Shown: positions 1 to 64,000 of the stretch, piece after piece
Numbering within the stretch: the stretch's first letter is position 1
Layout of the letters: each line of letters starts with the position of its first letter
From: Halobellus captivus
Lineage (GTDB): Archaea; Halobacteriota; Halobacteria; Halobacteriales; Haloferacaceae
Direction of reading: 5' to 3'
Length of the DNA stretch: 64,000 bases
Assembly (NCBI RefSeq): GCF_007655485.1
Contig: NZ_VJXQ01000002.1
Span: 62,001 to 126,000, forward strand
The notes under the pieces: generated by a model
Told to the model about the DNA's origin: nothing
Database searches by the model: none
The model's input: the letters and a program-made list of their open reading frames with translations, nothing else
Made by a program: the position numbers and the translations under genes

Positions 1-2
1 AC

Positions 3-245
3 CGCGTCGGTCGCTCGGACACGCTGAACCTGGAGATGGACGTCAAAACCGTCGACGGGTTCTCCGGCCACGCCGACAGGCAGGGACTTGAGAACTTCGT
101 GAAGACGATGAACCCGCGCCCCGAGAAAATCCTCTGTGTGCACGGCGACGAACGGTCGGTACAGGACCTCTCCTCGGGACTGTACCACGACTACAACCTG
201 CGGACGTTCTCGCCGAAGAACCTCGAAACGTTCCGGTTCCGCTGA
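3..245 (+). CDS. aCPSF1-type KH/metallo-beta-lactamase/beta-CASP ribonuclease, C-terminal end (5' truncated by window)
   Basis: This is the last 80 codons of a gene that begins before the window. The tail holds the late metallo-beta-lactamase signature DGFSGHADRQ and a CVHGDE strand motif, then ends in NLETFRFR. That ending is typical of the archaeal cleavage and polyadenylation factor homologue aCPSF1 (FttA), a 3' end-processing nuclease and transcription termination factor. The KH domains and the HxHxDH metal site would lie upstream and cannot be seen. A shorter aCPSF2-type paralogue is the main alternative. Nothing looks broken at the 3' end. Confidence 0.8.
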   Translation, partial: RVGRSDTLNLEMDVKTVDGFSGHADRQGLENFVKTMNPRPEKILCVHGDERSVQDLSSGLYHDYNLRTFSPKNLETFRFR

Positions 246-330
246 GCGGACCGGCGTCGGTCGCCGTCTCATCGCCCGTAGCCGAAGCCCCGCTATCGAC
301 GAATATTCATGAGCCAGACGTCGCCTACCC

Positions 331-380
331 CGACGAACCTTCATCAGCGAGGCACCGCAGATCTCGACGAACCTTCATCA
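331..380. repeat. Direct repeat of 16 bp upstream of mgsA
   Basis: The 16-bp string CGACGAACCTTCATCA occurs at 331-346 and again at 365-380, a 34-bp period. It sits in the 157-bp gap between the nuclease gene and mgsA, ending 22 bp before the mgsA start. It may be a chance tandem duplication or a paired regulator site. Confidence 0.6.
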
Positions 381-402
381 TCGGAGCAACCGTCTGTCGA
401 GT

Positions 403-810
403 ATGCGCCTCGCGCTGATCGCCCACGACGAGAAGAAACCGGACATCATCGAGTTCGCCCAGACCCGGCGCGCGGACCTCGAACGGTTCGAGTTGATGGC
501 GACCGGCACGACCGGCAAGCGATTGCAGGACGCGACCGGCCTCGATATCGAGCGGAAGCAGTCGGGTCCGTTCGGCGGCGATATGCAGATCGGCGCGGAG
601 ATCGCCGACGGGACCTGCGACGGCGTCATCTTCCTGCGGGATCCGCTCACTGCCCAGCCGCACGAACCCGACATCACCGCGTTGCTACGGATCTGCGACG
701 TGCACGCGGTCCCGCTGGCGACGAACCTCGCGAGCGCGGACGCCGTGCTCGACGAACTCGTCAGGAGCCTCGACGACGCCGAATCGGATGCGGGCGACTC
801 TCACAACTGA
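403..810 (+). CDS. mgsA: Methylglyoxal synthase
   Basis: The enzyme converts dihydroxyacetone phosphate to methylglyoxal and phosphate, a bypass of lower glycolysis. The 135-residue protein matches the family length. Visible motifs are H8 near the N terminus, the phosphate-binding TGTTG at 34-38, the catalytic-Asp segment [10 protein letters not shown] (D60) and [11 protein letters not shown] with H87 and D90. These correspond to the E. coli active-site Asp71, His98 and Asp101. The ATG at 403 begins directly at the first beta strand. The C-terminal 15 residues are an acidic tail. No methylglyoxal-detoxifying gene is adjacent. Confidence 0.93.
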
Positions 811-855
811 GAACCGCGCCGCGAGACTTAATCCGGAGAGCGCCGAACGGCCGGT

Positions 856-1347
856 ATGCGCCGCCGGGTCTCCGTCACCCACCTCGGGCTCGCCGTCCGC
901 CTCGCTCTCGTCGCCGCGCTGGTCGCCTCAGTCGCGGCCGTCGGCGTCGCGCCCGCCGCCGCTCAGTCGGGGGATGCGTCGACCGGATCCGATCCAGCGG
1001 GCGAGGCACAGCGGTGTTTCCCGTCCGGCGGTCACGACCTCACGATCGGTGACGGCAACCCGCACATCGACGTGACCGTCCACACCTCGCTTTTCACCTC
1101 CGCACCGCCGAGCGCGCTCGGACTGGCGGCCGACGGCGTCGCGCTCGATCACGACGTCGTGGGACTCCGAACCGGCGTCGTCTTCGATGGTGTCCCCGAA
1201 GAGGCGTCGGCGGAGGCGGTCTGGAACGCCTTCGCGATCCTCTTCGATTACCGGCTCTCGCTGCCGATGTTCACCGACAGCGTCGACGAATCGACGTACG
1301 AGCCGACCGGCGGCCCGGTTTCGGGCGTCGAGACGCGCGAGTGTTGA
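856..1347 (+). CDS. Secreted haloarchaeal protein of unknown function
   Basis: The 163-residue protein starts with arginines followed by a hydrophobic segment at about residues 10-36 that ends in APAAAQ, consistent with a Sec signal peptide and cleavage near residue 37. The mature part is acidic and holds two cysteines (one in QRCFPSGGHD, one as the last residue), which might form a disulfide. I recognise no catalytic motif. It lies 45 bp after mgsA on the same strand, so it could be co-transcribed, but nothing links the functions. It resembles small exported haloarchaeal proteins that carry only DUF names. Confidence 0.7.
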   Translation: MRRRVSVTHLGLAVRLALVAALVASVAAVGVAPAAAQSGDASTGSDPAGEAQRCFPSGGHDLTIGDGNPHIDVTVHTSLFTSAPPSALGLAADGVALDHDVVGLRTGVVFDGVPEEASAEAVWNAFAILFDYRLSLPMFTDSVDESTYEPTGGPVSGVETREC

Positions 1348-1394
1348 GACCCGATGATTTTTCACAGACTCTATTGATGTTCTTGTGAGAACGG

Positions 1395-2441
1395 ATGGGT
1401 GAACAGTTTTCCAGCGAACCATGTGACTTTCGTCAATTAGTCAATTATATCGACGGCATTGCACTATGGATCGCTTCCGAACCGGGGAATTTCGAGTACA
1501 TTAGCGCGGGGGTCGAAAACATCTGGGGGATCCCCGCTGAGACGCTCCAGAACGATCCCTCCCGTGTCCTCGACGGAATCCATCCTGACGATCGTGAGCG
1601 GGTGCGATCGTTTATGCAACAACCCGCTGGGCAAATCGCCAACGAATCATACGAGGGGCGAGTCGTTCGGACGGACGGGACAACCCGATGGGTACACACG
1701 CGGCAGATACCCATCCGCAACGACGACGGGAACCTGACCAGAGTAGTCGGCATCACGACCGATATCACCGAACAAAAGCAACGCGAAAAGGAGTTCGCCG
1801 CCCTCAATCGGATCCTTCGACACGATATCCGTAACGATTTAGCGATCATTCTCGGCTGGGGCGAATTGCTCGAAGATCATCTCGACGAGGAGGGGACGAA
1901 ACTCCTCGATAAGATCCTCTCATCGGCAAATCACGTCATCGAACTCACGGAGATCGCGCGTGATTACGCACAAACGATCGCGGATCGAGGTGATATGGAC
2001 GTCAAGCCGGTCTCGCTGCAGGCGGTAGTAACACAGGAGGTCGACGTGCGACGTGAAGTCTTTCCTGAGGCGGAATTCCGATTTACTGATCCCGTCCCCG
2101 ACCTCGGAGTGGTAGCAAATGAGATGCTCACCTCGGTCTTTCGAAATCTCTTCAACAACGCCGTGCAACACAATGATACGGACACCCCGATCGTCGAGAT
2201 CAGTTTTGAGGTGGGCGATGAGGACGTGGTGATCTGTATCGCGGACAACGGTCCCGGAATCCCGGACGAGCAGAAGGCCTCGATCTTCGAGGAAGGTGAG
2301 CGGGGATTAGAGAGTTCAGGAACCGGCATCGGGCTCTATCTCGTACAGACGTTAGTTGCGCAGTACGATGGTGATGTGTGGATCGACGACAATACGCCGA
2401 CAGGGTCCGTGTTCCACGTGCGACTTTCAAAAGCCAGCTAG
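1395..2441 (+). CDS. Soluble PAS-domain sensor histidine kinase
   Basis: The 348-residue protein has a PAS domain at about residues 15-126 (ending GITTDITEQ), a phosphoacceptor helix with NRILRHDIRND (H143), and a HATPase domain with N-box NLFNNAVQHN (251-260), DNGPG (284-288) and GTGIGL (309-314). There is no membrane segment, so it should sense a cytoplasmic signal. No response regulator is adjacent; haloarchaea often keep these apart. The codons are visibly less GC-biased than those of mgsA or endonuclease III, as in the kinase that follows, which suggests a transferred or accessory pair. The start at 1395 leaves a 47-bp gap containing a T-rich stretch. Confidence 0.92.
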   Translation: MGEQFSSEPCDFRQLVNYIDGIALWIASEPGNFEYISAGVENIWGIPAETLQNDPSRVLDGIHPDDRERVRSFMQQPAGQIANESYEGRVVRTDGTTRWVHTRQIPIRNDDGNLTRVVGITTDITEQKQREKEFAALNRILRHDIRNDLAIILGWGELLEDHLDEEGTKLLDKILSSANHVIELTEIARDYAQTIADRGDMDVKPVSLQAVVTQEVDVRREVFPEAEFRFTDPVPDLGVVANEMLTSVFRNLFNNAVQHNDTDTPIVEISFEVGDEDVVICIADNGPGIPDEQKASIFEEGERGLESSGTGIGLYLVQTLVAQYDGDVWIDDNTPTGSVFHVRLSKAS

Positions 2442-2623
2442 GTCCCACATTCCGGGGAACACCACCGGAGAATGTGCGGTGCGTGTCGTGGTCCGATCGA
2501 CAGAGGTGCATTCGTCAGGTAACAGAGGCCGCACGAGAGAGATGGCGTGGAACGTGTATTCCGATGAATCTTCGGTATCTGAATTCACAAAATGCTCATA
2601 CCAGTGTACACAGATAATGAGCT

Positions 2624-4195
2624 ATGGGGGCCGTAATGTACCGGGAACGGATCTACGATATCTTTGCTGAGCCCACCGAGAAGACCGAGAGCCAGATCCA
2701 TCAGGCGCTCGATATCGGTACTGAATATCTGGATCTCTCAATCGGCTTTTTCACGCGGATCACTGACGGGAGACAAGAGATTCTGTATGCGACTGGAGAC
2801 CACCCGTTGATCCAACCCGGAGAAAGCTGTCCGCTGGAGGAGGCCTACTGTCGACGGACCATCAAAATCGAGAGCCCGCTCGCCATAGAGGACGCGAACG
2901 TCTCATCCGCGATCTCCGACACTGCCGTTGAGACGTTCGACTTAGGGGCGTATATCGGTGCAAAGGTCATCGTAAACGGCGAGACCTGGGGCACTGCCTG
3001 CTTTGCCGATAACGATCCACGGGACGAGGCCTTTACTGAGGCCGAACGGTTCTTCGTCGAACTCATCGCCAGACTCGGCGGCCAGGCCATCGAACGGCGA
3101 ACCTACAAACAGCAACTCACAGAGCGTGAAGAACAATTAGATGAACAGCGCGAGATCTATCAGGCAGTCATCAATGCCAGTTTCGATTCCGTCCTCCGAT
3201 TCGATACGGCCGGGACATTCACGTACGCATCACAGAGCGTGCGAGAGCTCTTGGGCTATTCGTCTGAAGAACTCGAAGGGCAACCGGTCACGCTCACTCA
3301 CCCGGATATCCAGACGACGGAGTGGGCGTGGGAGAAATTCTCTCAGATACTTGACGGCGAGCCAGCTGAAGCGCGGGATTTCCCACTGGAAACGAAATCG
3401 GGTACTATCGTCTATACGGATATTCGAGGGGTACCGATCTACGACGGGAGTATTCTGGAGTCGGAACGTTCAGCGGACGATATCGTCGGGATACAAGTAT
3501 TGGTTCGTGACGCGAGCGACCGCCGCCAACGAGAAGGACTCATCAGCGTGATCAACCGAGTCCTTCGTCACAACGTGCGAAACGAAATGACCGTCATTCG
3601 CGGCTGGGCCGATATACTTGCGGAGGAACTGGACGCGAGCGGGGCCGAAAAAGCGGCAGTCATCAGTGGGGCTGCGACGCGGTTACTTGACCTGACAGAG
3701 TCTGCACAACAGATTGAGCAGTATCGTGAACTCACACCTGAGTTAGGACCGCTGAATCTCATTCCCGTGGTTGAGCGCATCGTGGCGGAGTGTGAAACAC
3801 GATATCCAGACGTTTCAGTGACTGTTACCTCGCCAGAGAGAGCGATTGCGGAGACCCTTCCACGCGTCGAAATTGCACTGTTTGAACTCATAGACAACGC
3901 CGCGAAACACGGAGGAGAGCCCGCAACGGTCGGGGTAAACGTGGGCGTTACTGATCGGCATATCACACTGCGCGTGAGTGACTGTGGCTCGGGGCTTCCA
4001 AATGTGGAACGAGCCGTGTTGGAATCTGGGAGGGAGACACCACTCGTTCATGGACAGGGGCTCGGACTGTGGCTGAGTTACTGGATCATCACGACATTAG
4101 ACGGAGAGATCGAAGTCGTCGAATACCAGCAGGGGACGACAATTGAAATTCGGTTACCGAAACCGCCAGCGGACCGATGTACCACCGGTGGATAG
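2624..4195 (+). CDS. GAF-PAS sensor histidine kinase
   Basis: The 523-residue cytoplasmic kinase has a GAF domain (about 20-158), a connecting helix, a PAS domain (about 175-300), a phosphoacceptor helix with NRVLRHNVRNE (H316), and a C-terminal ATPase domain with FELIDNAAKHGG, DCGSGLPN and GQGLGLWLSY. The GAF cysteines in the segment around residues 69-77 could bind a ligand, but that is inference. ATG at 2624 is used; ATG at 2636 four codons later is equally possible. It follows the first kinase after a 182-bp gap and shares its lower GC codon use. It ends exactly against the convergent endonuclease III gene. Confidence 0.92.
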   Translation: MGAVMYRERIYDIFAEPTEKTESQIHQALDIGTEYLDLSIGFFTRITDGRQEILYATGDHPLIQPGESCPLEEAYCRRTIKIESPLAIEDANVSSAISDTAVETFDLGAYIGAKVIVNGETWGTACFADNDPRDEAFTEAERFFVELIARLGGQAIERRTYKQQLTEREEQLDEQREIYQAVINASFDSVLRFDTAGTFTYASQSVRELLGYSSEELEGQPVTLTHPDIQTTEWAWEKFSQILDGEPAEARDFPLETKSGTIVYTDIRGVPIYDGSILESERSADDIVGIQVLVRDASDRRQREGLISVINRVLRHNVRNEMTVIRGWADILAEELDASGAEKAAVISGAATRLLDLTESAQQIEQYRELTPELGPLNLIPVVERIVAECETRYPDVSVTVTSPERAIAETLPRVEIALFELIDNAAKHGGEPATVGVNVGVTDRHITLRVSDCGSGLPNVERAVLESGRETPLVHGQGLGLWLSYWIITTLDGEIEVVEYQQGTTIEIRLPKPPADRCTTGG

Positions 4196-5023
4196 CTACG
4201 TTGCATCAGCGGGATCGACGACGGACTCGTCGACCTCGTCGACGCCGACGCGGTCGCATAGATCGTACAGCGGGCACGCCTCGGGGCCATCCAGACACGC
4301 GGGCTTCCGCGCCGTGCAGTACTCGCGGCCGAACTGGATCATCGCCGTGTGACCGAACCCGCATTTCTGCCCCGGGACATCGGCCTCGAGACGCTCGCGG
4401 ACCGTCTCGTGATCGGCATCGGCGGGGGCGAGTCCCATCCGCCGAACGATCCGATGAACGTGCGTATCGACGGGGAAGACGCCGTCGCGGCCGCCCGCGA
4501 AGAGGAGCACGCAGTCGGCGGTCTTCGGCCCGACGCCGTGGATGTCGAGCAAGGTATCGCGGACCGCCTCGGGCTCGCCCTCGCGTACGAACGCGTCGAA
4601 CCCCTGCCTGCCGCCGTACTCCTCGCGGATTCGCTCGGCCGCGCCGATGATCATCGCCGACTTTTGGTTATAGAGTCCCGCCGACGAGATCGTCTCCGCG
4701 AGTTCCGACTGTTCTGCGTCGGCGAGAGCGGCCACGAGGTCCCCGTCGTCACCGCTCGAACCTGATTCGCTGCCGTCGGAAGCGTATCGCTCCATCAGCG
4801 CGTCGTGCGCGGGCTGGCTCGCGACGTCGCTCGTGTTTTGTGAGAGAATCGTGCGGACGAGCGACTCGAAGGCGTCCTTGCCGCCGTAGGTCTTCTGCCA
4901 GTACAGCTCTCCAAGTTCGTCGACGACGGCCTCCGCGCGTATTCCGGCCTCGCCGGGCTCGAACGAGGCGTCCACGCCGCCCTCGTCGCCGCCGCTGATG
5001 TTCTCCCGGGGTTCGTCGGGCAT
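4196..5023 (-). CDS. nth: Endonuclease III (DNA glycosylase/AP lyase)
   Basis: This base-excision repair glycosylase removes oxidised pyrimidines. From the chosen ATG at 5023 the protein has 275 residues. The helix-hairpin-helix LLDIHGVGPKTAD carries the catalytic Lys167, and FPVDTHVHRI carries Asp186. The iron-sulfur cysteines are C236, C243, C250 and C256 with spacing C-x6-C-x6-C-x5-C. The E. coli enzyme has C-x6-C-x2-C-x5-C, so there are four extra residues in the middle. A disordered acidic stretch of about 20 residues interrupts the first helical region. An upstream in-frame ATG at 5182 would overlap the DUF371 gene and is rejected. The gene is convergent with the kinase. Confidence 0.92.
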   Translation of the reverse strand: MPDEPRENISGGDEGGVDASFEPGEAGIRAEAVVDELGELYWQKTYGGKDAFESLVRTILSQNTSDVASQPAHDALMERYASDGSESGSSGDDGDLVAALADAEQSELAETISSAGLYNQKSAMIIGAAERIREEYGGRQGFDAFVREGEPEAVRDTLLDIHGVGPKTADCVLLFAGGRDGVFPVDTHVHRIVRRMGLAPADADHETVRERLEADVPGQKCGFGHTAMIQFGREYCTARKPACLDGPEACPLYDLCDRVGVDEVDESVVDPADAT

Positions 5024-5044
5024 ACGGGCGGCTTGGGAGCGGGG

Positions 5045-5054
5045 AGAAAAAAGC
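5045..5054 (-). terminator. Poly-T terminator after the DUF371 gene
   Basis: On the minus strand a run of six T (plus-strand A at 5047-5052), flanked by GC-rich DNA, lies about 50 nt past the DUF371 stop and just before the nth start. It fits an archaeal U-tract terminator. Confidence 0.45.
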
Positions 5055-5102
5055 GGTCCGGCTCGCGGGTCGCGGTCCTCTCCCACGACGCCGACACGGC
5101 CG

Positions 5103-5543
5103 TTACTCCGCGTCGACGACCAATTCGAACCGAAGGTCGGCCCCGCTCGCGAGCGCGTCGACGAGGTCGCGGTCGACGTCACCGGCGGCCGCGTCGCCGC
5201 CGACGAGGACCGTCCGATCGTCGACGTAATCGCTCGTCCGACCGACGTGGCTCCGCTCGTTTTCGAAGGAGAGATCGGGGTGTCCGCCTCCGGTGACCGT
5301 TTGGGTGTGGGTTTCGTCCTCGGCCGTGATCGCCGTGAGTGTCGCGGTGATCGTCGCCTTGGGATCGCGGCACGCCTCGACGAACGCCTCGTCGAAGTCC
5401 GCGGGGACGCGGTCGGCCTCGACGGCGAGGATGCAGTCCCCGGCCGGTGTGAGCCAGTCGTCGCTCGTCACCTCGAAGGTGCTCGCGTGTTCGGCAGTCA
5501 CGTTCTCGTGGCCGCGTGCGTGAACGACCTCTCGCGCTTTCAT
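5103..5543 (-). CDS. DUF371 family protein
   Basis: The 146-residue protein fits the archaeal DUF371 family in length and pattern. It opens with REVVHARGHENVTAEHASTFEV and has the central segment GGGHPDLSFENERSHVGRTSDY. The function of the family is not known. The compact beta-rich sequence has no signal or membrane segment, so it is cytoplasmic. It lies upstream of nth on the same strand, with a poly-T tract between them that argues for separate transcripts. The ATG at 5543 places the start immediately at the first strand of the domain. Confidence 0.85.
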   Translation of the reverse strand: MKAREVVHARGHENVTAEHASTFEVTSDDWLTPAGDCILAVEADRVPADFDEAFVEACRDPKATITATLTAITAEDETHTQTVTGGGHPDLSFENERSHVGRTSDYVDDRTVLVGGDAAAGDVDRDLVDALASGADLRFELVVDAE

Positions 5544-5877
5544 ACCCCTCGCTCCGCGACCGGGCGGTAAGTTTCACTCGGTCCTTCCGCCCTCGATTCG
5601 TAACCGTGTGATACGATACCAAGTTTCTTTATATAGCTCTCCAACGGAGTGAGAAGTACTCACACGGGTCGTACGAGGGGTGTGCGAGAGGTTTTCAGCC
5701 ACTTTGCCCACCGATAGATTTATATTTGGTAGACATCAATGAATAGTCACCAGAGCGCCTCCGGCGTTCCGGCGGCACAGCACGCAGAATGATCGGAAAT
5801 TCTTATCCACGGTTGACAGCGATCGACGAGCGGCCGCCACGGTCCGGAGCGGTGATGGTATCGAGGATTGATCACGT
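5544..5877. promoter_or_regulatory. Divergent promoter region with two TATA-like elements and a long leader
   Basis: This gap of about 330 bp separates the divergently read DUF371 and coiled-coil genes. It is AT-richer than the genes. Two TATA-like elements point toward the coiled-coil gene: CTTTATATAG at 5627-5636 and GATTTATATTTGG at 5717-5729. If the second is used, transcription would begin near 5745 and give a leader of about 130 nt; from the first the leader would be over 200 nt. That is long for a haloarchaeal mRNA. No other gene is visible here. Confidence 0.55.
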
Positions 5878-6801
5878 ATGGTGACGCAGCAAGACGTTCT
5901 TGACGAATACGACGTACAGGCACTGAAAGAAGCAGACAACATCGAGCTTACCGACGAGAAGCTCGAAAACGGCTCGAAAGGGCAACTCATCAAGGTCGCC
6001 GGACAGCTCCGGGACCGACGAAACGACCTGAACCAGATGGCGTCCGAGCGCGCTTCCAAGCGCGACGACCTGAACGCCAAAACCCGCGAGAAGGTCGACG
6101 AGGCCCAGGAGCACCGCGAGAAACGCGACGAGCTCAACGAGCAGGTCCAAGAGCACAAAGAGAGCCGAAACGAGCTCAACGCGAAGGCCAACGAGCTGTT
6201 CGACAAGGTCGAGGAGATGAAGTCCGACCTGGAGCTCGACGACGGCAAGGACATCGAGGAGCTCCAAGAGGAGATCGAGCAGCTCGAGTTCCGTCAGCAG
6301 ACCGAGGTCCTCTCGACGGAGGACGAGCGCGAACTCATCGAGAAGATCGAGGACAAGCGCGAGGAGCTCAGCCAGAAAAAGGAGAAAGTCGACGACAGCG
6401 GTGAACTCGAAGAGCTCATCGAAGAGGCCGAAGAGGTCCGATCGGAGGCGTCCCAGCACCACCAGAAGGTGACGGAACTCGCCGACGAGGCCCAAGAGCA
6501 TCACAACCAGATGATCGAGGCCTACCGCGAGGCCGACGACATCCGCGACGAGGCCGACGCGATGCACGAGCTGTTCGTCGAGGCCCAGGAGGCAGCCGAC
6601 CGCCACCACGAAGACTTCGTCCGCGTCCAGAAGCGTCTCCGCGAGCTCGACAAGCAGGAAGAGCAGGAACGCGAGGACGAGCGCTCCGAGAAGCGCGAGG
6701 CCGCAAAGGAAGAGGCCGAGGAGATCTACCAGAAGTTCAAGGAAGGCGAGACCCTCGACACCGAGGACCTGATGAAGCTCCAGAAGACGGGGCTTCTCTA
6801 A
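5878..6801 (+). CDS. Long coiled-coil protein (haloarchaeal conserved)
   Basis: The 307-residue protein is almost entirely charged heptad-like helix from about residue 20 to 295, very rich in Glu, Lys, Arg and Asp, with no signal peptide and no membrane segment. Such proteins are conserved in haloarchaea and often labelled only 'coiled-coil protein'; some are misnamed phosphoserine phosphatases. The short N-terminal part may be a small globular cap. The C-terminal 35 residues have the composition of a separate helix ending in TGLL. Codons are highly biased (GAG, CTC, AAG), which suggests strong expression. A structural or nucleic-acid-associated role is possible but not shown. Confidence 0.85.
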   Translation: MVTQQDVLDEYDVQALKEADNIELTDEKLENGSKGQLIKVAGQLRDRRNDLNQMASERASKRDDLNAKTREKVDEAQEHREKRDELNEQVQEHKESRNELNAKANELFDKVEEMKSDLELDDGKDIEELQEEIEQLEFRQQTEVLSTEDERELIEKIEDKREELSQKKEKVDDSGELEELIEEAEEVRSEASQHHQKVTELADEAQEHHNQMIEAYREADDIRDEADAMHELFVEAQEAADRHHEDFVRVQKRLRELDKQEEQEREDERSEKREAAKEEAEEIYQKFKEGETLDTEDLMKLQKTGLL

Positions 6802-6825
6802 GCCGGACGACGCCGGAGTCTGCGG

Positions 6826-6856
6826 CCGTTTTCTGTTTTCGTTTTTCCGTATTTCC
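6826..6856 (+). terminator. U-rich terminator after the coiled-coil gene
   Basis: Four clustered T tracts (TTTT, TTTT, TTTTT, TTT) lie 25-55 bp past the stop in otherwise GC-rich DNA, preceded by a CGGACGACGCCG-type GC stretch. This fits the oligo-U termination used by archaeal RNA polymerase. Confidence 0.6.
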
Positions 6857-6971
6857 TCGTCCAGCGAGGGCGACGTACCGCGTTCTCTGGGGAGTGATAC
6901 GTCGCGTTCCCCGACGGCAGCGACCGCCGAAGACGACAGCAATCAGAACCGCCCGGCGGATCGGTGACCGA

Positions 6972-6981
6972 GAGACATTTA
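6972..6981 (+). promoter_or_regulatory. TATA-like element of the DUF373 gene
   Basis: An ACATTTAACC element lies about 30 bp upstream of the GTG at 7006. The spacing fits a leaderless transcript that begins at or near that codon, and it supports the shorter start over the GTG at 6964. Confidence 0.5.
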
Positions 6982-7005
6982 ACCGAGTCAATCATTCACA
7001 CGACC

Positions 7006-8112
7006 GTGACAACGCTGGTCCTCTGCGTCGACCGATCCAACGACATCGGTCGAACCGCCGGGTTGGAGCTTCCAATTGTCGGGTGGGAGGCCGTTCAATC
7101 CCTCGTGACCGACATCGGACTGGTCGACCCGGAGGATTCGAGCGTCAACTGCTTACTGGAGACGCTGCGCGTCGCCCGCGGCCTCCGCGACGGCCGCGAG
7201 GAGACCGTCGTCGCTGTCGTCTCCGGCGGCAGCGACTCCCTGGTGAGCGCGGATCGTTCGCTGTCGGCACAGGTGGACGCCCTCGTCGACACCTACGATC
7301 CCGACTCGGCGATCGTCGTCATCGACTCGGCCAACGACGAGCGCGTGGTTCCGGTCATCGAGAGCCGCGTGCGGATCGACTCCGTCGACCGGGTCGTCGT
7401 CCGCCAGGCGCACGACATCGAATCGACCTACTACCTCCTCAAGCAGTTCTTGGCGGATGAGGAACTCCGCGCGACGGTTCTCGTCCCGCTCGGTGCGACG
7501 CTGCTTCTCCTTCCGATCCTCCTCACGCAGTTCGCCCCGGCGGTCGCACTGGCGAGCATCGCGGCGCTCTTGGGTGCGGTGCTTCTGTACAAGGGACTCG
7601 CGATCGACGAACTCCTCTCGGAGGTTCCGGAGCGGGTCCAGGAGGCGTTGTACTCCGGCCGTGTCTCCGTCGTCACCTATGCGGTCAGCCTCGGACTGGG
7701 GCTCGTGGGTATCTTTCTCGGTGCGCTCTCGGTCTCGCCGCAGGTGGGCCCCGAGTCGGTCGTCGTCCGGACGATGCAGTTCACTTACAGCGCCGTGCCG
7801 TGGCTGGCGCTCGCCGCGCTCACCGCGAGCGCCGGTCGACTGCTCGATGAGCTCATCGGCACCGACGGGATCAGCACGCCGTATCTGAACCTCCCGTTCG
7901 GGGTCATCGCGCTCGGGTTGGTCGTCCGCGGGTTCGCCGGGTGGTTCCTTCAGCGGGAGGCCGTCCTCGCCGACCCAGTCCTGTGGCGGTTCGTGGTGAC
8001 TCCCCAGCAGCGGCTCGCGGCGTTCATCGTCGCTGGAATCGTCGTCAGCGTCGTCGGCGTCAGAGTCGCCGCGAGCGTCAGCGGCGAGTCAGTCGAGGAC
8101 GTCCCACAGTAA
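7006..8112 (+). CDS. DUF373 family membrane protein
   Basis: The 368-residue protein begins MTTLVLCVDRSNDIGRTAG, the usual start of the archaeal DUF373 family. A soluble alpha/beta N-terminal domain spans about residues 1-150 with the SGGSDS and VIDSANDERVVP segments. Six or so hydrophobic segments follow from about residue 155 to 355. The family function is unknown. The GTG at 7006 is preferred because the family begins there and a TATA-like element lies 30 bp upstream. The last codons, encoding VEDVPQ and the stop, form the first unit of a 25-bp tandem repeat that continues beyond the gene. Confidence 0.88.
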   Translation: MTTLVLCVDRSNDIGRTAGLELPIVGWEAVQSLVTDIGLVDPEDSSVNCLLETLRVARGLRDGREETVVAVVSGGSDSLVSADRSLSAQVDALVDTYDPDSAIVVIDSANDERVVPVIESRVRIDSVDRVVVRQAHDIESTYYLLKQFLADEELRATVLVPLGATLLLLPILLTQFAPAVALASIAALLGAVLLYKGLAIDELLSEVPERVQEALYSGRVSVVTYAVSLGLGLVGIFLGALSVSPQVGPESVVVRTMQFTYSAVPWLALAALTASAGRLLDELIGTDGISTPYLNLPFGVIALGLVVRGFAGWFLQREAVLADPVLWRFVVTPQQRLAAFIVAGIVVSVVGVRVAASVSGESVEDVPQ

Positions 8113-8191
8113 GTCGGTCGACGATATCGCACAGTATGTCAGTCGACGATATCGCACAGTAAGTCGATTGAGGACGTCGCGCAGTGAATCG
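8092..8191. repeat. Four tandem 25-bp repeats built on the 3' end of the DUF373 gene
   Basis: Four units run without gaps at 8092-8116, 8117-8141, 8142-8166 and 8167-8191. Read from its own first codon, each unit encodes a variant of the gene's tail: VEDVPQ-stop (TAA), VDDIAQ followed by TAT, VDDIAQ-stop (TAA) and IEDVAQ-stop (TGA). Because 25 is not a multiple of three, successive units lie in different frames. Only the first unit is in frame with the gene. Confidence 0.9.
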
Positions 8192-8232
8192 TCGCGAGTA
8201 TAGTGACCCGTCCTAGCGGCGCGCGCCGACCG

Positions 8233-9057
8233 TCACCACGGGGCGTAGTCGGGATCGACCTCCCGCTCGGTCCGGTCGATGGCGTCGATGGCATCGATGT
8301 CCCCGTCGTCCAGGTCGACGTCCAGCGATCGCCAGTTGTCGAGAATGTGCGATTCGCTCGTCGCCTTCGGGATCGCCGTCACGCCCTTCTGACGGAGCCA
8401 CGCCAGCGACACCTGCGCCTCGCTCACGTCGTGCTTCTCGGCGATCTCGGTCAGTTCCGGGACGTCGAAGACCTTCCCGCGGGCCAGCGGCGAGTACGCG
8501 ACGAGTTCGACGTCGCGCTCGGCGCAGTGTTCGCGGAGCGCATCCTGTTGCAGCAGCGGGTGCATTTCGACCTGATTGGCGAATATCGGCGTGTCGGCGG
8601 CATCGATCGCCTCGTCGACCTGTTCGGGGAGGAAGTTGCTGATGCCGATACGGTCGACCTTTCCGTCGTCGACCAGTTCGTCGAACGCGCGGAACGTCTC
8701 CTCGGGGTCGTAGTCACCGGCGGGCCAGTGAACGTACAGCAGGTCGACGGAGTCGACGCCGAGTCGTTCCAGGCTCTCTTCGGTCGATGCGAGCACGTCG
8801 GCGTATCCGAGCTTACTGGTCCACACCTTCGTCGCCAGGAAGACGTCTTCGCGGGGGACGTCGGCGGCGGCGATTCCGCGCCCGACACCCTCGTCGTTGC
8901 GGTAGGCCTGTGCGGTGTCGACGTGTCGATAGCCCGCGTCGAGCGCGGTCGCGACGCTCTGTGCGCACTCGTCGGGATCGTCGTTCTGCCACGTTCCGAG
9001 GCCGAGCACCGGCATTCCGTTCGTGAGCGGTGCGCGTCGCTGCCCGTGAGAACTCAT
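8233..9057 (-). CDS. Aldo/keto reductase
   Basis: The 274-residue NADPH-dependent reductase has a TIM-barrel fold. The catalytic tetrad is visible as D47 (HVDTAQAY), Y52, K77 (ATKVW) and H110 (YVHWPAG). The NADP-binding end has IPKATSESHI. The sequence is closest in style to bacterial 2,5-diketo-gluconate reductase-like enzymes; the substrate is not inferable. ATG at 9057 is chosen because the first barrel hairpin follows within ten residues; an upstream ATG at 9141 would add an Arg-rich extension typical of antisense GC-rich DNA. The gene converges with the DUF373 gene and its repeats. Confidence 0.9.
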   Translation of the reverse strand: MSSHGQRRAPLTNGMPVLGLGTWQNDDPDECAQSVATALDAGYRHVDTAQAYRNDEGVGRGIAAADVPREDVFLATKVWTSKLGYADVLASTEESLERLGVDSVDLLYVHWPAGDYDPEETFRAFDELVDDGKVDRIGISNFLPEQVDEAIDAADTPIFANQVEMHPLLQQDALREHCAERDVELVAYSPLARGKVFDVPELTEIAEKHDVSEAQVSLAWLRQKGVTAIPKATSESHILDNWRSLDVDLDDGDIDAIDAIDRTEREVDPDYAPW

Positions 9058-9163
9058 ACGCGAGTGGAGGCCCGCCGACCGGTTAGGCGTTTGGGCGGCG
9101 GGCCGCCGAATCACTCGGCTCATCGGTCGATCTCGGCTCACCGATAACTCTTTGCCAGCGGCG

Positions 9164-10399
9164 TTACTCGGTGAGCCGCTGTTTCGCGAATCGCGCGAGT
9201 AACGGCAAGTCGTCGACGTGTATGAGCTTCGAGAGGTCGCGGAGGCTTCCGTCGTTGGCGCCGCTGAGCGTCTCTAGGCCCATCGCGTTCAGGTCGCTCA
9301 TCAGGCGGTCGTAGCGCTCGTTCGGCGCGAGATACAGCAACTGGGTCATCGTCAACCGGGTGCGCATATTCGGCGCGACGCGGGCGTGCCAGAGGTCGTC
9401 GTAGACGGTCATTGCGTCCGCGGACGTGTCCGTTTGCGAGCCCATCAGGCAGCGGTCCGCGGTGATGGCGGCGGCGCGTGCGGACTCCATACACTTGTGG
9501 ATTCCCTCCCCCCACAGCGGGTCGATGGTCGGCACGGTGTCACCGATGGCCATAAAGCTGTCAGTGCTGAGGCCGTCCGGCATCTGGATGTGCGCGCTGC
9601 CGCGGTGCTGTTGTTTGTCCGCGATACGCCGGGCGTCCGCGAACCGGGGATCGGTCTCCAGCCAGTGGTGGAGGTGGTCGTCGATGCTCTTCGACGTGTC
9701 GCCGTACTGCTGGTAGCTCTCGTTCTGGATGTAACACAGGCCGACTTTCGCCGTGTCGCCGCCCGTGTGGAAGATCCACGAGTAGCCGCCGGGCGCGTAC
9801 TCGTGATCGAGGCGCAGCATCATCGCGTCGGTGAGGTCCGCGAATCCGGGGTGGTCGACGTCGACGCCCTCCATCTCCCATTCGATGCCGACAGCCTGAT
9901 GCTTCCGCTCCAGGCCGCAGACGTCGAGTTTCTTCGCGAGCGGCGCGGCCGGTCCCGTGGCGTCCACGATGATCTCGCCGTACACCTCCTCGTCGCCCGC
10001 GTACTGGACGCCGACGACCTTCCCGTCCTCTACGATGGGGTTGTTCACGCGCGCGTCGAATCGAACCTCCGCGCCGTGCTTGCGCCCCTCCGCGACCAGC
10101 CACCGCTTGAAATCCGCGAACTCGAGGATTGCGCCGGGCTGGTCCTGGACGAAGTGCTCGCTGGGGGACTCGAGGACGACCTCGTCGGTGTAGTTCATCA
10201 CGACGTCGTCGGGAATCCCGAACGCGCCTGTCATCGACGCGAACGTCCCAGCCGTGGACTTGTTCGACTGCCGCGGGAACTGATCTTCGGGTTCGGCTTC
10301 CAGCACGAGCACGTCGTACTCGCGCTGCGCGAGGTCTCTCGCGCACTGTGCTCCGGCCGGGCCTGCGCCAGCGATAACGACGTCGTAGTACTCAGACAT
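9164..10399 (-). CDS. Geranylgeranyl reductase family FAD-dependent oxidoreductase
   Basis: The 411-residue flavoprotein starts with a Rossmann dinucleotide motif, VVIAGAGPAGAQCA (G11, G13, G16). It has the GDTVPTIDPLWGEGIHKCMES segment that closes the FAD site in this family. Family members reduce isoprenoid chains of archaeal lipids or menaquinone side chains, or act on other polyenes. Length and order match archaeal geranylgeranyl reductases. The protein lacks the ferredoxin-like cysteine cluster, so the electron donor is unclear. It is monocistronic, with the korAB operon 430 bp upstream in the same direction. Confidence 0.85.
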   Translation of the reverse strand: MSEYYDVVIAGAGPAGAQCARDLAQREYDVLVLEAEPEDQFPRQSNKSTAGTFASMTGAFGIPDDVVMNYTDEVVLESPSEHFVQDQPGAILEFADFKRWLVAEGRKHGAEVRFDARVNNPIVEDGKVVGVQYAGDEEVYGEIIVDATGPAAPLAKKLDVCGLERKHQAVGIEWEMEGVDVDHPGFADLTDAMMLRLDHEYAPGGYSWIFHTGGDTAKVGLCYIQNESYQQYGDTSKSIDDHLHHWLETDPRFADARRIADKQQHRGSAHIQMPDGLSTDSFMAIGDTVPTIDPLWGEGIHKCMESARAAAITADRCLMGSQTDTSADAMTVYDDLWHARVAPNMRTRLTMTQLLYLAPNERYDRLMSDLNAMGLETLSGANDGSLRDLSKLIHVDDLPLLARFAKQRLTE

Positions 10400-10773
10400 A
10401 GCGTATTCCAGTAGTATGCGTTGGCTGCGCGCACCGGCGCTCCGGTGCGGTGGTCGTGCGGACGCCGCGCTGCGGGCGCTGTCCGGCCCGCCAGCGTCTT
10501 CGACCGGTCGTTGCGGCGTCCGCGGTCATTGTCACTCGTGGTAAGTCAGGGCGCGGGTAAAAAACACGCCGGAACGTTCCTGACGCCCGCGAGAGGGCGG
10601 AATCTCGCGGTGGAGGCAAACGGTGGGTGGAGCGTCACCGAGCGTCGGCGCGCGCAGCGCGCCGTTCACCGTGAGCGAGCACGGCGAGCGAACGGGTGTT
10701 TTTGGTGGAGGTTTTTGCGAGGCGGGTTCCCGCAGCGAGCGGAGTTCCCGTGAGCCGAAGGCGAACGGGAGCA

Positions 10774-10794
10774 CGGGAGAACTTCGTTCTCCCG
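10774..10794. repeat. Perfect 8-bp stem-loop downstream of korB
   Basis: CGGGAGAA pairs with TTCTCCCG around a 5-nt loop. It lies about 40 nt past the korB stop, beyond a T5 tract (plus-strand A at 10821-10825). It could mark the 3' end of the korAB transcript. Confidence 0.5.
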
Positions 10795-10820
10795 GAGCGA
10801 GCGAGGAAGCCCGCCGAAGT

Positions 10821-10825
10821 AAAAA
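10821..10825 (-). terminator. T5 tract directly after korB
   Basis: Five T residues on the minus strand begin 5 nt after the korB stop codon. This is a plausible archaeal terminator for the korAB mRNA. Confidence 0.4.
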
Positions 10826-10829
10826 GGTC

Positions 10830-11693
10830 CTAGTAGAACTCTCGGACGAGGTCCATCGCTCCCTCGGGTGCGCCCTCGTCGATCTCGGACGTATTCGTGT
10901 CGACTCCGTGCTTCTCGCCGTACGGAATCGATTTTTCGCTCTGCCAGATGACGCCCTGATACTCCTTGCTGGCGTCGAGAATCTTCTCTTTGGCCGCGTC
11001 GTAGTCAGTCGGGTCGTGACCCTCCTCGGCGACGTCGACGAGATTGTCGCGGAAGTAGTCGTAGGTGTCGACGTCGTTGAACGTCACGCACGGGCTGAAG
11101 ACGTTCACGAAGCCGAAGCCGTCGTGCTCGATGGCCTTCTGCACGATCTCGGCGTGACGCTGCGCGTCCGTCGAGAACGACTGCGCGATGAACGTCGCCC
11201 CCGACGCGAGGGCGAGCGCCATCGGGTTGACGGGTGGCTGCTGTGGTCCCTCGGGCGTCGTCGACGTCTCGAAGTCCATCCGCGAGGTCGGTGAGGCCTG
11301 TCCCTTCGTGAGGCCGTAAATGCGGTTGTCCATCACGACGTACGTCATATCGACGTTCCGCCGAACGGCGTGAACGAAGTGACCCGCGCCGATCGAGTAG
11401 CCGTCGCCGTCGCCGCCCGCGACCATCACTTCGAGGTCGGGGTTCGCGAGTTTGACACCCGTTCCGACCGGGAGCGCGCGACCGTGCACGCCGTGCAGCG
11501 CGTACGAGCGCATGTACGTCCCGATCTTTCCGGAACAGCCGATCCCGGCGACGATGAACGTGTTGTCTGGATCGTTGCCCGTTTCGGCCAGCGCCTTCAT
11601 CATCCCGTTCATCGTCCCGAAGTCGCCGCACCCGGGACACCACGTCGGTTGCTTGTCTGATTTGAAGTCCGTGAATCGAACGTCCGAGCTCAT
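10830..11693 (-). CDS. korB: 2-oxoacid:ferredoxin oxidoreductase, beta subunit (probably 2-oxoglutarate)
   Basis: This subunit binds thiamine diphosphate and a 4Fe-4S cluster; with KorA it decarboxylates a 2-oxoacid to acyl-CoA and reduces ferredoxin. The 287-residue protein shows CPGC (C19, C22), GIGCSGK (C53) and a later FSPCVTF cysteine as cluster ligands. The ThDP motif GDGDGYSIGAGHF begins at residue 94, with MDNRIYGLTKGQASPTS after it. The start overlaps the korA stop by 4 bp (ATGA), so translation is coupled. The close match to the haloarchaeal KorB opening favours the 2-oxoglutarate enzyme over the pyruvate one. Confidence 0.9.
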   Translation of the reverse strand: MSSDVRFTDFKSDKQPTWCPGCGDFGTMNGMMKALAETGNDPDNTFIVAGIGCSGKIGTYMRSYALHGVHGRALPVGTGVKLANPDLEVMVAGGDGDGYSIGAGHFVHAVRRNVDMTYVVMDNRIYGLTKGQASPTSRMDFETSTTPEGPQQPPVNPMALALASGATFIAQSFSTDAQRHAEIVQKAIEHDGFGFVNVFSPCVTFNDVDTYDYFRDNLVDVAEEGHDPTDYDAAKEKILDASKEYQGVIWQSEKSIPYGEKHGVDTNTSEIDEGAPEGAMDLVREFY

Positions 11694-13444
11694 TGGTCTG
11701 CCTCCTGTAGGGCCGCCTTGATATCCGCTGCGAGTTCGTCGGCCTTGAACCGCACGCCGTCGTATTTGTTCACGCGGTCGACCCGCCTGAGCGTGTCGTG
11801 CTCGACGACATCCGCGAACTGGCCGGTCGCGTTACACTCCACGACGACGACGTTCTCCGCGGACTCGACCTCGTCGGTCAGGTCCGGTCGGGGGAACAGA
11901 TACGGCACCGAGAGGAACCGCACGTCGACGCCTTCCTCCTCGAGGAACTCGATCGCCTCGGTCATCGCGCCCTCGTTCGAGCCCCACGAGATGACCAGAT
12001 TGTCCGACTCCTCGTCGCCGAACTCCCGCGGCGAGAAGTCCTCTCGCTCCCGCGCGGTCTCGACTTTTCGATTTCGCTTGTCGACCTGTTCGACGCGCAT
12101 CTCGGTGTCTTCGGTCCGCCGTCCGAGTTCGTCGTGTTCGAGCCCCGTCGACATATGGACGCCGCCGTCGGTGCCGGGGAACGCCCGCGGAGAGACGCCG
12201 TCGTCGGTGAGCGCGTGGGCCTTGAACTGCCCCTTCTCGTTCTGCCACTCCTCGACGGACTCCTCGTCGACGACCTTTCCGCGATCGATCTCGACGGCGT
12301 CCATATCGAACGCCTCGGGGGGGAACGTCTGCTCTGTGACCGCCATCGCGAGGTCGGCCGCGATGTACACCGGCGTCTGGTACTTCTCGGCGAGGTTGAA
12401 CGCCTCGACGGTCTTCCAGAAACACTCCGAGATCGAGGTCGGACCGAGCACGAACCGCGGGATCTCGCCGTGGCCGCCGTACAGCAACATATTCAAATCG
12501 CCCTGTTCCTGCTTGGTCGGCATCCCCGTCGACGGTCCCGAGCGCATCACGTCGACGATGACGAGCGGCGTCTCGGAAGTGGCGACGAGGCCGAACGTCT
12601 CTGTCATCAGATCGATCCCCGGCCCCGACGTCGCGGTCATCGACCGCGCACCGGCGCGTGCCGCACCGAGCGCGATGTTGATTGCCGACAGCTCATCCTC
12701 CGCCTGCAGGACGTGCCCGCCGAACTGTTCGATCCGGCCCGTCAGATACTCCATAACGGCCGTGGCTGGCGTGATCGGATAGCCCGCGTAGAACTTACAG
12801 CCCGCGGCGATTGCGCCCATTCCGATGGCCTCGTCTCCGTTGAGCAGGACGTAGTCGGCGTCGGTCGTCTCCAGTTCGTAGTCGAAGTCGTGGCCGTACT
12901 CCTCGGCGACGTAGTCGCGACCGGCTCGGGCCGCCTCCTTGTTGTTGTCGACGAGCGACTGTCCCTTGGATCCGAACCGCTTTTCGAGGGCGCTGTCGAG
13001 GTTCTCGATGGGGAAGTCCGACACTTCACAGGCTGCACCGAGGGCGACCACGTTGCGCATAATCGCGCCGCCAGCCTCCTCGGCGAGGCGCTTCAGCGGA
13101 ACGTCGAGACCGATCATCCCCTCGGGGATCTCGACGTTCTCCATCGTGGTCCGGTCGCCGTCGTAGATGATGACCGAGCCCTCGTGGAGCTCATTGAGGT
13201 TCTCTTCGATCGTCCGCGGCGTCAACGCGATGAGGACGTCGAGACGGTCGACGACGCTCTGGACCGGATCCACCGCGGTCCGTACCTTATACGCCGTGTA
13301 GCCGCCGCGGATCCGTGAGGCGAAGTCTTTCGACGTGAACACGTGTCGCCCGGAGCGTGAGAGCGCCTGGGCGAAGATTTTCCCCGTCGAGTCGATGCCA
13401 TCGCCGGCTTCCCCGCCGATGGCCCAGTTGAAGTCCGCAGGCAT
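11690..13444 (-). CDS. korA: 2-oxoacid:ferredoxin oxidoreductase, fused gamma-alpha subunit (probably 2-oxoglutarate)
   Basis: The 584-residue protein is the partner of KorB. It opens with the gamma domain (NWAIGGEAGDGIDSTGKIFA) up to about residue 190. The alpha domain follows, with GNEAIGMGAIAAGC-like and YPITPATAVMEYL segments and TSGPGIDLMTE. The C-terminal transketolase-like domain ends near residue 580. This gamma-alpha order is typical of haloarchaeal Por/Kor enzymes. ATG at 13444 is chosen because the gamma domain starts at residue 5; an ATG 75 bp upstream would add a non-conserved basic extension. The substrate, 2-oxoglutarate, is inferred from similarity to the haloarchaeal Kor pair. 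Confidence 0.9.
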   Translation of the reverse strand: MPADFNWAIGGEAGDGIDSTGKIFAQALSRSGRHVFTSKDFASRIRGGYTAYKVRTAVDPVQSVVDRLDVLIALTPRTIEENLNELHEGSVIIYDGDRTTMENVEIPEGMIGLDVPLKRLAEEAGGAIMRNVVALGAACEVSDFPIENLDSALEKRFGSKGQSLVDNNKEAARAGRDYVAEEYGHDFDYELETTDADYVLLNGDEAIGMGAIAAGCKFYAGYPITPATAVMEYLTGRIEQFGGHVLQAEDELSAINIALGAARAGARSMTATSGPGIDLMTETFGLVATSETPLVIVDVMRSGPSTGMPTKQEQGDLNMLLYGGHGEIPRFVLGPTSISECFWKTVEAFNLAEKYQTPVYIAADLAMAVTEQTFPPEAFDMDAVEIDRGKVVDEESVEEWQNEKGQFKAHALTDDGVSPRAFPGTDGGVHMSTGLEHDELGRRTEDTEMRVEQVDKRNRKVETAREREDFSPREFGDEESDNLVISWGSNEGAMTEAIEFLEEEGVDVRFLSVPYLFPRPDLTDEVESAENVVVVECNATGQFADVVEHDTLRRVDRVNKYDGVRFKADELAADIKAALQEADQ

Positions 13445-13818
13445 GTGGCTAAGGGATACCCTTGGATCGAAGAAAAGCCTTCTGAAAGCCCTTGAAAAAA
13501 GGGACGGTTCCGGACCCACAGAACTGCACGAATATGGGATAAAACGCGGCGATGAGACCGATCAGAGATGATAAATGGCAGATATTGCGGGTAAAATTGG
13601 ACATCAATCCATCAACGTGCTCTCCGAAGATAGTGGGGACAGCGCGCGTGCCCGATCCGATATCATCGGTGACGATATCGCGATGACGTTCCATCGGTGA
13701 CGAGGCCACGGAGACGGTCCACCGGTGACGAGATCACGGAGACGGCCCACCGATGGCGACACCAAGCAGGCGGCCGCGGAAGGCAACTGACTTTTCATCG
13801 GCCCTCGAATCCGCTCGT
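13445..13818. other. 374-bp divergent gap with a tandem 28-bp repeat
   Basis: The gap separates korA (leftward) from the flavoprotein gene (rightward) and should hold both promoters. I see no gene. Near the right end is a duplicated 28-bp unit (see the repeat entry), preceded by the related string ATCATCGGTGACGATATCG at about 13664-13682. Confidence 0.6.
13690..13757. repeat. Tandem 28-bp repeat (about 2.4 copies)
   Basis: Units at 13690-13717 and 13718-13745 differ at four or fewer positions and share CGGTGACGAG and CACGGAGACGG. A partial third unit (CCCACCGATGG) follows at 13746. An in-frame ATG at 13753 lies in this third unit and is not used as the start of the next gene. Confidence 0.8.
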
Positions 13819-14463
13819 ATGGACGCAACAGTCGCCGTCAGTGCGGTCCGTGACGTCGGACCGCGAACGGTCGCGCTCGAGTTGGCATCGCCGGACGGAT
13901 TCGACGCCGAGCCTGGACAGTTCGTGAAGCTCTCCGCCACCGTCGACGGCGAGGACTACGCCCGGTTTTACACGCTCTCCTCGCCCGGCGTCGACGATAC
14001 CTTCGAGGTGACCGTCGGCGTCGACCCCGACGAGGCGGGACCGTTCAGTCAATTCCTGATCGATCTCGAAGCGGGCGACGAACTCGACGTCTCCGGACCG
14101 TTTGGGAAGAGTTTCTACGAGGGCGCATCCCGCGTCATCGTGCTCGCTGGCGGGCCGGGCGTCGGCCCCGCCGTCGGAATTTCCGAGGCCGCCGTCGCCG
14201 ACGGAAACGACACGGCGATCGTGTACCGGACAGATGCCCCGGCGCACGAGGATCGGCTGGACGCGCTGCGCGAGGCGGGCGCGTCAGTCACCGTCGTCGG
14301 CGAGGGAGACGAAATCGAAACCGCAGTCGCCGCGGCCCTCACCGGCGACGCCGACGAGCAGGTGTTCGTCTACGGGTTCGCCGACTTCGTCGACGACGCG
14401 GTGACCGCGCTCGACGCCGCGGGCGCGGACCCAGAGGCCGCGAAAGTCGAGAACTTCGGCTGA
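13819..14463 (+). CDS. Ferredoxin/flavodoxin-NADP reductase-like FAD protein
   Basis: The 214-residue single-polypeptide flavoprotein has an FAD-binding beta-barrel with RFYTLSSPG (49-57) and PGQFVKL (32-38). An NAD(P)-binding domain follows with GGPGVGPAVG (111-120) and a closing KVENFG. It has no iron-sulfur domain. It could shuttle electrons between NAD(P)H and ferredoxin, the product of the neighbouring KorAB, but this is inference from context. ATG at 13819 starts at the first barrel strand; the earlier ATG at 13753 would put the start within a tandem repeat. Confidence 0.85.
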   Translation: MDATVAVSAVRDVGPRTVALELASPDGFDAEPGQFVKLSATVDGEDYARFYTLSSPGVDDTFEVTVGVDPDEAGPFSQFLIDLEAGDELDVSGPFGKSFYEGASRVIVLAGGPGVGPAVGISEAAVADGNDTAIVYRTDAPAHEDRLDALREAGASVTVVGEGDEIETAVAAALTGDADEQVFVYGFADFVDDAVTALDAAGADPEAAKVENFG

Positions 14464-14549
14464 GAGGGCCGCATACTGTCGGAAGTATCCATTAATATTC
14501 CCGGCCGCCCGTGGTACCGAACTGATTCACGGACGGACGCCCGACGGTA

Positions 14550-15503
14550 TCACTCCTCGATCGATTCGACCACCGGCCAGACGCGCCGGACCGCGACCGA
14601 GAGGCTCACCAGCCACCAGGCGAGGAGTCCGACGCCGTTCAGGAGCGGTTCGCCCGCGGCGACCTCCGCCCCGCCGACAGCCCCGATCGCCGTCGAGAGC
14701 ACGAGCCCCCGAAACGCGCTGTTCGGACTGAGCGCGAGCAGGACCCCGATCCCGTCTCCTGGGACCAGGCCGCTCGCGATCCCGGCGACGAGCGCGGTAT
14801 CGATGCCGAGAACGAGCGCCAGCGCCAGCGCCGCCGCCAGTGCGAACGCCGTTCGGACCGAGCGCGTCGTCGCGGAGATCCCGACGACCGCCGCCAGTAC
14901 GACGAGCGTGAAGACCGCCGCGAGGGCGACAAACCGAACGTACCGGACACCCGAATCGGCCGCCTCGTTCACCGCCAGGAACGTCGGGATATCCGCCGTG
15001 AGCGTCGGAACGAGAAGCCCGACCGCGAGCAGCGTTCCGACGACGAGCGACACCAGCGCGAGCGCGCGACCGAGGTAGACGCCGCCGACGTAGGATACCC
15101 GGCTCACGTCGAACGTTCGCAGCACGTCGAGTTCGCCGGTCCCGCGGTCGCCGAGAATCGATCGGTACCCGAACGCGACGGCCAGAAGCGGCACGAGCAC
15201 CTCGACGAACGTCAACAGATCGAGCGTCAGCGGGACGAACCCCCCGCGGCCACCGGTCCCGGCCCAGGCGACTCCGCCGACGCTCGCGACGAACGCCGCG
15301 GCGAGCGCCAAGATCGCTGGCGTTCGGACGATCGTCCGGAGTTCCCGGGTCGCGATCACGAACAGGTTCCGGACGGTGTCGGAGACGCGGTCCCGTCGGG
15401 ATCGGTCGATTCTCTCCTTCTCGCGAATTCCTTCCCCGTCGCTGATTCTCTCCCCGTCGCTGATCCCCTCACTGTCGCCGGTTCCCTCCCCGCTCTCACT
15501 CAT
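14550..15503 (-). CDS. nosY: NosY-like ABC-2 type permease
   Basis: The 317-residue protein has a hydrophilic N terminus of about 45 residues rich in Glu, Gly and Ser. About six membrane helices follow (roughly 55-80, 92-112, 140-170, 185-225, 235-265 and 285-305). This is the permease partner of the NosF ATPase in the NosDFY complex, which delivers sulfur or copper cargo for nitrous oxide reductase maturation. The start overlaps nosF by 8 bp. GYRSILGDRGTGELD between helices two and three is the typical ABC-2 coupling segment. No nosZ is nearby, so the cargo recipient here is open. Confidence 0.82.
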   Translation of the reverse strand: MSESGEGTGDSEGISDGERISDGEGIREKERIDRSRRDRVSDTVRNLFVIATRELRTIVRTPAILALAAAFVASVGGVAWAGTGGRGGFVPLTLDLLTFVEVLVPLLAVAFGYRSILGDRGTGELDVLRTFDVSRVSYVGGVYLGRALALVSLVVGTLLAVGLLVPTLTADIPTFLAVNEAADSGVRYVRFVALAAVFTLVVLAAVVGISATTRSVRTAFALAAALALALVLGIDTALVAGIASGLVPGDGIGVLLALSPNSAFRGLVLSTAIGAVGGAEVAAGEPLLNGVGLLAWWLVSLSVAVRRVWPVVESIEE

Positions 15504-16344
15504 CCGTCGTCACCTCCGAACCGTCGACGTCGGAACGGTTTCCGTCCGCATTCGCTCTTTCCGTTGTCTCCCCCGCACTCGTTTTCTCCGTCGTCTCATC
15601 CAGACCTGCTCTCACCGTCGTCTCGCCCGCGTCTGTCCGTACGAGCCGAAGGAACGCCTCCGAGAGCGACGTGGCATCAGTCCCCGAACGCAGTTCCCCG
15701 GGGGATCCGCTCGCGACGAAGCGGCCGCCGTCCAGCACGTGGACCGCGTCCGCGTGCGCCTCGACGGCCGGGAGTTCGTGCGACGCGATGACCACGGCGG
15801 TCCCGTCCTCGGCGAGGTCGCCAACGACGCGAAACAGGCGTTCGACCATCGATGGATCGAGCCCGCTGCCGGGTTCGTCCAGGATCAGCACGTCGGGATC
15901 GCCGAGGACGGCCGCACCGAGTCCGAGCAGTCGCGTCATCCCGCCCGAGAGCGAGCCGACCGACCGATCGCGTACCTCGCCGAGACCGACGCGTTCCAGC
16001 GTCGCGTCGACGTCCCGGCCGTCGACGCCGTCGAGCAGTTGCGCGTAGAATTCGAGCGTGTCACGCGCGGAAAAGCCCGCGCGAAACGCCGGACGCTGCG
16101 GGAGGTACCCCACGCGCCGAGCCCCGGTTCCACCACGCTGTAGCGAGACCGTCCCGCCGGTCGGCGCGGCGATTCCCGCGAGAACGCGGAGCAACGTTGT
16201 CTTCCCGGAGCCGTTGGGACCGACGACCGCCGCGACCGTCCCGCGCGGGACCGACAGGGAGACTCCCGAGAGGACGTCGACATCGCCGAACGACTGGTCG
16301 ATCGCCCGCGCTCGAAGGACAGTCTCGGGGCCGTTCTCGCTCAC
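15496..16344 (-). CDS. nosF: NosF-like ABC transporter ATP-binding protein
   Basis: The 282-residue ATPase has Walker A GPNGSGKTT (42-50), signature LSGGMTR, Walker B VLILDEPGSGLD and switch HELP. It drives the NosY permease. The C-terminal 50 residues are a low-complexity Thr/Glu/Ala tail that repeats GETT and TTE-like units and is probably disordered. The gene overlaps nosD by 4 bp and nosY by 8 bp, so the whole operon is translationally coupled. Confidence 0.87.
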   Translation of the reverse strand: MSENGPETVLRARAIDQSFGDVDVLSGVSLSVPRGTVAAVVGPNGSGKTTLLRVLAGIAAPTGGTVSLQRGGTGARRVGYLPQRPAFRAGFSARDTLEFYAQLLDGVDGRDVDATLERVGLGEVRDRSVGSLSGGMTRLLGLGAAVLGDPDVLILDEPGSGLDPSMVERLFRVVGDLAEDGTAVVIASHELPAVEAHADAVHVLDGGRFVASGSPGELRSGTDATSLSEAFLRLVRTDAGETTVRAGLDETTEKTSAGETTERANADGNRSDVDGSEVTTDE

Positions 16345-18431
16345 GACGTGGCACCTCCGAACCCCGCGGTCGTCGCCGTCTCGTCGACCGATTCGGACTC
16401 CACCATCTCATCAGACGAATCTGCCGCGAGCGCGTCCTCGATTATCTCGGGGTGGAACGGCCGCGTTCGCGCGTCGGTGTCGACGACCCCCGACAGTCTG
16501 AGTCCGGAGACGGTGCCCTGCACGCGACGCAACGTCGCGACCGAGGGCGACCGCGCCAACACGGTCGCGCCGGAGGCCGTTCCGAGTCGCGAGTCGACCG
16601 TTCCGGTCGGTCGGTACGGCCGATCGTAAACGCCGTCCCGGTCTCCATCGGCGATCGGGAGCGCGCCCCAGTGGTTACCGACGCCGCCGTGAGACCACGT
16701 GCGGAGGGGGCCGATCTCCGACTCGACGGCCCGCTCGTTTCGGAGGAAGTCGTTCCCGAGAACCCAGTTCGACGGCAGGATGTCGTTGGCCCGCGCGCCG
16801 ACCCCGTTCCCGAGGACGACGTTGTCGACGAAGGCGTTCCGGTCGCCGGACACCTGCAGCCCGTACTCGTTGTCGACGACGACGTTCCGCGCGTAGTAGG
16901 AGTCGCTCCCGGCGGGCACGACCCCGTACGTGCTCCGGCGGACGTCGTTGCCGACGACGAGGTTGTCCGTCGGCCGCGTCATCACGATGACGCCCGCCTC
17001 CGCGTCTCGAACGGTGTTGTTCGCCACCAGCGTCCCCGAAGTGTACATCTCGTGGACGCCGTACCGGCCGGGCTCGGCGCGGTTGTCGCGAACGACGCTC
17101 CCGTCCGCGCGGTGGGTGTAAACGCCGTCGCGACCGTCCAAGAAGGTCGACTCTTGGACGACGCTCGGCGCGCCGATGAGGACGACGCCCATGAACCCGT
17201 CGCTGGCCGTGTCCGCGCCGCGGACGGTCACGTTCCGGATCACCGATCCGGGACTTTCGCGGACGATCGCGCCGCTCGCGTGCGTGTCGATTTCGACGTT
17301 CGAGACCGACGCTCCAGCCGCGCCGTCGAGGACGACGCCCGCGTCGCCGTAGCCGTAGGCCAACTGGACCGTCGTGTCCCAGTCGCCCGACTCGTTTCGG
17401 AGCTCTCGGCCACGGCTGCCGACGTCGCCGACGCCGGTGACCCGGAGGTCGGTGACGCTCGCCCCGTCAGCGCGCACGTAGACGACGCTCCGGTTGCCGT
17501 CGCCGCGAAGCACGGTCTCAGCTCCCGACTCAGGTCCCGATTCAGCTCCCGATTCTGCTCCGACTCCAGCACCTGCCAGCGTGATCGAGCGGTTGAGCAC
17601 CACGCCATCGACGTCGTACGTTCCCGGCGGCAGATACACCGTCGTGTTCGGCGGCGCGGCGTCGACTGCGTCCGAGACCGTGGGCTCGCTCGTCGCGTCG
17701 GCCGGAATCGGGACAGTCGCCCGATCGGAGACCGAATCGGCGTCCGCGCCGACGACGACGCTCACCGGTCGGTCCTCCCGTGCTTCGGCGACCGCGACGG
17801 ACTCGTCCGCCCCCGCGTGCCGTTCGCCGACGGACTGCTCGAATCCCTCCAACGTCGCCGGGAGCGGATCGTCGATTCGCGACTGGAGCGTCTCCCAGTC
17901 GACCACGTCGCCGCCGTGCGCGTCGGCGAACGCCGCCGCGTCGTCGCGCTCGGAGAAGGCGACCGTCACCGCGCCGGATGGGATGGTGGCGTCGCTTCCG
18001 ACGACGTAGAACGCCGTCTCGGCGGGCGTCCACCCGACCGATCGGCCGCGCTCGGGGACGACGAACCCCGCGTCGGTCACCGTCGGCGAGATCGTCGAGA
18101 AATCGGAGACGTACACGGCGAGCGGATCCCCGAACTGCCGCTGCGCGCTCGCGTCGCCGAGTTCGCTCACGGCCGTCTCGATGCCGACGTAGCCGACGAC
18201 GTACCGATACCCCGAGTAGAACACCTCCACCTGCGGGAGGACGAATCCCTCTTCGTCGGCGCGGCGAGCATCGACGCCAGTGCCGCCCATATTCACCGTG
18301 TCCGCGAAGTCGACGGGGCGCAGCGACTCGCCGCTCTCGGGCGTCACGACGAAGGACAGGCTCGCCCCCACGAGCGCGACGCTCAGGAGGACCGTCAGCC
18401 ACTGAGTCCCGGTCGGTGACAGGATCGCCAT
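16341..18431 (-). CDS. nosD: NosD-like periplasmic beta-helix protein with an N-terminal NosL-like domain
   Basis: The 696-residue protein opens with a membrane or signal segment (residues about 8-28). The C-terminal part, from about residue 270, is a right-handed parallel beta-helix made of repeated N-x-V/I-turn units, with NNTVRDAEAGVIVM- and GNDVRRSTYGVV-like coils, as in NosD. Residues about 35-200 look like a divergent NosL domain: FYVVGSDATIPSG and FSERDDAAAFADAHGG parallel the FVVDSDVKGAMG and FSERADAESFQ of the upstream NosL. A low-complexity AESG repeat sits near residues 305-325. The start ATG shares its A with the nosL stop (TGATG). A hydrophobic segment near residue 640 may be missing or degenerate. 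Confidence 0.82.
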   Translation of the reverse strand: MAILSPTGTQWLTVLLSVALVGASLSFVVTPESGESLRPVDFADTVNMGGTGVDARRADEEGFVLPQVEVFYSGYRYVVGYVGIETAVSELGDASAQRQFGDPLAVYVSDFSTISPTVTDAGFVVPERGRSVGWTPAETAFYVVGSDATIPSGAVTVAFSERDDAAAFADAHGGDVVDWETLQSRIDDPLPATLEGFEQSVGERHAGADESVAVAEAREDRPVSVVVGADADSVSDRATVPIPADATSEPTVSDAVDAAPPNTTVYLPPGTYDVDGVVLNRSITLAGAGVGAESGAESGPESGAETVLRGDGNRSVVYVRADGASVTDLRVTGVGDVGSRGRELRNESGDWDTTVQLAYGYGDAGVVLDGAAGASVSNVEIDTHASGAIVRESPGSVIRNVTVRGADTASDGFMGVVLIGAPSVVQESTFLDGRDGVYTHRADGSVVRDNRAEPGRYGVHEMYTSGTLVANNTVRDAEAGVIVMTRPTDNLVVGNDVRRSTYGVVPAGSDSYYARNVVVDNEYGLQVSGDRNAFVDNVVLGNGVGARANDILPSNWVLGNDFLRNERAVESEIGPLRTWSHGGVGNHWGALPIADGDRDGVYDRPYRPTGTVDSRLGTASGATVLARSPSVATLRRVQGTVSGLRLSGVVDTDARTRPFHPEIIEDALAADSSDEMVESESVDETATTAGFGGATS

Positions 18432-19042
18432 CACATTCCGAGTCCGGCGACGACCTCGGGCGTGACTCCCTCGTGATCGGTGAGCGAGCCGCCGAACTCC
18501 GACTGGAACGATTCGGCGTCCGCACGCTCGCTGAAGCCGATCAGGTCCCGTCCCATCGCCCCTTTCACGTCCGAATCGACGACGAACGTCACCTCGGTCG
18601 CCGGGACGAACGCCGACGCCTCGTAGTGTTTGGAGATGAGCGTGTCGCCGCCGTCTTCGAAGAGTTCGTACTCGACCGCGGAGTAGTCGGTGACGTAGAA
18701 GGCGACGTCTTCCCACCCCTCGTCGTCGCGGTCGAACTCGTACTGGTAGGCCTCCCACGTGCTGTCGAAGCGAGCCGGGTTCTCGTGGCCCTCCGGTTCC
18801 TCGTTCGCGTAGAAGATTTCGGTCGTCGGTCCCGGCTGTTGCCGAATCGTCATCCCGCAGACCTCGCAGGTCGCCCCCTCCGGGACCGTGATCGCCGCCG
18901 GAGCGTCCCCCTCGGAATCGCCAGTCGTCCCGTCGGAATCGTCCGTCGAGCCACCGGACTCACCGCCCAGACACCCACTCAGCCCGCCGACGAGCACCCC
19001 GGTCCCCGCGAGCAGGAGGCGGCGACGGTGGAGCGATGTCAT
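18431..19042 (-). CDS. nosL: NosL-like copper-binding lipoprotein
   Basis: The 203-residue Tat lipoprotein has RRRLLLAG followed by the lipobox LSGC, an acidic Ser/Asp linker and the NosL domain with CEVCGMTI, the conserved Cys/Met copper site. NosL family members donate copper to nitrous oxide reductase. ATG at 19042 is chosen because the twin-arginine segment starts directly after it; an ATG at 19084 would add 14 residues. It is the first gene of the nosLDFY operon and is divergent from acs across a 215-bp gap. Confidence 0.87.
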   Translation of the reverse strand: MTSLHRRRLLLAGTGVLVGGLSGCLGGESGGSTDDSDGTTGDSEGDAPAAITVPEGATCEVCGMTIRQQPGPTTEIFYANEEPEGHENPARFDSTWEAYQYEFDRDDEGWEDVAFYVTDYSAVEYELFEDGGDTLISKHYEASAFVPATEVTFVVDSDVKGAMGRDLIGFSERADAESFQSEFGGSLTDHEGVTPEVVAGLGM

Positions 19043-19220
19043 AGCCTCCCCTCTGCTGGCGGCCGCCAGCCGTTCGTGTTCCATACCCGATGGTACGGGA
19101 CTGGTGAGAAAAACACATCGGGCTGTTCCAGTCGACTGAGAGCCATCGAATCCGGACGCTCCGCTCGAAGAACGCGACGTAGTCACCCGTTTAGGCGGGA
19201 GGAGTGTGGGACTGTCGCAC

Positions 19221-19232
19221 AGATTTATCATC
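19221..19232 (+). promoter_or_regulatory. TATA-like element of acs
   Basis: The AGATTTATCATC element lies 26-37 bp upstream of the acs ATG at 19258. It fits a transcript with a very short or no leader. Confidence 0.5.
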
Positions 19233-19257
19233 CGGTGTTCGAATAATACAGACGAAT

Positions 19258-21234
19258 ATGAGCGATGGAGACGGAGAACTCGAAGCGCGCTTGGTAGAGC
19301 GGGAGGAGTTCGAGCCGAGCGAGGAGTTCGTCGAGCAGGCGAACGTCGCCGACGAGGCGATCTACGAGGAGTTCGAGGAGAACTGGCCGCGGTCGTGGAC
19401 CCGCGCGGCCGACCTCCTCGACTGGGAGCGCGACTACTCGGAGGTCCTCGACGACTCGGACGGCCCGTTCTACGAGTGGTTCGCGGACGGAACGCTGAAC
19501 GCCTCGTACAACTGCGTGGATCGCCACGTCGAGAACGGCGATAAGAACCGCGTCGCCATCAAGTGGGAGGGCGAACACGGCGAGACGCGGACGTACACGT
19601 ATCAGGACCTCTATCGGGAAGTCAACGAGTTCGCGGCGAGCCTCCGCGACCTCGGCGTCGAGGAGGACGACGTCGTCACGCTCTACATGCCGATGGTCCC
19701 GGAACTGCCGATCGCGATGCTCGCCTGCGCCCGCATCGGCGCGCCTCACTCGGTCGTGTTCGCGGGCTTCTCGGCGGATGCGCTCGCGACGCGGATGAAC
19801 TCTGCGGACTCTCGATATCTGGTCACCTGCGACGGCTACTACCGCCGCGGCGACCCGCTCGATCACCTTGAAAAAGCGAACGAGGGCCTCGAGGGCGTCG
19901 ATCACGGCGTCGACGCAGCCGTCGTCGTCGACCGTCTCGGCGACGACGGCTTCGGTCACGACCTGAAGGGTAACCAACACGATTGGGACGACCTGCTCGA
20001 CGAGCAGCAGGGCGAGCGGGTCGACCCCGTCGAACGCGACGCTGAGGATATGCTCTTCCTGATGTACACGTCCGGGACGACCGGCGAGCCGAAGGGCGTC
20101 AAGCACACCACCGGCGGCTACCTCGCGTACACGGCGTGGACCTCCCACGCCGTGCTCGATCTGAAGCCCGAGGACACCTACTGGTGCGCGGCCGACATCG
20201 GTTGGATCACGGGTCACTCCTACATCGTCTACGGGCCGCTGGCGCTCGGGACGACGACGGTGATGTACGAGGGCACGCCCGACTACCCCGAGCGCGACCG
20301 CCTCTGGGAACTCGTCGAGAAGTACGCCGTCGACGTGTTCTACACCGCGCCGACCGCGATTCGCGCATTTATGAAGTGGGGCCAGCAGTTCCCCGAGGAG
20401 CACGACCTCTCCAGTCTCCGCCTCCTCGGCACCGTCGGCGAGCCGATCAACCCGCGCGCGTGGAAGTGGTACTACAAACACATCGGCGACGAGGCGTGCC
20501 CGATCGTCGACACCTGGTGGCAGACCGAAACGGGTGGAATGATGGTGACAACGCTGCCCGGCGTCGGCACGATGAAGCCTGGCTCGGCGGGCCCACCACT
20601 CCCGGGAATCGACGCCAGAGTCGTCGACACCGCGGGCGAGGAGGTCGACGCCGGACGCGCGGGCTACCTCACGGTCAACAAACCGTGGCCGGGGATGTTG
20701 CGGACGCTGTATAACAACGACGAGCGGTTCGTCGAGGAGTACTGGACGGAGTACTCAGACCCCGACGCCGACGAGTGGGTGTACTTCCCCGAGGACGGCG
20801 CGAAGATCGACGACGACGGCTACATCACGATCCTCGGCCGCGTCGACGACGTGCTCAACGTCTCCGGCCATCGGTTGGGAACGATGGAGATCGAATCGGC
20901 TATCGTCGGCGTCGAGGGCGTCGCCGAGGCCGCGGTCGTCGGCGGCGACCACGATGTGAAAGGCGAGGCCGTCTACGCGTACGTCATCCTCGAAGACGGC
21001 TACGAGGGGAGCGACGAGATGCGCGGACGGATCATCGAGGGCGTCGAGGACGCGATCGGTCCGATCGCCCGACCCGAGCAGGTGATCTTCACCCCCGAAC
21101 TCCCCAAGACGCGCTCTGGGAAAATTATGCGCCGCCTGCTCGAAGAGATCGCCAACGGCGAGGAACTCGGCGATACGACGACGCTCAGAAACCCCGAAGT
21201 CGTCACCGACATTCAGCACAAAGTGCAGCAGTAA
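19258..21234 (+). CDS. acs: Acetyl-CoA synthetase (AMP-forming)
   Basis: The 658-residue enzyme activates acetate with ATP and CoA. It shows the adenylate-forming core MYTSGTTGEPKGVKH, the A5 motif TWWQTETGG, the hinge region GRVDDVLNVSGHRLGT and the catalytic Lys segment KTRSGKIMRRLL near the C terminus. Length and order match bacterial and haloarchaeal Acs. ATG at 19258 gives an acidic N terminus (MSDGDGELEARL), as in haloarchaeal orthologues. A T5 tract follows 25 bp after the stop. The acid specificity could be propionate, but the WWQTETGG motif favours acetate or propionate over longer acids. Confidence 0.93.
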   Translation: MSDGDGELEARLVEREEFEPSEEFVEQANVADEAIYEEFEENWPRSWTRAADLLDWERDYSEVLDDSDGPFYEWFADGTLNASYNCVDRHVENGDKNRVAIKWEGEHGETRTYTYQDLYREVNEFAASLRDLGVEEDDVVTLYMPMVPELPIAMLACARIGAPHSVVFAGFSADALATRMNSADSRYLVTCDGYYRRGDPLDHLEKANEGLEGVDHGVDAAVVVDRLGDDGFGHDLKGNQHDWDDLLDEQQGERVDPVERDAEDMLFLMYTSGTTGEPKGVKHTTGGYLAYTAWTSHAVLDLKPEDTYWCAADIGWITGHSYIVYGPLALGTTTVMYEGTPDYPERDRLWELVEKYAVDVFYTAPTAIRAFMKWGQQFPEEHDLSSLRLLGTVGEPINPRAWKWYYKHIGDEACPIVDTWWQTETGGMMVTTLPGVGTMKPGSAGPPLPGIDARVVDTAGEEVDAGRAGYLTVNKPWPGMLRTLYNNDERFVEEYWTEYSDPDADEWVYFPEDGAKIDDDGYITILGRVDDVLNVSGHRLGTMEIESAIVGVEGVAEAAVVGGDHDVKGEAVYAYVILEDGYEGSDEMRGRIIEGVEDAIGPIARPEQVIFTPELPKTRSGKIMRRLLEEIANGEELGDTTTLRNPEVVTDIQHKVQQ

Positions 21235-21257
21235 TCCTCCCCCTTCTCCCCACCTCC

Positions 21258-21263
21258 CTTTTT
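21258..21263 (+). terminator. T5 tract after acs
   Basis: CCTCCCTTTTT about 25 bp after the acs stop is a likely U-tract terminator within a pyrimidine-rich stretch. Confidence 0.45.
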
Positions 21264-21432
21264 CGACGCAGGAACCCGATCGGACCAATCCGCGCAAAGA
21301 CCTAGCGCGACAAATTCCGCTCGGCCCGCGTTCGCGACCCTCGCGATGCAATCACTAGTGACAGAGAGTCAGACGCCGTTCTGGATCATCGATTTCACGT
21401 TTCAGACAAGAGTGGCGTCTCGAAACCGGGTC

Positions 21433-21846
21433 TCACTCGGTGTCGGTCCCTTCCTTCGCTAATTCCGCGATATTCTTTTCGGCCACTTCCATCAATTTTT
21501 CCCACTCGTCTAACGGGCTGAACTCGATCAGCACGGTCCCTGGATCTACCTTGATGCTGTGATCCGGCGACATGTAATAGACGCTCCCTGCTTCGACGAC
21601 CTCCTCGTAGTTGGCGTACCGAACAGTCATACGCCCCGACAACAGGTATCCCCAGTGCGGGCATTGACACCGATCGTTCGGGAGCCCCATCAGGAGTGGC
21701 GCGTCGTCGTACTCCTTGAGGTACGTCTCGTACCCGACGCGCATATCCCCCCAGTAGGCTTCCCTCCAGATCCCTTCGTCCATACTGAAGCTCGTCTCGA
21801 ACTCCGCCAACGTGGCCTGTTTCCCCTGTGGTTCTCGGACTACCAT
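21433..21846 (-). CDS. Small cupin-like protein
   Basis: The 137-residue protein holds a single cupin barrel with CPHWGYLLSGRMTVRY (62-77) and an AGSVYYMSPDHS second motif (86-97). H64 and H96 are candidate metal ligands. The ligand is unknown. N- and C-terminal helices flank the barrel (EWEKLMEVAEKNIAEL near the end). Codon use is a little less GC-biased than in acs. A TTATCT element near 21870-21875 on the minus strand is a plausible TATA box for a leaderless start. No partner gene is adjacent. Confidence 0.75.
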   Translation of the reverse strand: MVVREPQGKQATLAEFETSFSMDEGIWREAYWGDMRVGYETYLKEYDDAPLLMGLPNDRCQCPHWGYLLSGRMTVRYANYEEVVEAGSVYYMSPDHSIKVDPGTVLIEFSPLDEWEKLMEVAEKNIAELAKEGTDTE

Positions 21847-22146
21847 AGACCCGTTCTATACGTGTGCGACCCAGATAAGGTTGACTTCGGGCAATTTGGA
21901 CAGTATCGATCCCAGTTCGTTCATTCCTCAAGAGATAATGACTACACAGCCCGTATGCGACACACCCTTTTTGATAGATCGCCGATAAACGGCTATTCGG
22001 AGCGTGACGCCGTCTTCCCATGCTGAGTAATTCGCTACGCTTGATCTCTCGTCGTCATCCGTGAATCAGCGGAGATAACGCGCTTGCATCTTATCCGGCG
22101 TGGTACAGGAACGACGGCTCCAGAAAATGTTTTACACCGCCACTCG
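21847..22146. other. 300-bp divergent intergenic region
   Basis: The region lies between the cupin gene (leftward) and the lipoprotein pair (rightward). It is AT-richer than the flanks and should hold both promoters, including AAAATGTTTTAC at about 22124-22135 just before the lipoprotein start. I see no gene and no RNA fold in it. Confidence 0.5.
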
Positions 22147-22815
22147 ATGTCAGCGATGATGCCCTCCCTGACCCGCCGCCGAGCCCTCCTCACGGTCGCG
22201 TCCGGGATCGCTGCACTCGCCGGGTGTTCCAGCGAGGCTGATCTCCCGATGATCGACCACCGGAGAAGTCAAAGCACGATCGAAGAGTACGAAGCGGCTC
22301 ACGTCCGCAATGAGGACGGAGCCGCATTGTTCGCCCAAAGAGAGAAGTTGCCGACGCCGAGCGACGAAGGGCGCGGTCGGTATGCCCGTACCGGGCGAAG
22401 CGTCATCGTCTCCGAGGACGATCTCGCCGAACTCACATTCGGCGACGTGCAGGAGGCCGAGCGCCTCCGCTCGTTCGTCGCAGAGACGGACTTCGACTCG
22501 TCGTCGGTGTACCTCCTCTCGATGCCCGTTGAAGCATGTTACGAGATCCGCCTCCGGTCGGCGACCGTCGAGCGCGACGAGCTGAAAAACGACGACCTCC
22601 ACCCGCACGCCGACTTCTGCCGAACGCATCGTCCTGCTGACTTCGAATGCAGCGTCGAGGAAATCCACACCGTCGGGTTCGCAATTCGGCTGCCCGTCGC
22701 CGCCGAGCAGTCCTCCGGGATGGGTCGCGGGATGTCAAGTTCTTGCCGCCGCTCGCCCCGTGGGGAATACTTCAACGCGACGGTGACGCCCGCGAACGGG
22801 GGTGGCGGCGAATGA
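22147..22815 (+). CDS. Tat lipoprotein of unknown function (first of a pair)
   Basis: The 222-residue protein has a twin-arginine signal TRRRALLTVASG and lipobox LAGC with C27, so it should be exported folded and lipid-anchored. The mature domain has an alternating beta pattern (SSSVYLLSMPVEACYEIRL) and several cysteines in the second half, seen in many unnamed haloarchaeal lipoproteins. No enzyme motif is visible. ATG at 22147 is used; ATGs at 22156 and 22159 are close alternatives. The stop overlaps the next gene by 4 bp (ATGA), so the two proteins are probably made together. Confidence 0.72.
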   Translation: MSAMMPSLTRRRALLTVASGIAALAGCSSEADLPMIDHRRSQSTIEEYEAAHVRNEDGAALFAQREKLPTPSDEGRGRYARTGRSVIVSEDDLAELTFGDVQEAERLRSFVAETDFDSSSVYLLSMPVEACYEIRLRSATVERDELKNDDLHPHADFCRTHRPADFECSVEEIHTVGFAIRLPVAAEQSSGMGRGMSSSCRRSPRGEYFNATVTPANGGGGE

Positions 22816-24092
22816 GGTCGCGTCGCAACGTGCTCGCCGGACTCGGAGCCGTCGGCGTCACCGGATTGGCCGGGTGTGCAGCCCTGCCGTTCGGGAACGA
22901 CCAGTCCGACGATGAGGACGTGTCACTGTCAACTGACGACATCGGGTCGCTCGCGTGGCCCGAATCGCCGTTCCCGGTCGCCGTTCCCACGAGCCTGGTG
23001 AACGCCCACCGCGAGCGGTCCCGCGAGTTACTCGCGGCGGTTCCGTCCGAGCCATCTCTGCCCAACGGCGCTGTCGCCGAGGAGGTGCGATCGAACCGCG
23101 AACGCGCCGCGGATCGGCTTGATGATGAGCCGGACGAACCCTGGCCGACCGAGCAACTCTCGGAGTGGCGCGGGCGTCGGAACGAGGCCGCGAGCGTTCT
23201 GGGAACGCACCGCGCCGCGACAGGTGAAGACGACGCGGAGGCGGTCACGGAACAGCGGCGTGGGGTGCGCGATGATCTCGGATCCTTCGTTGCCGACCAC
23301 GAGTACCGCGCGTCGTCGCCGTTGGAGGCGGTGCTCGCGCACGCACCGATAGAAGACCTGGTAGGGGATTGCCGCCGACGCGTTCGCCCTGACCCCCCGT
23401 ATCCGTCCGATCCGGTCGCCCGTCCGTTCCAAGCCGGGGACGCTGTCGGACAGGTGGAACTCGCCAGTGCGACGTTCGCCGACGCCCGTCGACTGAGAGA
23501 AGCGTATCTGGGCGAGCGCTCCGAGACGGCCCCGCAGTGGACTGCACTGATCGAGGCGTCGAAGCGCCTCGAATATGCGGCTTCGCGCACACGCTCGTCC
23601 GTTAGCGACTTTCTCGACCGCGAGGAGTTACCGTTCCGCGCCGACCTCGACGGAACGCCGGGCCGGTGGTTGTTCAGACGGGCCAGCGGATCCGTCGAGG
23701 CGAGGACCGAGGAGGCGCGGGAGCATCGAAACGACGGCCGATTCGCATCCGCCGTTATCGAAGCGGGACGAATCCTGGCGGGCGTCGAGGCACTCCGAGC
23801 GACGATACACGGAATCCGCGACGGCGCATACCAGGGTGACGTCACGACCGAGTCGGTCTCGCGAACGGCCGACCGGGCGCGGGAAGCAATCACCGCCATC
23901 GGGGAGAGCGAGAATCCGCGAATGGCCGCCCAGATCGTTCGACCGACGCTCGGGACCTTCGAGTACGTAACCTATCGCATCGAGGAACGGTACGGCGACG
24001 CCGTGCGCGTCGAAGGAGACCTCGCTTGGGTTGAACTCTACGCGCGCGCCGTTCCCGCCGCGACCGAGTTCGTGGTCGAACGGCTCGAATAG
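22812..24092 (+). CDS. Tat lipoprotein of unknown function (second of a pair), helix-rich
   Basis: The 426-residue protein starts MRSRRNVLAGLGAVGVTGLAGC, a twin-arginine signal with lipobox cysteine C22. The mature part is mostly long amphipathic helices rich in Arg, Glu and Ala, unlike its beta-rich partner. I recognise no family beyond haloarchaeal hypothetical lipoproteins. The 4-bp overlap with the upstream gene implies translational coupling, and the two may form a surface complex (inference). A perfect 7-bp stem-loop begins at its stop codon. Confidence 0.7.
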   Translation: MRSRRNVLAGLGAVGVTGLAGCAALPFGNDQSDDEDVSLSTDDIGSLAWPESPFPVAVPTSLVNAHRERSRELLAAVPSEPSLPNGAVAEEVRSNRERAADRLDDEPDEPWPTEQLSEWRGRRNEAASVLGTHRAATGEDDAEAVTEQRRGVRDDLGSFVADHEYRASSPLEAVLAHAPIEDLVGDCRRRVRPDPPYPSDPVARPFQAGDAVGQVELASATFADARRLREAYLGERSETAPQWTALIEASKRLEYAASRTRSSVSDFLDREELPFRADLDGTPGRWLFRRASGSVEARTEEAREHRNDGRFASAVIEAGRILAGVEALRATIHGIRDGAYQGDVTTESVSRTADRAREAITAIGESENPRMAAQIVRPTLGTFEYVTYRIEERYGDAVRVEGDLAWVELYARAVPAATEFVVERLE

Positions 24093-24109
24093 CTACTCCA
24101 GCAGTAGCT
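24091..24109 (+). terminator. Stem-loop at the stop codon of the lipoprotein pair
   Basis: AGCTACT pairs with AGTAGCT around a 5-nt CCAGC loop, starting inside the TAG stop. There is no T tract after it, so an RNA-processing or 3' stability role is as likely as termination. Confidence 0.4.
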
Positions 24110-24401
24110 GGTTCGGATCCACCGAGGCGAGACGTCGCGCTGCTTTACCCGCTACTTGTAGTGACTTCGGTGGACGATCGGGTCGTTCATTGTTCGTAAC
24201 TGACGAGAGATCGAAAGCCGCCGTAGGCCATACGCTTGGAATCGAAGGGCATCTCCCCCTCCTCGGATCGATTCGGGTCCATCGCGGGGTCGTTCACCGT
24301 CCCTCGCTAGGCCGCGAGCTCGCGAACGCGAGCCGAACGACGTTTTTCCGCTGGCTGTTTGCGCGGAGAGGTCAGCCAGGACCTCGCCGTGGAAAAACAG
24401 G
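24093..24401. other. 309-bp convergent gap without a gene
   Basis: The gap lies between the lipoprotein pair and the convergent acetyltransferase gene. Apart from the hairpin at its left end I see no feature. Open frames that cross it are short and have no start context. Confidence 0.5.
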
Positions 24402-25160
24402 TTACAAGTACGCCGCGTCCCACCGAACGGGCTTACGGCGGTTCCCGCAGACGTTACACTCCAGTCGCTCCATCGTGTCGATCGCGACGTCGAGGCTCTC
24501 GTCGACGCCGCACATCCACCCGTAGCGTTCCGTTTCGTTCTCGTCGAGATACACGGCGAAGAACGGCGCGTCGGAGCCCCGCATCGACTCCTCGTAGGAG
24601 ACGTACACGGCCGTTCCGTCGTCAGTCGTGCGATTTACGAGCGCGGTCGGTTCGGCCTCTCCCTCCTCCAGTAGCGTCGTGAAGACGCGCTCGGTGAACG
24701 ACTCCCCGCGGATGTCGACGGTCCGCTCGCCGACCTCGCTGAACCCCTGCTCCTCGTAAAAGGCGACGCCCTCTTCGTTCTCCGCGAGGACGCGACCCTC
24801 CAGCCGGTCGACGCCCGAGGCGATGAGTTTCTGCTTGAGCCGCGCGAGGAGCTGCGAGCCGATCCCGCCCCCGCGGTTATCGGGGACGACGTGCAGCCAA
24901 TCGAGGTACCCCACGGTTTCGCGCCCCTCCGAGATTTCGCTCTGTGCGAATCCGACGACGGAGTCTTCGTCGACGGCGACGACGAATATCTCTCGATCGT
25001 CTTCGAGCGCCGCCCGTAACCGGTCGGCGCTGTACCACTTCTCGACGGCCGCTTCGATCGTTTCCTCGTTGATGGCGTGACCGTAGGACGCGCGCAGGGA
25101 TTCCGTTGCTACCCGACGAACCGCCTCGATGTCTTCGGTCGTTGCATCTCTGAGATCCAT
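24402..25160 (-). CDS. GNAT N-acetyltransferase with C-terminal DUF5816-like zinc-binding domain
   Basis: The 252-residue protein has a GNAT domain (about 1-150) with the acetyl-CoA site LHVVPDNRGGGIGSQLL and the YEEQGF strand. The C-terminal domain (about 175-252) shows AVYVSYEESM, YGWMCG and ECNVCGNRRKPVRWDAAY. It looks like the haloarchaeal DUF5816 domain, whose cysteines (one CG, one CNVCG) suggest a metal site. The acetylated substrate is unknown. ATG at 25160 is used because the GNAT fold starts at once (MDLRDATTEDIEAVRR). Confidence 0.85.
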   Translation of the reverse strand: MDLRDATTEDIEAVRRVATESLRASYGHAINEETIEAAVEKWYSADRLRAALEDDREIFVVAVDEDSVVGFAQSEISEGRETVGYLDWLHVVPDNRGGGIGSQLLARLKQKLIASGVDRLEGRVLAENEEGVAFYEEQGFSEVGERTVDIRGESFTERVFTTLLEEGEAEPTALVNRTTDDGTAVYVSYEESMRGSDAPFFAVYLDENETERYGWMCGVDESLDVAIDTMERLECNVCGNRRKPVRWDAAYL

Positions 25161-25278
25161 ACCTCCAATTCGTCGTCCCACTACTTGACATTCGGGGGCA
25201 ATTCGGGAACTCTTTGACGGTTGTGTCGAACGATCTACCTGCCGGAATTATAAGTACGAAGACGACTCATCGTTCGGT

Positions 25279-25725
25279 ATGGGAACGCGCAACGGCAGTG
25301 GCCCCGGGGCGAGCGTCGACGATGCGCGGGTGAACTTCGCCGTGAACGTCGAGGGCGGCGAGACAGTCATCACGATGCGCGGCGACCGCGACACCGCCGT
25401 GATCGTTCGCTCGGCGTCCGGGGAGCGGATCTACCTGCCGCCGGAGGACTTCGAACGCGAGGCCGAACGGCACGATGGGAGTCCGTCCCACGGAGTCGGA
25501 GACGACAGCCCGTACCAAAGAGCGGAGAACGACAGCCCGTACCGAGGGAGCGCTCAGGAGAGCCCGTACCGCGGGACGCGTGACAGCCCGTATCAGGGCG
25601 TCGAAAGCGACAGCCCGTATCAGGCCGCCAGACAGAGCCTCCCAAGCGAGGGGTTGGTACCCACCGCGGACGGGTACCGAATCCGACACCCGGAACCGGT
25701 GACCGACGTTCGCGTGCTGCGGTGA
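25279..25725 (+). CDS. Haloarchaeal protein with five DSPY repeats
   Basis: The 148-residue protein has a conserved-looking beta-rich N-terminal domain (about 15-60, with ITMRGDRDTAVIVRS and ERIYLPPEDF). A linker follows with five copies of (D/E)SPY(Q/R) at residues 76, 85, 94, 102 and 111, spaced 9, 9, 8 and 9 residues. A short C-terminal strand motif (DGYRIRHPEPVTDVRVLR) closes it. It has no signal peptide. The repeats are polar with Pro and Tyr, so the segment is probably disordered and could carry phosphorylation or protein-binding sites. I do not know the function. A TATA-like AATTATAAG lies about 30 bp upstream of the ATG. Confidence 0.75.
   Translation: MGTRNGSGPGASVDDARVNFAVNVEGGETVITMRGDRDTAVIVRSASGERIYLPPEDFEREAERHDGSPSHGVGDDSPYQRAENDSPYRGSAQESPYRGTRDSPYQGVESDSPYQAARQSLPSEGLVPTADGYRIRHPEPVTDVRVLR
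25504..25625 (+). repeat. In-gene repeat encoding DSPY units
   Basis: Five copies of GACAGCCCGTA(C/T) or close variants occur at about 27-bp spacing inside the gene. The codons for SPY (AGC CCG TAC/TAT) are nearly fixed while the spacers differ. This suggests recent expansion or selection on the motif. Confidence 0.8.
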
Positions 25726-25826
25726 GACTTCGGCTCATACCGGAGAACCGATGAGACACGGGGGAGTAGCCGCCGGGCAGTTGCCCTGACGGGAACTCAC
25801 CCGCGTGACGCCGTCGAGCCTCGGCC

Positions 25827-26870
25827 TCAGACGATTTGTTCGTAGAAGGCGACCGTCTCGTCGACGACCTCCTCCCACGTGATCCGCTCGTACTCCGGTT
25901 CGCCCTCCAGTGAGAGCCCTCGATCGATGCCGTCGGCGATCGATCTCGAATCCGGGGTCACCTCGACGACGCAGTCTCCCGTAAGCACCTCGTTGACGCC
26001 GCTTTCGGTGGCCACCACGCGCGTTCCCGCGGACAGCGCCTCGGTGATGGTGATTCCGAACGGTTCCGCCAGCGACGGCGAGACGAACAGATCGGCGGAG
26101 GCGTAGTAGTCGCCGAGCGCTTCCTCGGGGACGTAACCGACCCACTCGATCCGTTCGTGGACGTCGAGCAGCTCCGCGAAGCGCTTCAGTTGCGCTGTGA
26201 GGTGTCCGGATCCGCCGATGACGAGCGTGACGTCGTCGCGGCGGAGTTTCTCCATCGCGTAGACCAGGTGCGAGATCCCCTTCTGGTCGGTGTGGCGACC
26301 GACGAAGAACAGCATCTCGCCGTCGATTCCGAGCTCTTCTTTGTAATCACGGCCGGTCGTCGAACACTCCGAAAAGCCGTTGTAGATGACCGTGCAGTCG
26401 CCGCCGTACCTCTCGTTGACGTCGGCCGCGGTGAGTTCGCTCACCGCGATGAGGTGGTCGGCGCGCTCCGCGAGTCGTCGTTCGGTCTCGACCTCCCGTT
26501 TCGGCGGGTCGATGTTGCGATCGCTCGACAGCGAGTGGAACGTCGTCACCCACTCGACGTCCGCATTCGACTGCGCACGCGATCCGGGCCCGTAGCCGAA
26601 CCAGTCGTGAGTGTGGACGATGTCGGCCTCCTGGGCACGCTCTGCGAACGTGGCGCTCATCCGACCGACTCGCGTGAGGATGTCGCCGTCGCCGGTCGGG
26701 ACGCCGACGATTCCCTCTCTGTCGTCTGGTGCGTACTCCGCCGGCAGGACGAGTTCGACGTCGACTCCCCGCGCTCGCATCCCGTCGAACAGTTCCCCGA
26801 CGTGCGTGTCGAGTCCGCCGCTCACGTTCGGCGGAAAGCCCCACCCGAGCATCAATACCTTCGGCGACAT
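25827..26870 (-). CDS. GT4-family glycosyltransferase
   Basis: The 347-residue GT-B enzyme starts KVLMLGWGFPPNVSGGLDTHV with the N-terminal glycine loop. It has HTHDWFG and ends with the EPFGITITE motif (E-x7-E) that binds the nucleotide sugar. The middle shows FFVGRHTDQKG, the start of the C-terminal Rossmann domain. It resembles glycogen/sucrose-synthase-like glycosyltransferases of haloarchaea. The donor and acceptor are unknown; no sugar-synthesis genes lie alongside. It is soluble or peripheral at the membrane, with no signal peptide. Confidence 0.9.
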   Translation of the reverse strand: MSPKVLMLGWGFPPNVSGGLDTHVGELFDGMRARGVDVELVLPAEYAPDDREGIVGVPTGDGDILTRVGRMSATFAERAQEADIVHTHDWFGYGPGSRAQSNADVEWVTTFHSLSSDRNIDPPKREVETERRLAERADHLIAVSELTAADVNERYGGDCTVIYNGFSECSTTGRDYKEELGIDGEMLFFVGRHTDQKGISHLVYAMEKLRRDDVTLVIGGSGHLTAQLKRFAELLDVHERIEWVGYVPEEALGDYYASADLFVSPSLAEPFGITITEALSAGTRVVATESGVNEVLTGDCVVEVTPDSRSIADGIDRGLSLEGEPEYERITWEEVVDETVAFYEQIV

Positions 26871-27011
26871 TTCGTTTCAATAGTTCGCGCTCTCGCACAT
26901 AAGTGCTGGCCGTGCTGGTGTGCGGAACTCGTCGGGTCCCGGGATCTACTGGTTCATTTCGAACCATCCGTGACCGAAATTCGCTTGCGTCGGCAGCCCG
27001 TTGATGCGGGT

Positions 27012-27728
27012 ATGCACGTCGTCGTCAACGCCGCGGTGAGCGCGGACGGAAAGCTGTCGACGCGTCGGCGCGAACAGGTCCTGATCAGCGGCGACGACGA
27101 CTTCGCCCGGGTCGATCGGCTCCGCGCGGAGAGCGACGCCGTCCTCGTCGGCATCGGGACCGTCGTCGCCGACGACCCGCACCTGACGCTCGACGATCCG
27201 GCGCTCCGCGAGGAGCGTCGGGAGCGCGGCGAAGACCCGAATCCCGCGCGAGTGGTCGTCGATTCCAGCGCTCGAACGCCGCCGGACGCGAGAATTCTCG
27301 ATAGCGCGGCGACGACGTACGTCGTCGTCTCGGCAGCGACCAGTCGAACTCGGAGAGAGGCGCTCGCCGACGCGGGCGCGGAGGTCGTCGTCGCCGGTGC
27401 GGATGGCCGCGGCGACGGTGACGGGCACGTCGACGGTGAAGGGCGCGTCGCCCTTTCGGAGGCGCTGTCGGAGCTGTCCGACCGGGGAATCGACGACCTG
27501 ATGGTCGAAGGCGGCGGCGAGATCATCTACTCGCTGTTCGACGACGACCTGGTCGACGAACTGTTCCTCTATGTCGGCTCGCTGGTCATCGGCGGACGGG
27601 ACGCCCCCACGCTCGCGGACGGGACGGGGTTCGTCGACTCGTTCACCCGCCTCGACCTGCGAGACGTGGCGCGCGTCGACGACGGAGTGCTGCTCCGGTA
27701 CGACGTCGAGCGCGGATCAGACTCCTGA
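27012..27728 (+). CDS. 2,5-diamino-6-ribosylamino-pyrimidinone 5'-phosphate reductase (riboflavin/F420 pathway)
   Basis: The 238-residue protein belongs to the RibD C-terminal/dihydrofolate-reductase-like fold. It shows VVVNAAVSADGKLSTR, the pyrimidine-binding start, LVGIGTVVADDPHLT, and VEGGGEIIYSLFDDDLVDEL near the C terminus. Archaeal members reduce the ribosyl group of the GTP-derived pyrimidine (ArfC/RIB7 type), with NADPH. It lacks the deaminase domain of bacterial RibD, as expected for archaea. ATG at 27012 is chosen because the first strand follows immediately. It is monocistronic between the glycosyltransferase and thioredoxin. Confidence 0.88.
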   Translation: MHVVVNAAVSADGKLSTRRREQVLISGDDDFARVDRLRAESDAVLVGIGTVVADDPHLTLDDPALREERRERGEDPNPARVVVDSSARTPPDARILDSAATTYVVVSAATSRTRREALADAGAEVVVAGADGRGDGDGHVDGEGRVALSEALSELSDRGIDDLMVEGGGEIIYSLFDDDLVDELFLYVGSLVIGGRDAPTLADGTGFVDSFTRLDLRDVARVDDGVLLRYDVERGSDS

Positions 27729-27811
27729 TCGGAAGCGCCGGTCTGAACGCTCGTGCGAGCACCGCCCCCACCCTCGAAATAGGTAAGGGGCTGCCGCTAG
27801 TACGTCCCGGT

Positions 27812-28150
27812 ATGAGCACGCCCGAAGCGACTGGCGCGCCGATCCACGTCGAGAGCGCAGAACACCTCGCAGAACTCGTTGCCGAGCACGACGTCGTCCT
27901 CGTCGACTACTACGCCGACTGGTGCGGCCCGTGTAAGATGCTCGAACCCACGGTCGAGGAGATCGCGGGCGAGACCGACGCGGCCGTATTGAAAGTCGAC
28001 ATCGACGAGTTACAGGACGTCGCGCGCGACGCGGGCGTCCGATCGGTCCCGACGCTGCAGTTCTACAAGAACGGCGAGGAGGCCGAACGCGTCATCGGGG
28101 TGCAGGACAAGAGCGATCTGCTCGGCATCATCGAAGAGCTTTCTGGCTGA
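27812..28150 (+). CDS. trxA: Thioredoxin
   Basis: The 112-residue protein carries the active site DWCGPCK (C38, C41) and the cis-proline loop SVPTLQFY. The N-terminal extension of about 20 residues before the fold is normal for haloarchaea. It reduces protein disulfides in the cytoplasm. It lies 83 bp after the riboflavin-pathway gene on the same strand, which may be chance. Confidence 0.93.
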   Translation: MSTPEATGAPIHVESAEHLAELVAEHDVVLVDYYADWCGPCKMLEPTVEEIAGETDAAVLKVDIDELQDVARDAGVRSVPTLQFYKNGEEAERVIGVQDKSDLLGIIEELSG

Positions 28151-28255
28151 GATTCGAGGGCGGTTCCATTCGAGACCGGTTCCACGGGACAGTGTTCACC
28201 CGTCTATTAGCGGTGAGTTCGATCGCGGACAGCCTACGACCCGAGACGCACAGCG

Positions 28256-28444
28256 TTACGCTTTTGTTTCGTTCGAGAGCGTCGCGAACTCGACGTGATG
28301 TCCGGTTGCGGAGCGGTGTTCGTCGACCTGTTTCTCCGCTTCCGCCGCACCGCTGGAGAGCGATTCCCTCAGACAGTCGTGACAAACAACGTGATAGAGA
28401 TGCTTCGCAGTCAACTCGGCGTCAGGTTCGACAGCACGGACCAT
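28256..28444 (-). CDS. Small haloarchaeal zinc-finger-like protein
   Basis: The 62-residue protein has VCHDC and a later VDEHRSATGHHVEFATL, giving a C-x2-C...H...H set that could bind zinc. Such micro-proteins are common in haloarchaea and mostly unassigned. ATG at 28444 is used, with GTG at 28453 as an alternative. The sequence ATTAATTAAAC on the minus strand, about 25-35 bp upstream, is a clear TATA-like element. The gene converges with trxA. Confidence 0.7.
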   Translation of the reverse strand: MVRAVEPDAELTAKHLYHVVCHDCLRESLSSGAAEAEKQVDEHRSATGHHVEFATLSNETKA

Positions 28445-28648
28445 ACGATTCACACATCGTACTACCGTTTAATTAATCGGCGATTAACGACTCGGTCGAG
28501 GACTGAAACGGCCATTGACCACGATTGAACGGATCCGGTCCGGGCGTGTTCGAGTTCGGTTCGAACCGGATTCGCCGAGACGTGCAGCGATCGAACGGCC
28601 GGGCCGAATCGGGGAGAGCTTTTTACCACGGAGGAAGAATGACGCAGT

Positions 28649-29374
28649 ATGATCTCACTCGACGAGGCCGTCACAGCACGACTCGAATCTCACGGCGAGC
28701 GATTCGAGGTGCTCGTCGACCCCGACGCCGCGCTTGCGATCAAGCGCGGCGAGTTCGAGGGCGACCTGGAGGACGTCATCGCGGCACAGGACGTCTTCGA
28801 GGACGCATCGCGCGGTGACAGACCCACCGAAACGGATCTGGAGACGGTGTTCGGTACGACGGACCCCCTCGAAATCATCCCCGAGGTCGTCCGCCGCGGG
28901 GAGATCCAGATCACCGCCGAGCAGCGCCGCGAGATGCAGGAGCAGAAGCGCCGGAACCTGATCAACCGCATCGCGCGGAACGCGGTCAATCCGCAGATGG
29001 ACAACGCGCCGCATCCCCCCGAGCGGATCGAGCGGGCGCTCGAAGAAGCCGGATTCCGCGTCGATCCAATGGAACCCGCCGAATCGCAGGTCGACGACGC
29101 GCTCGAGGCGCTGCGCCCGGTGATCCCGATCCGTTTCGACGAGGTGACCGTCGCGGTACAGATCCCCGCCAACTACGCCGGAAAAACGCAGGCGCAAGTC
29201 CGCGAGTACGGCGACCTCGAACGCGAGGAGTGGCAGCCGGACGGCTCGTGGGTCGGCGTCGTTACCTTCCCGGCCGGGATGCAGAACGACTTCTACGACC
29301 TCGTCAACGAGATGACCTCCGGGGAGGCCGAAACGCGGATCGTCAAGGACAAAGACGAACTCAGTACGCGGTAG
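28649..29374 (+). CDS. SBDS/SDO1 family ribosome maturation protein
   Basis: The 241-residue protein is the archaeal orthologue of the Shwachman-Bodian-Diamond syndrome protein, which acts in large-subunit maturation (eIF6/aIF6 release in eukaryotes). The N-terminal FYSH domain holds [31 protein letters not shown] and [18 protein letters not shown]. The central helical domain carries [14 protein letters not shown] and [14 protein letters not shown]. The C-terminal domain has [18 protein letters not shown]. Length is standard. It lies apart from the exosome genes often linked to it in archaea. Confidence 0.93.
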
Positions 29375-29404
29375 CCCGACGACAGCGAACCGTCGCGACC
29401 GAAA

Positions 29405-29737
29405 CTATCCCTTCTTGAAGCCGACGAGGAAGCCGCCGGTGAATCCCGCCGAAACCGACAGCGTCGAGAGAATCGTCGAGACCCAATCGGGCGGCGTGCC
29501 GTTCGCCGCGCCCTGGGTCGTCTTCACGAGTCCAGCAGTGAGTCGCTCCCAGTCGACGGTGAGGATGCCGCGGGATTCGAGGAACTTGAAGAGCGCCAGT
29601 TCGAGACCGACGATGATGGCGATGATTTTCGCGACTTTCTTCGCCGCGAAGCCGATGATGCCGCCGATGACCGCGCCGCTGCCGAACTCCAAGCCGAGTT
29701 GCGTCGGGTCCAGCGACAGTTGTAACGGATCGAACAT
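29405..29737 (-). CDS. FUN14 family small membrane protein
   Basis: The 110-residue protein has two membrane segments, FGSGAVIGGIIGFAAKKVAK and a C-terminal AGFTGGFLVGFKKG, with a helix between them, as in the FUN14 domain. Function in archaea is unknown; eukaryotic FUNDC1 acts in mitophagy. The gene converges with SBDS (30 bp apart) and is divergent from the Lrp-type regulator. ATG at 29737 fits the family start. Confidence 0.85.
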   Translation of the reverse strand: MFDPLQLSLDPTQLGLEFGSGAVIGGIIGFAAKKVAKIIAIIVGLELALFKFLESRGILTVDWERLTAGLVKTTQGAANGTPPDWVSTILSTLSVSAGFTGGFLVGFKKG

Positions 29738-29871
29738 AGGCGATGTCTCCCCTAGCGGTATAAGTCATTTGTGGGGACGGTGCGTCCCTCGGGCCAAAAT
29801 TAGTCCGTCTTGACGACTGATCGATGCGGAACTTACAACCGACCTGACGAGAAACGGTACCCATCGTACGT

Positions 29872-30357
29872 ATGGACGAACGCGACATTCGCCTCCTGAA
29901 GGCCATCTCCGACCTCGGCACCGGCAGCCCCGAGCGACTGCACGAGGAGACCGACATTCCGGTCTCGACGATCCACTACCGCCTGAACAACCTCCGCGAA
30001 GCCGGAGTCATCGAGAACGACCTCTACGACATCGACTTAGAGAAGGTCGGTCTCGGCGTGACGGTCATCGTCGAGTTGCTCACTGATTATCACGGCTCTC
30101 ATCACGATTTCGAGGAGAAGGTTCTCGCCGTCGAAGGCGTCTCACAGGCGTACTTCACGATGGGCGAGACCGACTTCGTCGTCATCGCTCACCTCCCCGA
30201 TCAAGAGATGGTCGAGCGGCTCATCACGGACCTCGAAACGATCGAGGAGGTGCGCCGGACGAACTCGACCTTCGTCGTCTCGACGCTCAGACACAGCCAC
30301 CGTGCCCTCCAGAACTACGGGTTGGAGACGCTGTTGGAGGAATTAAGTGAGGGGTGA
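29872..30357 (+). CDS. Lrp/AsnC family transcriptional regulator
   Basis: The 161-residue protein has an N-terminal winged helix (residues 1-60) with DIPVSTIHYRLNNLREAGVI and a C-terminal RAM-type domain (about 65-145) with TVIVELLTDYH and GVSQAYFTMGETDFVVIAHL. Family members sense amino acids or related metabolites as dimers or octamers. It stands alone; the divergent FUN14 gene is the nearest target candidate. The start at 29872 gives MDERDIRLLKAI, the usual opening of the family. Confidence 0.9.
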   Translation: MDERDIRLLKAISDLGTGSPERLHEETDIPVSTIHYRLNNLREAGVIENDLYDIDLEKVGLGVTVIVELLTDYHGSHHDFEEKVLAVEGVSQAYFTMGETDFVVIAHLPDQEMVERLITDLETIEEVRRTNSTFVVSTLRHSHRALQNYGLETLLEELSEG

Positions 30358-30677
30358 CTGAGCCGACTTCCTTTCGACCGGAGACGTCGGTCTCGTCCGC
30401 GCTTTGGGTCGATTGTGATTCCGGTAGCGTATGCGGAAGAGAATACTTTTGAGACTACGGATAATCTGACGGGGGTATTACCCACTGAACGCCGATAGCC
30501 ACGATCCACAGGTCGTCAACACGATGATCGGTCTGTTCGACGGGATCATAGAGCTCCGAGAGCACGACGCCGGAGAGTTCGAGTTTCGTGTCCGCGGGTT
30601 TGTACGGAAATCGACACCGTGGCAGAGGCTCTAAGCACCTATTGATGGACACACTCCTCATCAGTCCTCGAAGAAAC
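30358..30677. other. 320-bp gap with a possible gene remnant
   Basis: The stretch lies between the Lrp regulator and tRNA-Lys. On the plus strand a frame of about 50 codons ending at the TAA near 30633 reads IGLFDGIIELREHD and FEFRVRG, with no good start. It looks like a decayed 3' fragment of a small protein gene, but I cannot name the parent. AT content is higher than in the flanking genes. Confidence 0.3.
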
Positions 30678-30750
30678 GGGCCGGACGCGATTTGAACGCG
30701 CGACCGTCTGATTAAGAGTCAGACGCTCTGCCGGACTGAGCTACCGGCCC
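30678..30750 (-). tRNA. tRNA-Lys (anticodon CTT)
   Basis: The minus strand folds as a standard 73-nt tRNA. The acceptor pairs GGGCCGG with CCGGCCC, the D arm has GCTC/GAGC, the anticodon arm is TCTGA-CTCTTAA-TCAGA with anticodon CTT, and the T arm contains TTCAAAT. The CCA end is not encoded. There is no intron. Confidence 0.95.
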
Positions 30751-30985
30751 TTCGCACTCGACCGTTTCGGTGGCGCGATTAAAGATGTTTCCTTTCGGGA
30801 GGGCGACGGAGACTCGCTGTCACGGGGGTCGGTGACGCACGTACGGATACCGAATCGAACCACTCGCCGATCGAGACGTGCCTGCGACAGGATAAACCCA
30901 ACAATATCCCGAACAAACGGGTGCTGTTAAGTGTCGTCCGGTCCGAGTTGTGCGCAGAATGAGTGCCGGGGCAACAATCTCTTCG

Positions 30986-32410
30986 ATGTCCACCTACGCT
31001 ATCCTCGGGTGCGGGAGCGTCGGCTACGCGGTGGCCGAAGACCTCGTCGAGGAGGGGAAAGACGTCCTCATCCTCGACAAAGACGAGAGTCGCGTCGAAT
31101 CACTTCGCGATCAGGATCTGAACGCCCAACAGACGGATATCGCCGATCCGGACGTCGCGGAGGCAGTTTCGGACAGAGACGTCGTGTTGATTCTCGCCTC
31201 GGACGTCGAGGCCAACAAGGCGGCCGTCTCGGCGATCCGCGAGACGGGGAGCGATCAGTTCATCGTCGTCCGGGCCTCCGACCCCGTCTCCGAGGACGAA
31301 CTCCAAGAACTGGGCGCGGACGTCGTGATCAACCCCTCGGAAGTCATCGCCGATTCCGCGCTTCGGTCGCTCGAATCCGGCGAGCTCGAATACAAGGCGC
31401 GACAGCTTGCGGAGGTTCTCGAAGGTGCTTCCGACGGGCTCGCGGTACTCACGCACGACAATCCCGATCCGGACTCGATCGCCTCGGCGGCCGCGCTGCA
31501 GGCGATTGCCAGAGACCACGGCATCGACGCGGTCATCAACTACGACGGCGAGATCGGTCACCAGGAGAACCGGGCGTTCGTCAACCTGCTCGGGATCGAA
31601 CTCGTCCCGCTCTCGGAGGGCAAGCCGCTCTCGGAGTACGGTGCGGTGGCGCTGGTCGACCACATGAAATCCGGCGACCCCGACATCGACGCCGAGATCG
31701 ACATCTTCATCGACCACTACGAACCCGACGAGGGCATCGACGCGGCGTTCACGGACGTCCGTCCCAACGTCTCCTCGACGTCGACGATCCTCACGAAGTA
31801 CCTCCAGGAGTTCAACATCTCCCCGAGCGAGGCGGTCGCGACCGCGCTCCTGTACGGAATCCGCTCGGAGACGCTGGATTTCAAGCGGGAGACGACCCCC
31901 GCGGATCTCACCGCGGCGGCTTATCTCTACCCGTTCGCGAACCACGACACCTTAGAGCAAGTCGAGTCGCCCTCGATGTCGCCGGAGACGCTGGACGTGC
32001 TCGCGGAGGCCATCCAGAACCGCGAGGTCCAGGGTAGCCACCTCGTCTCGAACGCGGGGTTCATCCGCGACCGCGACGCGCTCGGGCAGGCCGCTCAACA
32101 CCTTCTCAAACTGGAGGGCATCACGACGACCGCCGTCTTCGGGATCGCCGACGACCGGATCTTCCTCTCGGCGCGCTCGAAGGACATTCGGATGAACATC
32201 GGCAAGATCCTCGAAGACGCCTTCGACGGGATCGGCGAAACCGGCGGCCATTCGACGCAGGGGGACGTCGAGATCCCGCTGGGGATCTTCACCGGCATCG
32301 AAACGAGCGACGACAACCGCGATACGCTGTTGCAACTCACCGAGGAGGCGGTTCGGCGAAAGCTGTTCCAAGCGATGGGCGTCGAGAGCGAGAGCGGTAA
32401 CGGGAACTGA
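30986..32410 (+). CDS. TrkA-N / DHH-DHHA1 phosphoesterase
   Basis: The 474-residue protein joins an N-terminal TrkA-type Rossmann domain (GCGSVG at 8-13, about residues 1-120) to a DHH phosphoesterase. The latter has HDNPDPDS (157-164), VDHMKSGD (224-231) and DHY (243-245), and a C-terminal DHHA1 domain with FLSARSKDIRMNIGKIL and GGHSTQGD. DHH enzymes of this kind hydrolyse short oligonucleotides, pAp or cyclic dinucleotides; the Rossmann domain may bind NAD or a nucleotide regulator. The pair is widespread in haloarchaea. ATG at 30986 starts at the Rossmann strand; ATG at 30959 is possible. Confidence 0.88.
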   Translation: MSTYAILGCGSVGYAVAEDLVEEGKDVLILDKDESRVESLRDQDLNAQQTDIADPDVAEAVSDRDVVLILASDVEANKAAVSAIRETGSDQFIVVRASDPVSEDELQELGADVVINPSEVIADSALRSLESGELEYKARQLAEVLEGASDGLAVLTHDNPDPDSIASAAALQAIARDHGIDAVINYDGEIGHQENRAFVNLLGIELVPLSEGKPLSEYGAVALVDHMKSGDPDIDAEIDIFIDHYEPDEGIDAAFTDVRPNVSSTSTILTKYLQEFNISPSEAVATALLYGIRSETLDFKRETTPADLTAAAYLYPFANHDTLEQVESPSMSPETLDVLAEAIQNREVQGSHLVSNAGFIRDRDALGQAAQHLLKLEGITTTAVFGIADDRIFLSARSKDIRMNIGKILEDAFDGIGETGGHSTQGDVEIPLGIFTGIETSDDNRDTLLQLTEEAVRRKLFQAMGVESESGNGN

Positions 32411-32674
32411 ACGACTTTCCCTCCGGGCGATCGATAGCGTTAGGGTCCGATCCCAGGTATGACGCCGCTCGGGGCTATCGAGACGGTGGTGAATTCCCGA
32501 CTGCGATACGGTCGGGTTATCCTACCCTGATTGAATCTGTTGGGTAATCACCCACCCTGATTGGCGGTCTCAATAGTTGCGTTGAACGTATTCCTTACCG
32601 AATACCGCACTGAGACCTGAGCGAACAATTGGGCCATAACAAAGCCGCGAGCGGTTGTGGAGTGCTACTGGCCT

Positions 32675-33403
32675 ATGAACAGACGAAGCGTCCTCAAAAC
32701 AGTTGGTGGAGCGTCTCTTCTCCCGACTTCGGGCGGGGTTGTCTCCGCACGGGGAACGAACAACACGAATACGGGAGCGAGCCGCGAGAGACAGAGGCGG
32801 CGTGAGTGTCCGCGCCCAAACTGCATTCACCCGGTTCTCGGCTACACGGGACTCTCTGCTGACGAATCGGTTCCCGCCCCGATTCGACCGGATCACGAGG
32901 TAGCCCTCGTCACTCGGCCCCCAGGCGAAGACGACGACCGACCGATTCCGGAGTTCTTTTTCGAACCGACTGGTCTCCACGTCAGCGCGGGCGACGTGGT
33001 TCGGTTCAACCTCATGACGCCGGATCATACCGTGACCGCATATCACCCCGGACTCGGTCGACAGCGACGCGTTCCAGAGGGCGTGCCCCCGTTCTCGTCG
33101 CCGGTCCTCGCGGGAGGCGCGTTCTGGCTGTATCGGTTCGATACGCCCGGGGTCTATGATCTGCTCTGTGCGCCGCACGAGATCTTCGGAATGGTTGGGC
33201 GAGTCGTCGTGGGCAATGCGGAATCGGACTTCGGAGATGCAGGGCCTCAACTGCGACCACCCGAACTCACGGCAGCGCTCGTCTTTGATGATCCGGCACT
33301 CAGACCGGACAACATCGTGAGCGAAACGACGGTGGGATGGGCAGAATTAGCTCCTGAGAGCAAACAGCTACTGATCGAATTGACCGAAGGAGATAGCGAG
33401 TAG
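32675..33403 (+). CDS. Cupredoxin (halocyanin-like) secreted protein
   Basis: The 242-residue protein has a twin-arginine type signal (MNRRSVLKTVGG). Its blue-copper domain has ligands H118 (PDHTVTAYH), C165, H168 and M173 in LLCAPHEIFGM, the plastocyanin spacing C-x2-H-x4-M. No lipobox is clear, so it may be released or anchored otherwise. Before the domain lies a CPRPNC pair and a long acidic insert. Typical halocyanins are shorter and lipid-anchored. It likely carries electrons at the outer face of the membrane. Its codon use is less GC-biased than that of the neighbours. Confidence 0.85.
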   Translation: MNRRSVLKTVGGASLLPTSGGVVSARGTNNTNTGASRERQRRRECPRPNCIHPVLGYTGLSADESVPAPIRPDHEVALVTRPPGEDDDRPIPEFFFEPTGLHVSAGDVVRFNLMTPDHTVTAYHPGLGRQRRVPEGVPPFSSPVLAGGAFWLYRFDTPGVYDLLCAPHEIFGMVGRVVVGNAESDFGDAGPQLRPPELTAALVFDDPALRPDNIVSETTVGWAELAPESKQLLIELTEGDSE

Positions 33404-33544
33404 CCCAGAACGCCGTTCGTGCGCTGCAATTCGCGGGGCTCGAACCCTTTGTAACGGCCGTCGCCCCCGCTGTCGCTCGGACACTGACGGGTCGCTTCGC
33501 TCTCCGTTCGTTTGTCGAAATCTTACTACGTTCGACCCCGCGAT

Positions 33545-33626
33545 GCGCGGGACAGGATTCGAACCTGCGGAGGTCTATACCACAGCGTCCTAAGCGCTGC
33601 GCCGTTGACCGCTTGGCTACCCGCGC
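33545..33626 (-). tRNA. tRNA-Leu (anticodon TAG)
   Basis: The 82-nt minus-strand tRNA has acceptor GCGCGGG/CCCGCGC, anticodon arm CAGCG-CTTAGGA-CGCTG with anticodon TAG, a long variable arm as expected for leucine, and a TTCGAAT T-loop. CCA is not encoded and there is no intron. Confidence 0.95.
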
Positions 33627-33709
33627 GCAACACTTCCTTCTGCGAACTCACAAATCAACCTGTCGCTCCTCGCGGAGGGTTCTTATGCGATGCCGTCTCA
33701 CTCAGAGAT

Positions 33710-34018
33710 ATGTACAGCGCACGGGACCGCGTCGACAACGACGAGTGGTTGACGCGGATCGAACGCGCCGCCGACCGACTCGGACTCGGATCGGAAGCCC
33801 GATCGGTCGCCGCCGACCTGTTTCTCTCGGAGATCCCGGACGAGGAGCGCTCGAAACGCGCTGTCGCCGCAGCCAGCCTCTACGCTGGCGCGCTCATCGC
33901 AGGCGAGGAACGGCCGCAGTCTCGCGTCGCCGACGCGATGGACGTGAGTCGACTCAGCGTCCAACAACACTGGAAACCGATTCTCGAATCCGCGGGATTT
34001 CGACCGCCCTCGTGGTAA
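33710..34018 (+). CDS. Single-cyclin TFB-like small protein
   Basis: The 102-residue protein resembles one cyclin repeat of archaeal transcription factor B. It has RAADRLGLGSEARSVAADLF, KRAVAAASLYAGALIAG and a helix-turn-helix-like VADAMDVSRLSVQQHWKPIL. There is no zinc ribbon and no second repeat, so it is not a complete TFB. It could modulate TFB-dependent initiation, or bind DNA as a stand-alone regulator; this is inference. The upstream in-frame codons run through the tRNA-Leu gene and are rejected, so ATG at 33710 is the start. Confidence 0.75.
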   Translation: MYSARDRVDNDEWLTRIERAADRLGLGSEARSVAADLFLSEIPDEERSKRAVAAASLYAGALIAGEERPQSRVADAMDVSRLSVQQHWKPILESAGFRPPSW

Positions 34019-34047
34019 CTCTCGGCGAAAGGAGTAGGTTTCGCCCG

Positions 34048-34569
34048 TTAGGCACCCGGTGGCTCGGACTCGCCCTCACTCGGTCGGTCGGGACCGCGCC
34101 CCTCCCGTTCCGGGGTGAGGTTCCCGTGTTCGTCGATCTCGCCCTGTACGATTCGCGTCGAGGAGATCCGATCGCCGTCCTCGGCGGTGACGTGGCCGAC
34201 GACCTCGATTTCGAGGGGATCGTACCCCCGCTCGCCACGGATCTCGTTGATCCGCTCGCCCCCGTCTCGCGTCTCCGGTGAGACGATCAGGACGTCGAAC
34301 TTCTCTTCGGTGGCGATGCCGGTGGGTTCATCGAGCTTCCGAACCGCGAACTCACGTCCGTGTGCTTCGGCGATCGGCTCCAATTCGGCCAGGAGATCCC
34401 GCTTTCTGTCCTCGAACGACCGAACGTACCGGTCGACGTGCCGGGTCTTCGGTGCGAGCTCGTCGCTGGTCAATCCGACGGTCACATCGCCCAACTCGAA
34501 GGCCCGTTCGAAGAGCGCGCGGTGTCCGTCGTGAACCGGGTCGAACGTCCCGCCCAGCGCGACGTGCAT
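34048..34569 (-). CDS. coaD: Phosphopantetheine adenylyltransferase (archaeal type)
   Basis: The enzyme joins phosphopantetheine to AMP in coenzyme A synthesis. The nucleotidyltransferase motif GGTFDPVHDGH (6-16, HxGH class) and the ISSTRI second motif are present. The 173-residue protein matches archaeal CoaD rather than the bacterial enzyme. The C-terminal 30 residues are an acidic tail. It converges with the TFB-like gene. Its promoter lies in the AT-rich stretch up to the integrase gene. Confidence 0.92.
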   Translation of the reverse strand: MHVALGGTFDPVHDGHRALFERAFELGDVTVGLTSDELAPKTRHVDRYVRSFEDRKRDLLAELEPIAEAHGREFAVRKLDEPTGIATEEKFDVLIVSPETRDGGERINEIRGERGYDPLEIEVVGHVTAEDGDRISSTRIVQGEIDEHGNLTPEREGRGPDRPSEGESEPPGA

Positions 34570-34629
34570 ACGCGAGCGAGGTCCTCGCGGGACTTAAACG
34601 GGGCGGGTTGGAGATCGGACGGCGGTAGA

Positions 34630-34672
34630 GGAACATTTAATATAGCAATATATGATTTATATGGCCGCTCTG
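34630..34672. promoter_or_regulatory. AT-rich stretch with TATA elements between coaD and the integrase
   Basis: The run between 34634 and 34664 is almost all A/T and contains ATATAGCAATATA at 34641-34653 and ATTTATATGG at 34656-34665. It includes the probable TATA box of coaD (read leftward) and the boundary of the AT-rich segment that carries the integrase. Confidence 0.45.
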
Positions 34673-34680
34673 AAACGATC

Positions 34681-35769
34681 TCAGTACAACGAGTAAATGT
34701 GAGACTCATAGGTTTCGCGTACCCGATCCCCCCAGTTGTGCGTGTACGTGTCGATGATGTCGCCGCCGACGTCCCCGCGGAGGTACTTGACGATACCACG
34801 ATCGCCGGTTCGGTCCCGGAGATGCGTCGTGAAGAAGTGCCGGAAGTAGTGAGGAGTGACGTTCTCTTCGGCACCACCTCCAGGGCGGTACCAACCCGCT
34901 TGGATCGCGTGACCCTCGACGAGGTGATGAACCATATCGGGCGTGAGCCGAGAGCCCCAACTCCCCGAGGTACTCAGAAAGAGAGGTTCAGCCGATGAAC
35001 GGGATTCCGGACGGATCGCGAGCCAACGGCGCAGAACGGTCGCGAGTTCGTCGTCGACCGGGACGATCGTCGACCGCTTTCGTTTGTTCGATGCAGACCG
35101 AATTTCGCCAGCGAACGCTTCCCCGGCAGTCGGTTCAGCAGCGACGTACAGCGACGGACCGCGACCGTCGAGTTGGGCCCGCGCCGAGACGTCGGCGGTC
35201 GATACAGCGGTGATGGCCGGATCGCGGCTCTCGCTCGCGGTCGATGAGAGAACCACGTCACGCAGGTCGAGATTACAGAGTTCGCCGACTCGCATTCCGG
35301 TTTTCAGAAGCGTGACGATCACCGCGTGATCGAGCGGATGAGAGACCGCTTCGACGAACGATCGCATCGCTGGAAGGGAGACATCGCGACGCGACGGGTT
35401 TGTATCGATTCGTTCGTCCATCTCTTCGACGACGAGTGCCATCGGATTGGAGTCGAACGCGCCGATCTGTGCCAGATACGCGTAAAATCGATGCAGGTAC
35501 GACGCGTACGTCGCGACGGTGCTGTCCGCGACGTCCGAGCGGCGGAGCGAGTGAACCCACGCCATACAGTCGCGATGGGTTGCTGCTTCGGGAGTGATTC
35601 GCGTCCCACGGGGATTCCTGGACGGATCCTCGAGAAAGTCCTCGAAGCGGCGAAGTACCCGCTCGTACGCCTCACGAGTTCGTTCGGACTTCCCGTGGTA
35701 GGTCATATCTTCGAGGAAGTACGCGATCGGATCGGCGAAGTCGTCATCGCCAGTCGTCCCCGTGCTCAT
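34681..35769 (-). CDS. Tyrosine recombinase (XerC/D-like integrase)
   Basis: The 362-residue protein has an N-terminal SAM-like core-binding domain (about 10-115) and a catalytic domain. Visible catalytic residues are R160 (TGMRVGEL), Lys near 231-232, H307 and R310 (HYFRHFF) and the nucleophile Y342 (DTYTH). The usual LGH motif before the tyrosine reads LRGD here, so the second histidine is replaced by aspartate. Such integrases act on plasmid or chromosome sites. It overlaps the DUF5805 gene by 4 bp (ATGA) as its downstream partner. The flanks are AT-rich and no target tRNA is adjacent. Confidence 0.9.
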   Translation of the reverse strand: MSTGTTGDDDFADPIAYFLEDMTYHGKSERTREAYERVLRRFEDFLEDPSRNPRGTRITPEAATHRDCMAWVHSLRRSDVADSTVATYASYLHRFYAYLAQIGAFDSNPMALVVEEMDERIDTNPSRRDVSLPAMRSFVEAVSHPLDHAVIVTLLKTGMRVGELCNLDLRDVVLSSTASESRDPAITAVSTADVSARAQLDGRGPSLYVAAEPTAGEAFAGEIRSASNKRKRSTIVPVDDELATVLRRWLAIRPESRSSAEPLFLSTSGSWGSRLTPDMVHHLVEGHAIQAGWYRPGGGAEENVTPHYFRHFFTTHLRDRTGDRGIVKYLRGDVGGDIIDTYTHNWGDRVRETYESHIYSLY

Positions 35770-36209
35770 GGTCCAGTAGTGTCGTCCGCGGACAACGTGT
35801 ATCCGTCGTGACGGCCGCTGTATCGAATTTCGTCTGCGGACTGCATTTCTTGAAGCGTGTCGTCGAGTCGATCTTCGATGTCGTCTGTCAACGCTGCGAG
35901 AAGGTCATCCCACGAGCAGTACGTCGACGAAGAAAGCACGTCGAGTACTTGATTTTGAAGGCCGCTCTTCCGGGCTTGAACCCCAGGGGTTCCGTCCGTA
36001 AGTCCGCCCTCCGGAGACGCCCCATTTTCGTGTTCCGACCCCGGCGCGGATGGAATCTCGAATTCGCGCCGCCCGGCTTGGACCATCGTCCGGACGTACT
36101 CGCTCTGACTCATTCCCAACTCCTCGGCGTGAGCACGCCACCGTTCCTTTTGATAGCCAGGAACGTACGTCATCACCGTCTTTCGTTCGGTGGATTCCTC
36201 AGCGGACAT
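35766..36209 (-). CDS. DUF5805 family protein, integrase partner
   Basis: The 147-residue protein has an N-terminal RHH/CopG-like part (TVMTYVPGYQKERWRAHAEE, SQSEYVRTMVQAGR). A Gly/Pro/Ser linker follows, then a C-terminal winged-helix-like part (LSSSTYCSWDDLLAALTDDIEDRLDDTL). The family is known in haloarchaea next to tyrosine recombinases, and the 4-bp overlap here implies joint expression. It probably binds DNA and assists or regulates recombination, but this is inferred. The start at 36209 is supported by AT-rich promoter DNA upstream. Confidence 0.82.
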   Translation of the reverse strand: MSAEESTERKTVMTYVPGYQKERWRAHAEELGMSQSEYVRTMVQAGRREFEIPSAPGSEHENGASPEGGLTDGTPGVQARKSGLQNQVLDVLSSSTYCSWDDLLAALTDDIEDRLDDTLQEMQSADEIRYSGRHDGYTLSADDTTGP

Positions 36210-36592
36210 ACAGAGGAGTGATATCTCTTCACACTTAGTGTTATTGTAGATCTACGAATAAGGTAGTTTAGCTGTATATCTATTAGCGCTATTTGGCTGG
36301 ATGATTCTGCTTAGCTGTATATGTGATATTAAAATTTCAACGAATGATATCACTTACACAGTTAACTATTTTTACCCGATCTGTATATTCGAGTCCGTGG
36401 GTTAATTCTGTTGTTCTGAATACAGGTAAATAACGGAGGCATTTAGGTTCAACAACCCAGCTGTCTGTGATCTCAATACGAGCCAATTGCGGGGTGCACT
36501 CACATAGGTTCGAACTCCACTCGGGGGCGAACCTACTTCCGTGGAACAGCGTTGTGCAGTTCTCGGACAAATCGTTCGGTGTATGCGGGGAT
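36210..36592. other. 383-bp AT-rich gap with a 12-bp direct repeat
   Basis: The gap lies between the start of the DUF5805 gene and the end of the DICT gene, both leftward. It is markedly AT-rich from 36240 to 36430. TTAGCTGTATAT occurs at 36268-36279 and 36311-36322, a 43-bp period. These could be operator or TATA elements for the integrase operon. No gene is visible in it. Confidence 0.55.
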
Positions 36593-37306
36593 TCACGGCG
36601 GTTTCGTGAGTCCGGATTCCAACTCCTGTACGACCGCCGGTTCGTCCGTCCAAAAGCCAACGTAGGCGTCGGTTGAACACTCACGAGCGAGAAGGCCACA
36701 GGCGTGTTTTCGGCTCTTCCCTCCATCGAACGCGAGAGCCCAGTACTGCTCCAGTGGATCCGTCGTGAACCCGTGATACGTCACCTGCGGGATTTCCGGT
36801 GCGTCCCAGTCTGCGAGTCCATAAATATGAATTTCGAGGTCCGTCTCTGTCGCGAGGTGCCGGTAGACATCCGTCTGAGATTCGAACGTCGAGAGCTTCT
36901 GAAAGCTCGCGTGAAGTACTCCCGTCCCAACACGATACGCCCGTTCCTCAATCTCACGGCTCACTGCGAGGAGTTCCCGACGAGTCATCGCTGTGAATAC
37001 CGTATCCGAGAGAATCTCGAAGATGATCCGATACCCCTCCGAAAGGTCTTGAGGTCTCTCTGGACGTACGATCGGTGGTTCGAGCAGGTATTCGAGGTCG
37101 TCTAATCCGATCGCACCGGCGAACGACTCCCCGCGCTCGACGACGAGAAAACTCGTTGGACTCCCCGTCGGAAGAGGTCGGTATTCGATATCGACGTTGT
37201 GATTAGCGAACCACTCTTCGTATGAACCCGCCGAATCCGGACTATACACGACGAACCGCCGTTTCTTGTGCTGAACGTCGGAAAGGAGCGTTTTCAGATC
37301 GGTCAC
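36593..37306 (-). CDS. DICT sensory domain protein
   Basis: The 237-residue protein opens TDLKTLLSDVQHKKRRFVVYSPD and contains the pattern REIEERAYRVGTGVLHASFQKLSTF, DLEIHIYGLADWDAPEI and ALAFDGGKSRKHACGLLARE, which matches the DICT sensory domain found in cyanobacteria and haloarchaea. DICT domains are thought to bind a ligand or sense light or redox, and are often linked to diguanylate or MEDS modules. Its 4-bp overlap with the upstream winged-helix gene suggests they form a sensor-regulator pair. It has no membrane segment. Confidence 0.82.
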   Translation of the reverse strand: MTDLKTLLSDVQHKKRRFVVYSPDSAGSYEEWFANHNVDIEYRPLPTGSPTSFLVVERGESFAGAIGLDDLEYLLEPPIVRPERPQDLSEGYRIIFEILSDTVFTAMTRRELLAVSREIEERAYRVGTGVLHASFQKLSTFESQTDVYRHLATETDLEIHIYGLADWDAPEIPQVTYHGFTTDPLEQYWALAFDGGKSRKHACGLLARECSTDAYVGFWTDEPAVVQELESGLTKPP

Positions 37307-37689
37307 GACTCCGCTGATTGGCCTTCACTGACGCTCTTCGAGACCAGTGCAGAGAGCAACGGATCGAGCGGTTCTATGTGGACATCTCCCGACTGGCGGT
37401 CGTACGTTACTACTTCTGCCTCATCGAGCCGTGGCAGGTGACTGTGCGACAGCTCGATGAGAATTCGATCGCGATTCGTCTCGGTAGCCATCGTACCGGT
37501 CTCGTCCGCATCCCACCCCGCGAGTACGGTCGCGAGCGTTTCGATTGTCGCTTGTTCCTCCTCTAGGAGGAAGTACACGATCCGTCTTCGCGTTTCGGAA
37601 GCGAGCGCGTGGTACAGTCGGTCATCGGACAACTGTATCGTGTCCTCACCCCGTGCGGACGGCTCTGATCCGTTCCGACTGTAGACCAT
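37303..37689 (-). CDS. Winged-helix DNA-binding protein (DUF7344-like), partner of the DICT protein
   Basis: The 128-residue protein has a winged-helix domain (LYHALASETRRRIVYFLLEEE, TNRDRILIELSHSHLPRLDEAEVV, YDRQSGDV). It is the ArsR-like haloarchaeal type that often precedes DICT or bacterio-opsin-activator proteins. The C-terminal tail is polar. ATG at 37689 is used because the domain follows within 20 residues; an earlier ATG at 37734 would add residues rich in Asn and Phe, coded by AT-rich promoter DNA. The downstream DICT gene overlaps by 4 bp. Confidence 0.82.
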   Translation of the reverse strand: MVYSRNGSEPSARGEDTIQLSDDRLYHALASETRRRIVYFLLEEEQATIETLATVLAGWDADETGTMATETNRDRILIELSHSHLPRLDEAEVVTYDRQSGDVHIEPLDPLLSALVSKSVSEGQSAES

Positions 37690-37875
37690 ATTACATAAAC
37701 GGAATCGCCGATTGTTAATAAATATTCCTACCAATTGCGCCCGGTTACTGTACTGTACTGCGGAGAACCGGCAGCAGGAAGAGCTGTACCCTCATTTTGG
37801 TGATTTCAAACTCCGTTCGCATAGGAGAAGAGCTGATCGTCTGATCCGGCACACATATATGTTATATCGCTATAT
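37690..37875. promoter_or_regulatory. AT-rich boundary before the MATE gene with TATATCGCTATAT
   Basis: The 186-bp gap holds the promoter of the winged-helix/DICT operon and the 3' flank of the MATE gene. TATATCGCTATAT at 37862-37874 is the inverted partner, with one mismatch, of ATATAGCAATATA at 34641-34653 on the far side of the AT-rich segment. Confidence 0.4.
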
Positions 37876-39357
37876 CTAGTCCTCCCCTCGCGAGGCGACC
37901 GCTCGGCGCTCTCGGGTAACGATGCCCTCAGTCCACGTCCCGCGGAGGAAGTACGCACCCGAGAGGATCACCATCACCACGTTCGCCAGGGCGATACCGT
38001 ACCAGACGCCCGTCGCTCCCAAATCAGCCCACGCGAGCAGTCCGTATGCGGGAGGAATGCGGAGCACGATGAGCCCGATGACGCCGAAGATCATCGCGAG
38101 TCGAGTGCTTCCACTTCCGCGGTACGCCCCCTGAATCACGTGGAACATCCCGAGGAACGCGTACGTGGCTCCGACGATGCGGAGGTACTCGGCACCGATC
38201 TCGATCACGACGTCGGCGTCCGAACCGGTGATAAAGACGCCGATGATCGACGCGGCGTTGAGGTAGATGGCCGCCGAGAGCGTAGTCAACACCAATGCAG
38301 TGATTGCGACGCTCGCGAAGACCGCGCGCCGCGCTCGATCGGGTTGTTTGGCGCCGAGGTTCTGTCCCACCACCGTTTCCGTCCCGCGCGCGAGTCCGAG
38401 TGCCGGGAGCACGACCAGCGACGTCACGCGGGTTCCGATCCCGTACGCGGCGACGGCTTCCGCGCCCGCAAGCGCGACGAGTGCCGTTAGAATGGTGATT
38501 CCAAGCGACTGGGTACTCATTTCGATGCTCGCCGGGGCACCGATACGGAAGATCTGCTCGATAGTCTTCCGCGTCGGAATGAAATCCCCGAGCGCGAGGT
38601 GGATGCCGACGCGTCCCGAAAGGAGGAGGCCGAACGCGATACCCGCGCCCACGCCGCGAGAGGCGATCGTCGCGATCGCCGCACCTTGTACCCCGAACCC
38701 GTCGAATCCGGTCGCCGCGTACAACGTCGCCTCCAGCGCGGAGAGGCCCATTAGCTCGAACAGGAGGTTGTCCTGGAACCCCAGGATGAGGAACGGATCG
38801 AGGACGACGTTCAAGACGACGCCGAGAAACATCAGATACAGCGGCGTCTTCGTGTCGCCCCATCCCTGTAGCAGCGACTGAAAGATGAAGAACCCGAAGA
38901 CGAACGGGATGCCGAGAAACATCGTTCGGGTGTAGGTCACCGACAGCTCGTAGACCGTCGTTCCGGGCGTCGCGCCGACTGCGGCGAGGAGCCACGGTGC
39001 GAACAGATAGCCGACAATCGAGAAAACGATCGAGAGCCCGATCACGAAGGCGATCGTCTGTCCGGCGACGGCGCTGATCCGATCGAGATTCCCCGCACCC
39101 TTGTTCTGCGCGACGAGCACCGTCCCAGCCACGGTGAACCCGGCCGCGAGCGTGATGATGAGGAACACGATGGCCCAGGAGAAGGAGATCGCACTCACCG
39201 CGGCTCCGCCGAGGCGTCCGACCCAGAACGTGTCCGCCAGATTGTAGGCCACCTGCAGGAGATTCGTGAGGACGATCGGCACCGAGAGCACGAAGAGGGG
39301 CTTCAACAGCGGACCGTCGGTGAGGTTGACGGCCCGGCTCCGCGGACCGCCGCTCAT
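37876..39357 (-). CDS. MATE family multidrug efflux transporter
   Basis: The 493-residue membrane protein has about twelve helices and the MATE pattern, with PIVLTNLLQVAYNLADTFWVGRLGGAAVSA at the start and GLARGTETVVGQNLGAKQPDRAR in the middle. It exports drugs or toxic metabolites by cation antiport. The start overlaps the tetR stop by 4 bp (ATGA), so a regulator-pump operon is likely. C-terminal basic residues (RERRAVASRGED) are cytoplasmic. Confidence 0.92.
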   Translation of the reverse strand: MSGGPRSRAVNLTDGPLLKPLFVLSVPIVLTNLLQVAYNLADTFWVGRLGGAAVSAISFSWAIVFLIITLAAGFTVAGTVLVAQNKGAGNLDRISAVAGQTIAFVIGLSIVFSIVGYLFAPWLLAAVGATPGTTVYELSVTYTRTMFLGIPFVFGFFIFQSLLQGWGDTKTPLYLMFLGVVLNVVLDPFLILGFQDNLLFELMGLSALEATLYAATGFDGFGVQGAAIATIASRGVGAGIAFGLLLSGRVGIHLALGDFIPTRKTIEQIFRIGAPASIEMSTQSLGITILTALVALAGAEAVAAYGIGTRVTSLVVLPALGLARGTETVVGQNLGAKQPDRARRAVFASVAITALVLTTLSAAIYLNAASIIGVFITGSDADVVIEIGAEYLRIVGATYAFLGMFHVIQGAYRGSGSTRLAMIFGVIGLIVLRIPPAYGLLAWADLGATGVWYGIALANVVMVILSGAYFLRGTWTEGIVTRERRAVASRGED

Positions 39358-39962
39358 CGATTCTCCACGAAGAGCGCTTCGACGTACGTGTCAACCTGCG
39401 CACGCAACGGCTCGACGTCGATCTCGTCGCTCGTGACGCGTCGGGTCATCGTCCCGACGATCGTCGACAGCAGGAACGACGCCACGGCCGCCTCGTCGAC
39501 GGCGGCGAAGGTCCCCGCGTCGACGCCGTCGGCGACGATGGACGCGAGCCGATCGCGAAAGAACCTGTCGTGGCGGGTGAAGTGATCGCGGTAGCGATCA
39601 TCGTGAGTCGCCTGCGCGCGCAACTCGACCATCGCCGCGATGAATTCGCGGCGGTCAGTCCTCAGGGACGTCGCGAGCGCGTGGTCGAGAACGGCGCGAA
39701 GTCGCTCCGCTGGCGAGTCGGGGTCGTCCGCCGAGATGGTCTCCTCGAAGCGTTCGAGGACGAACTCCAGCAGATCGAGCAGCAACTCGTCCTTGCTCTC
39801 GTAGTGGTGGTAGATCAGCGATTTGCTCTTCGGGAACGCCTCGCCGATTCGCTGAATCGTGAGGTCCACGTAGCCGTGTTCACAGAGCGCGAGGTACGTC
39901 GCGCGCATAATCTCTTCGCGGGTGTCGGTCGGTGATTCGAGAAAGGAGATCGCGGTAGACAC
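39354..39962 (-). CDS. TetR/AcrR family transcriptional repressor of the MATE gene
   Basis: The 202-residue regulator has an N-terminal helix-turn-helix (about 15-60, with ATYLALCEHGYVDLTIQRIGEAF and KSKSLIYHHYESKDELL) and a ligand-binding C-terminal domain (DRREFIAAMVELRAQATHD and so on). It overlaps the MATE gene by 4 bp. A perfect 7-bp inverted repeat sits just before its start codon, which is a likely autorepressor site. The inducer is probably a MATE substrate. Confidence 0.9.
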   Translation of the reverse strand: MSTAISFLESPTDTREEIMRATYLALCEHGYVDLTIQRIGEAFPKSKSLIYHHYESKDELLLDLLEFVLERFEETISADDPDSPAERLRAVLDHALATSLRTDRREFIAAMVELRAQATHDDRYRDHFTRHDRFFRDRLASIVADGVDAGTFAAVDEAAVASFLLSTIVGTMTRRVTSDEIDVEPLRAQVDTYVEALFVENR

Positions 39963-39963
39963 T

Positions 39964-39985
39964 GTTGACTGAATAGTTAGTCAAC
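39964..39985 (-). promoter_or_regulatory. Palindromic TetR operator at the start of tetR
   Basis: GTTGACT and AGTCAAC form an inverted repeat with an 8-bp A/T-rich spacer, ending 1 bp upstream of the tetR ATG. A CTTTAC element just outside it on the minus strand (about 39990-39996) is a candidate TATA box, so a bound repressor would cover the transcription start. Confidence 0.7.
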
Positions 39986-40049
39986 TCGTAAAGCCGTTCC
40001 GTTCAACGGTGCGTGTGACGCGCGGTCCCGCGCGCCGACGTGGCACGCA

Positions 40050-41174
40050 CTACGACGTAGCGTATCTGCTCCCGTACGCTCGAAGGCGCTGCAGGGCCAG
40101 ACCGACCACAAACGCCACGCCCACGTTCGTCGCGACACCCACCACGCCGATCAGCACCGTAACCGGGATATCGTCGGTTTCGAGGGCTGCGCGGCCGAGT
40201 TCGACGGCGATCACGACGAGGACGACGCCGAGCATCGCGAGCGGGAACGCCGCGACGACGCCGACCGCCAGCACCGCCGCCAGCGCGTAGAGGCAACCGA
40301 GGATGAGGTTCGCCCCGGCGGTTCTCGCACCGAAGGCGTACTTCCCCGCCACCCCACCGCTGCCGTGGCACATCGGCATCGCTCCCAGGGGGACCGCGAA
40401 CAGGTTCATCGCTCCCATACTGGTCGCGAGCTCGTCGGCGGAGACGTCCGAATCGTAGTAATCGGAGAGAAGCAGCGACGTCGCGACCGCCGCGTTGCCG
40501 ATCGTCATCGCGAGTTGCGCCGCGGTCGCGCCGAGCGATGCCGACGACAGCGCGGACGCGGCCGGGATCGCAACCTCGACCGGGGGAACCTGCGGCGTCG
40601 GGAGTCCAGTCCGTGTCAGACCGACGGCAACGCCCACCGCGAGCACCGCGAGCGAACTCGACTGCGTGCGTCCGAGCGCGACGGCGACGCCCACGATGGC
40701 GACGGCGACGAGCGCGTAGGCGGCGCCATCGAGGCTCAACTGGACGCCGGTCTCCAACAGCACTAATCCGACCGCCAGTTGGACGCCGCGAATGACCGGC
40801 TGACCGATGTACGCTTCGAGTCGGGCGAGCGTGCCGGTCTTTCCGACTCCGAGGAGTACGACGCCTGCGAGCAGCCCGGAAACGGCGAGTTCTCCCGCCG
40901 TCAGCCCACCGGCGATGACCAGCGCTGCGAGCGCCTTCATCGGCTCGACCGAGATCGGAAGCGCGTAGTAGAACCCCCAGACGACCTGGAACGCGGCGAA
41001 CCCCAGTAGGATGTGCGCCAACCCGAGATCGGTGAGTGCGGCGACGGCGACGACGATCGGCAGGACCGTAACCGAATCCCCTAACGCGCCGGTGAGCTCT
41101 CCCCGGGATAGTTCGATGGATCTGCGTCGTTCGCGGCCAGAGAGAATCCACATTGGTTCGGTACAGTTCCGCAT
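40050..41174 (-). CDS. MOT1-type molybdate/sulfate transporter
   Basis: The 374-residue protein has about ten to eleven membrane helices. It carries the two MOT1 motifs: PISVEPMKALAALVIAGG near residue 73 and PMCHGSGGVAGKYAFGARTAG near residue 265. MOT1 family carriers take up molybdate; sulfate or tungstate are possible. It has no ABC partner. It lies tail-to-head with the ModE-like regulator gene and is read in the same direction. ATG at 41174 is chosen; M8 at 41153 is an alternative. Several GTTATG boxes lie upstream. Confidence 0.85.
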   Translation of the reverse strand: MRNCTEPMWILSGRERRRSIELSRGELTGALGDSVTVLPIVVAVAALTDLGLAHILLGFAAFQVVWGFYYALPISVEPMKALAALVIAGGLTAGELAVSGLLAGVVLLGVGKTGTLARLEAYIGQPVIRGVQLAVGLVLLETGVQLSLDGAAYALVAVAIVGVAVALGRTQSSSLAVLAVGVAVGLTRTGLPTPQVPPVEVAIPAASALSSASLGATAAQLAMTIGNAAVATSLLLSDYYDSDVSADELATSMGAMNLFAVPLGAMPMCHGSGGVAGKYAFGARTAGANLILGCLYALAAVLAVGVVAAFPLAMLGVVLVVIAVELGRAALETDDIPVTVLIGVVGVATNVGVAFVVGLALQRLRAYGSRYATS

Positions 41175-41270
41175 AACACATAACGGCTGGGAATTCCGAC
41201 GCGAGCGGCGTTGATACGCCTCTCCTGGTTATGTTGGTGAATCAGCGTAACCTGAAACGGTTATGTCTCG
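41171..41270. promoter_or_regulatory. Cluster of GTTATG boxes upstream of the MOT1 gene
   Basis: CCGTTATGT (minus strand, 41178-41186) with an adjacent GTGTTATGC, then GGTTATGTT (41227-41235) and CGGTTATGTCTCG (41258-41270), lie in and before the MOT1 start. A related TTATGTCTCCG occurs at 42043-42053 before tupA. They could be operators for the ModE-like regulator. Confidence 0.4.
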
Positions 41271-41324
41271 GTCGTCACGGCAGCAATTTCGGCGAAGCCC
41301 CGGCAGCGCCGAACGCGCGGTGGG

Positions 41325-42011
41325 TTATACCGCGACACCGCGCGTCGCCGTCGCCTTGAAGGAGACGACCACGTCGCTCCCGGCTTCGAGACCGAGCGTC
41401 TGTCGGCTGTCCTCGGTCACGAGCGCGAGGACGGGCTGTCCGATTCCGACGTCGACGGCGACGCGGACGATCCGTTCTCCGGCTTCCACGCCGACGACCG
41501 TCCCGACGAAGCGGTTGCGCGCGCTCGTGTGTTCCGGGACCGGCGTGTCCTCCGGATCCGTGAGCGTCACCGCGTCCGCTCGGAGCGACAGTTGGACGCG
41601 TCCGTCGCCCTCGGGCACGAGGGCTCGAATCGGGCCGGCTTCCGTCTCGACGGTCACGAGTTCGCCGTCCCGTTCGACGATCCGTCCGGTGAGTACGGTC
41701 TCGGCGATTTCCGCGACGCCCGCGAACGATGCGCGGGTGCGCTCGAACGCGGCAAGTAACTCTCTGGCCGTCTCGGTCAGCGTGCTGCCGCCGCCGCCGG
41801 ACCCCCCGCGCTGGCGCTCGACGAGCGGTCCGAACGCCTCTTCGAGTTCGACAACGCGGCGCTGGGCGTGCGCGTACGACCGCCCAAGCGACTCCGCGGC
41901 GGTATTGAGCGATCCCTCCCCGTCGATCGCGCGCAACAGCGCGCCGTCTCGGGCCTCGAACGTCACGCCGTCGCTGCTGATGTACGCGTCGAACGCGGGG
42001 CGGACGTCCAT
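41325..42011 (-). CDS. ModE-like molybdate/tungstate-responsive regulator
   Basis: The 228-residue protein has an N-terminal winged helix (about 1-100) with EGSLNTAAESLGRSYAHAQRRVVELEEAFGP-type helices and the ModE-typical RQRGGSGGGGSTLTETARELLAAF. The C-terminal part (about 120-228) is a TOBE/Mop-like oxyanion-binding domain with two beta repeats (SLRADAVTLTDPEDTPVPE, VVGVEAGERIVRVAVD). It should repress Mo/W transport genes when oxyanion is plentiful. ATG at 42011 is chosen because the domain starts there; longer in-frame starts run into the tupA promoter. It is divergent from tupA by 58 bp. Confidence 0.88.
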   Translation of the reverse strand: MDVRPAFDAYISSDGVTFEARDGALLRAIDGEGSLNTAAESLGRSYAHAQRRVVELEEAFGPLVERQRGGSGGGGSTLTETARELLAAFERTRASFAGVAEIAETVLTGRIVERDGELVTVETEAGPIRALVPEGDGRVQLSLRADAVTLTDPEDTPVPEHTSARNRFVGTVVGVEAGERIVRVAVDVGIGQPVLALVTEDSRQTLGLEAGSDVVVSFKATATRGVAV

Positions 42012-42069
42012 ACCTACGCCTACGGCGTCGCGAGCAAAAACATTATGTCTCCGCTGATAAAACGCGGAT

Positions 42070-43059
42070 ATGTCTATGTCGAAACAACGGATACAGTCGA
42101 GCGAACGGAACGCGTCCAAACTCAGCGGTGGGACGACGCGGCGGGCGTTCCTCGGGGGCACCGCCACGACGGCTATCGCGGCCCTCGCCGGTTGTTCGGC
42201 GATTTCGGGCGGTGGCGAGAACGAGGAACAAGCCGGGGTCAGCGGCGAGACGCTCACGCTCACGACGACGACGAGTACCTACGACACGGGGCTCTTAGAC
42301 GAGATCCACTCCGACTTCGAGGAGATGTACGGCGTGACGGTCGATGCCGTCGCGCAGGGGACGGGAGCGGCCCTCGAATCCGCACGTAACGGGGACGCAG
42401 ACGTCGTGATGGTTCACGCTCGCGGCCTCGAAGACGAGTTTATGAGCAACGGCTACGGGGTCAACCGTCGCGATCTGATGTTCAACGACTTCGTGATCGT
42501 CGGGCCCGAGGACGACCCGGCGGGGATTCAGGGACTTGATTCGGCGACGGAGGCGCTCACGACCATCGCAGAGGCAGAAGCGCCGTTCATCTCCCGCGGT
42601 GACAACTCCGGCACCCACACGAAGGAACTCAACCTGTGGGAGGCCGCGGGAACGGAGCCCGGCGGAGACTGGTACCAAGAGATCGGTGCCGGGATGGGCG
42701 AGGCGCTGAACAACGCGAACCAGCAGGGAGCCTACACGCTCTCGGACAGAGGGACCTACATCTCACAGCGTTCGGAGATCGATCTGACGATCCTCGTCCA
42801 GGGTCCGATCGAGGGCGGGCCGGAGATCCTCTCGAACCCCTACGGCATAATGGCTGTCAACCCCGGTGTCCACGAGAACGCTAACTACGATCTCGCGATG
42901 GCGTACATCGGATGGATCACCAGTCCGGGTGCCCAAGATGCCATCTCGAACTACCAGATGAACGGCGAGCAGCTGTTCTTCCCCGAGGCTGTCTCCGAGA
43001 ACCCGAACTTCCAGCAGTACGTCCCGGAGGGATGGAGTAGCGACTCCTCCGACGAGTAA
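42070..43059 (+). CDS. tupA: TupA-type tungstate ABC transporter substrate-binding lipoprotein
   Basis: The 329-residue protein has a Tat signal TRRAFLGG, lipobox LAGC, and the TupA fingerprints [35 protein letters not shown] and [12 protein letters not shown]. TupA binds tungstate, with molybdate possible. It is the first gene of a tupABC operon, with tupB starting 3 bp after its stop. ATG at 42070 is used; M3 at 42076 is close. The promoter faces the modE-like gene. Confidence 0.92.
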
Positions 43060-43061
43060 CC

Positions 43062-43781
43062 GTGTCACCCGACGCAGTCGTCCACCTGCTGCCCGCGCTC
43101 GTCGAGCTTCCGTTCCGGGAGGGGTACGTCCGGAGTATCATCTACGTCTCGCTGTACGTGAGCGGGACCGCGGTGGTACTGAGCACGCTGTTCAGTATCC
43201 CCGTCGCGATCGTGATGGGATTCGCTGACTTCCCGGGCAAGCAGTTGGTGAAGTCGATCATCAACACCGGAATGGGCTTTCCGAGCGTCGTGGTCGGCCT
43301 GCTCGTGCTCTTCGTCGTCTCCAACCAGGGGCCGTTGGGACCGCTGGACCTCATCTTCACGACGGAGGCGATGATTATGTCCCAGTTCGTACTCGCGACG
43401 CCACCGATCACCGCGATAAGTCTCGCGGCCATCACCGGCGTGAACGAGAACGTCCGTGACGCCGCGCGGGCGCTCGGCGGCACGCGGCTCGACGTCGCCT
43501 TGGTCGTCATCAAGGAGGCTCGCTACGGGATCGCGACGGCGGTCCTCGCGGGGTTCGGCCGCGCGATCAGCGAGGTCGGTTCCGTCCTCATCGTCGGCGG
43601 AAACATCACGAGCGCGAGCGGGATCTCGAAGACGCGGACCCTGACGACCGCGATCCAACTGGAGGCCAGACAGGGGCAGTACAACACCGCGATGCTCCTC
43701 GGTGCCGTCCTACTGGTACTCGTGCTTTCGATCAACGCCGTCGTCGTACGGTTCGGTGACGAGGGGTCGATGAACCGATGA
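43062..43781 (+). CDS. tupB: TupB-type tungstate ABC transporter permease
   Basis: The 239-residue membrane protein has five to six helices and the permease coupling motif [21 protein letters not shown], with [17 protein letters not shown] characteristic of tungstate/TupB-type permeases. The start is GTG at 43062, 3 bp after tupA. It overlaps tupC by 4 bp. Confidence 0.9.
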
Positions 43782-44542
43782 TCCGACTCTCGAACGTCAC
43801 GCACTCGTACGGCCAGGAGACCACCTTCGAGGAACTATCCCTGTCGATCGAACGTGGGGAGGTCGTCGCGATCATCGGCCCATCCGGCGTCGGCAAGACG
43901 ACGCTGCTCCGTGTTCTGGCGCTGTTCACGCGACCGGTCGACGGAACCGTCGAACTGGATGGAGAGTCGGTGTGGGACGTCGACGAAGAGGAGCGCCTCG
44001 CGCTCCGACGCCGCATCGGGATGGTCTTTCAGGACGCGAGCCTGTTCGACGCCACGGTGACCCGGAACGTCGAGTACGGACTCCGAGTGCGGCAGTCGTG
44101 GAGCGCGCGGGTCGAGGACGCGCTGCACTCGCTCGTCGGATCGAACGGGACTCGGGACGCGGTCGAGCGATCGCTCGACGTGGTGGGGCTGCGCGATAAG
44201 ACCGATCAGTCCGCGCGGTCGCTCTCCGGCGGCGAAGCCCAGCGAGTCTCCTTCGCGCGGGCGCTCGCGTACGACCCGGCGTATCTCCTGCTCGACGAAC
44301 CCACGTCGGATCTGGACCCGCGGAACACGAGCGTCATCGAGGACGCGATGCTCGAGGCCGGCGACCGCGATATCGGCGTCGTCGTCGCGACCCACGACAT
44401 GCACCAGGCCGAGCGCATCGCCGACAGGGTCGCGGTGCTGCTTGGCGACGGCCTCACCGAGGTCGGACCGGCCGAGACGGTGTTCGAGAACCCCACCGAC
44501 GAGCGCACGCGGAAGTTCGTCTCCGGGGAACTCGTCTACTGA
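43778..44542 (+). CDS. tupC: TupC-type tungstate ABC transporter ATP-binding protein
   Basis: The 254-residue ATPase has Walker [10 protein letters not shown] (34-42), signature [15 protein letters not shown], Walker [12 protein letters not shown] and H-loop THDMHQAE. It energises uptake by TupAB. The gene overlaps tupB by 4 bp (ATGA). No molybdenum cofactor gene follows within the window. Confidence 0.92.
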
Positions 44543-44571
44543 CCGGCCTCGACGGGCCCAATCAAATCGGC

Positions 44572-44624
44572 CGCGTCGTTGGTGAGGCTGTTCACGCCCG
44601 CGTCGTTGGCGAGGCTGTTCACCG
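44572..44624. repeat. Tandem 27-bp repeat between tupC and the nuclease gene
   Basis: Units at 44572-44598 and 44599-44625 share CGCGTCGTTGG(T/C)GAGGCTGTTCAC and differ at about two or three positions. They lie 30 bp past tupC. On the minus strand the unit encodes VNSL(A/T)NDA in frame, but no real gene is seen there. Confidence 0.75.
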
Positions 44625-44676
44625 ACGGGCGACGGGCCTCGAAGGGTTTACGCCCTCGCCGACCGCTCACTCGGAT

Positions 44677-45462
44677 ATGCGAATCGAGAACAGCTTCGTT
44701 CCCGCGGAGGGGATCGGCGAGGGACGCGAGCGCTCGCTGTGGGAGTCGGGGATCCTCACGTGGGAGGAGTTCGACCCCGCACGCGCGCCGCTGGGACCGA
44801 AGACGGGCGAGCGAGTCGAATCCTTCGTCGCGGAGGCGCTCGAACGACTCGACGACGGCGACGCGCGGTACTTCGGCGAACGGTTTCCCTCCGGCGAGGT
44901 CTGGCGGTTCTACGAGAACTTCCGGGACGAGGCGGTCTTCTTCGACATCGAGACGACCGGACTCGACTCGCGTCGCGAGGACGTCACGACGGTCTCGTTC
45001 ACGCGCGGCGGCGACACGTCGACGCTGATTCGCGGCGAGAACCTCACAGCGGAGGCGCTCCGCGAGGCGTTCCGGGACGCGCCCCTCGTCGTCTCGTTCA
45101 ACGGCAAGCAGTTCGACGTCCCGTTCCTCGAGGACAACTTCTCGGTCTCGATCGACTCGCCGCACCTGGATCTGATGTTCCCCTGTCGCCGCATCGACCT
45201 GACGGGCGGACTGAAATCGATCGAGAAGGAGGTCGGTATCGACCGCGACCGACCTGACCTCTCCGGGCGCGACGCGGTCCGGCTCTGGTACCGCTACGCC
45301 CGTGACGGCGACGACGACGCCCTCGACACGCTCGTCTCCTACAACCGCGACGACACCGAGAATCTTCGGAACCTCGCGGACGTGGTCACCAGACGGCTGC
45401 ACGACGACTCGCTGGGCGCGGTCTGCGGCGAACCGGCCGGGATCCCCGATCCGACCGGATAG
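44677..45462 (+). CDS. YprB-type ribonuclease-H-like exonuclease
   Basis: The 261-residue protein has the DEDD exonuclease pattern: FFDIETTGL (D and E), SFNGKQFDVPFL (D) and YNRDDTENL (D). It is in the RNase_H_2/YprB family that acts on DNA or RNA ends. An N-terminal extension of about 80 residues precedes the catalytic domain. The biological role is unknown in archaea. It is monocistronic. Confidence 0.85.
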   Translation: MRIENSFVPAEGIGEGRERSLWESGILTWEEFDPARAPLGPKTGERVESFVAEALERLDDGDARYFGERFPSGEVWRFYENFRDEAVFFDIETTGLDSRREDVTTVSFTRGGDTSTLIRGENLTAEALREAFRDAPLVVSFNGKQFDVPFLEDNFSVSIDSPHLDLMFPCRRIDLTGGLKSIEKEVGIDRDRPDLSGRDAVRLWYRYARDGDDDALDTLVSYNRDDTENLRNLADVVTRRLHDDSLGAVCGEPAGIPDPTG

Positions 45463-45487
45463 CGTTCCTGTCACCTGCACAAGAGTA

Positions 45488-45505
45488 TTTTTGGCGAACC
45501 TAAAA
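45488..45505 (+). promoter_or_regulatory. DtxR/SirR-like palindromic operator upstream of the GT2 gene
   Basis: TTTTTGG-CGAA-CCTAAAA is an inverted repeat with one mismatch in each 7-bp arm pair. It resembles the TTTTAGG...CCTAAAA type sites bound by haloarchaeal metal-dependent DtxR-family regulators. It lies about 32 bp before the GT2 start and overlaps the likely TATA region. Confidence 0.4.
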
Positions 45506-45536
45506 ACACAAGTACCCCCGGAAGCAACGCCGGGTA

Positions 45537-46220
45537 ATGACAGAGTACACCTTCGACGACCTCGCGGTCGTGATGGGGACCTACAACGAGGAGGCTGCGA
45601 TCGAGACGGTACTGACGGACATCGAAGACGTGACCGACGGGCGCGCGGAAGTCGTCTGCGTCGACAGCTCCGACGATCGGACGCCCGAGATCGCGCGCGA
45701 GCACGGTGCGACGGTGATCGAGCAGCCGCCGATGGGCTACGGCTACGCCGTTCGAGAGGCCGTTCTCGCGCCGGAGCGTCCGGTGGTCGTCACGACCGAC
45801 TGCGACGACACGTATCCGATGGAGAAGCTGCCGCAGTTTCTGGACCTGATCAACGAGGGCTACGACGTCGTCTCCGGCGACCGCCTCTACTACGGCGCTG
45901 AGGCGATGCCGGGGCTGAACCGGCTCGGAAACGCCGCGTTCGCACTACTGGCTTCGGCGCTGATGGGCGAGCGCGTCCACGACACGACAACCGGAATGCG
46001 CGCGTACCGGCGCGACCTCCTCCACGAGATCGAGTGGACGGAGAACACCGGCCTCTCCGCGGAGCTGCTGATCCGGCCGCTGATGCGCGGTTACGAGATC
46101 CGCGAGGAGCCGATCCCCTACCGCGAACGCGCCGGAGAGACGAAGTTAGATCCACTCGGGGGCGGAGCGGCTATCGCGAAGTCGATCGTGAAGGTGTGTC
46201 TCGAAGAGCGATTCGACTGA
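45537..46220 (+). CDS. GT2-family glycosyltransferase (dolichyl-phosphate hexosyltransferase-like)
   Basis: The 227-residue GT-A enzyme has GTYNEEAAIETVL, CVDSSDDRTPEIA and the DxD segment TDCDDTYP (87-94), as in dolichyl-phosphate mannose/glucose synthases. It should transfer a hexose to a polyprenyl phosphate, but no C-terminal membrane helices or paired gene are seen. The start at 45537 matches the family. A possible iron/manganese-type operator lies upstream. Confidence 0.87.
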   Translation: MTEYTFDDLAVVMGTYNEEAAIETVLTDIEDVTDGRAEVVCVDSSDDRTPEIAREHGATVIEQPPMGYGYAVREAVLAPERPVVVTTDCDDTYPMEKLPQFLDLINEGYDVVSGDRLYYGAEAMPGLNRLGNAAFALLASALMGERVHDTTTGMRAYRRDLLHEIEWTENTGLSAELLIRPLMRGYEIREEPIPYRERAGETKLDPLGGGAAIAKSIVKVCLEERFD

Positions 46221-46296
46221 GCGCCTCGGTTGGCTAATTCGATTGAGTCATTCCACCAAGCTGGATTGAGAGAATACAGTAAGCGGTTCGACTGGA

Positions 46297-46332
46297 CGGG
46301 CGTTCTCTCGGAATTCGCCCGCGGAACGCCCG
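46297..46332. terminator. 9-bp inverted repeat between convergent genes
   Basis: CGGGCGTTC pairs with GAACGCCCG across an 18-nt loop. It lies between the GT2 gene and the converging DUF5800 gene, so it may form a shared 3' structure. There is no U tract. Confidence 0.35.
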
Positions 46333-46341
46333 CCGTACCGA

Positions 46342-46539
46342 TTACCGGAGAATGTCGGCGATCTGTCTCGGTTCGCCGCTCAGCGACGGATTCTTCTCGA
46401 CGATCTTCAGCACCTCGTGGTCGGTCACGTCCGGGTAGGCCTTCTCGGTCGCTTCCTCGATGAGCGATTTTTCGAGCCGGAACTCGGTCCCGTCGTAGAC
46501 GACGTCGACGCCGTTTTCGTCGAACGAAAGCGCGGTCAT
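46342..46539 (-). CDS. DUF5800 family small protein
   Basis: The 65-residue acidic protein begins MTALSFDENGVDVVYDGTEFRLEK and has VTDHEVLKIVEKNPSLSGEPRQIADIL. It matches the short haloarchaeal DUF5800 family. Function is unknown. It is cytoplasmic and monocistronic, divergent from the bactofilin-like gene. Confidence 0.8.
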   Translation of the reverse strand: MTALSFDENGVDVVYDGTEFRLEKSLIEEATEKAYPDVTDHEVLKIVEKNPSLSGEPRQIADILR

Positions 46540-46631
46540 AGGTCGTCGTAGTCGGCCACAGAGTAAAAGGGCATCAATCCGGGACGGCGGCCCGTACCGC
46601 CGTCCGACGAACGTCTGACGCGTCGTTTATT

Positions 46632-47507
46632 ATGCCGCACGTGTTGCTCCGGAGTGTGGCATTCGGTCAGGACCGACTCGACGCCCTGGAGATACCCGAC
46701 GGAACGACCGTCGAGGAGCACGACCTCGTGACCGACGGCGACATCGTCGTCGGCGGACAGAGCACGGTCGAGTTCGGCGTTCGCGGTCGGAACGTCCTCG
46801 CCGGTGAGCGCGTCACCTTCGGCGGCGACATCGAAGCCGAGGGCGACTGTCGCTTGGACGTCTGGTGCGACGTCGCCGGGAACGTCCTCGTCGGCGACGA
46901 CGCCTACCTCGGAGAGCGCGTACACATCGGCGGGCGGCTGATGGTTTCCGGAGACCTGGACATCGGCGACGACGTCGACATCGAGGAGGGTTTCGAGGCC
47001 AACGGCTGGATCGTCATTCGCAACCCGGTGCCGACGCTCGTCTTCTACTTCGTCGTCCTCTCGCAGCTGCTCCACCTCGGCGAGAACGAGAGCGCCGAGG
47101 AACTGGCGGGCGCGCTCTCCGGCGAGGGCGAGACCGACCCCCTCGTGATCCCGCGCGGATCGACGGTCTCCGACGACGCGTGGCGCGCCTCGACGCCCGC
47201 GACGATCGGCGACGAGTGCCGACTCCACGGCAACGTCCGCGCGGAGACGATCGCGGTCGGCCGCGACAACAACATCTTCGGCAGCCTCCGCGCCCGCGGC
47301 GACGTCGAAGTCGGAGCGGGGACCCGCGTCCACGGCGACGTGACCACCCGCGACGGGACGGTCACGATCGCCGACGGCGCGCAGATCCTCGGCGACGTCT
47401 CCTGTTCGGATCTCGAACTCCACGACGCCGCGGACGTCGACGGGACGATCCGCGCCTCGGGCGATATGCGGCTCGTCCGCTCGAACGCGTCCAGAGACGT
47501 CGAGTAA
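46632..47507 (+). CDS. Polymer-forming (bactofilin-like) beta-helix protein
   Basis: The 291-residue protein consists mainly of hexapeptide-like turns with repeated GD(V/I), as in GDIEAEGDCRLDVWCDVAG and GDECRLHGNVRAETIAVG. This gives a left-handed beta-helix as in polymer-forming cytoskeletal proteins. One hydrophobic segment (VPTLVFYFVVLSQLLHL, about 138-154) interrupts the helix. It splits the protein into two repeat blocks and could contact a membrane. Function is unassigned; some haloarchaeal members affect shape. A very long open frame on the other strand is its shadow. Confidence 0.82.
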   Translation: MPHVLLRSVAFGQDRLDALEIPDGTTVEEHDLVTDGDIVVGGQSTVEFGVRGRNVLAGERVTFGGDIEAEGDCRLDVWCDVAGNVLVGDDAYLGERVHIGGRLMVSGDLDIGDDVDIEEGFEANGWIVIRNPVPTLVFYFVVLSQLLHLGENESAEELAGALSGEGETDPLVIPRGSTVSDDAWRASTPATIGDECRLHGNVRAETIAVGRDNNIFGSLRARGDVEVGAGTRVHGDVTTRDGTVTIADGAQILGDVSCSDLELHDAADVDGTIRASGDMRLVRSNASRDVE

Positions 47508-47569
47508 CTCAAAGGTCCGTTTGTGCTACCGGCGCGTCTTTCCGTGGGTCCGTCGTACACCGATCATCG

Positions 47570-48505
47570 ATGGTATCGAGACGCACACTCGCGACGGTCG
47601 CCCTCGTCGCCCTCGTCGCGCTCGCGGGATGCGGCGCGACCGGCAGCGGCGGCGACGGTGGCAGCGCTGGCGAATACGAGGCCGCGACGGATCTCGAATC
47701 GGGCGACCGCCCGCAAGCGACCGGAGCACCGGCCGAAGAATCGGCGACGGACGGGGGCTCCGGCGGAGGCGGTGACGCGTCGGGCGACGCCGTCAACACG
47801 GACAACCGCGCGATCATCAGGACCGGCAGCGTCCACGTCGAGGTCGACGACTACGAGTCCTCGCAGTCGGAGCTGACGTCGCTCGTCGAGGGATACGGCG
47901 GCTACGTCAGCGACAGTCGGCAGGACCGCAGACAGATCGACAACGAGACCTGGGTCCGCGGAGAGTTGGTGCTCCGCGTCCCGAGCGAGAACTTCGACGC
48001 GCTCGTCAACGACACGCGCGGGTTGGGCGAGGTGCAGTCCGTCGAAGTCAACTCTCGCGACGTCACCGACCAACTGGTCGACATCGAGGCCCGGTTGGAC
48101 AACCTCCGCGCCGAACGCGACCGCCTCCGAGAACTCTACGATCAAGCGAACACCACTGAAGACGTCCTCGCCGTCCAGCGCGAGCTCTCGGACGTCCAAG
48201 GTGAGATCGAACGGCTGGAGGCCAGACAGCAGTCACTCGAAAACCAAGTCGCCTACTCGACGCTGACGGTCAGACTGGAGGAGCCGCGGCCGACGCCGAA
48301 CCGCGTCGCGCCCGACCGCTGGTACGACACGCCGGTCATCTCCGCATTTATGGAGTCGGTCGACGGGGTCGTCGTCGTCGCACGCGCGGCCGTCGTCGCC
48401 TTCGCGTTCGCCCTGCCGTACTTCCTGGCGTTCGCGGTCCCCGTCCTCGTCGTGACAGGACTAGTATGGCGGTACGCGGCGCGTCGGCTCCGATCGGGAG
48501 AGTGA
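47570..48505 (+). CDS. DUF4349-domain lipoprotein
   Basis: The 311-residue protein has a signal with lipobox LAGC, a Gly/Ser/Ala-rich linker and the DUF4349 domain: ITRTGSVHVEVDDYESSQSEL-like start, GELVLRVPSENFDAL and a coiled coil (LDNLRAERDRLRELYDQA, ERLEARQQSLENQ). A C-terminal membrane helix (about 280-300) ends in basic residues RRLRSGE. Family members are membrane-anchored envelope proteins of unknown function. ATG at 47570 is used since the signal follows directly. Confidence 0.87.
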   Translation: MVSRRTLATVALVALVALAGCGATGSGGDGGSAGEYEAATDLESGDRPQATGAPAEESATDGGSGGGGDASGDAVNTDNRAIIRTGSVHVEVDDYESSQSELTSLVEGYGGYVSDSRQDRRQIDNETWVRGELVLRVPSENFDALVNDTRGLGEVQSVEVNSRDVTDQLVDIEARLDNLRAERDRLRELYDQANTTEDVLAVQRELSDVQGEIERLEARQQSLENQVAYSTLTVRLEEPRPTPNRVAPDRWYDTPVISAFMESVDGVVVVARAAVVAFAFALPYFLAFAVPVLVVTGLVWRYAARRLRSGE

Positions 48506-48530
48506 GTCGCTGACGGGGAAGAAACGCCAC

Positions 48531-48545
48531 GGGAAAAAAGCCGAG
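48531..48545 (-). terminator. T6 tract after grpE
   Basis: On the minus strand six T residues (plus-strand A at 48534-48539) lie about 15 nt after the grpE stop, following GC-rich GGGCTCTCGGC. This fits a terminator. Confidence 0.5.
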
Positions 48546-48554
48546 AGCCCGCGG

Positions 48555-49349
48555 TTACTGTTCGCTCGGCTCGCCGTCTCCGCCGTTGCCCGTGCTCACG
48601 GTCACCTGGGCCTCGCGGAGCACCGAATCGGCCATCTCGTAGCCCGGTTGGAACACGTCGACGACCGTGCCCTCGGGCTGTCCGTCGTCGACGCGCATCA
48701 GCACCTCGTGGCGCGTCGGATCGACGGTCTCGCCCGCTTCGGGGTCGATAGGGGAGACGTTCTCGTCGTCGAGGATGCGGTCGAACTCCTCCAGCGTCGA
48801 TTCGATCCCCGGGCGGATGTCGGCGTCACCGTCTTGATCCAGCGCGCGAACGAGGTTGTCGCGGACGCTGACGACGCGGCCGACGAAGTCCTCGGTCGCG
48901 CGCTCGCGGATCTCGTCCTGTCGCTTCTTCGCGCGCTGCTTGTAGTTCTTGAAGTCCGCCCGCGTGCGCTTCAACGCGGATTCGAGTTCCTCGATGCGCT
49001 CCGCGCGCGAATCGAGTTCGGCCTCCGCATCTTCGAGCCTCGATTCGACGGCGGCGACGTCCGCGGCGAGGTCGTCGTCGTACTCCGCAACCCGGTCTGC
49101 GACGTTCGGTACGTCGGCTTCGGTGGCTGCGTCGGAACCGGTTTCGGTACCTGCCTCCGCATCGGCGTCGGCATCGGCTCCCGAGTCGGCTTCGACATCG
49201 GCGTCGGCACCGGCGCGTTCGCCCTCCACGGTTCCGTTCGTCGCCGAGGTAGCGTCGCTCTCCTGCTCAGATTCGACGTCTTCGCCGTCCTCGACGTCCA
49301 CGTCGGGAGATTCGGCGTTCGTGGCGTGCTCGGGGGACTCCTCGCTCAT
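48555..49349 (-). CDS. grpE: GrpE nucleotide exchange factor
   Basis: GrpE releases ADP from DnaK in protein folding. The 264-residue protein has a long acidic low-complexity N-terminal region (about 1-95, rich in Ala, Asp, Glu). A coiled coil follows (RLEDAEAELDSRAERIEELESAL) and then the GrpE beta domain with DEVLMRVDDGQPEGTVVDVFQPGYEM-type sequence, ending VTVSTGNGG. No dnaK or dnaJ is adjacent in the window. The ATG at 49349 is preceded by a basic upstream segment that would not belong to GrpE. Confidence 0.9.
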   Translation of the reverse strand: MSEESPEHATNAESPDVDVEDGEDVESEQESDATSATNGTVEGERAGADADVEADSGADADADAEAGTETGSDAATEADVPNVADRVAEYDDDLAADVAAVESRLEDAEAELDSRAERIEELESALKRTRADFKNYKQRAKKRQDEIRERATEDFVGRVVSVRDNLVRALDQDGDADIRPGIESTLEEFDRILDDENVSPIDPEAGETVDPTRHEVLMRVDDGQPEGTVVDVFQPGYEMADSVLREAQVTVSTGNGGDGEPSEQ

Positions 49350-49449
49350 ACTTCGTGGAAGCGGTTGACGAGCCTTAAGCATGTAGAAACGAGGCGGCGG
49401 GAGATCGAGTTCGAGACCGGAGGCAGTACCGCAACCGACCCGAGAGAGC

Positions 49450-50187
49450 CTACTGGTACATCCCGATCGGCCGCGCCTGCGTGCTCTCTTCGCCAGCCTC
49501 CTGCATCCGCTTTGCGAGGCGCTCTTTCGCCTGGCGAATCTGTTCGGCGTGTTCGACGAGGTCGTCGACGGGGACGTCGGTGCCGGTGAGCGGTTCGATG
49601 CCGTCTTTGATCAGGACGCGCGCGGCTTCGGGGTCGGGAAAACGCGGGTCGGACTCGACGACGAGGCCGACGGCTGTGCGGTCGGATTCGACGGCCGCGT
49701 TCAGGAGCACGCCGGTCGGTCCGGAGACGAGACCGGTCTCGTGGGGGGGTTCGATTCCCGCCTTGTCGACGAGTTTGATGCCCTTTCCGACGCCCAGACC
49801 GTACAGCATCGGGGGCGTGTCGTCCTTCTCTCGGGGGATCCCGGACAGGTATATCGGCGTCACCGAGCGTTCGTCGAACCACTCCGTGAGGCAGGTGGCC
49901 AGCTCTGTGGCGGCGTCCGGCCGAATGGGGACGTCGCTCTGCAACACCACGAGGTCGGTTTTCTTGTCCGCGTAGAGTCTGACCGGCGGCTGGAGTTCGG
50001 CGTCGCCCTCCTGGTAGACCGCGACTTTCGGAATCCCCGCGCAGTGGACGTTCGCGTAGTGGGCCATCTCGAACTCCTCGACGAGGTGGTCGGCGGCGAT
50101 CTTCCCGACGAGGCCGACCCCCGGAAACCCCTCGACGAGAGTCGGATTCTGCAGACTGACGCAACGCTTGACGTCGATCCGTGCCAT
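49450..50187 (-). CDS. PAC2 family proteasome assembly chaperone-like protein (PbaB type)
   Basis: The 245-residue protein begins LVEGFPGVGLVGKIAADHLVEE and has PIYLSGIPREKDDTPPMLYGLGVGKG, both diagnostic of the archaeal PAC2/DUF75 family. PbaA/PbaB-like proteins help assemble the 20S proteasome. The C-terminal coiled stretch EHAEQIRQAKERLAKRMQEAGEE ends with an HbYX-free tail GMYQ. It is monocistronic between GrpE and the RNA methyltransferase gene. Confidence 0.87.
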   Translation of the reverse strand: MARIDVKRCVSLQNPTLVEGFPGVGLVGKIAADHLVEEFEMAHYANVHCAGIPKVAVYQEGDAELQPPVRLYADKKTDLVVLQSDVPIRPDAATELATCLTEWFDERSVTPIYLSGIPREKDDTPPMLYGLGVGKGIKLVDKAGIEPPHETGLVSGPTGVLLNAAVESDRTAVGLVVESDPRFPDPEAARVLIKDGIEPLTGTDVPVDDLVEHAEQIRQAKERLAKRMQEAGEESTQARPIGMYQ

Positions 50188-50329
50188 AGTCGAGCGTACG
50201 ACGAGGACTGTGGTAAAAGTGCGGGCGGATCCCGAGCGCGAAAAGAGTGTATCGCGTCCGAGTCACTCCACGCTTCAGTCGGCGTGCGGAACCGACACCC
50301 ACAAGCGGCCGCGACGAATTTCACTCCCT

Positions 50330-51268
50330 ATGCAACCACTGGAGCGGTACGCGTCGCTCCTCTCGGATTTCGACGCGTTCCGCGCGGCGTGCGACCGGCC
50401 GCTGCCGTCGGTCGTCCGCGTCAACACGCTGAAGGCGTCGGTCGAGCGCGCACGCGAGGCACTCGACGCCGAGGGCGTCGCCTACGAGGTGACCGACTGG
50501 CACCCCGGCGTCCTCCGACTCGACGAGCGCGGTCCCGGGACCTCGTGGCCGTACTTCCACGGCTGGCTCCACGGCCAAGAGGAAGTCTCGGCGCTCCCCG
50601 CGCTGGCGCTCGATCCCCAACCCGGCGAAGTCGTCTGGGACGCCTGTGCCGCCCCGGGAAGCAAGACCTCGCAGATCGCGGATCTGATGGACGACACGGG
50701 CCTTCTCGTCGGCAACGACAACAACCTCGGGCGGCTGTCCGCACTGCGACACAACGCCGAGCGACTGGGCGTCACGAACCTCGCGGTGACGAACCAGGAC
50801 GCGCGGAACTTCTCGCTGAAGCCGTTCGGCGACCGGACCGAACAGCCGGAGCGTATCGAGGCGTTCGACCGCGCGCTCGTCGACGCGCCGTGCTCGTGCG
50901 AGGGGACGATCCGAAAGAACCCCGACGCGCTGGATCGCTGGTCGCTGGAGCACATCAAGGGGATCGTCGGCATCCAGAAGGGAATCCTCCGACGGGCGAT
51001 TCAGGCGACGCGCCCCGGTGGGACCGTCGTCTACTCGACGTGCACGTTCGCCCCGGAGGAGAACGAGGCCGTCCTCGATCACGTTCTCCGCGAGGAGGAC
51101 TGCGAAATCCGCCCCTGGGAGCCGCCGGAGGGCTTCGAGACCGATCCGGGCGTCACCGAATGGAAGGGCGAGGAGTACGATCCCTCGGTTCAGCTAGCGC
51201 ACCGGGTCTACCCGCATCGAAACGACACGGGCGGGTTCTTCTGCGCCAGACTGGAGGTGATGACATGA
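50330..51268 (+). CDS. RsmB/RsmF (NSUN)-type RNA cytosine-C5 methyltransferase
   Basis: The 312-residue protein has the S-adenosylmethionine motif DACAAPGSKTSQIADLM and the two catalytic cysteines in DAPCSCEGT and STCTFAPEENE. It methylates C5 of cytosine in rRNA or tRNA. The compact domain has a short N-terminal part and lacks an RNA-binding domain at its C terminus. The next gene starts 4 bp before its stop (ATGA), and that small protein has a PUA-like region, so together they may equal a full RsmF. ATG at 50330 is used since it begins with MQPLERYASLL. Confidence 0.9.
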   Translation: MQPLERYASLLSDFDAFRAACDRPLPSVVRVNTLKASVERAREALDAEGVAYEVTDWHPGVLRLDERGPGTSWPYFHGWLHGQEEVSALPALALDPQPGEVVWDACAAPGSKTSQIADLMDDTGLLVGNDNNLGRLSALRHNAERLGVTNLAVTNQDARNFSLKPFGDRTEQPERIEAFDRALVDAPCSCEGTIRKNPDALDRWSLEHIKGIVGIQKGILRRAIQATRPGGTVVYSTCTFAPEENEAVLDHVLREEDCEIRPWEPPEGFETDPGVTEWKGEEYDPSVQLAHRVYPHRNDTGGFFCARLEVMT

Positions 51269-51855
51269 GTGGCGATGGAACGGGCGAGAATGCCTCGTCC
51301 ACACCGGAAAACGACGGCCAGCAGTTCGATCGGCTACCCGCGACGGCGGACGAGCGCGTGGTTCCGGGACGGCCGTCTCGCCAGGAGGTCGTCAGCTGGT
51401 GGGCCGAGCGCTACGAAATCTCACCCGAGACGTGGGACGGCCACACCTTCTGGGAGAAGGGTAACGGAAAGCTGTGGGCGTTCGCCGCCGACACGGTGTC
51501 GCCGACCGACGTCGAGGGGCTGGGAATGCGGATCCTGCGCGCCCGTCAGGAGCACTGGAAGCCCTCGACGAACGCCGTCCAGCGATTCGGCCGCGAGGCG
51601 ACGAAGAATGTGGTCGTGCTCGACGTCGACGAGGCGACGCGGTTCGCGAAGGGCGAGGATCAGGAACTCCCCCGCTGGGACGGCGATTGGGGGTACGTGA
51701 TCGCCGCCCACGAGATCGCGGGCGACAGCGAGGCGTCGGAGACGCCTCGGGCAACCGGCGAAGCCGGTGACGTCGAACCGATCGGCGTCGGGCTGTACCT
51801 CCACGGCGAACTCCGTTCGACCGTCCCGAAGGGGCGGCGCGAGGACCTTTCGTGA
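51265..51855 (+). CDS. PUA-like partner of the RNA methyltransferase (DUF7122-like)
   Basis: The 196-residue protein has a disordered N terminus (about 1-35), then WWAERYEISPETWDGHTFWEKGNGKLWAF and, at the end, PIGVGLYLHGELRSTVPKGRRED. This last segment resembles the PUA-like RNA-binding end of bacterial RsmF (GxG...PKGLR). It overlaps the methyltransferase gene by 4 bp, and the pair is conserved in gene order in haloarchaea as far as I recall. It probably guides the enzyme to its RNA target; this is inference. Confidence 0.75.
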   Translation: MSGDGTGENASSTPENDGQQFDRLPATADERVVPGRPSRQEVVSWWAERYEISPETWDGHTFWEKGNGKLWAFAADTVSPTDVEGLGMRILRARQEHWKPSTNAVQRFGREATKNVVVLDVDEATRFAKGEDQELPRWDGDWGYVIAAHEIAGDSEASETPRATGEAGDVEPIGVGLYLHGELRSTVPKGRREDLS

Positions 51856-51856
51856 C

Positions 51857-53446
51857 CTATTTCTCTTCGACGGTGCCGCCGGAGAGCCCCTCCCACGCGA
51901 CGCGGTAGCCGAGCCGCGAGAGCGTCGCCGACGCGTCGTCGACGCCGTAGCCGTCCAAGACCGTTTCCGCTGCCGACAGCGACATCCCGGCCTCGATTTC
52001 ATCCGCGAGGTCGTCGAGCACCGCGGGACGGATCAGCGCCCCGCCGACGCGTTCGTGCTCCGGGAACGACACCGAGTCGAGCGCGTCGGCGCTCACGCCG
52101 CGCTGAGCCGCCAGCTCGTCGAGTTCGATCACGTCAGCAGCGGGAGTGAGTTCCGAGGGGAGCGACTCCGCGGCCGCGTCGACGAGTCGGGATTCGTACG
52201 CACGGAGCGCGTCGACGACGTCTTTGACGCGCACGTGCCCCGAAAAAGTGACCACGCGGTGGTCCAGCGCCTCGATCTCCTCGCCGACGCCGAGAGAGTC
52301 GTCGACGGCGACGAGCAGTTCGACGTCGTCGCCGACGGTGCCGAACTGATCGAGCTTCTTCTCGACGTACTCGGGGGTCCAAAACCCCATCACCTCGAAG
52401 TAGACGCGGAACGGCGACGCGGTGCCGTCCTCATCAGAGTGGTCGCTCCCGTCATCGATCCCAGCCGGGCGGTAGTCGAACGCGAAGTCGGGGATCATCG
52501 CCCGCGCGCCAGCCGCCAGCGGCTCCGGCTCTCGCAACAGTTCCCAGTCGAGATCGAGGTTCCCGAACCGCGCGGCGAAGTCGGCTTCGACGCCGCTGTC
52601 GTAGGTCGGCTCCGCGACGGGTTCGACGTCGGGGACGGAGACGTCCTCGGGACCGAGACGGAGTTCTCTGTCCGTCCCGCGGTCGTCGATCGTCGCTGAA
52701 AGGGACCATTCCGCGGTGGCCGCCACGCTGCGGAGCAGTCGCGCGAACCCCGTTCCGTACCGCCGCGTGCGCCGAAAGAGCGCGTCTGGGCCGGTGACGA
52801 CGAGGACCCGCTCCTCGCTCGGAGTCTCGTTCGCGGCACCGCCATCGCCACCGCCCCGACGGCGGATTTCGTACAACAGACCCAATCGCTTCACCGCCGA
52901 GACGAGCCGCTTCGGGTCCGAACTCCGGATGCGAACCTCGGTCGCGTCGAACAGCGCGGTCTGCGCCAGCGAGAGGTTGTACTGCTCGACGAGTTGCTCA
53001 GGACCCCACCGCGCGTCGAACGCCGTCAGCACCTCGTTGACGTCGCGATCGGCGTACAGCGACCGCTCGACTGCGCCGACGTCGGCCCCGAGCCGATCGG
53101 CGGTCGCACCAATCGCCCGCTCTCGGGTCGCCCCGTCGACGACCGCGCCGACGGCCTCGGCCGACTCGAAGGCGACGCGTCGGACGCGCTCGGGGGGCAG
53201 CGGCGCGCGCGTCTCGAACGTCGCCTCGCGTTCGAGTAGCGCCGCGAACCCGCGAACCAGTTTGAAGTCGTCGGCCTCGCGCTCCAGTTCGTCGAGCGCG
53301 TCGTCGAGGCGGTGGCGCTGCTCCCCGACGTGTCCCTGAAAGACGCCGATGACGCGGGCCGCGAGCGGGCGGTCGCTGCGACCCGCGAACTGCGGGTGGT
53401 AGCCACCCCCTGCGCGGGAGACGCGGAGATGGTCCTTTCTCAGCAC
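51857..53446 (-). CDS. Bax1 (DUF790) nuclease, partner of XPB
   Basis: The 529-residue protein belongs to the DUF790/Bax1 family, the nuclease that works with XPB in archaeal nucleotide excision repair. The N-terminal part opens LRKDHLRVSRAGGGYHPQFAG. The PD-(D/E)xK-like nuclease lies near residues 315-400 with IPDFAFDYRP, VYFEVMGFWTPEYVEKKLDQF. The start is GTG at 53446, since the family begins at that position and no ATG is near; longer starts would be non-homologous. It faces away from xpb across a lipoprotein gene on the opposite strand. Confidence 0.88.
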   Translation of the reverse strand: MLRKDHLRVSRAGGGYHPQFAGRSDRPLAARVIGVFQGHVGEQRHRLDDALDELEREADDFKLVRGFAALLEREATFETRAPLPPERVRRVAFESAEAVGAVVDGATRERAIGATADRLGADVGAVERSLYADRDVNEVLTAFDARWGPEQLVEQYNLSLAQTALFDATEVRIRSSDPKRLVSAVKRLGLLYEIRRRGGGDGGAANETPSEERVLVVTGPDALFRRTRRYGTGFARLLRSVAATAEWSLSATIDDRGTDRELRLGPEDVSVPDVEPVAEPTYDSGVEADFAARFGNLDLDWELLREPEPLAAGARAMIPDFAFDYRPAGIDDGSDHSDEDGTASPFRVYFEVMGFWTPEYVEKKLDQFGTVGDDVELLVAVDDSLGVGEEIEALDHRVVTFSGHVRVKDVVDALRAYESRLVDAAAESLPSELTPAADVIELDELAAQRGVSADALDSVSFPEHERVGGALIRPAVLDDLADEIEAGMSLSAAETVLDGYGVDDASATLSRLGYRVAWEGLSGGTVEEK

Positions 53447-53559
53447 GGCGGCGACTTCGAGGGGACGGGTCAAGAGACTGCCGCCTGCGAAGGGGGAGCG
53501 GAGTCTTCGGATGAATCGCACCGAAAGACCGATACCCCCCGCAGATCCTTTGGCGCACG

Positions 53560-53961
53560 ATGGAGCGACGAAGCGCTCTCCGCGCCGCGGCTGCGTCGGT
53601 TTCAGGGCTTCTCGGCGGCTGCCTGGGATCGTTCCCGAGCGCGACGGGGCCGCGGAACCCGCCGGATCCGCCCGCCGATCAGCCGCGCCGAACGCCCGAT
53701 CGACCCGATATCACCGTCGCCTCGTTCGACTTCGAGGCCGACGACGACGGGGCGCTCCGCGTGTTCGGAACCGTCGAGAACCGCGGCGACGCCCAGCGGA
53801 CGGCGACGGTGACCGTCACGGTCCGATCCGCGGGAGAGACATTCGAACGCGAGTCGACAGTAACGGTCGATCCCGACCAGACAGCGGAGTGGACGGTCAC
53901 GTTCGACGTCGCCTACGACGACTTCCTCAGCGACGGCGACCTCAACGTCGACGCGGCGTGA
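53560..53961 (+). CDS. Lipoprotein with FxLYD-like beta domain
   Basis: The 133-residue protein has a signal (RRSALRAAAASVSG) with lipobox LGGC, a Pro-rich linker (about 25-50) and a C-terminal beta-sandwich of CARDB/FxLYD type, ITVASFDFEADDDGALRVFGTVENRG. Such lipoproteins may bind surface partners; function is unknown. It lies in reverse orientation between bax1 and xpb, which are usually adjacent. Confidence 0.8.
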   Translation: MERRSALRAAAASVSGLLGGCLGSFPSATGPRNPPDPPADQPRRTPDRPDITVASFDFEADDDGALRVFGTVENRGDAQRTATVTVTVRSAGETFERESTVTVDPDQTAEWTVTFDVAYDDFLSDGDLNVDAA

Positions 53962-54000
53962 GTGATTCGGAACTTCTCGTCCGCGGCGGTTTGTGGCTCC

Positions 54001-55350
54001 TCACCGTCGCCGATCCGCGACCCGCTCCTCTGCGGTCTCTTCGCTCACGACCTCATAGAGGAGCGCGCTCCCTCCGTCGACCTTCGGGCGGAGGATTCGG
54101 CCGAGCCGCTGGGTGAACTCCCGCTCGGACCCGGACCCCGCGAGGACGACGGCCACGTTGGCGTCGGGCACGTCGACGCCCTCGTCGAGGACGTTCGCCG
54201 TGACGACTCGCGAGTACCTGCCCTCGCGGAACCGTTCGAGGATCTCTGTTCGCTCCTTCGCGCCGGTTTCGCTCGTGATCGCGGGGAGCAGATACCGCTC
54301 CGAGAGCCGATAGACGAGATCCGTGTGCGCGGTGAAGACGATGACGCGGTCCTCGCGGTGGCGGTCGAGCAGTCTGCCCAGCGTCTCCACCTTCGCGTCC
54401 GCGTTCATCATAATCCGTCGCGCGCGCTGCTTCGCCAGCAGCGCCTCCCTCGCCTTCGGATCGGTCCCCGAGCGCATCACCAGTTTCCGGTAATCCGACC
54501 CGCCCCGCAAGGAGAGGTTCGAGCGCTTGAGGTAGTCGACGAACGTTCCCTGCGCTTCCTCGTAGGCCTCGCGTTCCCCCGCTCCGAGCGCGACCTCGAT
54601 CCGCCGGACCTCGTACTCAGCGAGGTGCTCGCCCGCGAGGTCGTCGACGCCTGCCTCGTACACCTTGGGGCCGACGAGATCGGCGACGGCCTCGTGCGCG
54701 CCGTCCGGACGCTCGAACGTGGCCGTGAGACCCAGCCGCGCGGGCGCGGCGAGCAACCGGGCGGCGTCGCGATAGCCCTCGCCGCCGAGGTGGTGGACCT
54801 CGTCGAAGACGACGAGTCCGAAGTCGCCGCCGACGTCTTCGGCGCGCAGGTAGGCGGAGTCGTACGTCGAGACCGTGATCGCCGCTTGCTCCTGCTCGCC
54901 GCCGCCGAACTGCCCGATCGGAACCTCGAACTCGGTTTCGAGCTCGCGTCGCCACTGTTCGAGGAGGTCGATCGTCGGCACGACCACCAGCGTCGGCACG
55001 CCGAGCGCGGCGATGGCGTCGACCGCGAGCACGGTCTTTCCCGCCCCCGTCGGGAGTTCGACGACGCCGCGGTCGCCGCTCGCGCGCCACGCGTCCACCG
55101 CGTCGCGCTGGTACGGCCGGAGGTCGTACGCGTGCGACAGCGACAGCGACTCGTCGGGGAGGACGCGGTCTTCGAAGGGGATCTCGGACCCGTCGAGCGC
55201 GTCGCGGAGGTCGGCGTAGCGGTGCCCCGGCGCGCGGGCGACGAGGCCTCGGTTGTCCCACGCGACGCCCGGCAGCGACTCGACTCCCGGGTCCGACTCC
55301 TCGAGGCCGTCGAGGCGGATGGTTCCGTCCTCGAACCGCAGCGTGATCAC
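54001..55350 (-). CDS. XPB/Rad25-type DNA repair helicase
   Basis: The 449-residue superfamily-2 helicase has Walker A PTGAGKTVLAV, DEVH box VFDEVHHLGG, motif III-like SAT-equivalent GLTATFERPDG and motif VI FTQRLGRILRP. Residues 1-90 form the N-terminal damage-recognition domain with RFEDGTIRLDGL. It unwinds DNA at lesions with the Bax1 nuclease. Codons are strongly GC-biased. A palindromic TATA element GTATATATAC lies about 20 bp upstream of its start. Confidence 0.9.
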   Translation of the reverse strand: MITLRFEDGTIRLDGLEESDPGVESLPGVAWDNRGLVARAPGHRYADLRDALDGSEIPFEDRVLPDESLSLSHAYDLRPYQRDAVDAWRASGDRGVVELPTGAGKTVLAVDAIAALGVPTLVVVPTIDLLEQWRRELETEFEVPIGQFGGGEQEQAAITVSTYDSAYLRAEDVGGDFGLVVFDEVHHLGGEGYRDAARLLAAPARLGLTATFERPDGAHEAVADLVGPKVYEAGVDDLAGEHLAEYEVRRIEVALGAGEREAYEEAQGTFVDYLKRSNLSLRGGSDYRKLVMRSGTDPKAREALLAKQRARRIMMNADAKVETLGRLLDRHREDRVIVFTAHTDLVYRLSERYLLPAITSETGAKERTEILERFREGRYSRVVTANVLDEGVDVPDANVAVVLAGSGSEREFTQRLGRILRPKVDGGSALLYEVVSEETAEERVADRRR

Positions 55351-55371
55351 ACCCGGTTGTGAGTCGTGATC

Positions 55372-55381
55372 GTATATATAC
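55372..55381 (-). promoter_or_regulatory. Palindromic TATA element GTATATATAC
   Basis: The 10-bp palindrome lies about 22 bp before the xpb start on the minus strand. It is the only A/T-rich run in this 120-bp gap and fits a leaderless xpb transcript. Being symmetrical, it could also serve the divergent small gene. Confidence 0.55.
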
Positions 55382-55470
55382 TGTCGGCTGGCGTCCGGGC
55401 TGTTCCGGACGCGCGTACTCGCCCGTCACGGGACGCGGCGCTTTTGTCGCTCGCCGTGCGAGGTGGACGT

Positions 55471-55635
55471 ATGACAGACGACGCTACCGCCGACCTCGAC
55501 GACGCGGTCGCACAGTTCCTGCGAGACGTCGACGCCGCGCACGACGACTACGACCGCGGATACGTCGACGCCGATGCGACGCTAGCGGTCGTGATGAAGC
55601 ACGTCGAGGAGCTTCGGTCGACGCGGGAAGACTGA
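55471..55635 (+). CDS. Small acidic protein of unknown function
   Basis: The 54-residue protein (MTDDATADLDDAVAQFLRDV...) is helical and strongly acidic, with two predicted amphipathic helices. ATG at 55471 has good context and follows the xpb promoter. Haloarchaea carry such short conserved proteins near repair genes, but no function is known. It ends 13 bp before the stop of the converging ABC ATPase gene. Confidence 0.65.
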   Translation: MTDDATADLDDAVAQFLRDVDAAHDDYDRGYVDADATLAVVMKHVEELRSTRED

Positions 55636-55648
55636 ACGCGGCCCCGGT

Positions 55649-56458
55649 CTATTCGCCGATGAGCCCGCGCACGCGGTCGACGTACTCCGCGAACGCCGGA
55701 TCGGTCCGCTTGCGGGGGCGGTCGATGTCGACGTCGACGACCTCCCGCACGCGGCCCGGGTCGGCGGCCATCACGACGACTCGATCGGACAGCTTCACCG
55801 CCTCTTCGACGTCGTGAGTGACGAATAGAACGGTTTTCCCGGTCTCGGACCAGATTCGGAGCAGTTCTTCGTGAAGCATATCCCGCGTCTGGGCGTCGAC
55901 GCTCCCGAAGGGCTCGTCCGCGAGCAGGATCTCCGGATCGACCGCCAGCGCGCGAGCGATACCGACGCGCTGTTTCATCCCACCGGAGAGCTCTTTGGGG
56001 TAGGCGTCCGCGAACTCGTCGAGGCCGACGAGTTCGAGCATCTCATCGATGCGACGGCTCCGGTCCGGCTCCTCGATTCCCTGCTCTTCGAGCCCGAACG
56101 CGACGTTGCCGCGGACGGTGCGCCAGGGGAACAGGCCGTACTCCTGAAAGACCATTCCACGATCTGTTCCGGGGCCAGTGACGGCCTCGCCGTCGAGTCG
56201 GATCTCGCCCCCGGTCGGCGCTTCCAGGCCCGCGATTGTCCGGAAGAGCGTCGTTTTTCCGCAGCCGGAGGGGCCGACCAGGCAGACGAACTCCCCCTCC
56301 GAGACCGTGAAGGAGACGTCCGAGAGCGCCTCGACGCGCTGGCGGTCGGACTCGTAGACCTTGTCGACGCCGTCGACGACGACTTTCGGCGTCGCGACTG
56401 CCGAGCCGTCCGATGCGCCGTCCGCTTCGGCCTTCGGCCCGTCTCTCAGTCCCGCCAC
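55649..56458 (-). CDS. Nitrate/sulfonate/taurine-type ABC transporter ATP-binding protein
   Basis: The 269-residue ATPase has Walker A GPSGCGKTT, signature LSGGMKQRVGIARAL and Walker B ILLADEPFGSVD, with THDVEEAVKLSDRVVVM as H-loop. It belongs to the SsuB/TauB/NrtD type and pairs with the following permease. The 13-bp overlap with the permease gene and 4-bp overlap of the next gene make a three-gene operon in the order substrate-binding, permease, ATPase. Confidence 0.9.
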   Translation of the reverse strand: MAGLRDGPKAEADGASDGSAVATPKVVVDGVDKVYESDRQRVEALSDVSFTVSEGEFVCLVGPSGCGKTTLFRTIAGLEAPTGGEIRLDGEAVTGPGTDRGMVFQEYGLFPWRTVRGNVAFGLEEQGIEEPDRSRRIDEMLELVGLDEFADAYPKELSGGMKQRVGIARALAVDPEILLADEPFGSVDAQTRDMLHEELLRIWSETGKTVLFVTHDVEEAVKLSDRVVVMAADPGRVREVVDVDIDRPRKRTDPAFAEYVDRVRGLIGE

Positions 56459-57339
56459 GCCAATGCCCTCCGTTCGACGCGTCTGAAGGCCCCGTCGCTC
56501 ACGAGGAAGACGAGGCTGATGACTGCCATATACGCCACGCTCACGTCGGTCGCGAGGTTCTGCGCCGCGTTAATGATCTGGAAGCCGACGCCGGGCGCAC
56601 CGAACAGCTCGGCGGCGACGACGATCATCCAACACTGCCCGATGCTCGTTCGGACTCCGGTCGCGATCGACGGCGTCGCGGCGGGGAGGATTACCTTGCG
56701 GATCATCGTCAGGTCGTCGTCGACGCCGAGCGTCGACGCTACTTCCCGGAGGTGCGTCGAGACGCCCTCGACGCCCGCGTAGGCGTTGTAGAAGTTGATC
56801 CAGAACGCGCCGATGCCGACGATGAACGCCGCGCCGCCGTGGCCGATGCCGATCCAGACGATGGCGAAGACGATCCACGCCAGCGGCGGGATCGGTCGGA
56901 GAAACCGCGTCACCGGCGTGAGCGCGTCGTCGAGGCGGCCGCTCCAGCCCATCGCGACGCCGAGTGCGATGCCGAGCACGCTCCCGACGACGAGGCCGGG
57001 GAGGTAGTGGAGCAGGCTCTGCAGCAGGTTCGCGACGAGTCGGGTCGCGGGCACAGAGATCTCGACGAACGGGACGGTGAACGACGTCGGCGCGGTCAGT
57101 TCGACGAGGAATGCGGTCGCGACCTCGACCGGTGACGGGAGCAGGTACGTCCGGCCGACGGCCATCGCGGCCGTCTGCCAGATCGCGAGGAAGACTCCCG
57201 TGCCGACGGCGCCGTACGCGAGACCGATGGCGTCGAGATCCGAGAGCGATCCGATCGACGACTGCTCGGAGGTGTCGCCGCCCGTCACGGTCTCGGTCGT
57301 CGCGCCCGTCTCGGAGTCGGTCCCGACCTCGACGCTCAT
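56446..57339 (-). CDS. Nitrate/sulfonate/taurine-type ABC transporter permease
   Basis: The 297-residue membrane protein has six or seven helices and the BPD motif EVASTLGVDDDLTMIRKVILPAATPSIATGVR. It follows a hydrophilic N-terminal 30 residues rich in Thr and Glu. ATG at 57339 is selected since the gene for the binding protein stops 4 bp inside it. Longer frames upstream lie in the binding-protein gene and are shadows. Confidence 0.88.
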   Translation of the reverse strand: MSVEVGTDSETGATTETVTGGDTSEQSSIGSLSDLDAIGLAYGAVGTGVFLAIWQTAAMAVGRTYLLPSPVEVATAFLVELTAPTSFTVPFVEISVPATRLVANLLQSLLHYLPGLVVGSVLGIALGVAMGWSGRLDDALTPVTRFLRPIPPLAWIVFAIVWIGIGHGGAAFIVGIGAFWINFYNAYAGVEGVSTHLREVASTLGVDDDLTMIRKVILPAATPSIATGVRTSIGQCWMIVVAAELFGAPGVGFQIINAAQNLATDVSVAYMAVISLVFLVSDGAFRRVERRALAWRD

Positions 57340-58406
57340 AGGGAGTCGTACACCTCGAAGTCGAACAGTTCGTCGTTCGAGAGCGCCTCGTCGATCTTTC
57401 CGGACTCCGCGGCGTATTCCGAAAAGATCTGCGCCCCGTTTTCGATCTTGTGTGGGTCGGTGATGAAGTCGGAAGCGCGGGAGTCCATCGCGCGGCGGGC
57501 GGTCTCGACCGGCAGCGACGACTCGCCAATCACGGTGCTCGCGTGCTGGGCGGCCCCGTCGGGATTCTCGTTGGCGAAGGTCGTCGCCCGCTGGTGCTGC
57601 TCGACGAACGCCGCCGCCTGTTCGGGGTTGTCCTCCCGGAGGCGATCGTGCATCAGCGTGACCGCCGCGGGCTGTCCGGGCATAAAGTCGCCAGCCCACG
57701 CGATCGGTTGGTACGGCGCATCTTCTATCTCTACGACCGTCGGAACCGGCTCCATGATCGACGTTCCGTCGACCTCTCCGGCGAGTAACGCCTGTCTGAC
57801 CGGGCCCGCACCGCCAAGTGCGGTGATGTTCACGTCCGAATCGGGGTCTACGCCCACCGTCTCCGAGAGCCAGTATCGGAGCAGAATTTCCGGAACGGAC
57901 CCCGGCGGGAACGTCCCGAAGGTGAACTTGCGCCCCGTCTGCTCTTCGAACCTCGCGAACGCGTCGGAACCGGACTCCGCGTCCTCCCAGATCGCCGCGA
58001 AATCGTCGTGTGTGAGAATTTCCATCGCGTTCTGGATGTTCGCGGCGGTGATTCTCGCGGGGATGTCCTTGTCCATCACGATCATCGCGGGGACGATCCC
58101 GAACAGCATCACGTCGAAATCACCAGTCGCGGAGGCCTGCACGATGCTCGGCCCGTCGGAGAACACCTCTCCTTCGACTGTGGCCGACAGTTCGTCGAAG
58201 TACCCCTCTTCCTGCATAATGAAATACTGCATATCCGGGTAGATCGGCATGTACGCGACGCGGATTTCGTCGAGGCCGCCGCTTCCGCCGCCTGTACCCC
58301 CAGTACATCCAGCGAGGCCTGCCAGCCCCGCCGCGGAGGCGGCAGCGGTCGTCCGGAGGAATCGCCGTCGCGAAACGGCCGATCGGCCGTCTGTCGAATC
58401 TCTCAT
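57336..58406 (-). CDS. SsuA/THI5-like ABC transporter substrate-binding lipoprotein
   Basis: The 356-residue protein has a strong Tat signal (SRRRFLRTTAAAS) with lipobox LAGC and a periplasmic binding fold with IRVAYMPIYPDMQYFIMQEEGYFDE and GEVDGTSIMEPVP. The ligand may be a sulfonate, taurine, nitrate or a thiamine precursor; no sulfonate or nitrate gene is nearby to decide. It is the first gene of the operon. Confidence 0.87.
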   Translation of the reverse strand: MRDSTDGRSAVSRRRFLRTTAAASAAGLAGLAGCTGGTGGGSGGLDEIRVAYMPIYPDMQYFIMQEEGYFDELSATVEGEVFSDGPSIVQASATGDFDVMLFGIVPAMIVMDKDIPARITAANIQNAMEILTHDDFAAIWEDAESGSDAFARFEEQTGRKFTFGTFPPGSVPEILLRYWLSETVGVDPDSDVNITALGGAGPVRQALLAGEVDGTSIMEPVPTVVEIEDAPYQPIAWAGDFMPGQPAAVTLMHDRLREDNPEQAAAFVEQHQRATTFANENPDGAAQHASTVIGESSLPVETARRAMDSRASDFITDPHKIENGAQIFSEYAAESGKIDEALSNDELFDFEVYDSL

Positions 58407-58641
58407 TCTCTACCCTGCTTTGGGACCCTACGTATATTTGCACCGTGCACGCGGCGAACGTCGCATCGACGCTCGACGCCTGAAGAGACCGAATTCAAGC
58501 GTTTCGGTCCTCAGTTCACGGCTAATCAGACACGCGAGGTACCCGCTCCGCGTCACAGGAACCGGCAAAAAGCACCCCAACAAGCCGTCTGTATCGGCCG
58601 ATGAAGCAAAACCTAACCCGGTGGCCACCCCGAACGAGAGT
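58407..58641. promoter_or_regulatory. Divergent promoter region between the ABC operon and the aminotransferase
   Basis: The 235-bp gap should hold both promoters. An ACGTATATTTGCAC element at about 58431-58444 on the plus strand lies 25-38 bp before the binding-protein start when read on the minus strand. I see no gene in the gap. Confidence 0.45.
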
Positions 58642-59763
58642 ATGACGCACTTTTCGGAGCGAGTCGAGCAGGTGTCGATCAGCGGGATCCGCGAGGTGTT
58701 CGAGGCCGCGGGCGAGGACGCGATCAATCTCGGGCTCGGGCAGCCGGACTTCTCCGCTCCGGCGCACGCCCGCGAGGCGGCCGTCGAGGCGATTAGCGAC
58801 GGTCGAGCCGACGGGTACACCGAGAACAAAGGGATGGAGTCGCTCCGCGAGGCCATCGCCGATAAACACGCCCGCGATCAGCGCGTCGACGTCGATCCCG
58901 GCGACGTGATCGCCACGGCGGGCGGGTCGGAAGCGCTGCACATCGCCTTAGAGGCGCACGTCGATCCCGGCGACGAGGTCATCATTCCGGATCCGGGGTT
59001 CGTCTCCTACGACGCCCTCACGCGACTCACGGGCGGGACGCCCGTTCCCGTGCCGCTCCGCGGCGACCTGACGATCGACCCCGACGCGATCGAAAGCGCG
59101 ATCACCGACGACACCGCCGCGTTCGTCGTCAACAGCCCCGGCAACCCGACCGGCGCGGTCTCGCCGCCGGAGGACGTCCGCGAGTTCGCCCGCATCGCCG
59201 ACGAGCACGACGTGCTCTGCATTTCGGACGAGGTCTACGAGTACACCGTCTTCGACGGCGAGTTCCGCTCGCCGATCGAGTTCGCCGAGAGCGACAACGT
59301 CGTCGTCGTCAACTCGGCCTCCAAACTCTACTCGATGACCGGCTGGCGGCTCGGCTGGGTCGTCTCCTCGACGCCCCGAATCGAGCGGATGCTCCGCGTC
59401 CACCAGTACGCGCAGGCCTGCGCGTCGGCGTCCTCGCAGTTCGCGGCGGAGGCCGCGCTCACTGGTCCGCAGGATCAGGTCGGGGAGATGACGGCCTCGT
59501 TCGAGCGTCGACGGGACCTCGTCGTCGACGGCCTCACCGACATCGGACTCGACGTGCCGACGCCGGGCGGCGCGTTCTACTGTATGCCGGAGGTGCCGGA
59601 GGGCTTCGTCGACGAGTGTCTAGACCGCGGCGTCGTTATCGTCCCCGGGGAGGCGTTCGGCGAACACGGTCGCGGCTACGCTCGGCTCTCCTATGCGACC
59701 GACGAGGACTCGCTGCGCGAAGCGCTCGATATTATGGGCGAAGCGTACGACGCCGTCGTCTGA
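58642..59763 (+). CDS. Class I/II pyridoxal-phosphate aminotransferase
   Basis: The 373-residue enzyme has NLGLGQPDFSAP, AGGSEALHIAL, NSPGNPTGAV, DEVYEY and the cofactor-lysine segment NSASKLYSMTGWRLGW, as in fold-type I aspartate/aromatic aminotransferases. Substrate is uncertain: aspartate or an aromatic amino acid. ATG at 58642 is chosen because SGIREVFE follows directly, as in haloarchaeal orthologues. It is monocistronic and converges with the membrane gene that follows. Confidence 0.9.
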   Translation: MTHFSERVEQVSISGIREVFEAAGEDAINLGLGQPDFSAPAHAREAAVEAISDGRADGYTENKGMESLREAIADKHARDQRVDVDPGDVIATAGGSEALHIALEAHVDPGDEVIIPDPGFVSYDALTRLTGGTPVPVPLRGDLTIDPDAIESAITDDTAAFVVNSPGNPTGAVSPPEDVREFARIADEHDVLCISDEVYEYTVFDGEFRSPIEFAESDNVVVVNSASKLYSMTGWRLGWVVSSTPRIERMLRVHQYAQACASASSQFAAEAALTGPQDQVGEMTASFERRRDLVVDGLTDIGLDVPTPGGAFYCMPEVPEGFVDECLDRGVVIVPGEAFGEHGRGYARLSYATDEDSLREALDIMGEAYDAVV

Positions 59764-59849
59764 GGTGGAATTGTCGTCTGACATAAGATTGTCGCCAGGT
59801 GGAAAAACGGTGATTCTTCTGAGGGTTACTCTGTCGCTGTTGAACTCCG

Positions 59850-59907
59850 CAAAAAAATTGGCATCCAAAAAATTGGCACCCCTGTTGACGGTCCGAGAGG
59901 GACCGTC
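59850..59907 (-). terminator. Duplicated poly-T terminator with an 8-bp stem-loop
   Basis: GACGGTCC and GGACCGTC form a stem with a 5-nt GAGAG loop at 59887-59907, overlapping the stop codon of the membrane protein gene. On the minus strand it is followed by two T tracts, TTTTTT and TTTTTTT, each preceded by TGCCAA, in a near-tandem 15-bp repeat (59850-59880). This is a convincing terminator for the minus-strand gene. Confidence 0.7.
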
Positions 59908-60421
59908 ACATCTCGGACTGTTCAGTCCCTTCGAGGTTCGTTCGCTTCGATCTGTTGCGGGTAATTGCGAGCGCGAAGACCGCGCCGAGGATGACGCCAT
60001 AGACGATGTGCGTGACGAACCCCGGCAGGGCGATGAACGGAACCGGGAGTCCGCCGCCACCCGCTCCGACAGCGTTCGCCCAAATCGGGAGGACGAAACC
60101 GGCGGCGACGATTTCCAGAATGACGCCGTAGACGGCTCCGACCCCGATTATTCCGAAGAGCCCGTACTCGCGGAGCGACGAGCTTCCGATGACTGCGGCG
60201 AATATCAGCGCGAAGACGACGCTATGGAACAGATGGGCAGTCCATCCGGCGATAACGGTCGGCTGTCCATAGAGTGCCCCGATCAGGGGCATCGCACCCA
60301 TCATAATATCCATTAACAGACCCATCGCGACACCTGCGAGGAGTCCGCCAGCGACCGCCGCGCCCCACGTCCGACTGGACGTGAGATCCGCCCTGTGAGA
60401 TCGGTACGTTTGTGCACTCAT
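59906..60421 (-). CDS. Haloarchaeal membrane protein of unknown function
   Basis: The 171-residue protein has four hydrophobic segments (AAVAGGLLAGVAMGLLMDIMMG, HLFHSVVFALIFAAVIG, LFGIIGVGAVYGVILEIVAAG, HIVYGVILGAVFALAI) with conserved-looking His residues in the second and fourth. It resembles small haloarchaeal membrane families that carry only DUF names. The start at 60421 is preceded by AT-rich DNA with TTTATC. The gene ends in a strong hairpin-plus-T-tract terminator. Confidence 0.75.
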   Translation of the reverse strand: MSAQTYRSHRADLTSSRTWGAAVAGGLLAGVAMGLLMDIMMGAMPLIGALYGQPTVIAGWTAHLFHSVVFALIFAAVIGSSSLREYGLFGIIGVGAVYGVILEIVAAGFVLPIWANAVGAGGGGLPVPFIALPGFVTHIVYGVILGAVFALAITRNRSKRTNLEGTEQSEM

Positions 60422-60583
60422 TAGGTATTCACGGAAGTAGGTACGCGGGCTGAAATGATAAACAAATATTGAAGTTTTATTGTTTGATGAGGTTTTATAT
60501 TCCGACCCGTCACACAAGATCCGCTTCGACACCCGGATTCCACACTCTCAATCGAGACACGAACGTCTGACGAATACGATTGA
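60422..60583. promoter_or_regulatory. AT-rich promoter region of the membrane protein gene
   Basis: The 162-bp gap has A/T runs around 60450-60505 (for example AACAAATATTG and GTTTTATAT). On the minus strand these give a TATA element about 30 bp before the membrane protein start. They also lie after the YchF gene stop. Confidence 0.45.
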
Positions 60584-61759
60584 CTACGTGGCCGTACTCA
60601 CGATCTTCACGACGTCGCCCTCCTCGAGTTCGTAATCCTCTGCGATCCGGCGCTTCGATCGCGCGTCGACCGCGTGGAGGTAGCCCTCGCCGATGTCGGA
60701 GTGGACCGAGAACGCGAGGTCTTTCGGCGTCGACCCCCGCGGCAAGAGAAACGCGTCCGGGAGCGTCTCGCCAGTTCCGTCGGTCCACCTCGTCTCGTTC
60801 TGTACGGGGTAGGAGGTGACCATATCGAGGACGTCGTAGACGGCGGTGTTGATCGCCTGCTGGACGCCGGTTCCGCCGTGCTCGGTCAGTACGGAGCGGA
60901 TCGTTTCGAGCCCCTGCTTCTGCTCGTCGGAGACCTCGCCGAGGACGTCGAAGTCCTCGTCACCCGGGAGATAATCGATCACGCCCGCCTCCGCCGCCGT
61001 CCGCAGCGCGAGTTCGCCGTCGGCTGTGGTCGCGATCACGGGCTTGTCCGAGTTCCGAAGGCGTTCGAGGTTCTCCGGCGGGGCGACGTCAGCCTTGTTG
61101 GCGACGAGGACGATCGGCTTCGTCCGCTCGCGGATGTCGCGTGCGAGACGTTCCTTGTCCTCGTCGGTCCACTGCTGGGGATCGTCGGGATAGTCGAGCG
61201 CCCGCAGCGACGCAGCGACGTCGTACTCCGTCGCGCCGAATCCCGTCAACATCTCCGTCAGGGCCTCGTCGATGTCGAAATCCGGCGATCGAGACTTCCG
61301 GACGACGCTCTCCCAGTTCCGTTCGATGATGCCGACGAGCCACTGTTCGAGTTCCTCCTCGACGAAGTCCGCCTCCTCGACGGGGTCGTAGGTGCCGACC
61401 TCGACGGGCTCTCCCTCGGCGTTCGTGCCGCCCGCGGCGTCGACGACGGCGAGGATGACGTCGGCGTCGGTGAGCGCGTCCAGGAACTGATTCCCGAGGC
61501 CGCGTCCCTCGTGCGCGCCGGGAACGAGCCCCGCGACGTCGAGGAGTTCGACCGGAACGTAACGGACGCCGTCCTCGCAGTTGCCGCAGCGCTCCTCGCG
61601 GTCGAGGCAGGGACAGCGCGTCCGGGCGTGGGTCACGCCGCGGTTGGGATCGATCGTCGTGAACGGGTAGTTGCCGACGTCGACGTCGGCCATCGTCGCG
61701 GCCTTGTAGAAGGTAGACTTGCCCGCGTTGGGCTTGCCAGCGAGCGCTACCGAGAGCAT
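60584..61759 (-). CDS. ychF: YchF/OLA1-type redox-regulated ATPase
   Basis: The 391-residue protein has a P-loop GKPNAGKST (8-16), the cysteine-rich insert CPCLDREERCGNC and LLDVAGLVPGAHEGRGLGN, typical of the archaeal YchF subfamily of the Obg-related GTPases. A C-terminal TGS domain (about 305-390) ends in VVKIVSTAT. It binds ribosomes and hydrolyses ATP or GTP. ATG at 61759 matches the MLSVALAGKPN opening; an ATG at 61840 would add an unrelated extension. Confidence 0.92.
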   Translation of the reverse strand: MLSVALAGKPNAGKSTFYKAATMADVDVGNYPFTTIDPNRGVTHARTRCPCLDREERCGNCEDGVRYVPVELLDVAGLVPGAHEGRGLGNQFLDALTDADVILAVVDAAGGTNAEGEPVEVGTYDPVEEADFVEEELEQWLVGIIERNWESVVRKSRSPDFDIDEALTEMLTGFGATEYDVAASLRALDYPDDPQQWTDEDKERLARDIRERTKPIVLVANKADVAPPENLERLRNSDKPVIATTADGELALRTAAEAGVIDYLPGDEDFDVLGEVSDEQKQGLETIRSVLTEHGGTGVQQAINTAVYDVLDMVTSYPVQNETRWTDGTGETLPDAFLLPRGSTPKDLAFSVHSDIGEGYLHAVDARSKRRIAEDYELEEGDVVKIVSTAT

Positions 61760-61872
61760 ACCTGCGAGACGGCCGACGGGCGGAAGTAGGTTTCCGTCTT
61801 TGCCGTCTGCGGACGAGAACAACGGATACGTATTTACCATCTACGAACATTATATTTATGCGAGGGAGACGT

Positions 61873-62181
61873 ATGGTCGCTCGAAAGCCCGTAAAGGCGG
61901 ATCACCCTCCGCGTCGAGCGCGGGAAACCGGCACGGAGGAACAGCCAGCGACGGCGGATAACACCCTCTCGACGTATCTGGAGATTCTCTTGAGTGGCGT
62001 CATCGTCACCGTCGGTTTTGTCGTCGCCTTTCCCACGCTGATCGACGTGACGAACGCACTCGGCATACTCTCCACGACGGCACTAGTCTTCCTCTTCATC
62101 TTCGCGTGGTACGGCGTTTGGGCCGGTATTCGAGTGGGGTATCCGTGGCTGAGACGATCGGTTGTCACTGTGTACCGGTGA
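61873..62181 (+). CDS. Small two-helix membrane protein
   Basis: The protein of about 102 residues has a basic N terminus (MVARKPVKADHPPRRAR) and two hydrophobic helices (LEILLSGVIVTVGFVVAFPTL and LGILSTTALVFLFIFAWYGVWAG). TATATTTATG at 61851-61860 looks like the TATA box, so the ATG inside it (61858) is unlikely and M6 at 61873 is preferred. Function is unknown. Confidence 0.65.
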   Translation: MVARKPVKADHPPRRARETGTEEQPATADNTLSTYLEILLSGVIVTVGFVVAFPTLIDVTNALGILSTTALVFLFIFAWYGVWAGIRVGYPWLRRSVVTVYR

Positions 62182-62199
62182 TCGCGGCTCCCACAACAG

Positions 62200-62239
62200 T
62201 GACCACCGCGACTGCGACGTCCGCGACTGTGACCACCGC
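62200..62239. repeat. Direct 10-bp repeat, 30-bp period
   Basis: TGACCACCGC occurs at 62200-62209 and 62230-62239 within a stretch made of GCGACTG and similar words. It lies right after the small membrane protein gene. Confidence 0.55.
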
Positions 62240-62340
62240 CAAGAGATCACAGCTCCCGTGTGAGGAGTCAGCCGTTCGGTTCCGACAGTTGGCGAAGCGG
62301 GCCTCGCGTCCGGTTCGGCCCTACACCCATGCACCAACGG

Positions 62341-62412
62341 TTCGAAGACTTACACCAGGCACTCGCAGACAGACATCAACAGCTGGCAGACTTACACCAG
62401 CGATTCGTAGAC
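62341..62412 (-). repeat. Duplicated 3' tail of the UDP-sugar dehydrogenase gene
   Basis: AGACTTACACCAG occurs at 62346-62358 and 62388-62400, 42 bp apart. Read on the minus strand, the inner copy encodes the gene's last residues VYESLV and its TAA. The outer copy, 14 codons downstream and in the same frame, reads VCECLV followed by TAA. It looks like a duplication of the gene end including its stop codon. Confidence 0.75.
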
Positions 62413-63684
62413 GATACCGTCGCGTCTCGTCACAATCCGACGGCCGTCCACGACGACGGGCGTCGCCATCCCGTCGAATTCGGAACCGAGGTCGGCGAAC
62501 TCGGGCCAGTCAGTGACGACGAGCGCCGCGTCGGCTCCGTCGAGCGCGGCGTCGGCCGAATCGGCGTACTCGATACCCGGGTACCGCTCCCGGAAGTTTT
62601 CGGTCGCGACGGGGTCGTAGCCGACCACCTCCGCACCCGCGTCGAGCAGCGCGTCGACGAGCGGGATCGCTCGCGAGTTCCTGATGTCGTCCGTGCCGGG
62701 CTTGAACGCGAGGCCGAGCACCGCGACGCGCGCGCCGTCCGGGTCGACGTGCTCGCGGAGTCTGCCGAGCAGTCGCACCGGCTGGCGGTCGTTCACCTCC
62801 ACGGCGGCCTGAAGCATCGCGGGGTCGTAGCCGACGTCGCGAGCGGCGGCGATGATCGCGGCGACGTCCTTCGGGAAGCAGCTACCGCCCCAGCCGACGC
62901 CCGCGCCGAGGAACGACGAGCCGATCCGGTGATCGAGGCCGATGGCGTCGAGCACCTCCGCGGAGTCGATGTCGTACTCCTTGCAGATGTTCGCGATATC
63001 GTTCGCCAGCGAGATCTTCGCCGCCAGAAAGCCGTTGTTGGCGTACTTGATCATCTCCGCCTCGGCGACGCCCGTCTCCACGACGGGGGGGTCGCCCGCC
63101 CGCGCGACGAGCGGATCGAACACGCCGCGGAGTAGGTCGCCCGCACGTTCGGTCTCGGAGCCGAGGACGACTTTGTCGGGTGCGAGGAAGTCCTCGACGG
63201 CGCTGCCCTCGCGGAGGAACTCGGGGTTCATTCCGATGTCGAGGTCCTCGCCGAGCGTCTTTCCCGACTCCTCGGTCAGAATGGGCGCGATCACCGCTTC
63301 GGTCGTCGTCGGGACGACTGTGCTCTTGGTCACGACGAGATGGTGGCCGTCCTTCTCGGCGAGCGTCGCACCGAGCGAGCGCGCTCCGGCCTTCATAATC
63401 GAGAGGTCAATGTGACCGTCGTCCTCCGAGGGCGTCGGGAGCGCGAGGAACGTCACGTCGGTGTCGCGGATCGCGGCGTAGTCGGTGGTCGCCCGCAATC
63501 GATCGCCCGCGTGCTCGGCGACGAGTTCGTCGAGGCCGGGTTCGTGAATCGGCGCGTCGCCGTCGTTGAGCGCCGCGACGATGTCCTCGTCGATGTCGAC
63601 GTTGACCACGTCGTGACCGACTTCCGCGAAACACGCCGCGATCGTCGTGCCGACGTAGCCGCTGCCGACGATACTCAGTTGCAT
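62392..63684 (-). CDS. aglM: UDP-glucose/UDP-hexose 6-dehydrogenase
   Basis: The 430-residue enzyme oxidises a UDP-sugar at C6 to the uronic acid with two NAD+. It has GSGYVG (7-12), EFLREGSAVEDF and the catalytic cysteine motif GGSCFPKD. AglM of haloarchaea makes UDP-glucuronate for N-glycosylation; the specific sugar is inferred. No other agl genes flank it here. ATG at 63684 begins directly with MQLSIVGSGYVG. The gene end is duplicated downstream. Confidence 0.9.
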   Translation of the reverse strand: MQLSIVGSGYVGTTIAACFAEVGHDVVNVDIDEDIVAALNDGDAPIHEPGLDELVAEHAGDRLRATTDYAAIRDTDVTFLALPTPSEDDGHIDLSIMKAGARSLGATLAEKDGHHLVVTKSTVVPTTTEAVIAPILTEESGKTLGEDLDIGMNPEFLREGSAVEDFLAPDKVVLGSETERAGDLLRGVFDPLVARAGDPPVVETGVAEAEMIKYANNGFLAAKISLANDIANICKEYDIDSAEVLDAIGLDHRIGSSFLGAGVGWGGSCFPKDVAAIIAAARDVGYDPAMLQAAVEVNDRQPVRLLGRLREHVDPDGARVAVLGLAFKPGTDDIRNSRAIPLVDALLDAGAEVVGYDPVATENFRERYPGIEYADSADAALDGADAALVVTDWPEFADLGSEFDGMATPVVVDGRRIVTRRDGIVYESLV

Positions 63685-63781
63685 ACCGCAATCGACGCCA
63701 GCCGTGGGTTTCAATTTTCGCGTCTCCTGGCGAACGGCCGAAAGCGAAAACCCGGAATAGTGGGCGGCCGAATCGGTGCCT

Positions 63782-64000
63782 ATGTCGAAAGATCGAGACG
63801 GGTCAGGCGGATCCGCGCGGCCCGCTCACGAGGCCCTGTCGACGGTGCGCTCGACCACCGGCTCGGCGTGGCTTATCGTCTATCTCAAAGGGCTCTGTAT
63901 GGGCGCTGCCGACGCCGTCCCGGGGGTCTCGGGCGGCACGATCGCGCTCGTCACGGGGATCTACGAGCGGCTGATCGCGGCGATAACCGCCGTCTCGCTC
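63782..64000 (+). CDS. DUF368 membrane protein, N-terminal part (runs off the window)
   Basis: The first 73 codons show a hydrophilic start and then [35 protein letters not shown], which is the DUF368 family signature. Family members include polyprenyl-phosphate translocases (PopT). The gene is cut by the window end. It is divergent from aglM by 97 bp. Confidence 0.85.

Follow-up and report, generated by a model that had tools for sequence, protein, structure and literature searches.

The window, by which we mean the whole stretch of 64,000 nucleotides of Halobellus captivus DNA that was analysed, carries a gene of the DUF373 family whose last codons open a short tandem array, with an aldo/keto reductase gene converging from the other side. 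The DUF373 product matches Pfam PF04123 over residues 3-349 with 361.6 bits against a cut-off of 28.3; the gene was found in 17 of 17 congeneric genomes, the orthologues in Halobellus being 83-91% identical, and its 3′ terminus in the window reads GAG TCA GTC GAG GAC GTC CCA CAG TAA. The features are as follows.

7006 to 8112, plus strand: DUF373 (PF04123) gene, GTG start, 368 amino acids, present end GESVEDVPQ-stop within unit 1
8087 to 8111, plus strand: unit 1 (U1), the present coding end, with the TAA stop at 8110-8112
8112 to 8136, plus strand: unit 2 (U2), non-coding, TAT at the stop position, 2/25 differences from U3
8137 to 8161, plus strand: unit 3 (U3), non-coding, TAA at the stop position
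8162 to 8186, plus strand: unit 4 (U4), remnant of the ancestral end of the gene, KSIEDVAQ-stop with TGA
8187 to 8191, plus strand: partial fifth unit, AATCG (a full unit starts with AGTCG)
8233 to 9141, minus strand: aldo/keto reductase gene (PF00248), the convergent 3′ neighbour

The same aldo/keto reductase gene lies downstream of DUF373 in the sister species (locus L007), while most of the congeners (L003-L013) have a different convergent gene directly after DUF373.

Structure of the four-unit array

Tandem Repeats Finder (TRF) reports a period of 25, 4.0 copies and zero indels over positions 8087-8185, with a score of 107, and a separate repeat search places copies starting at 8088, 8113 and 8138. 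Markov shuffles of the local 600 bp never reached a score of 100 (0/2000; maximum 93), so that these are head-to-tail copies of constant period beyond chance, that is, a minisatellite. An earlier note on this DNA had described four 25-bp units at the end of the DUF373 gene, spanning 8092-8191; the units are real, with a start at 8087, about 5 bp before the one given there. The stop positions that it read as TAA, TAT, TAA and TGA are borne out by the unit alignment, in which the pairwise differences number 5 for U1-U2, 5 for U1-U3, 6 for U1-U4, 2 for U2-U3, 7 for U2-U4 and 9 for U3-U4.

A tandem repeat at the protein level is ruled out, as the note had also held, since a period of 25 is not divisible by three and the first unit contains a stop. 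The units were further said to stand in shifting frames, which is true of the single period, but three periods amount to 75 bp and bring U4 back into the frame of the gene, a frame that is closed by the TAA of U1. This raises the question of whether readthrough of that stop could join U4 in frame (25 codons) and yield a longer protein ending in SKSIEDVAQ-stop. The TAA is the sole internal stop in the frame from U1 to U4, and the resulting end would resemble the ancestral tail; however, three periods are in frame automatically, the stretch is short, the orthologues end at a single tail and no readthrough signal is known here, and we regard this reading as hardly credible.

At up to 2 mismatches in 20, the unit occurs in tandem at no other place among 170 genomes of the family, and a BLAST search against the own genome returned one place; a mobile or dispersed element was rejected on these grounds. 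A structured RNA or intrinsic terminator was likewise rejected: the fold of the array region is weak (z -1.48), no terminator-like site was found there, and the search of the array against Rfam gave no family above its cut-off, the one match being at chance level and elsewhere (15.2 bits against a cut-off of 50).

Comparison with the sister species and other congeners

Besides the H. captivus gene, 15 of the 17 genus genomes have a readable DUF373 3′ end, that of L018 being masked. The array is absent from all 15, each of which has a single tail, and in the nearest species the usual tail is GAG TCG ATC GAC GAC GTC GCG CAG TGA. The tail of the sister species (genome G009) equals U4 at 23/25 bases and U1 at only 19/25. 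In the MAFFT alignment the sister gene end lands on U4, and the alignment runs on through the shared 3′ flank to the aldo/keto reductase gene; U4 was therefore formerly the coding end, and three units (75 bp) have been added on the upstream side of the old stop. These alignments indicate that the array is a gain of roughly 75 bp in the H. captivus lineage, and they bear out the repeated duplication of a gene tail that the earlier note proposed and wished to see examined in orthologues and their 3′ flanks.

U1-U3 have three derived changes in common: Ile ATC has become Val GTC, the Ala codon has gone from G to A in its third position, and the stop from TGA to TAA. Because all three preserved the protein and its stop, they probably date from a time when the common ancestor of U1-U3 was itself the coding end. 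The sister species has the heptamer GAGTCGA in its tail and, exactly 25 nt further on, a second time across the stop, a plausible 7-nt seed of the first slip, though perhaps a chance one.

Two further readings can be weighed against this comparison. The units could have been brought together from different species through homologous recombination, or have been delivered by a mobile element that integrated at the gene end: haloarchaea recombine freely, and divergence between the units reaches 36% (9/25). Against such a source, no element, integrase or other insert lies between the units, their 25-bp spacing is exact, and neither U1 nor U2/U3 has an equal among the gene ends of the sampled species, making a foreign origin very improbable. 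The units could instead be functional, as repeated protein-binding sites, a transcription terminator or a structured 3′ UTR. The array does lie between two convergent genes, and it is intergenic regions of this kind that hold the most arrays per kb in this genome (about 1), but its absence from all related species, together with the lack of terminator-like site, notable fold (z -1.5), Rfam family and tandem occurrence across the family noted above, leaves a function very improbable too, if slightly less so than foreign units.

We consider it highly probable that the array is a young, lineage-specific minisatellite, built up step by step from tandem copies of the final 25 bp of the DUF373 coding sequence and tolerated, with no function needed. 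The last 25 bp, stop included, would have been copied in tandem several times over; each duplication would barely alter the protein, translation ending in the first copy, and could be tolerated for that very reason. The old end, U4, would remain as non-coding DNA; the newest copy upstream would take over as coding end and drift under weak protein constraint. That the downstream copies are neutral is what we infer; the codon pattern described below (P about 0.004) and the fact that the least altered copy is U4, the oldest of the non-coding ones, speak against plain neutral drift, on small numbers.

Codon positions and the order of the units

Within the seven full codons of the unit (21 columns), 8 columns vary: three at first, none at second and five at third positions. 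The earlier note's account of the substitutions was correct. With the register fixed by the gene, the probability of zero second-position and at least five third-position changes is about 0.004, a figure that takes in the coding copy's own history. The changes assigned by eye to the now non-coding branches number about five, of which four are at third positions (P about 0.045), too small a count to be decisive.

Such a pattern would be expected had each copy been the coding end in turn, as the note suggested, with the duplications all occurring in the first copy and the array forming an ordered record from U4, the oldest, to U1, the newest. The match of U4 to the orthologue end, the three coding-compatible derived changes shared by U1-U3 and the absence of second-position changes (0 of 8 variable columns) agree with this order. 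Other features do not: U2 and U3 are only 2 bases apart and may reflect a later non-coding duplication, and the sites conflict, unit position 5 grouping U1 with U3 and position 11 grouping U1 with U4. The claim can be upheld for U1, for U4 and for the common ancestor of U1-U3, but a separate coding use of U2 and U3 is unsupported, since both are explicable as non-coding duplicates.

We extended the codon-position count that the note had called for to 32 stop-spanning arrays from the H. captivus genome and that of its sister. Between the coding copy and the next, mismatches at positions 1/2/3 were 19/141, 25/152 and 37/166 (0.135/0.164/0.223; p=0.12); between a non-coding copy and the next they were 17/81, 17/88 and 22/94 (0.21/0.19/0.23; p=0.79). 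The expected codon-silent preference thus fails to appear between non-coding copies, and the even spread across the class means that arrays in which every copy was once coding are not the rule. The stop is retained in 24/32 second copies and 11/18 later copies of these arrays, and stops that seem to be kept are those inherited through copying. Nothing points to the downstream copies being used. Taken as a strict sequence of coding ends, the ordered record is accordingly rather doubtful for this array. A similar order was looked for in other arrays with an orthologue in G009 and was rejected; at C12:205112 the opposite holds, the coding copy equalling the orthologue and the distal copies being changed.

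A genome-wide class of short arrays

To place the array in its genomic context, TRF arrays were collected from 1.67 Mb of the H. captivus genome (contig C12 and most of C1). The 269 kb of non-coding DNA in this sample holds 145 intergenic arrays, as against about 2.7 expected under a first-order Markov non-coding model. A stop codon lies within a further 35 arrays (2.3% of 1502 genes) and a start codon within five, the latter count being rough because genes were called with a simple home-made codon-usage caller. The class thus comprises about 180 arrays, mostly untranslated, with periods typically near 22 bp, mostly within 17-32 bp, and a peak at 20-28 bp. Density is highest between convergent genes (0.96-1.08/kb) and lowest between divergent ones (0.49-0.50/kb), as expected if promoters are protected. 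Inside genes, 222/249 arrays have periods that are multiples of three, while outside genes the periods are evenly spread, as expected if damage to the reading frame is purged.

Forty-four of the arrays have syntenic flanks in the sister genome, and in 42/44 the array is absent there. Gaps that hold an array exceed their G009 counterparts by 66 bp in the median, whereas the median difference for 166 array-free gaps is 0 (Mann-Whitney p=1.6e-8), and from both observations it follows that the arrays were mostly gained since the split. Several lie in the window itself. Those at 297-380 (period 34) and 13658-13775 (period 28) are both missing at the syntenic place in G009; a third, at 44571-44622, has a period of 27 and is 96% identical, the G009 gap there measuring 449 bp; and an imperfect array at 62342-62400 (period 21, 2.8 copies) runs across the 3′ end of a gene on the minus strand.

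The length peak was also sought independently of the TRF score threshold, by counting, lag by lag, the stretches in which 10 or more consecutive bases are identical. Lags 20-24 gave 90 such stretches and lags 25-29 gave 61, while the bins below these held 15-34 apiece and those above 8-25; the preferred repeat length in this genome is real. Among 53 young two-copy arrays, the match length minus the period has a median of -1, is at least 4 in 34% and has a tail reaching 19. Many of the duplications were evidently made without need for flanking homology, and some may have used it; with so mixed a set, microhomology was rejected as the sole cause.

Possible origin and relation to known systems

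The origin we infer as most likely is repair of DNA breaks or of replication slippage with a preferred copy length. In a first step, such an event would copy some 20-28 bp in tandem; in a second, selection would tolerate those copies that leave proteins unchanged. A duplication spanning the stop leaves the protein unchanged, which would make gene tails suitable sites for arrays. Ordinary slippage leaves the preference for 20-28 bp unexplained, a point against this origin. In mammalian cells, the fill-in of staggered breaks produces tandem duplications of less than 100 bp with no prior repeat needed, by Ku-dependent end joining (PMC8355091). The many young two-copy Halobellus arrays whose match length equals the period resemble these products; however, Ku is required there, and no Ku was found in the 17 congeneric genomes, so that Ku-dependent end joining is ruled out as the source. 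Archaeal primase-mediated microhomology joining, for which the reported indels are mostly 1-2 bp (PMC12019639), is a possible route. We also entertain, tentatively and as the less probable case, that a so far undescribed duplication process fills the chromosome, one that copies a fixed length of about 20-28 bp, often needs little or no prior homology, and leaves fossil gene ends at stops.

By analogy, the closest known kind is the tandem repeats of Borgs, giant extrachromosomal elements of methanotrophs, whose A-rich repeats consist of perfect units in at least 3 copies and at least 50 nt (Schoelmerich et al., 2023; PMC9879509). Likenesses are unit lengths near 20 nt, an independent recent origin, regions starting in the end of an open reading frame, and lengths that are multiples of three within genes but mostly not beyond them (PMC9879509). 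The array studied here starts in the last codons of its gene and is flanked by a partial unit, AATCG; its four units extend over 100 nt, but with 2-9 differences per 25 bp they are not perfect, and it is carried by an 810-kb contig of a 3.35-Mb Halobellus genome rather than by an extrachromosomal element of Methanoperedens. The Halobellus arrays in general are imperfect, mostly of 2-4 copies, and on a GC-rich haloarchaeal chromosome. They share with VNTRs and minisatellites the short tandem units, the variability between lineages and the usual location in non-coding DNA, but differ in that their lengths cluster at 20-28 bp and that many contain a stop codon.

Among haloarchaea, indels that distinguish close relatives in Haloquadratum walsbyi are associated with short direct repeats of 4-19 bp (PMC3119063); those indels are mainly deletions, in contrast to the lineage-specific gains in Halobellus. 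The parts of a prokaryote satellite survey available to us (PMC6749651) report that Halobacteria repeats are mainly in genes, with lengths divisible by three, and those parts do not describe imperfect two- to four-copy intergenic arrays like the Halobellus ones. In the open-access literature we found no published description of such a class in haloarchaea.

The single array is a real lineage-specific gene-tail duplication, ordinary in function: a neat, minor case of a gene tail shifting into a fresh duplicate and leaving its old end behind. The class is weightier and merits a proper survey: its arrays number about 0.5 per kb of non-coding DNA, are confined to the species in almost every case that was checked, and fall within a narrow range of lengths. 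It points to a mutational process open to study in a culturable haloarchaeon, a process that would account for some of the rapid change that intergenic DNA undergoes from species to species and could give rise to new regulatory features or C termini.

Arrays in other lineages

For periods of 14-40, the density of arrays in non-coding DNA is 0.40-0.59/kb in H. captivus and 0.33/kb in its sister G009, compared with 0.05/kb and 0/kb in two other haloarchaea (G182 and G190) and, in bacteria, 0.055/kb on Sinorhizobium pSymB and 0.06/kb in E. coli. Loci from further haloarchaea hold 0.15-0.24 arrays/kb (sampled loci only), and array density therefore varies by lineage. In G009 (contig C2, about 981.7 kb; G9:111656-111704) a gene tail of 25 bp, stop included, stands in two perfect copies (GACGACATCGTCGAGGGGGAGTGAG), a duplication that is apparently very recent. 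The lineage of Salinarchaeum laminariae (L078) may also be array-rich, with four arrays of periods 14-23, one of them stop-spanning, in 7 kb around its DUF373 gene.
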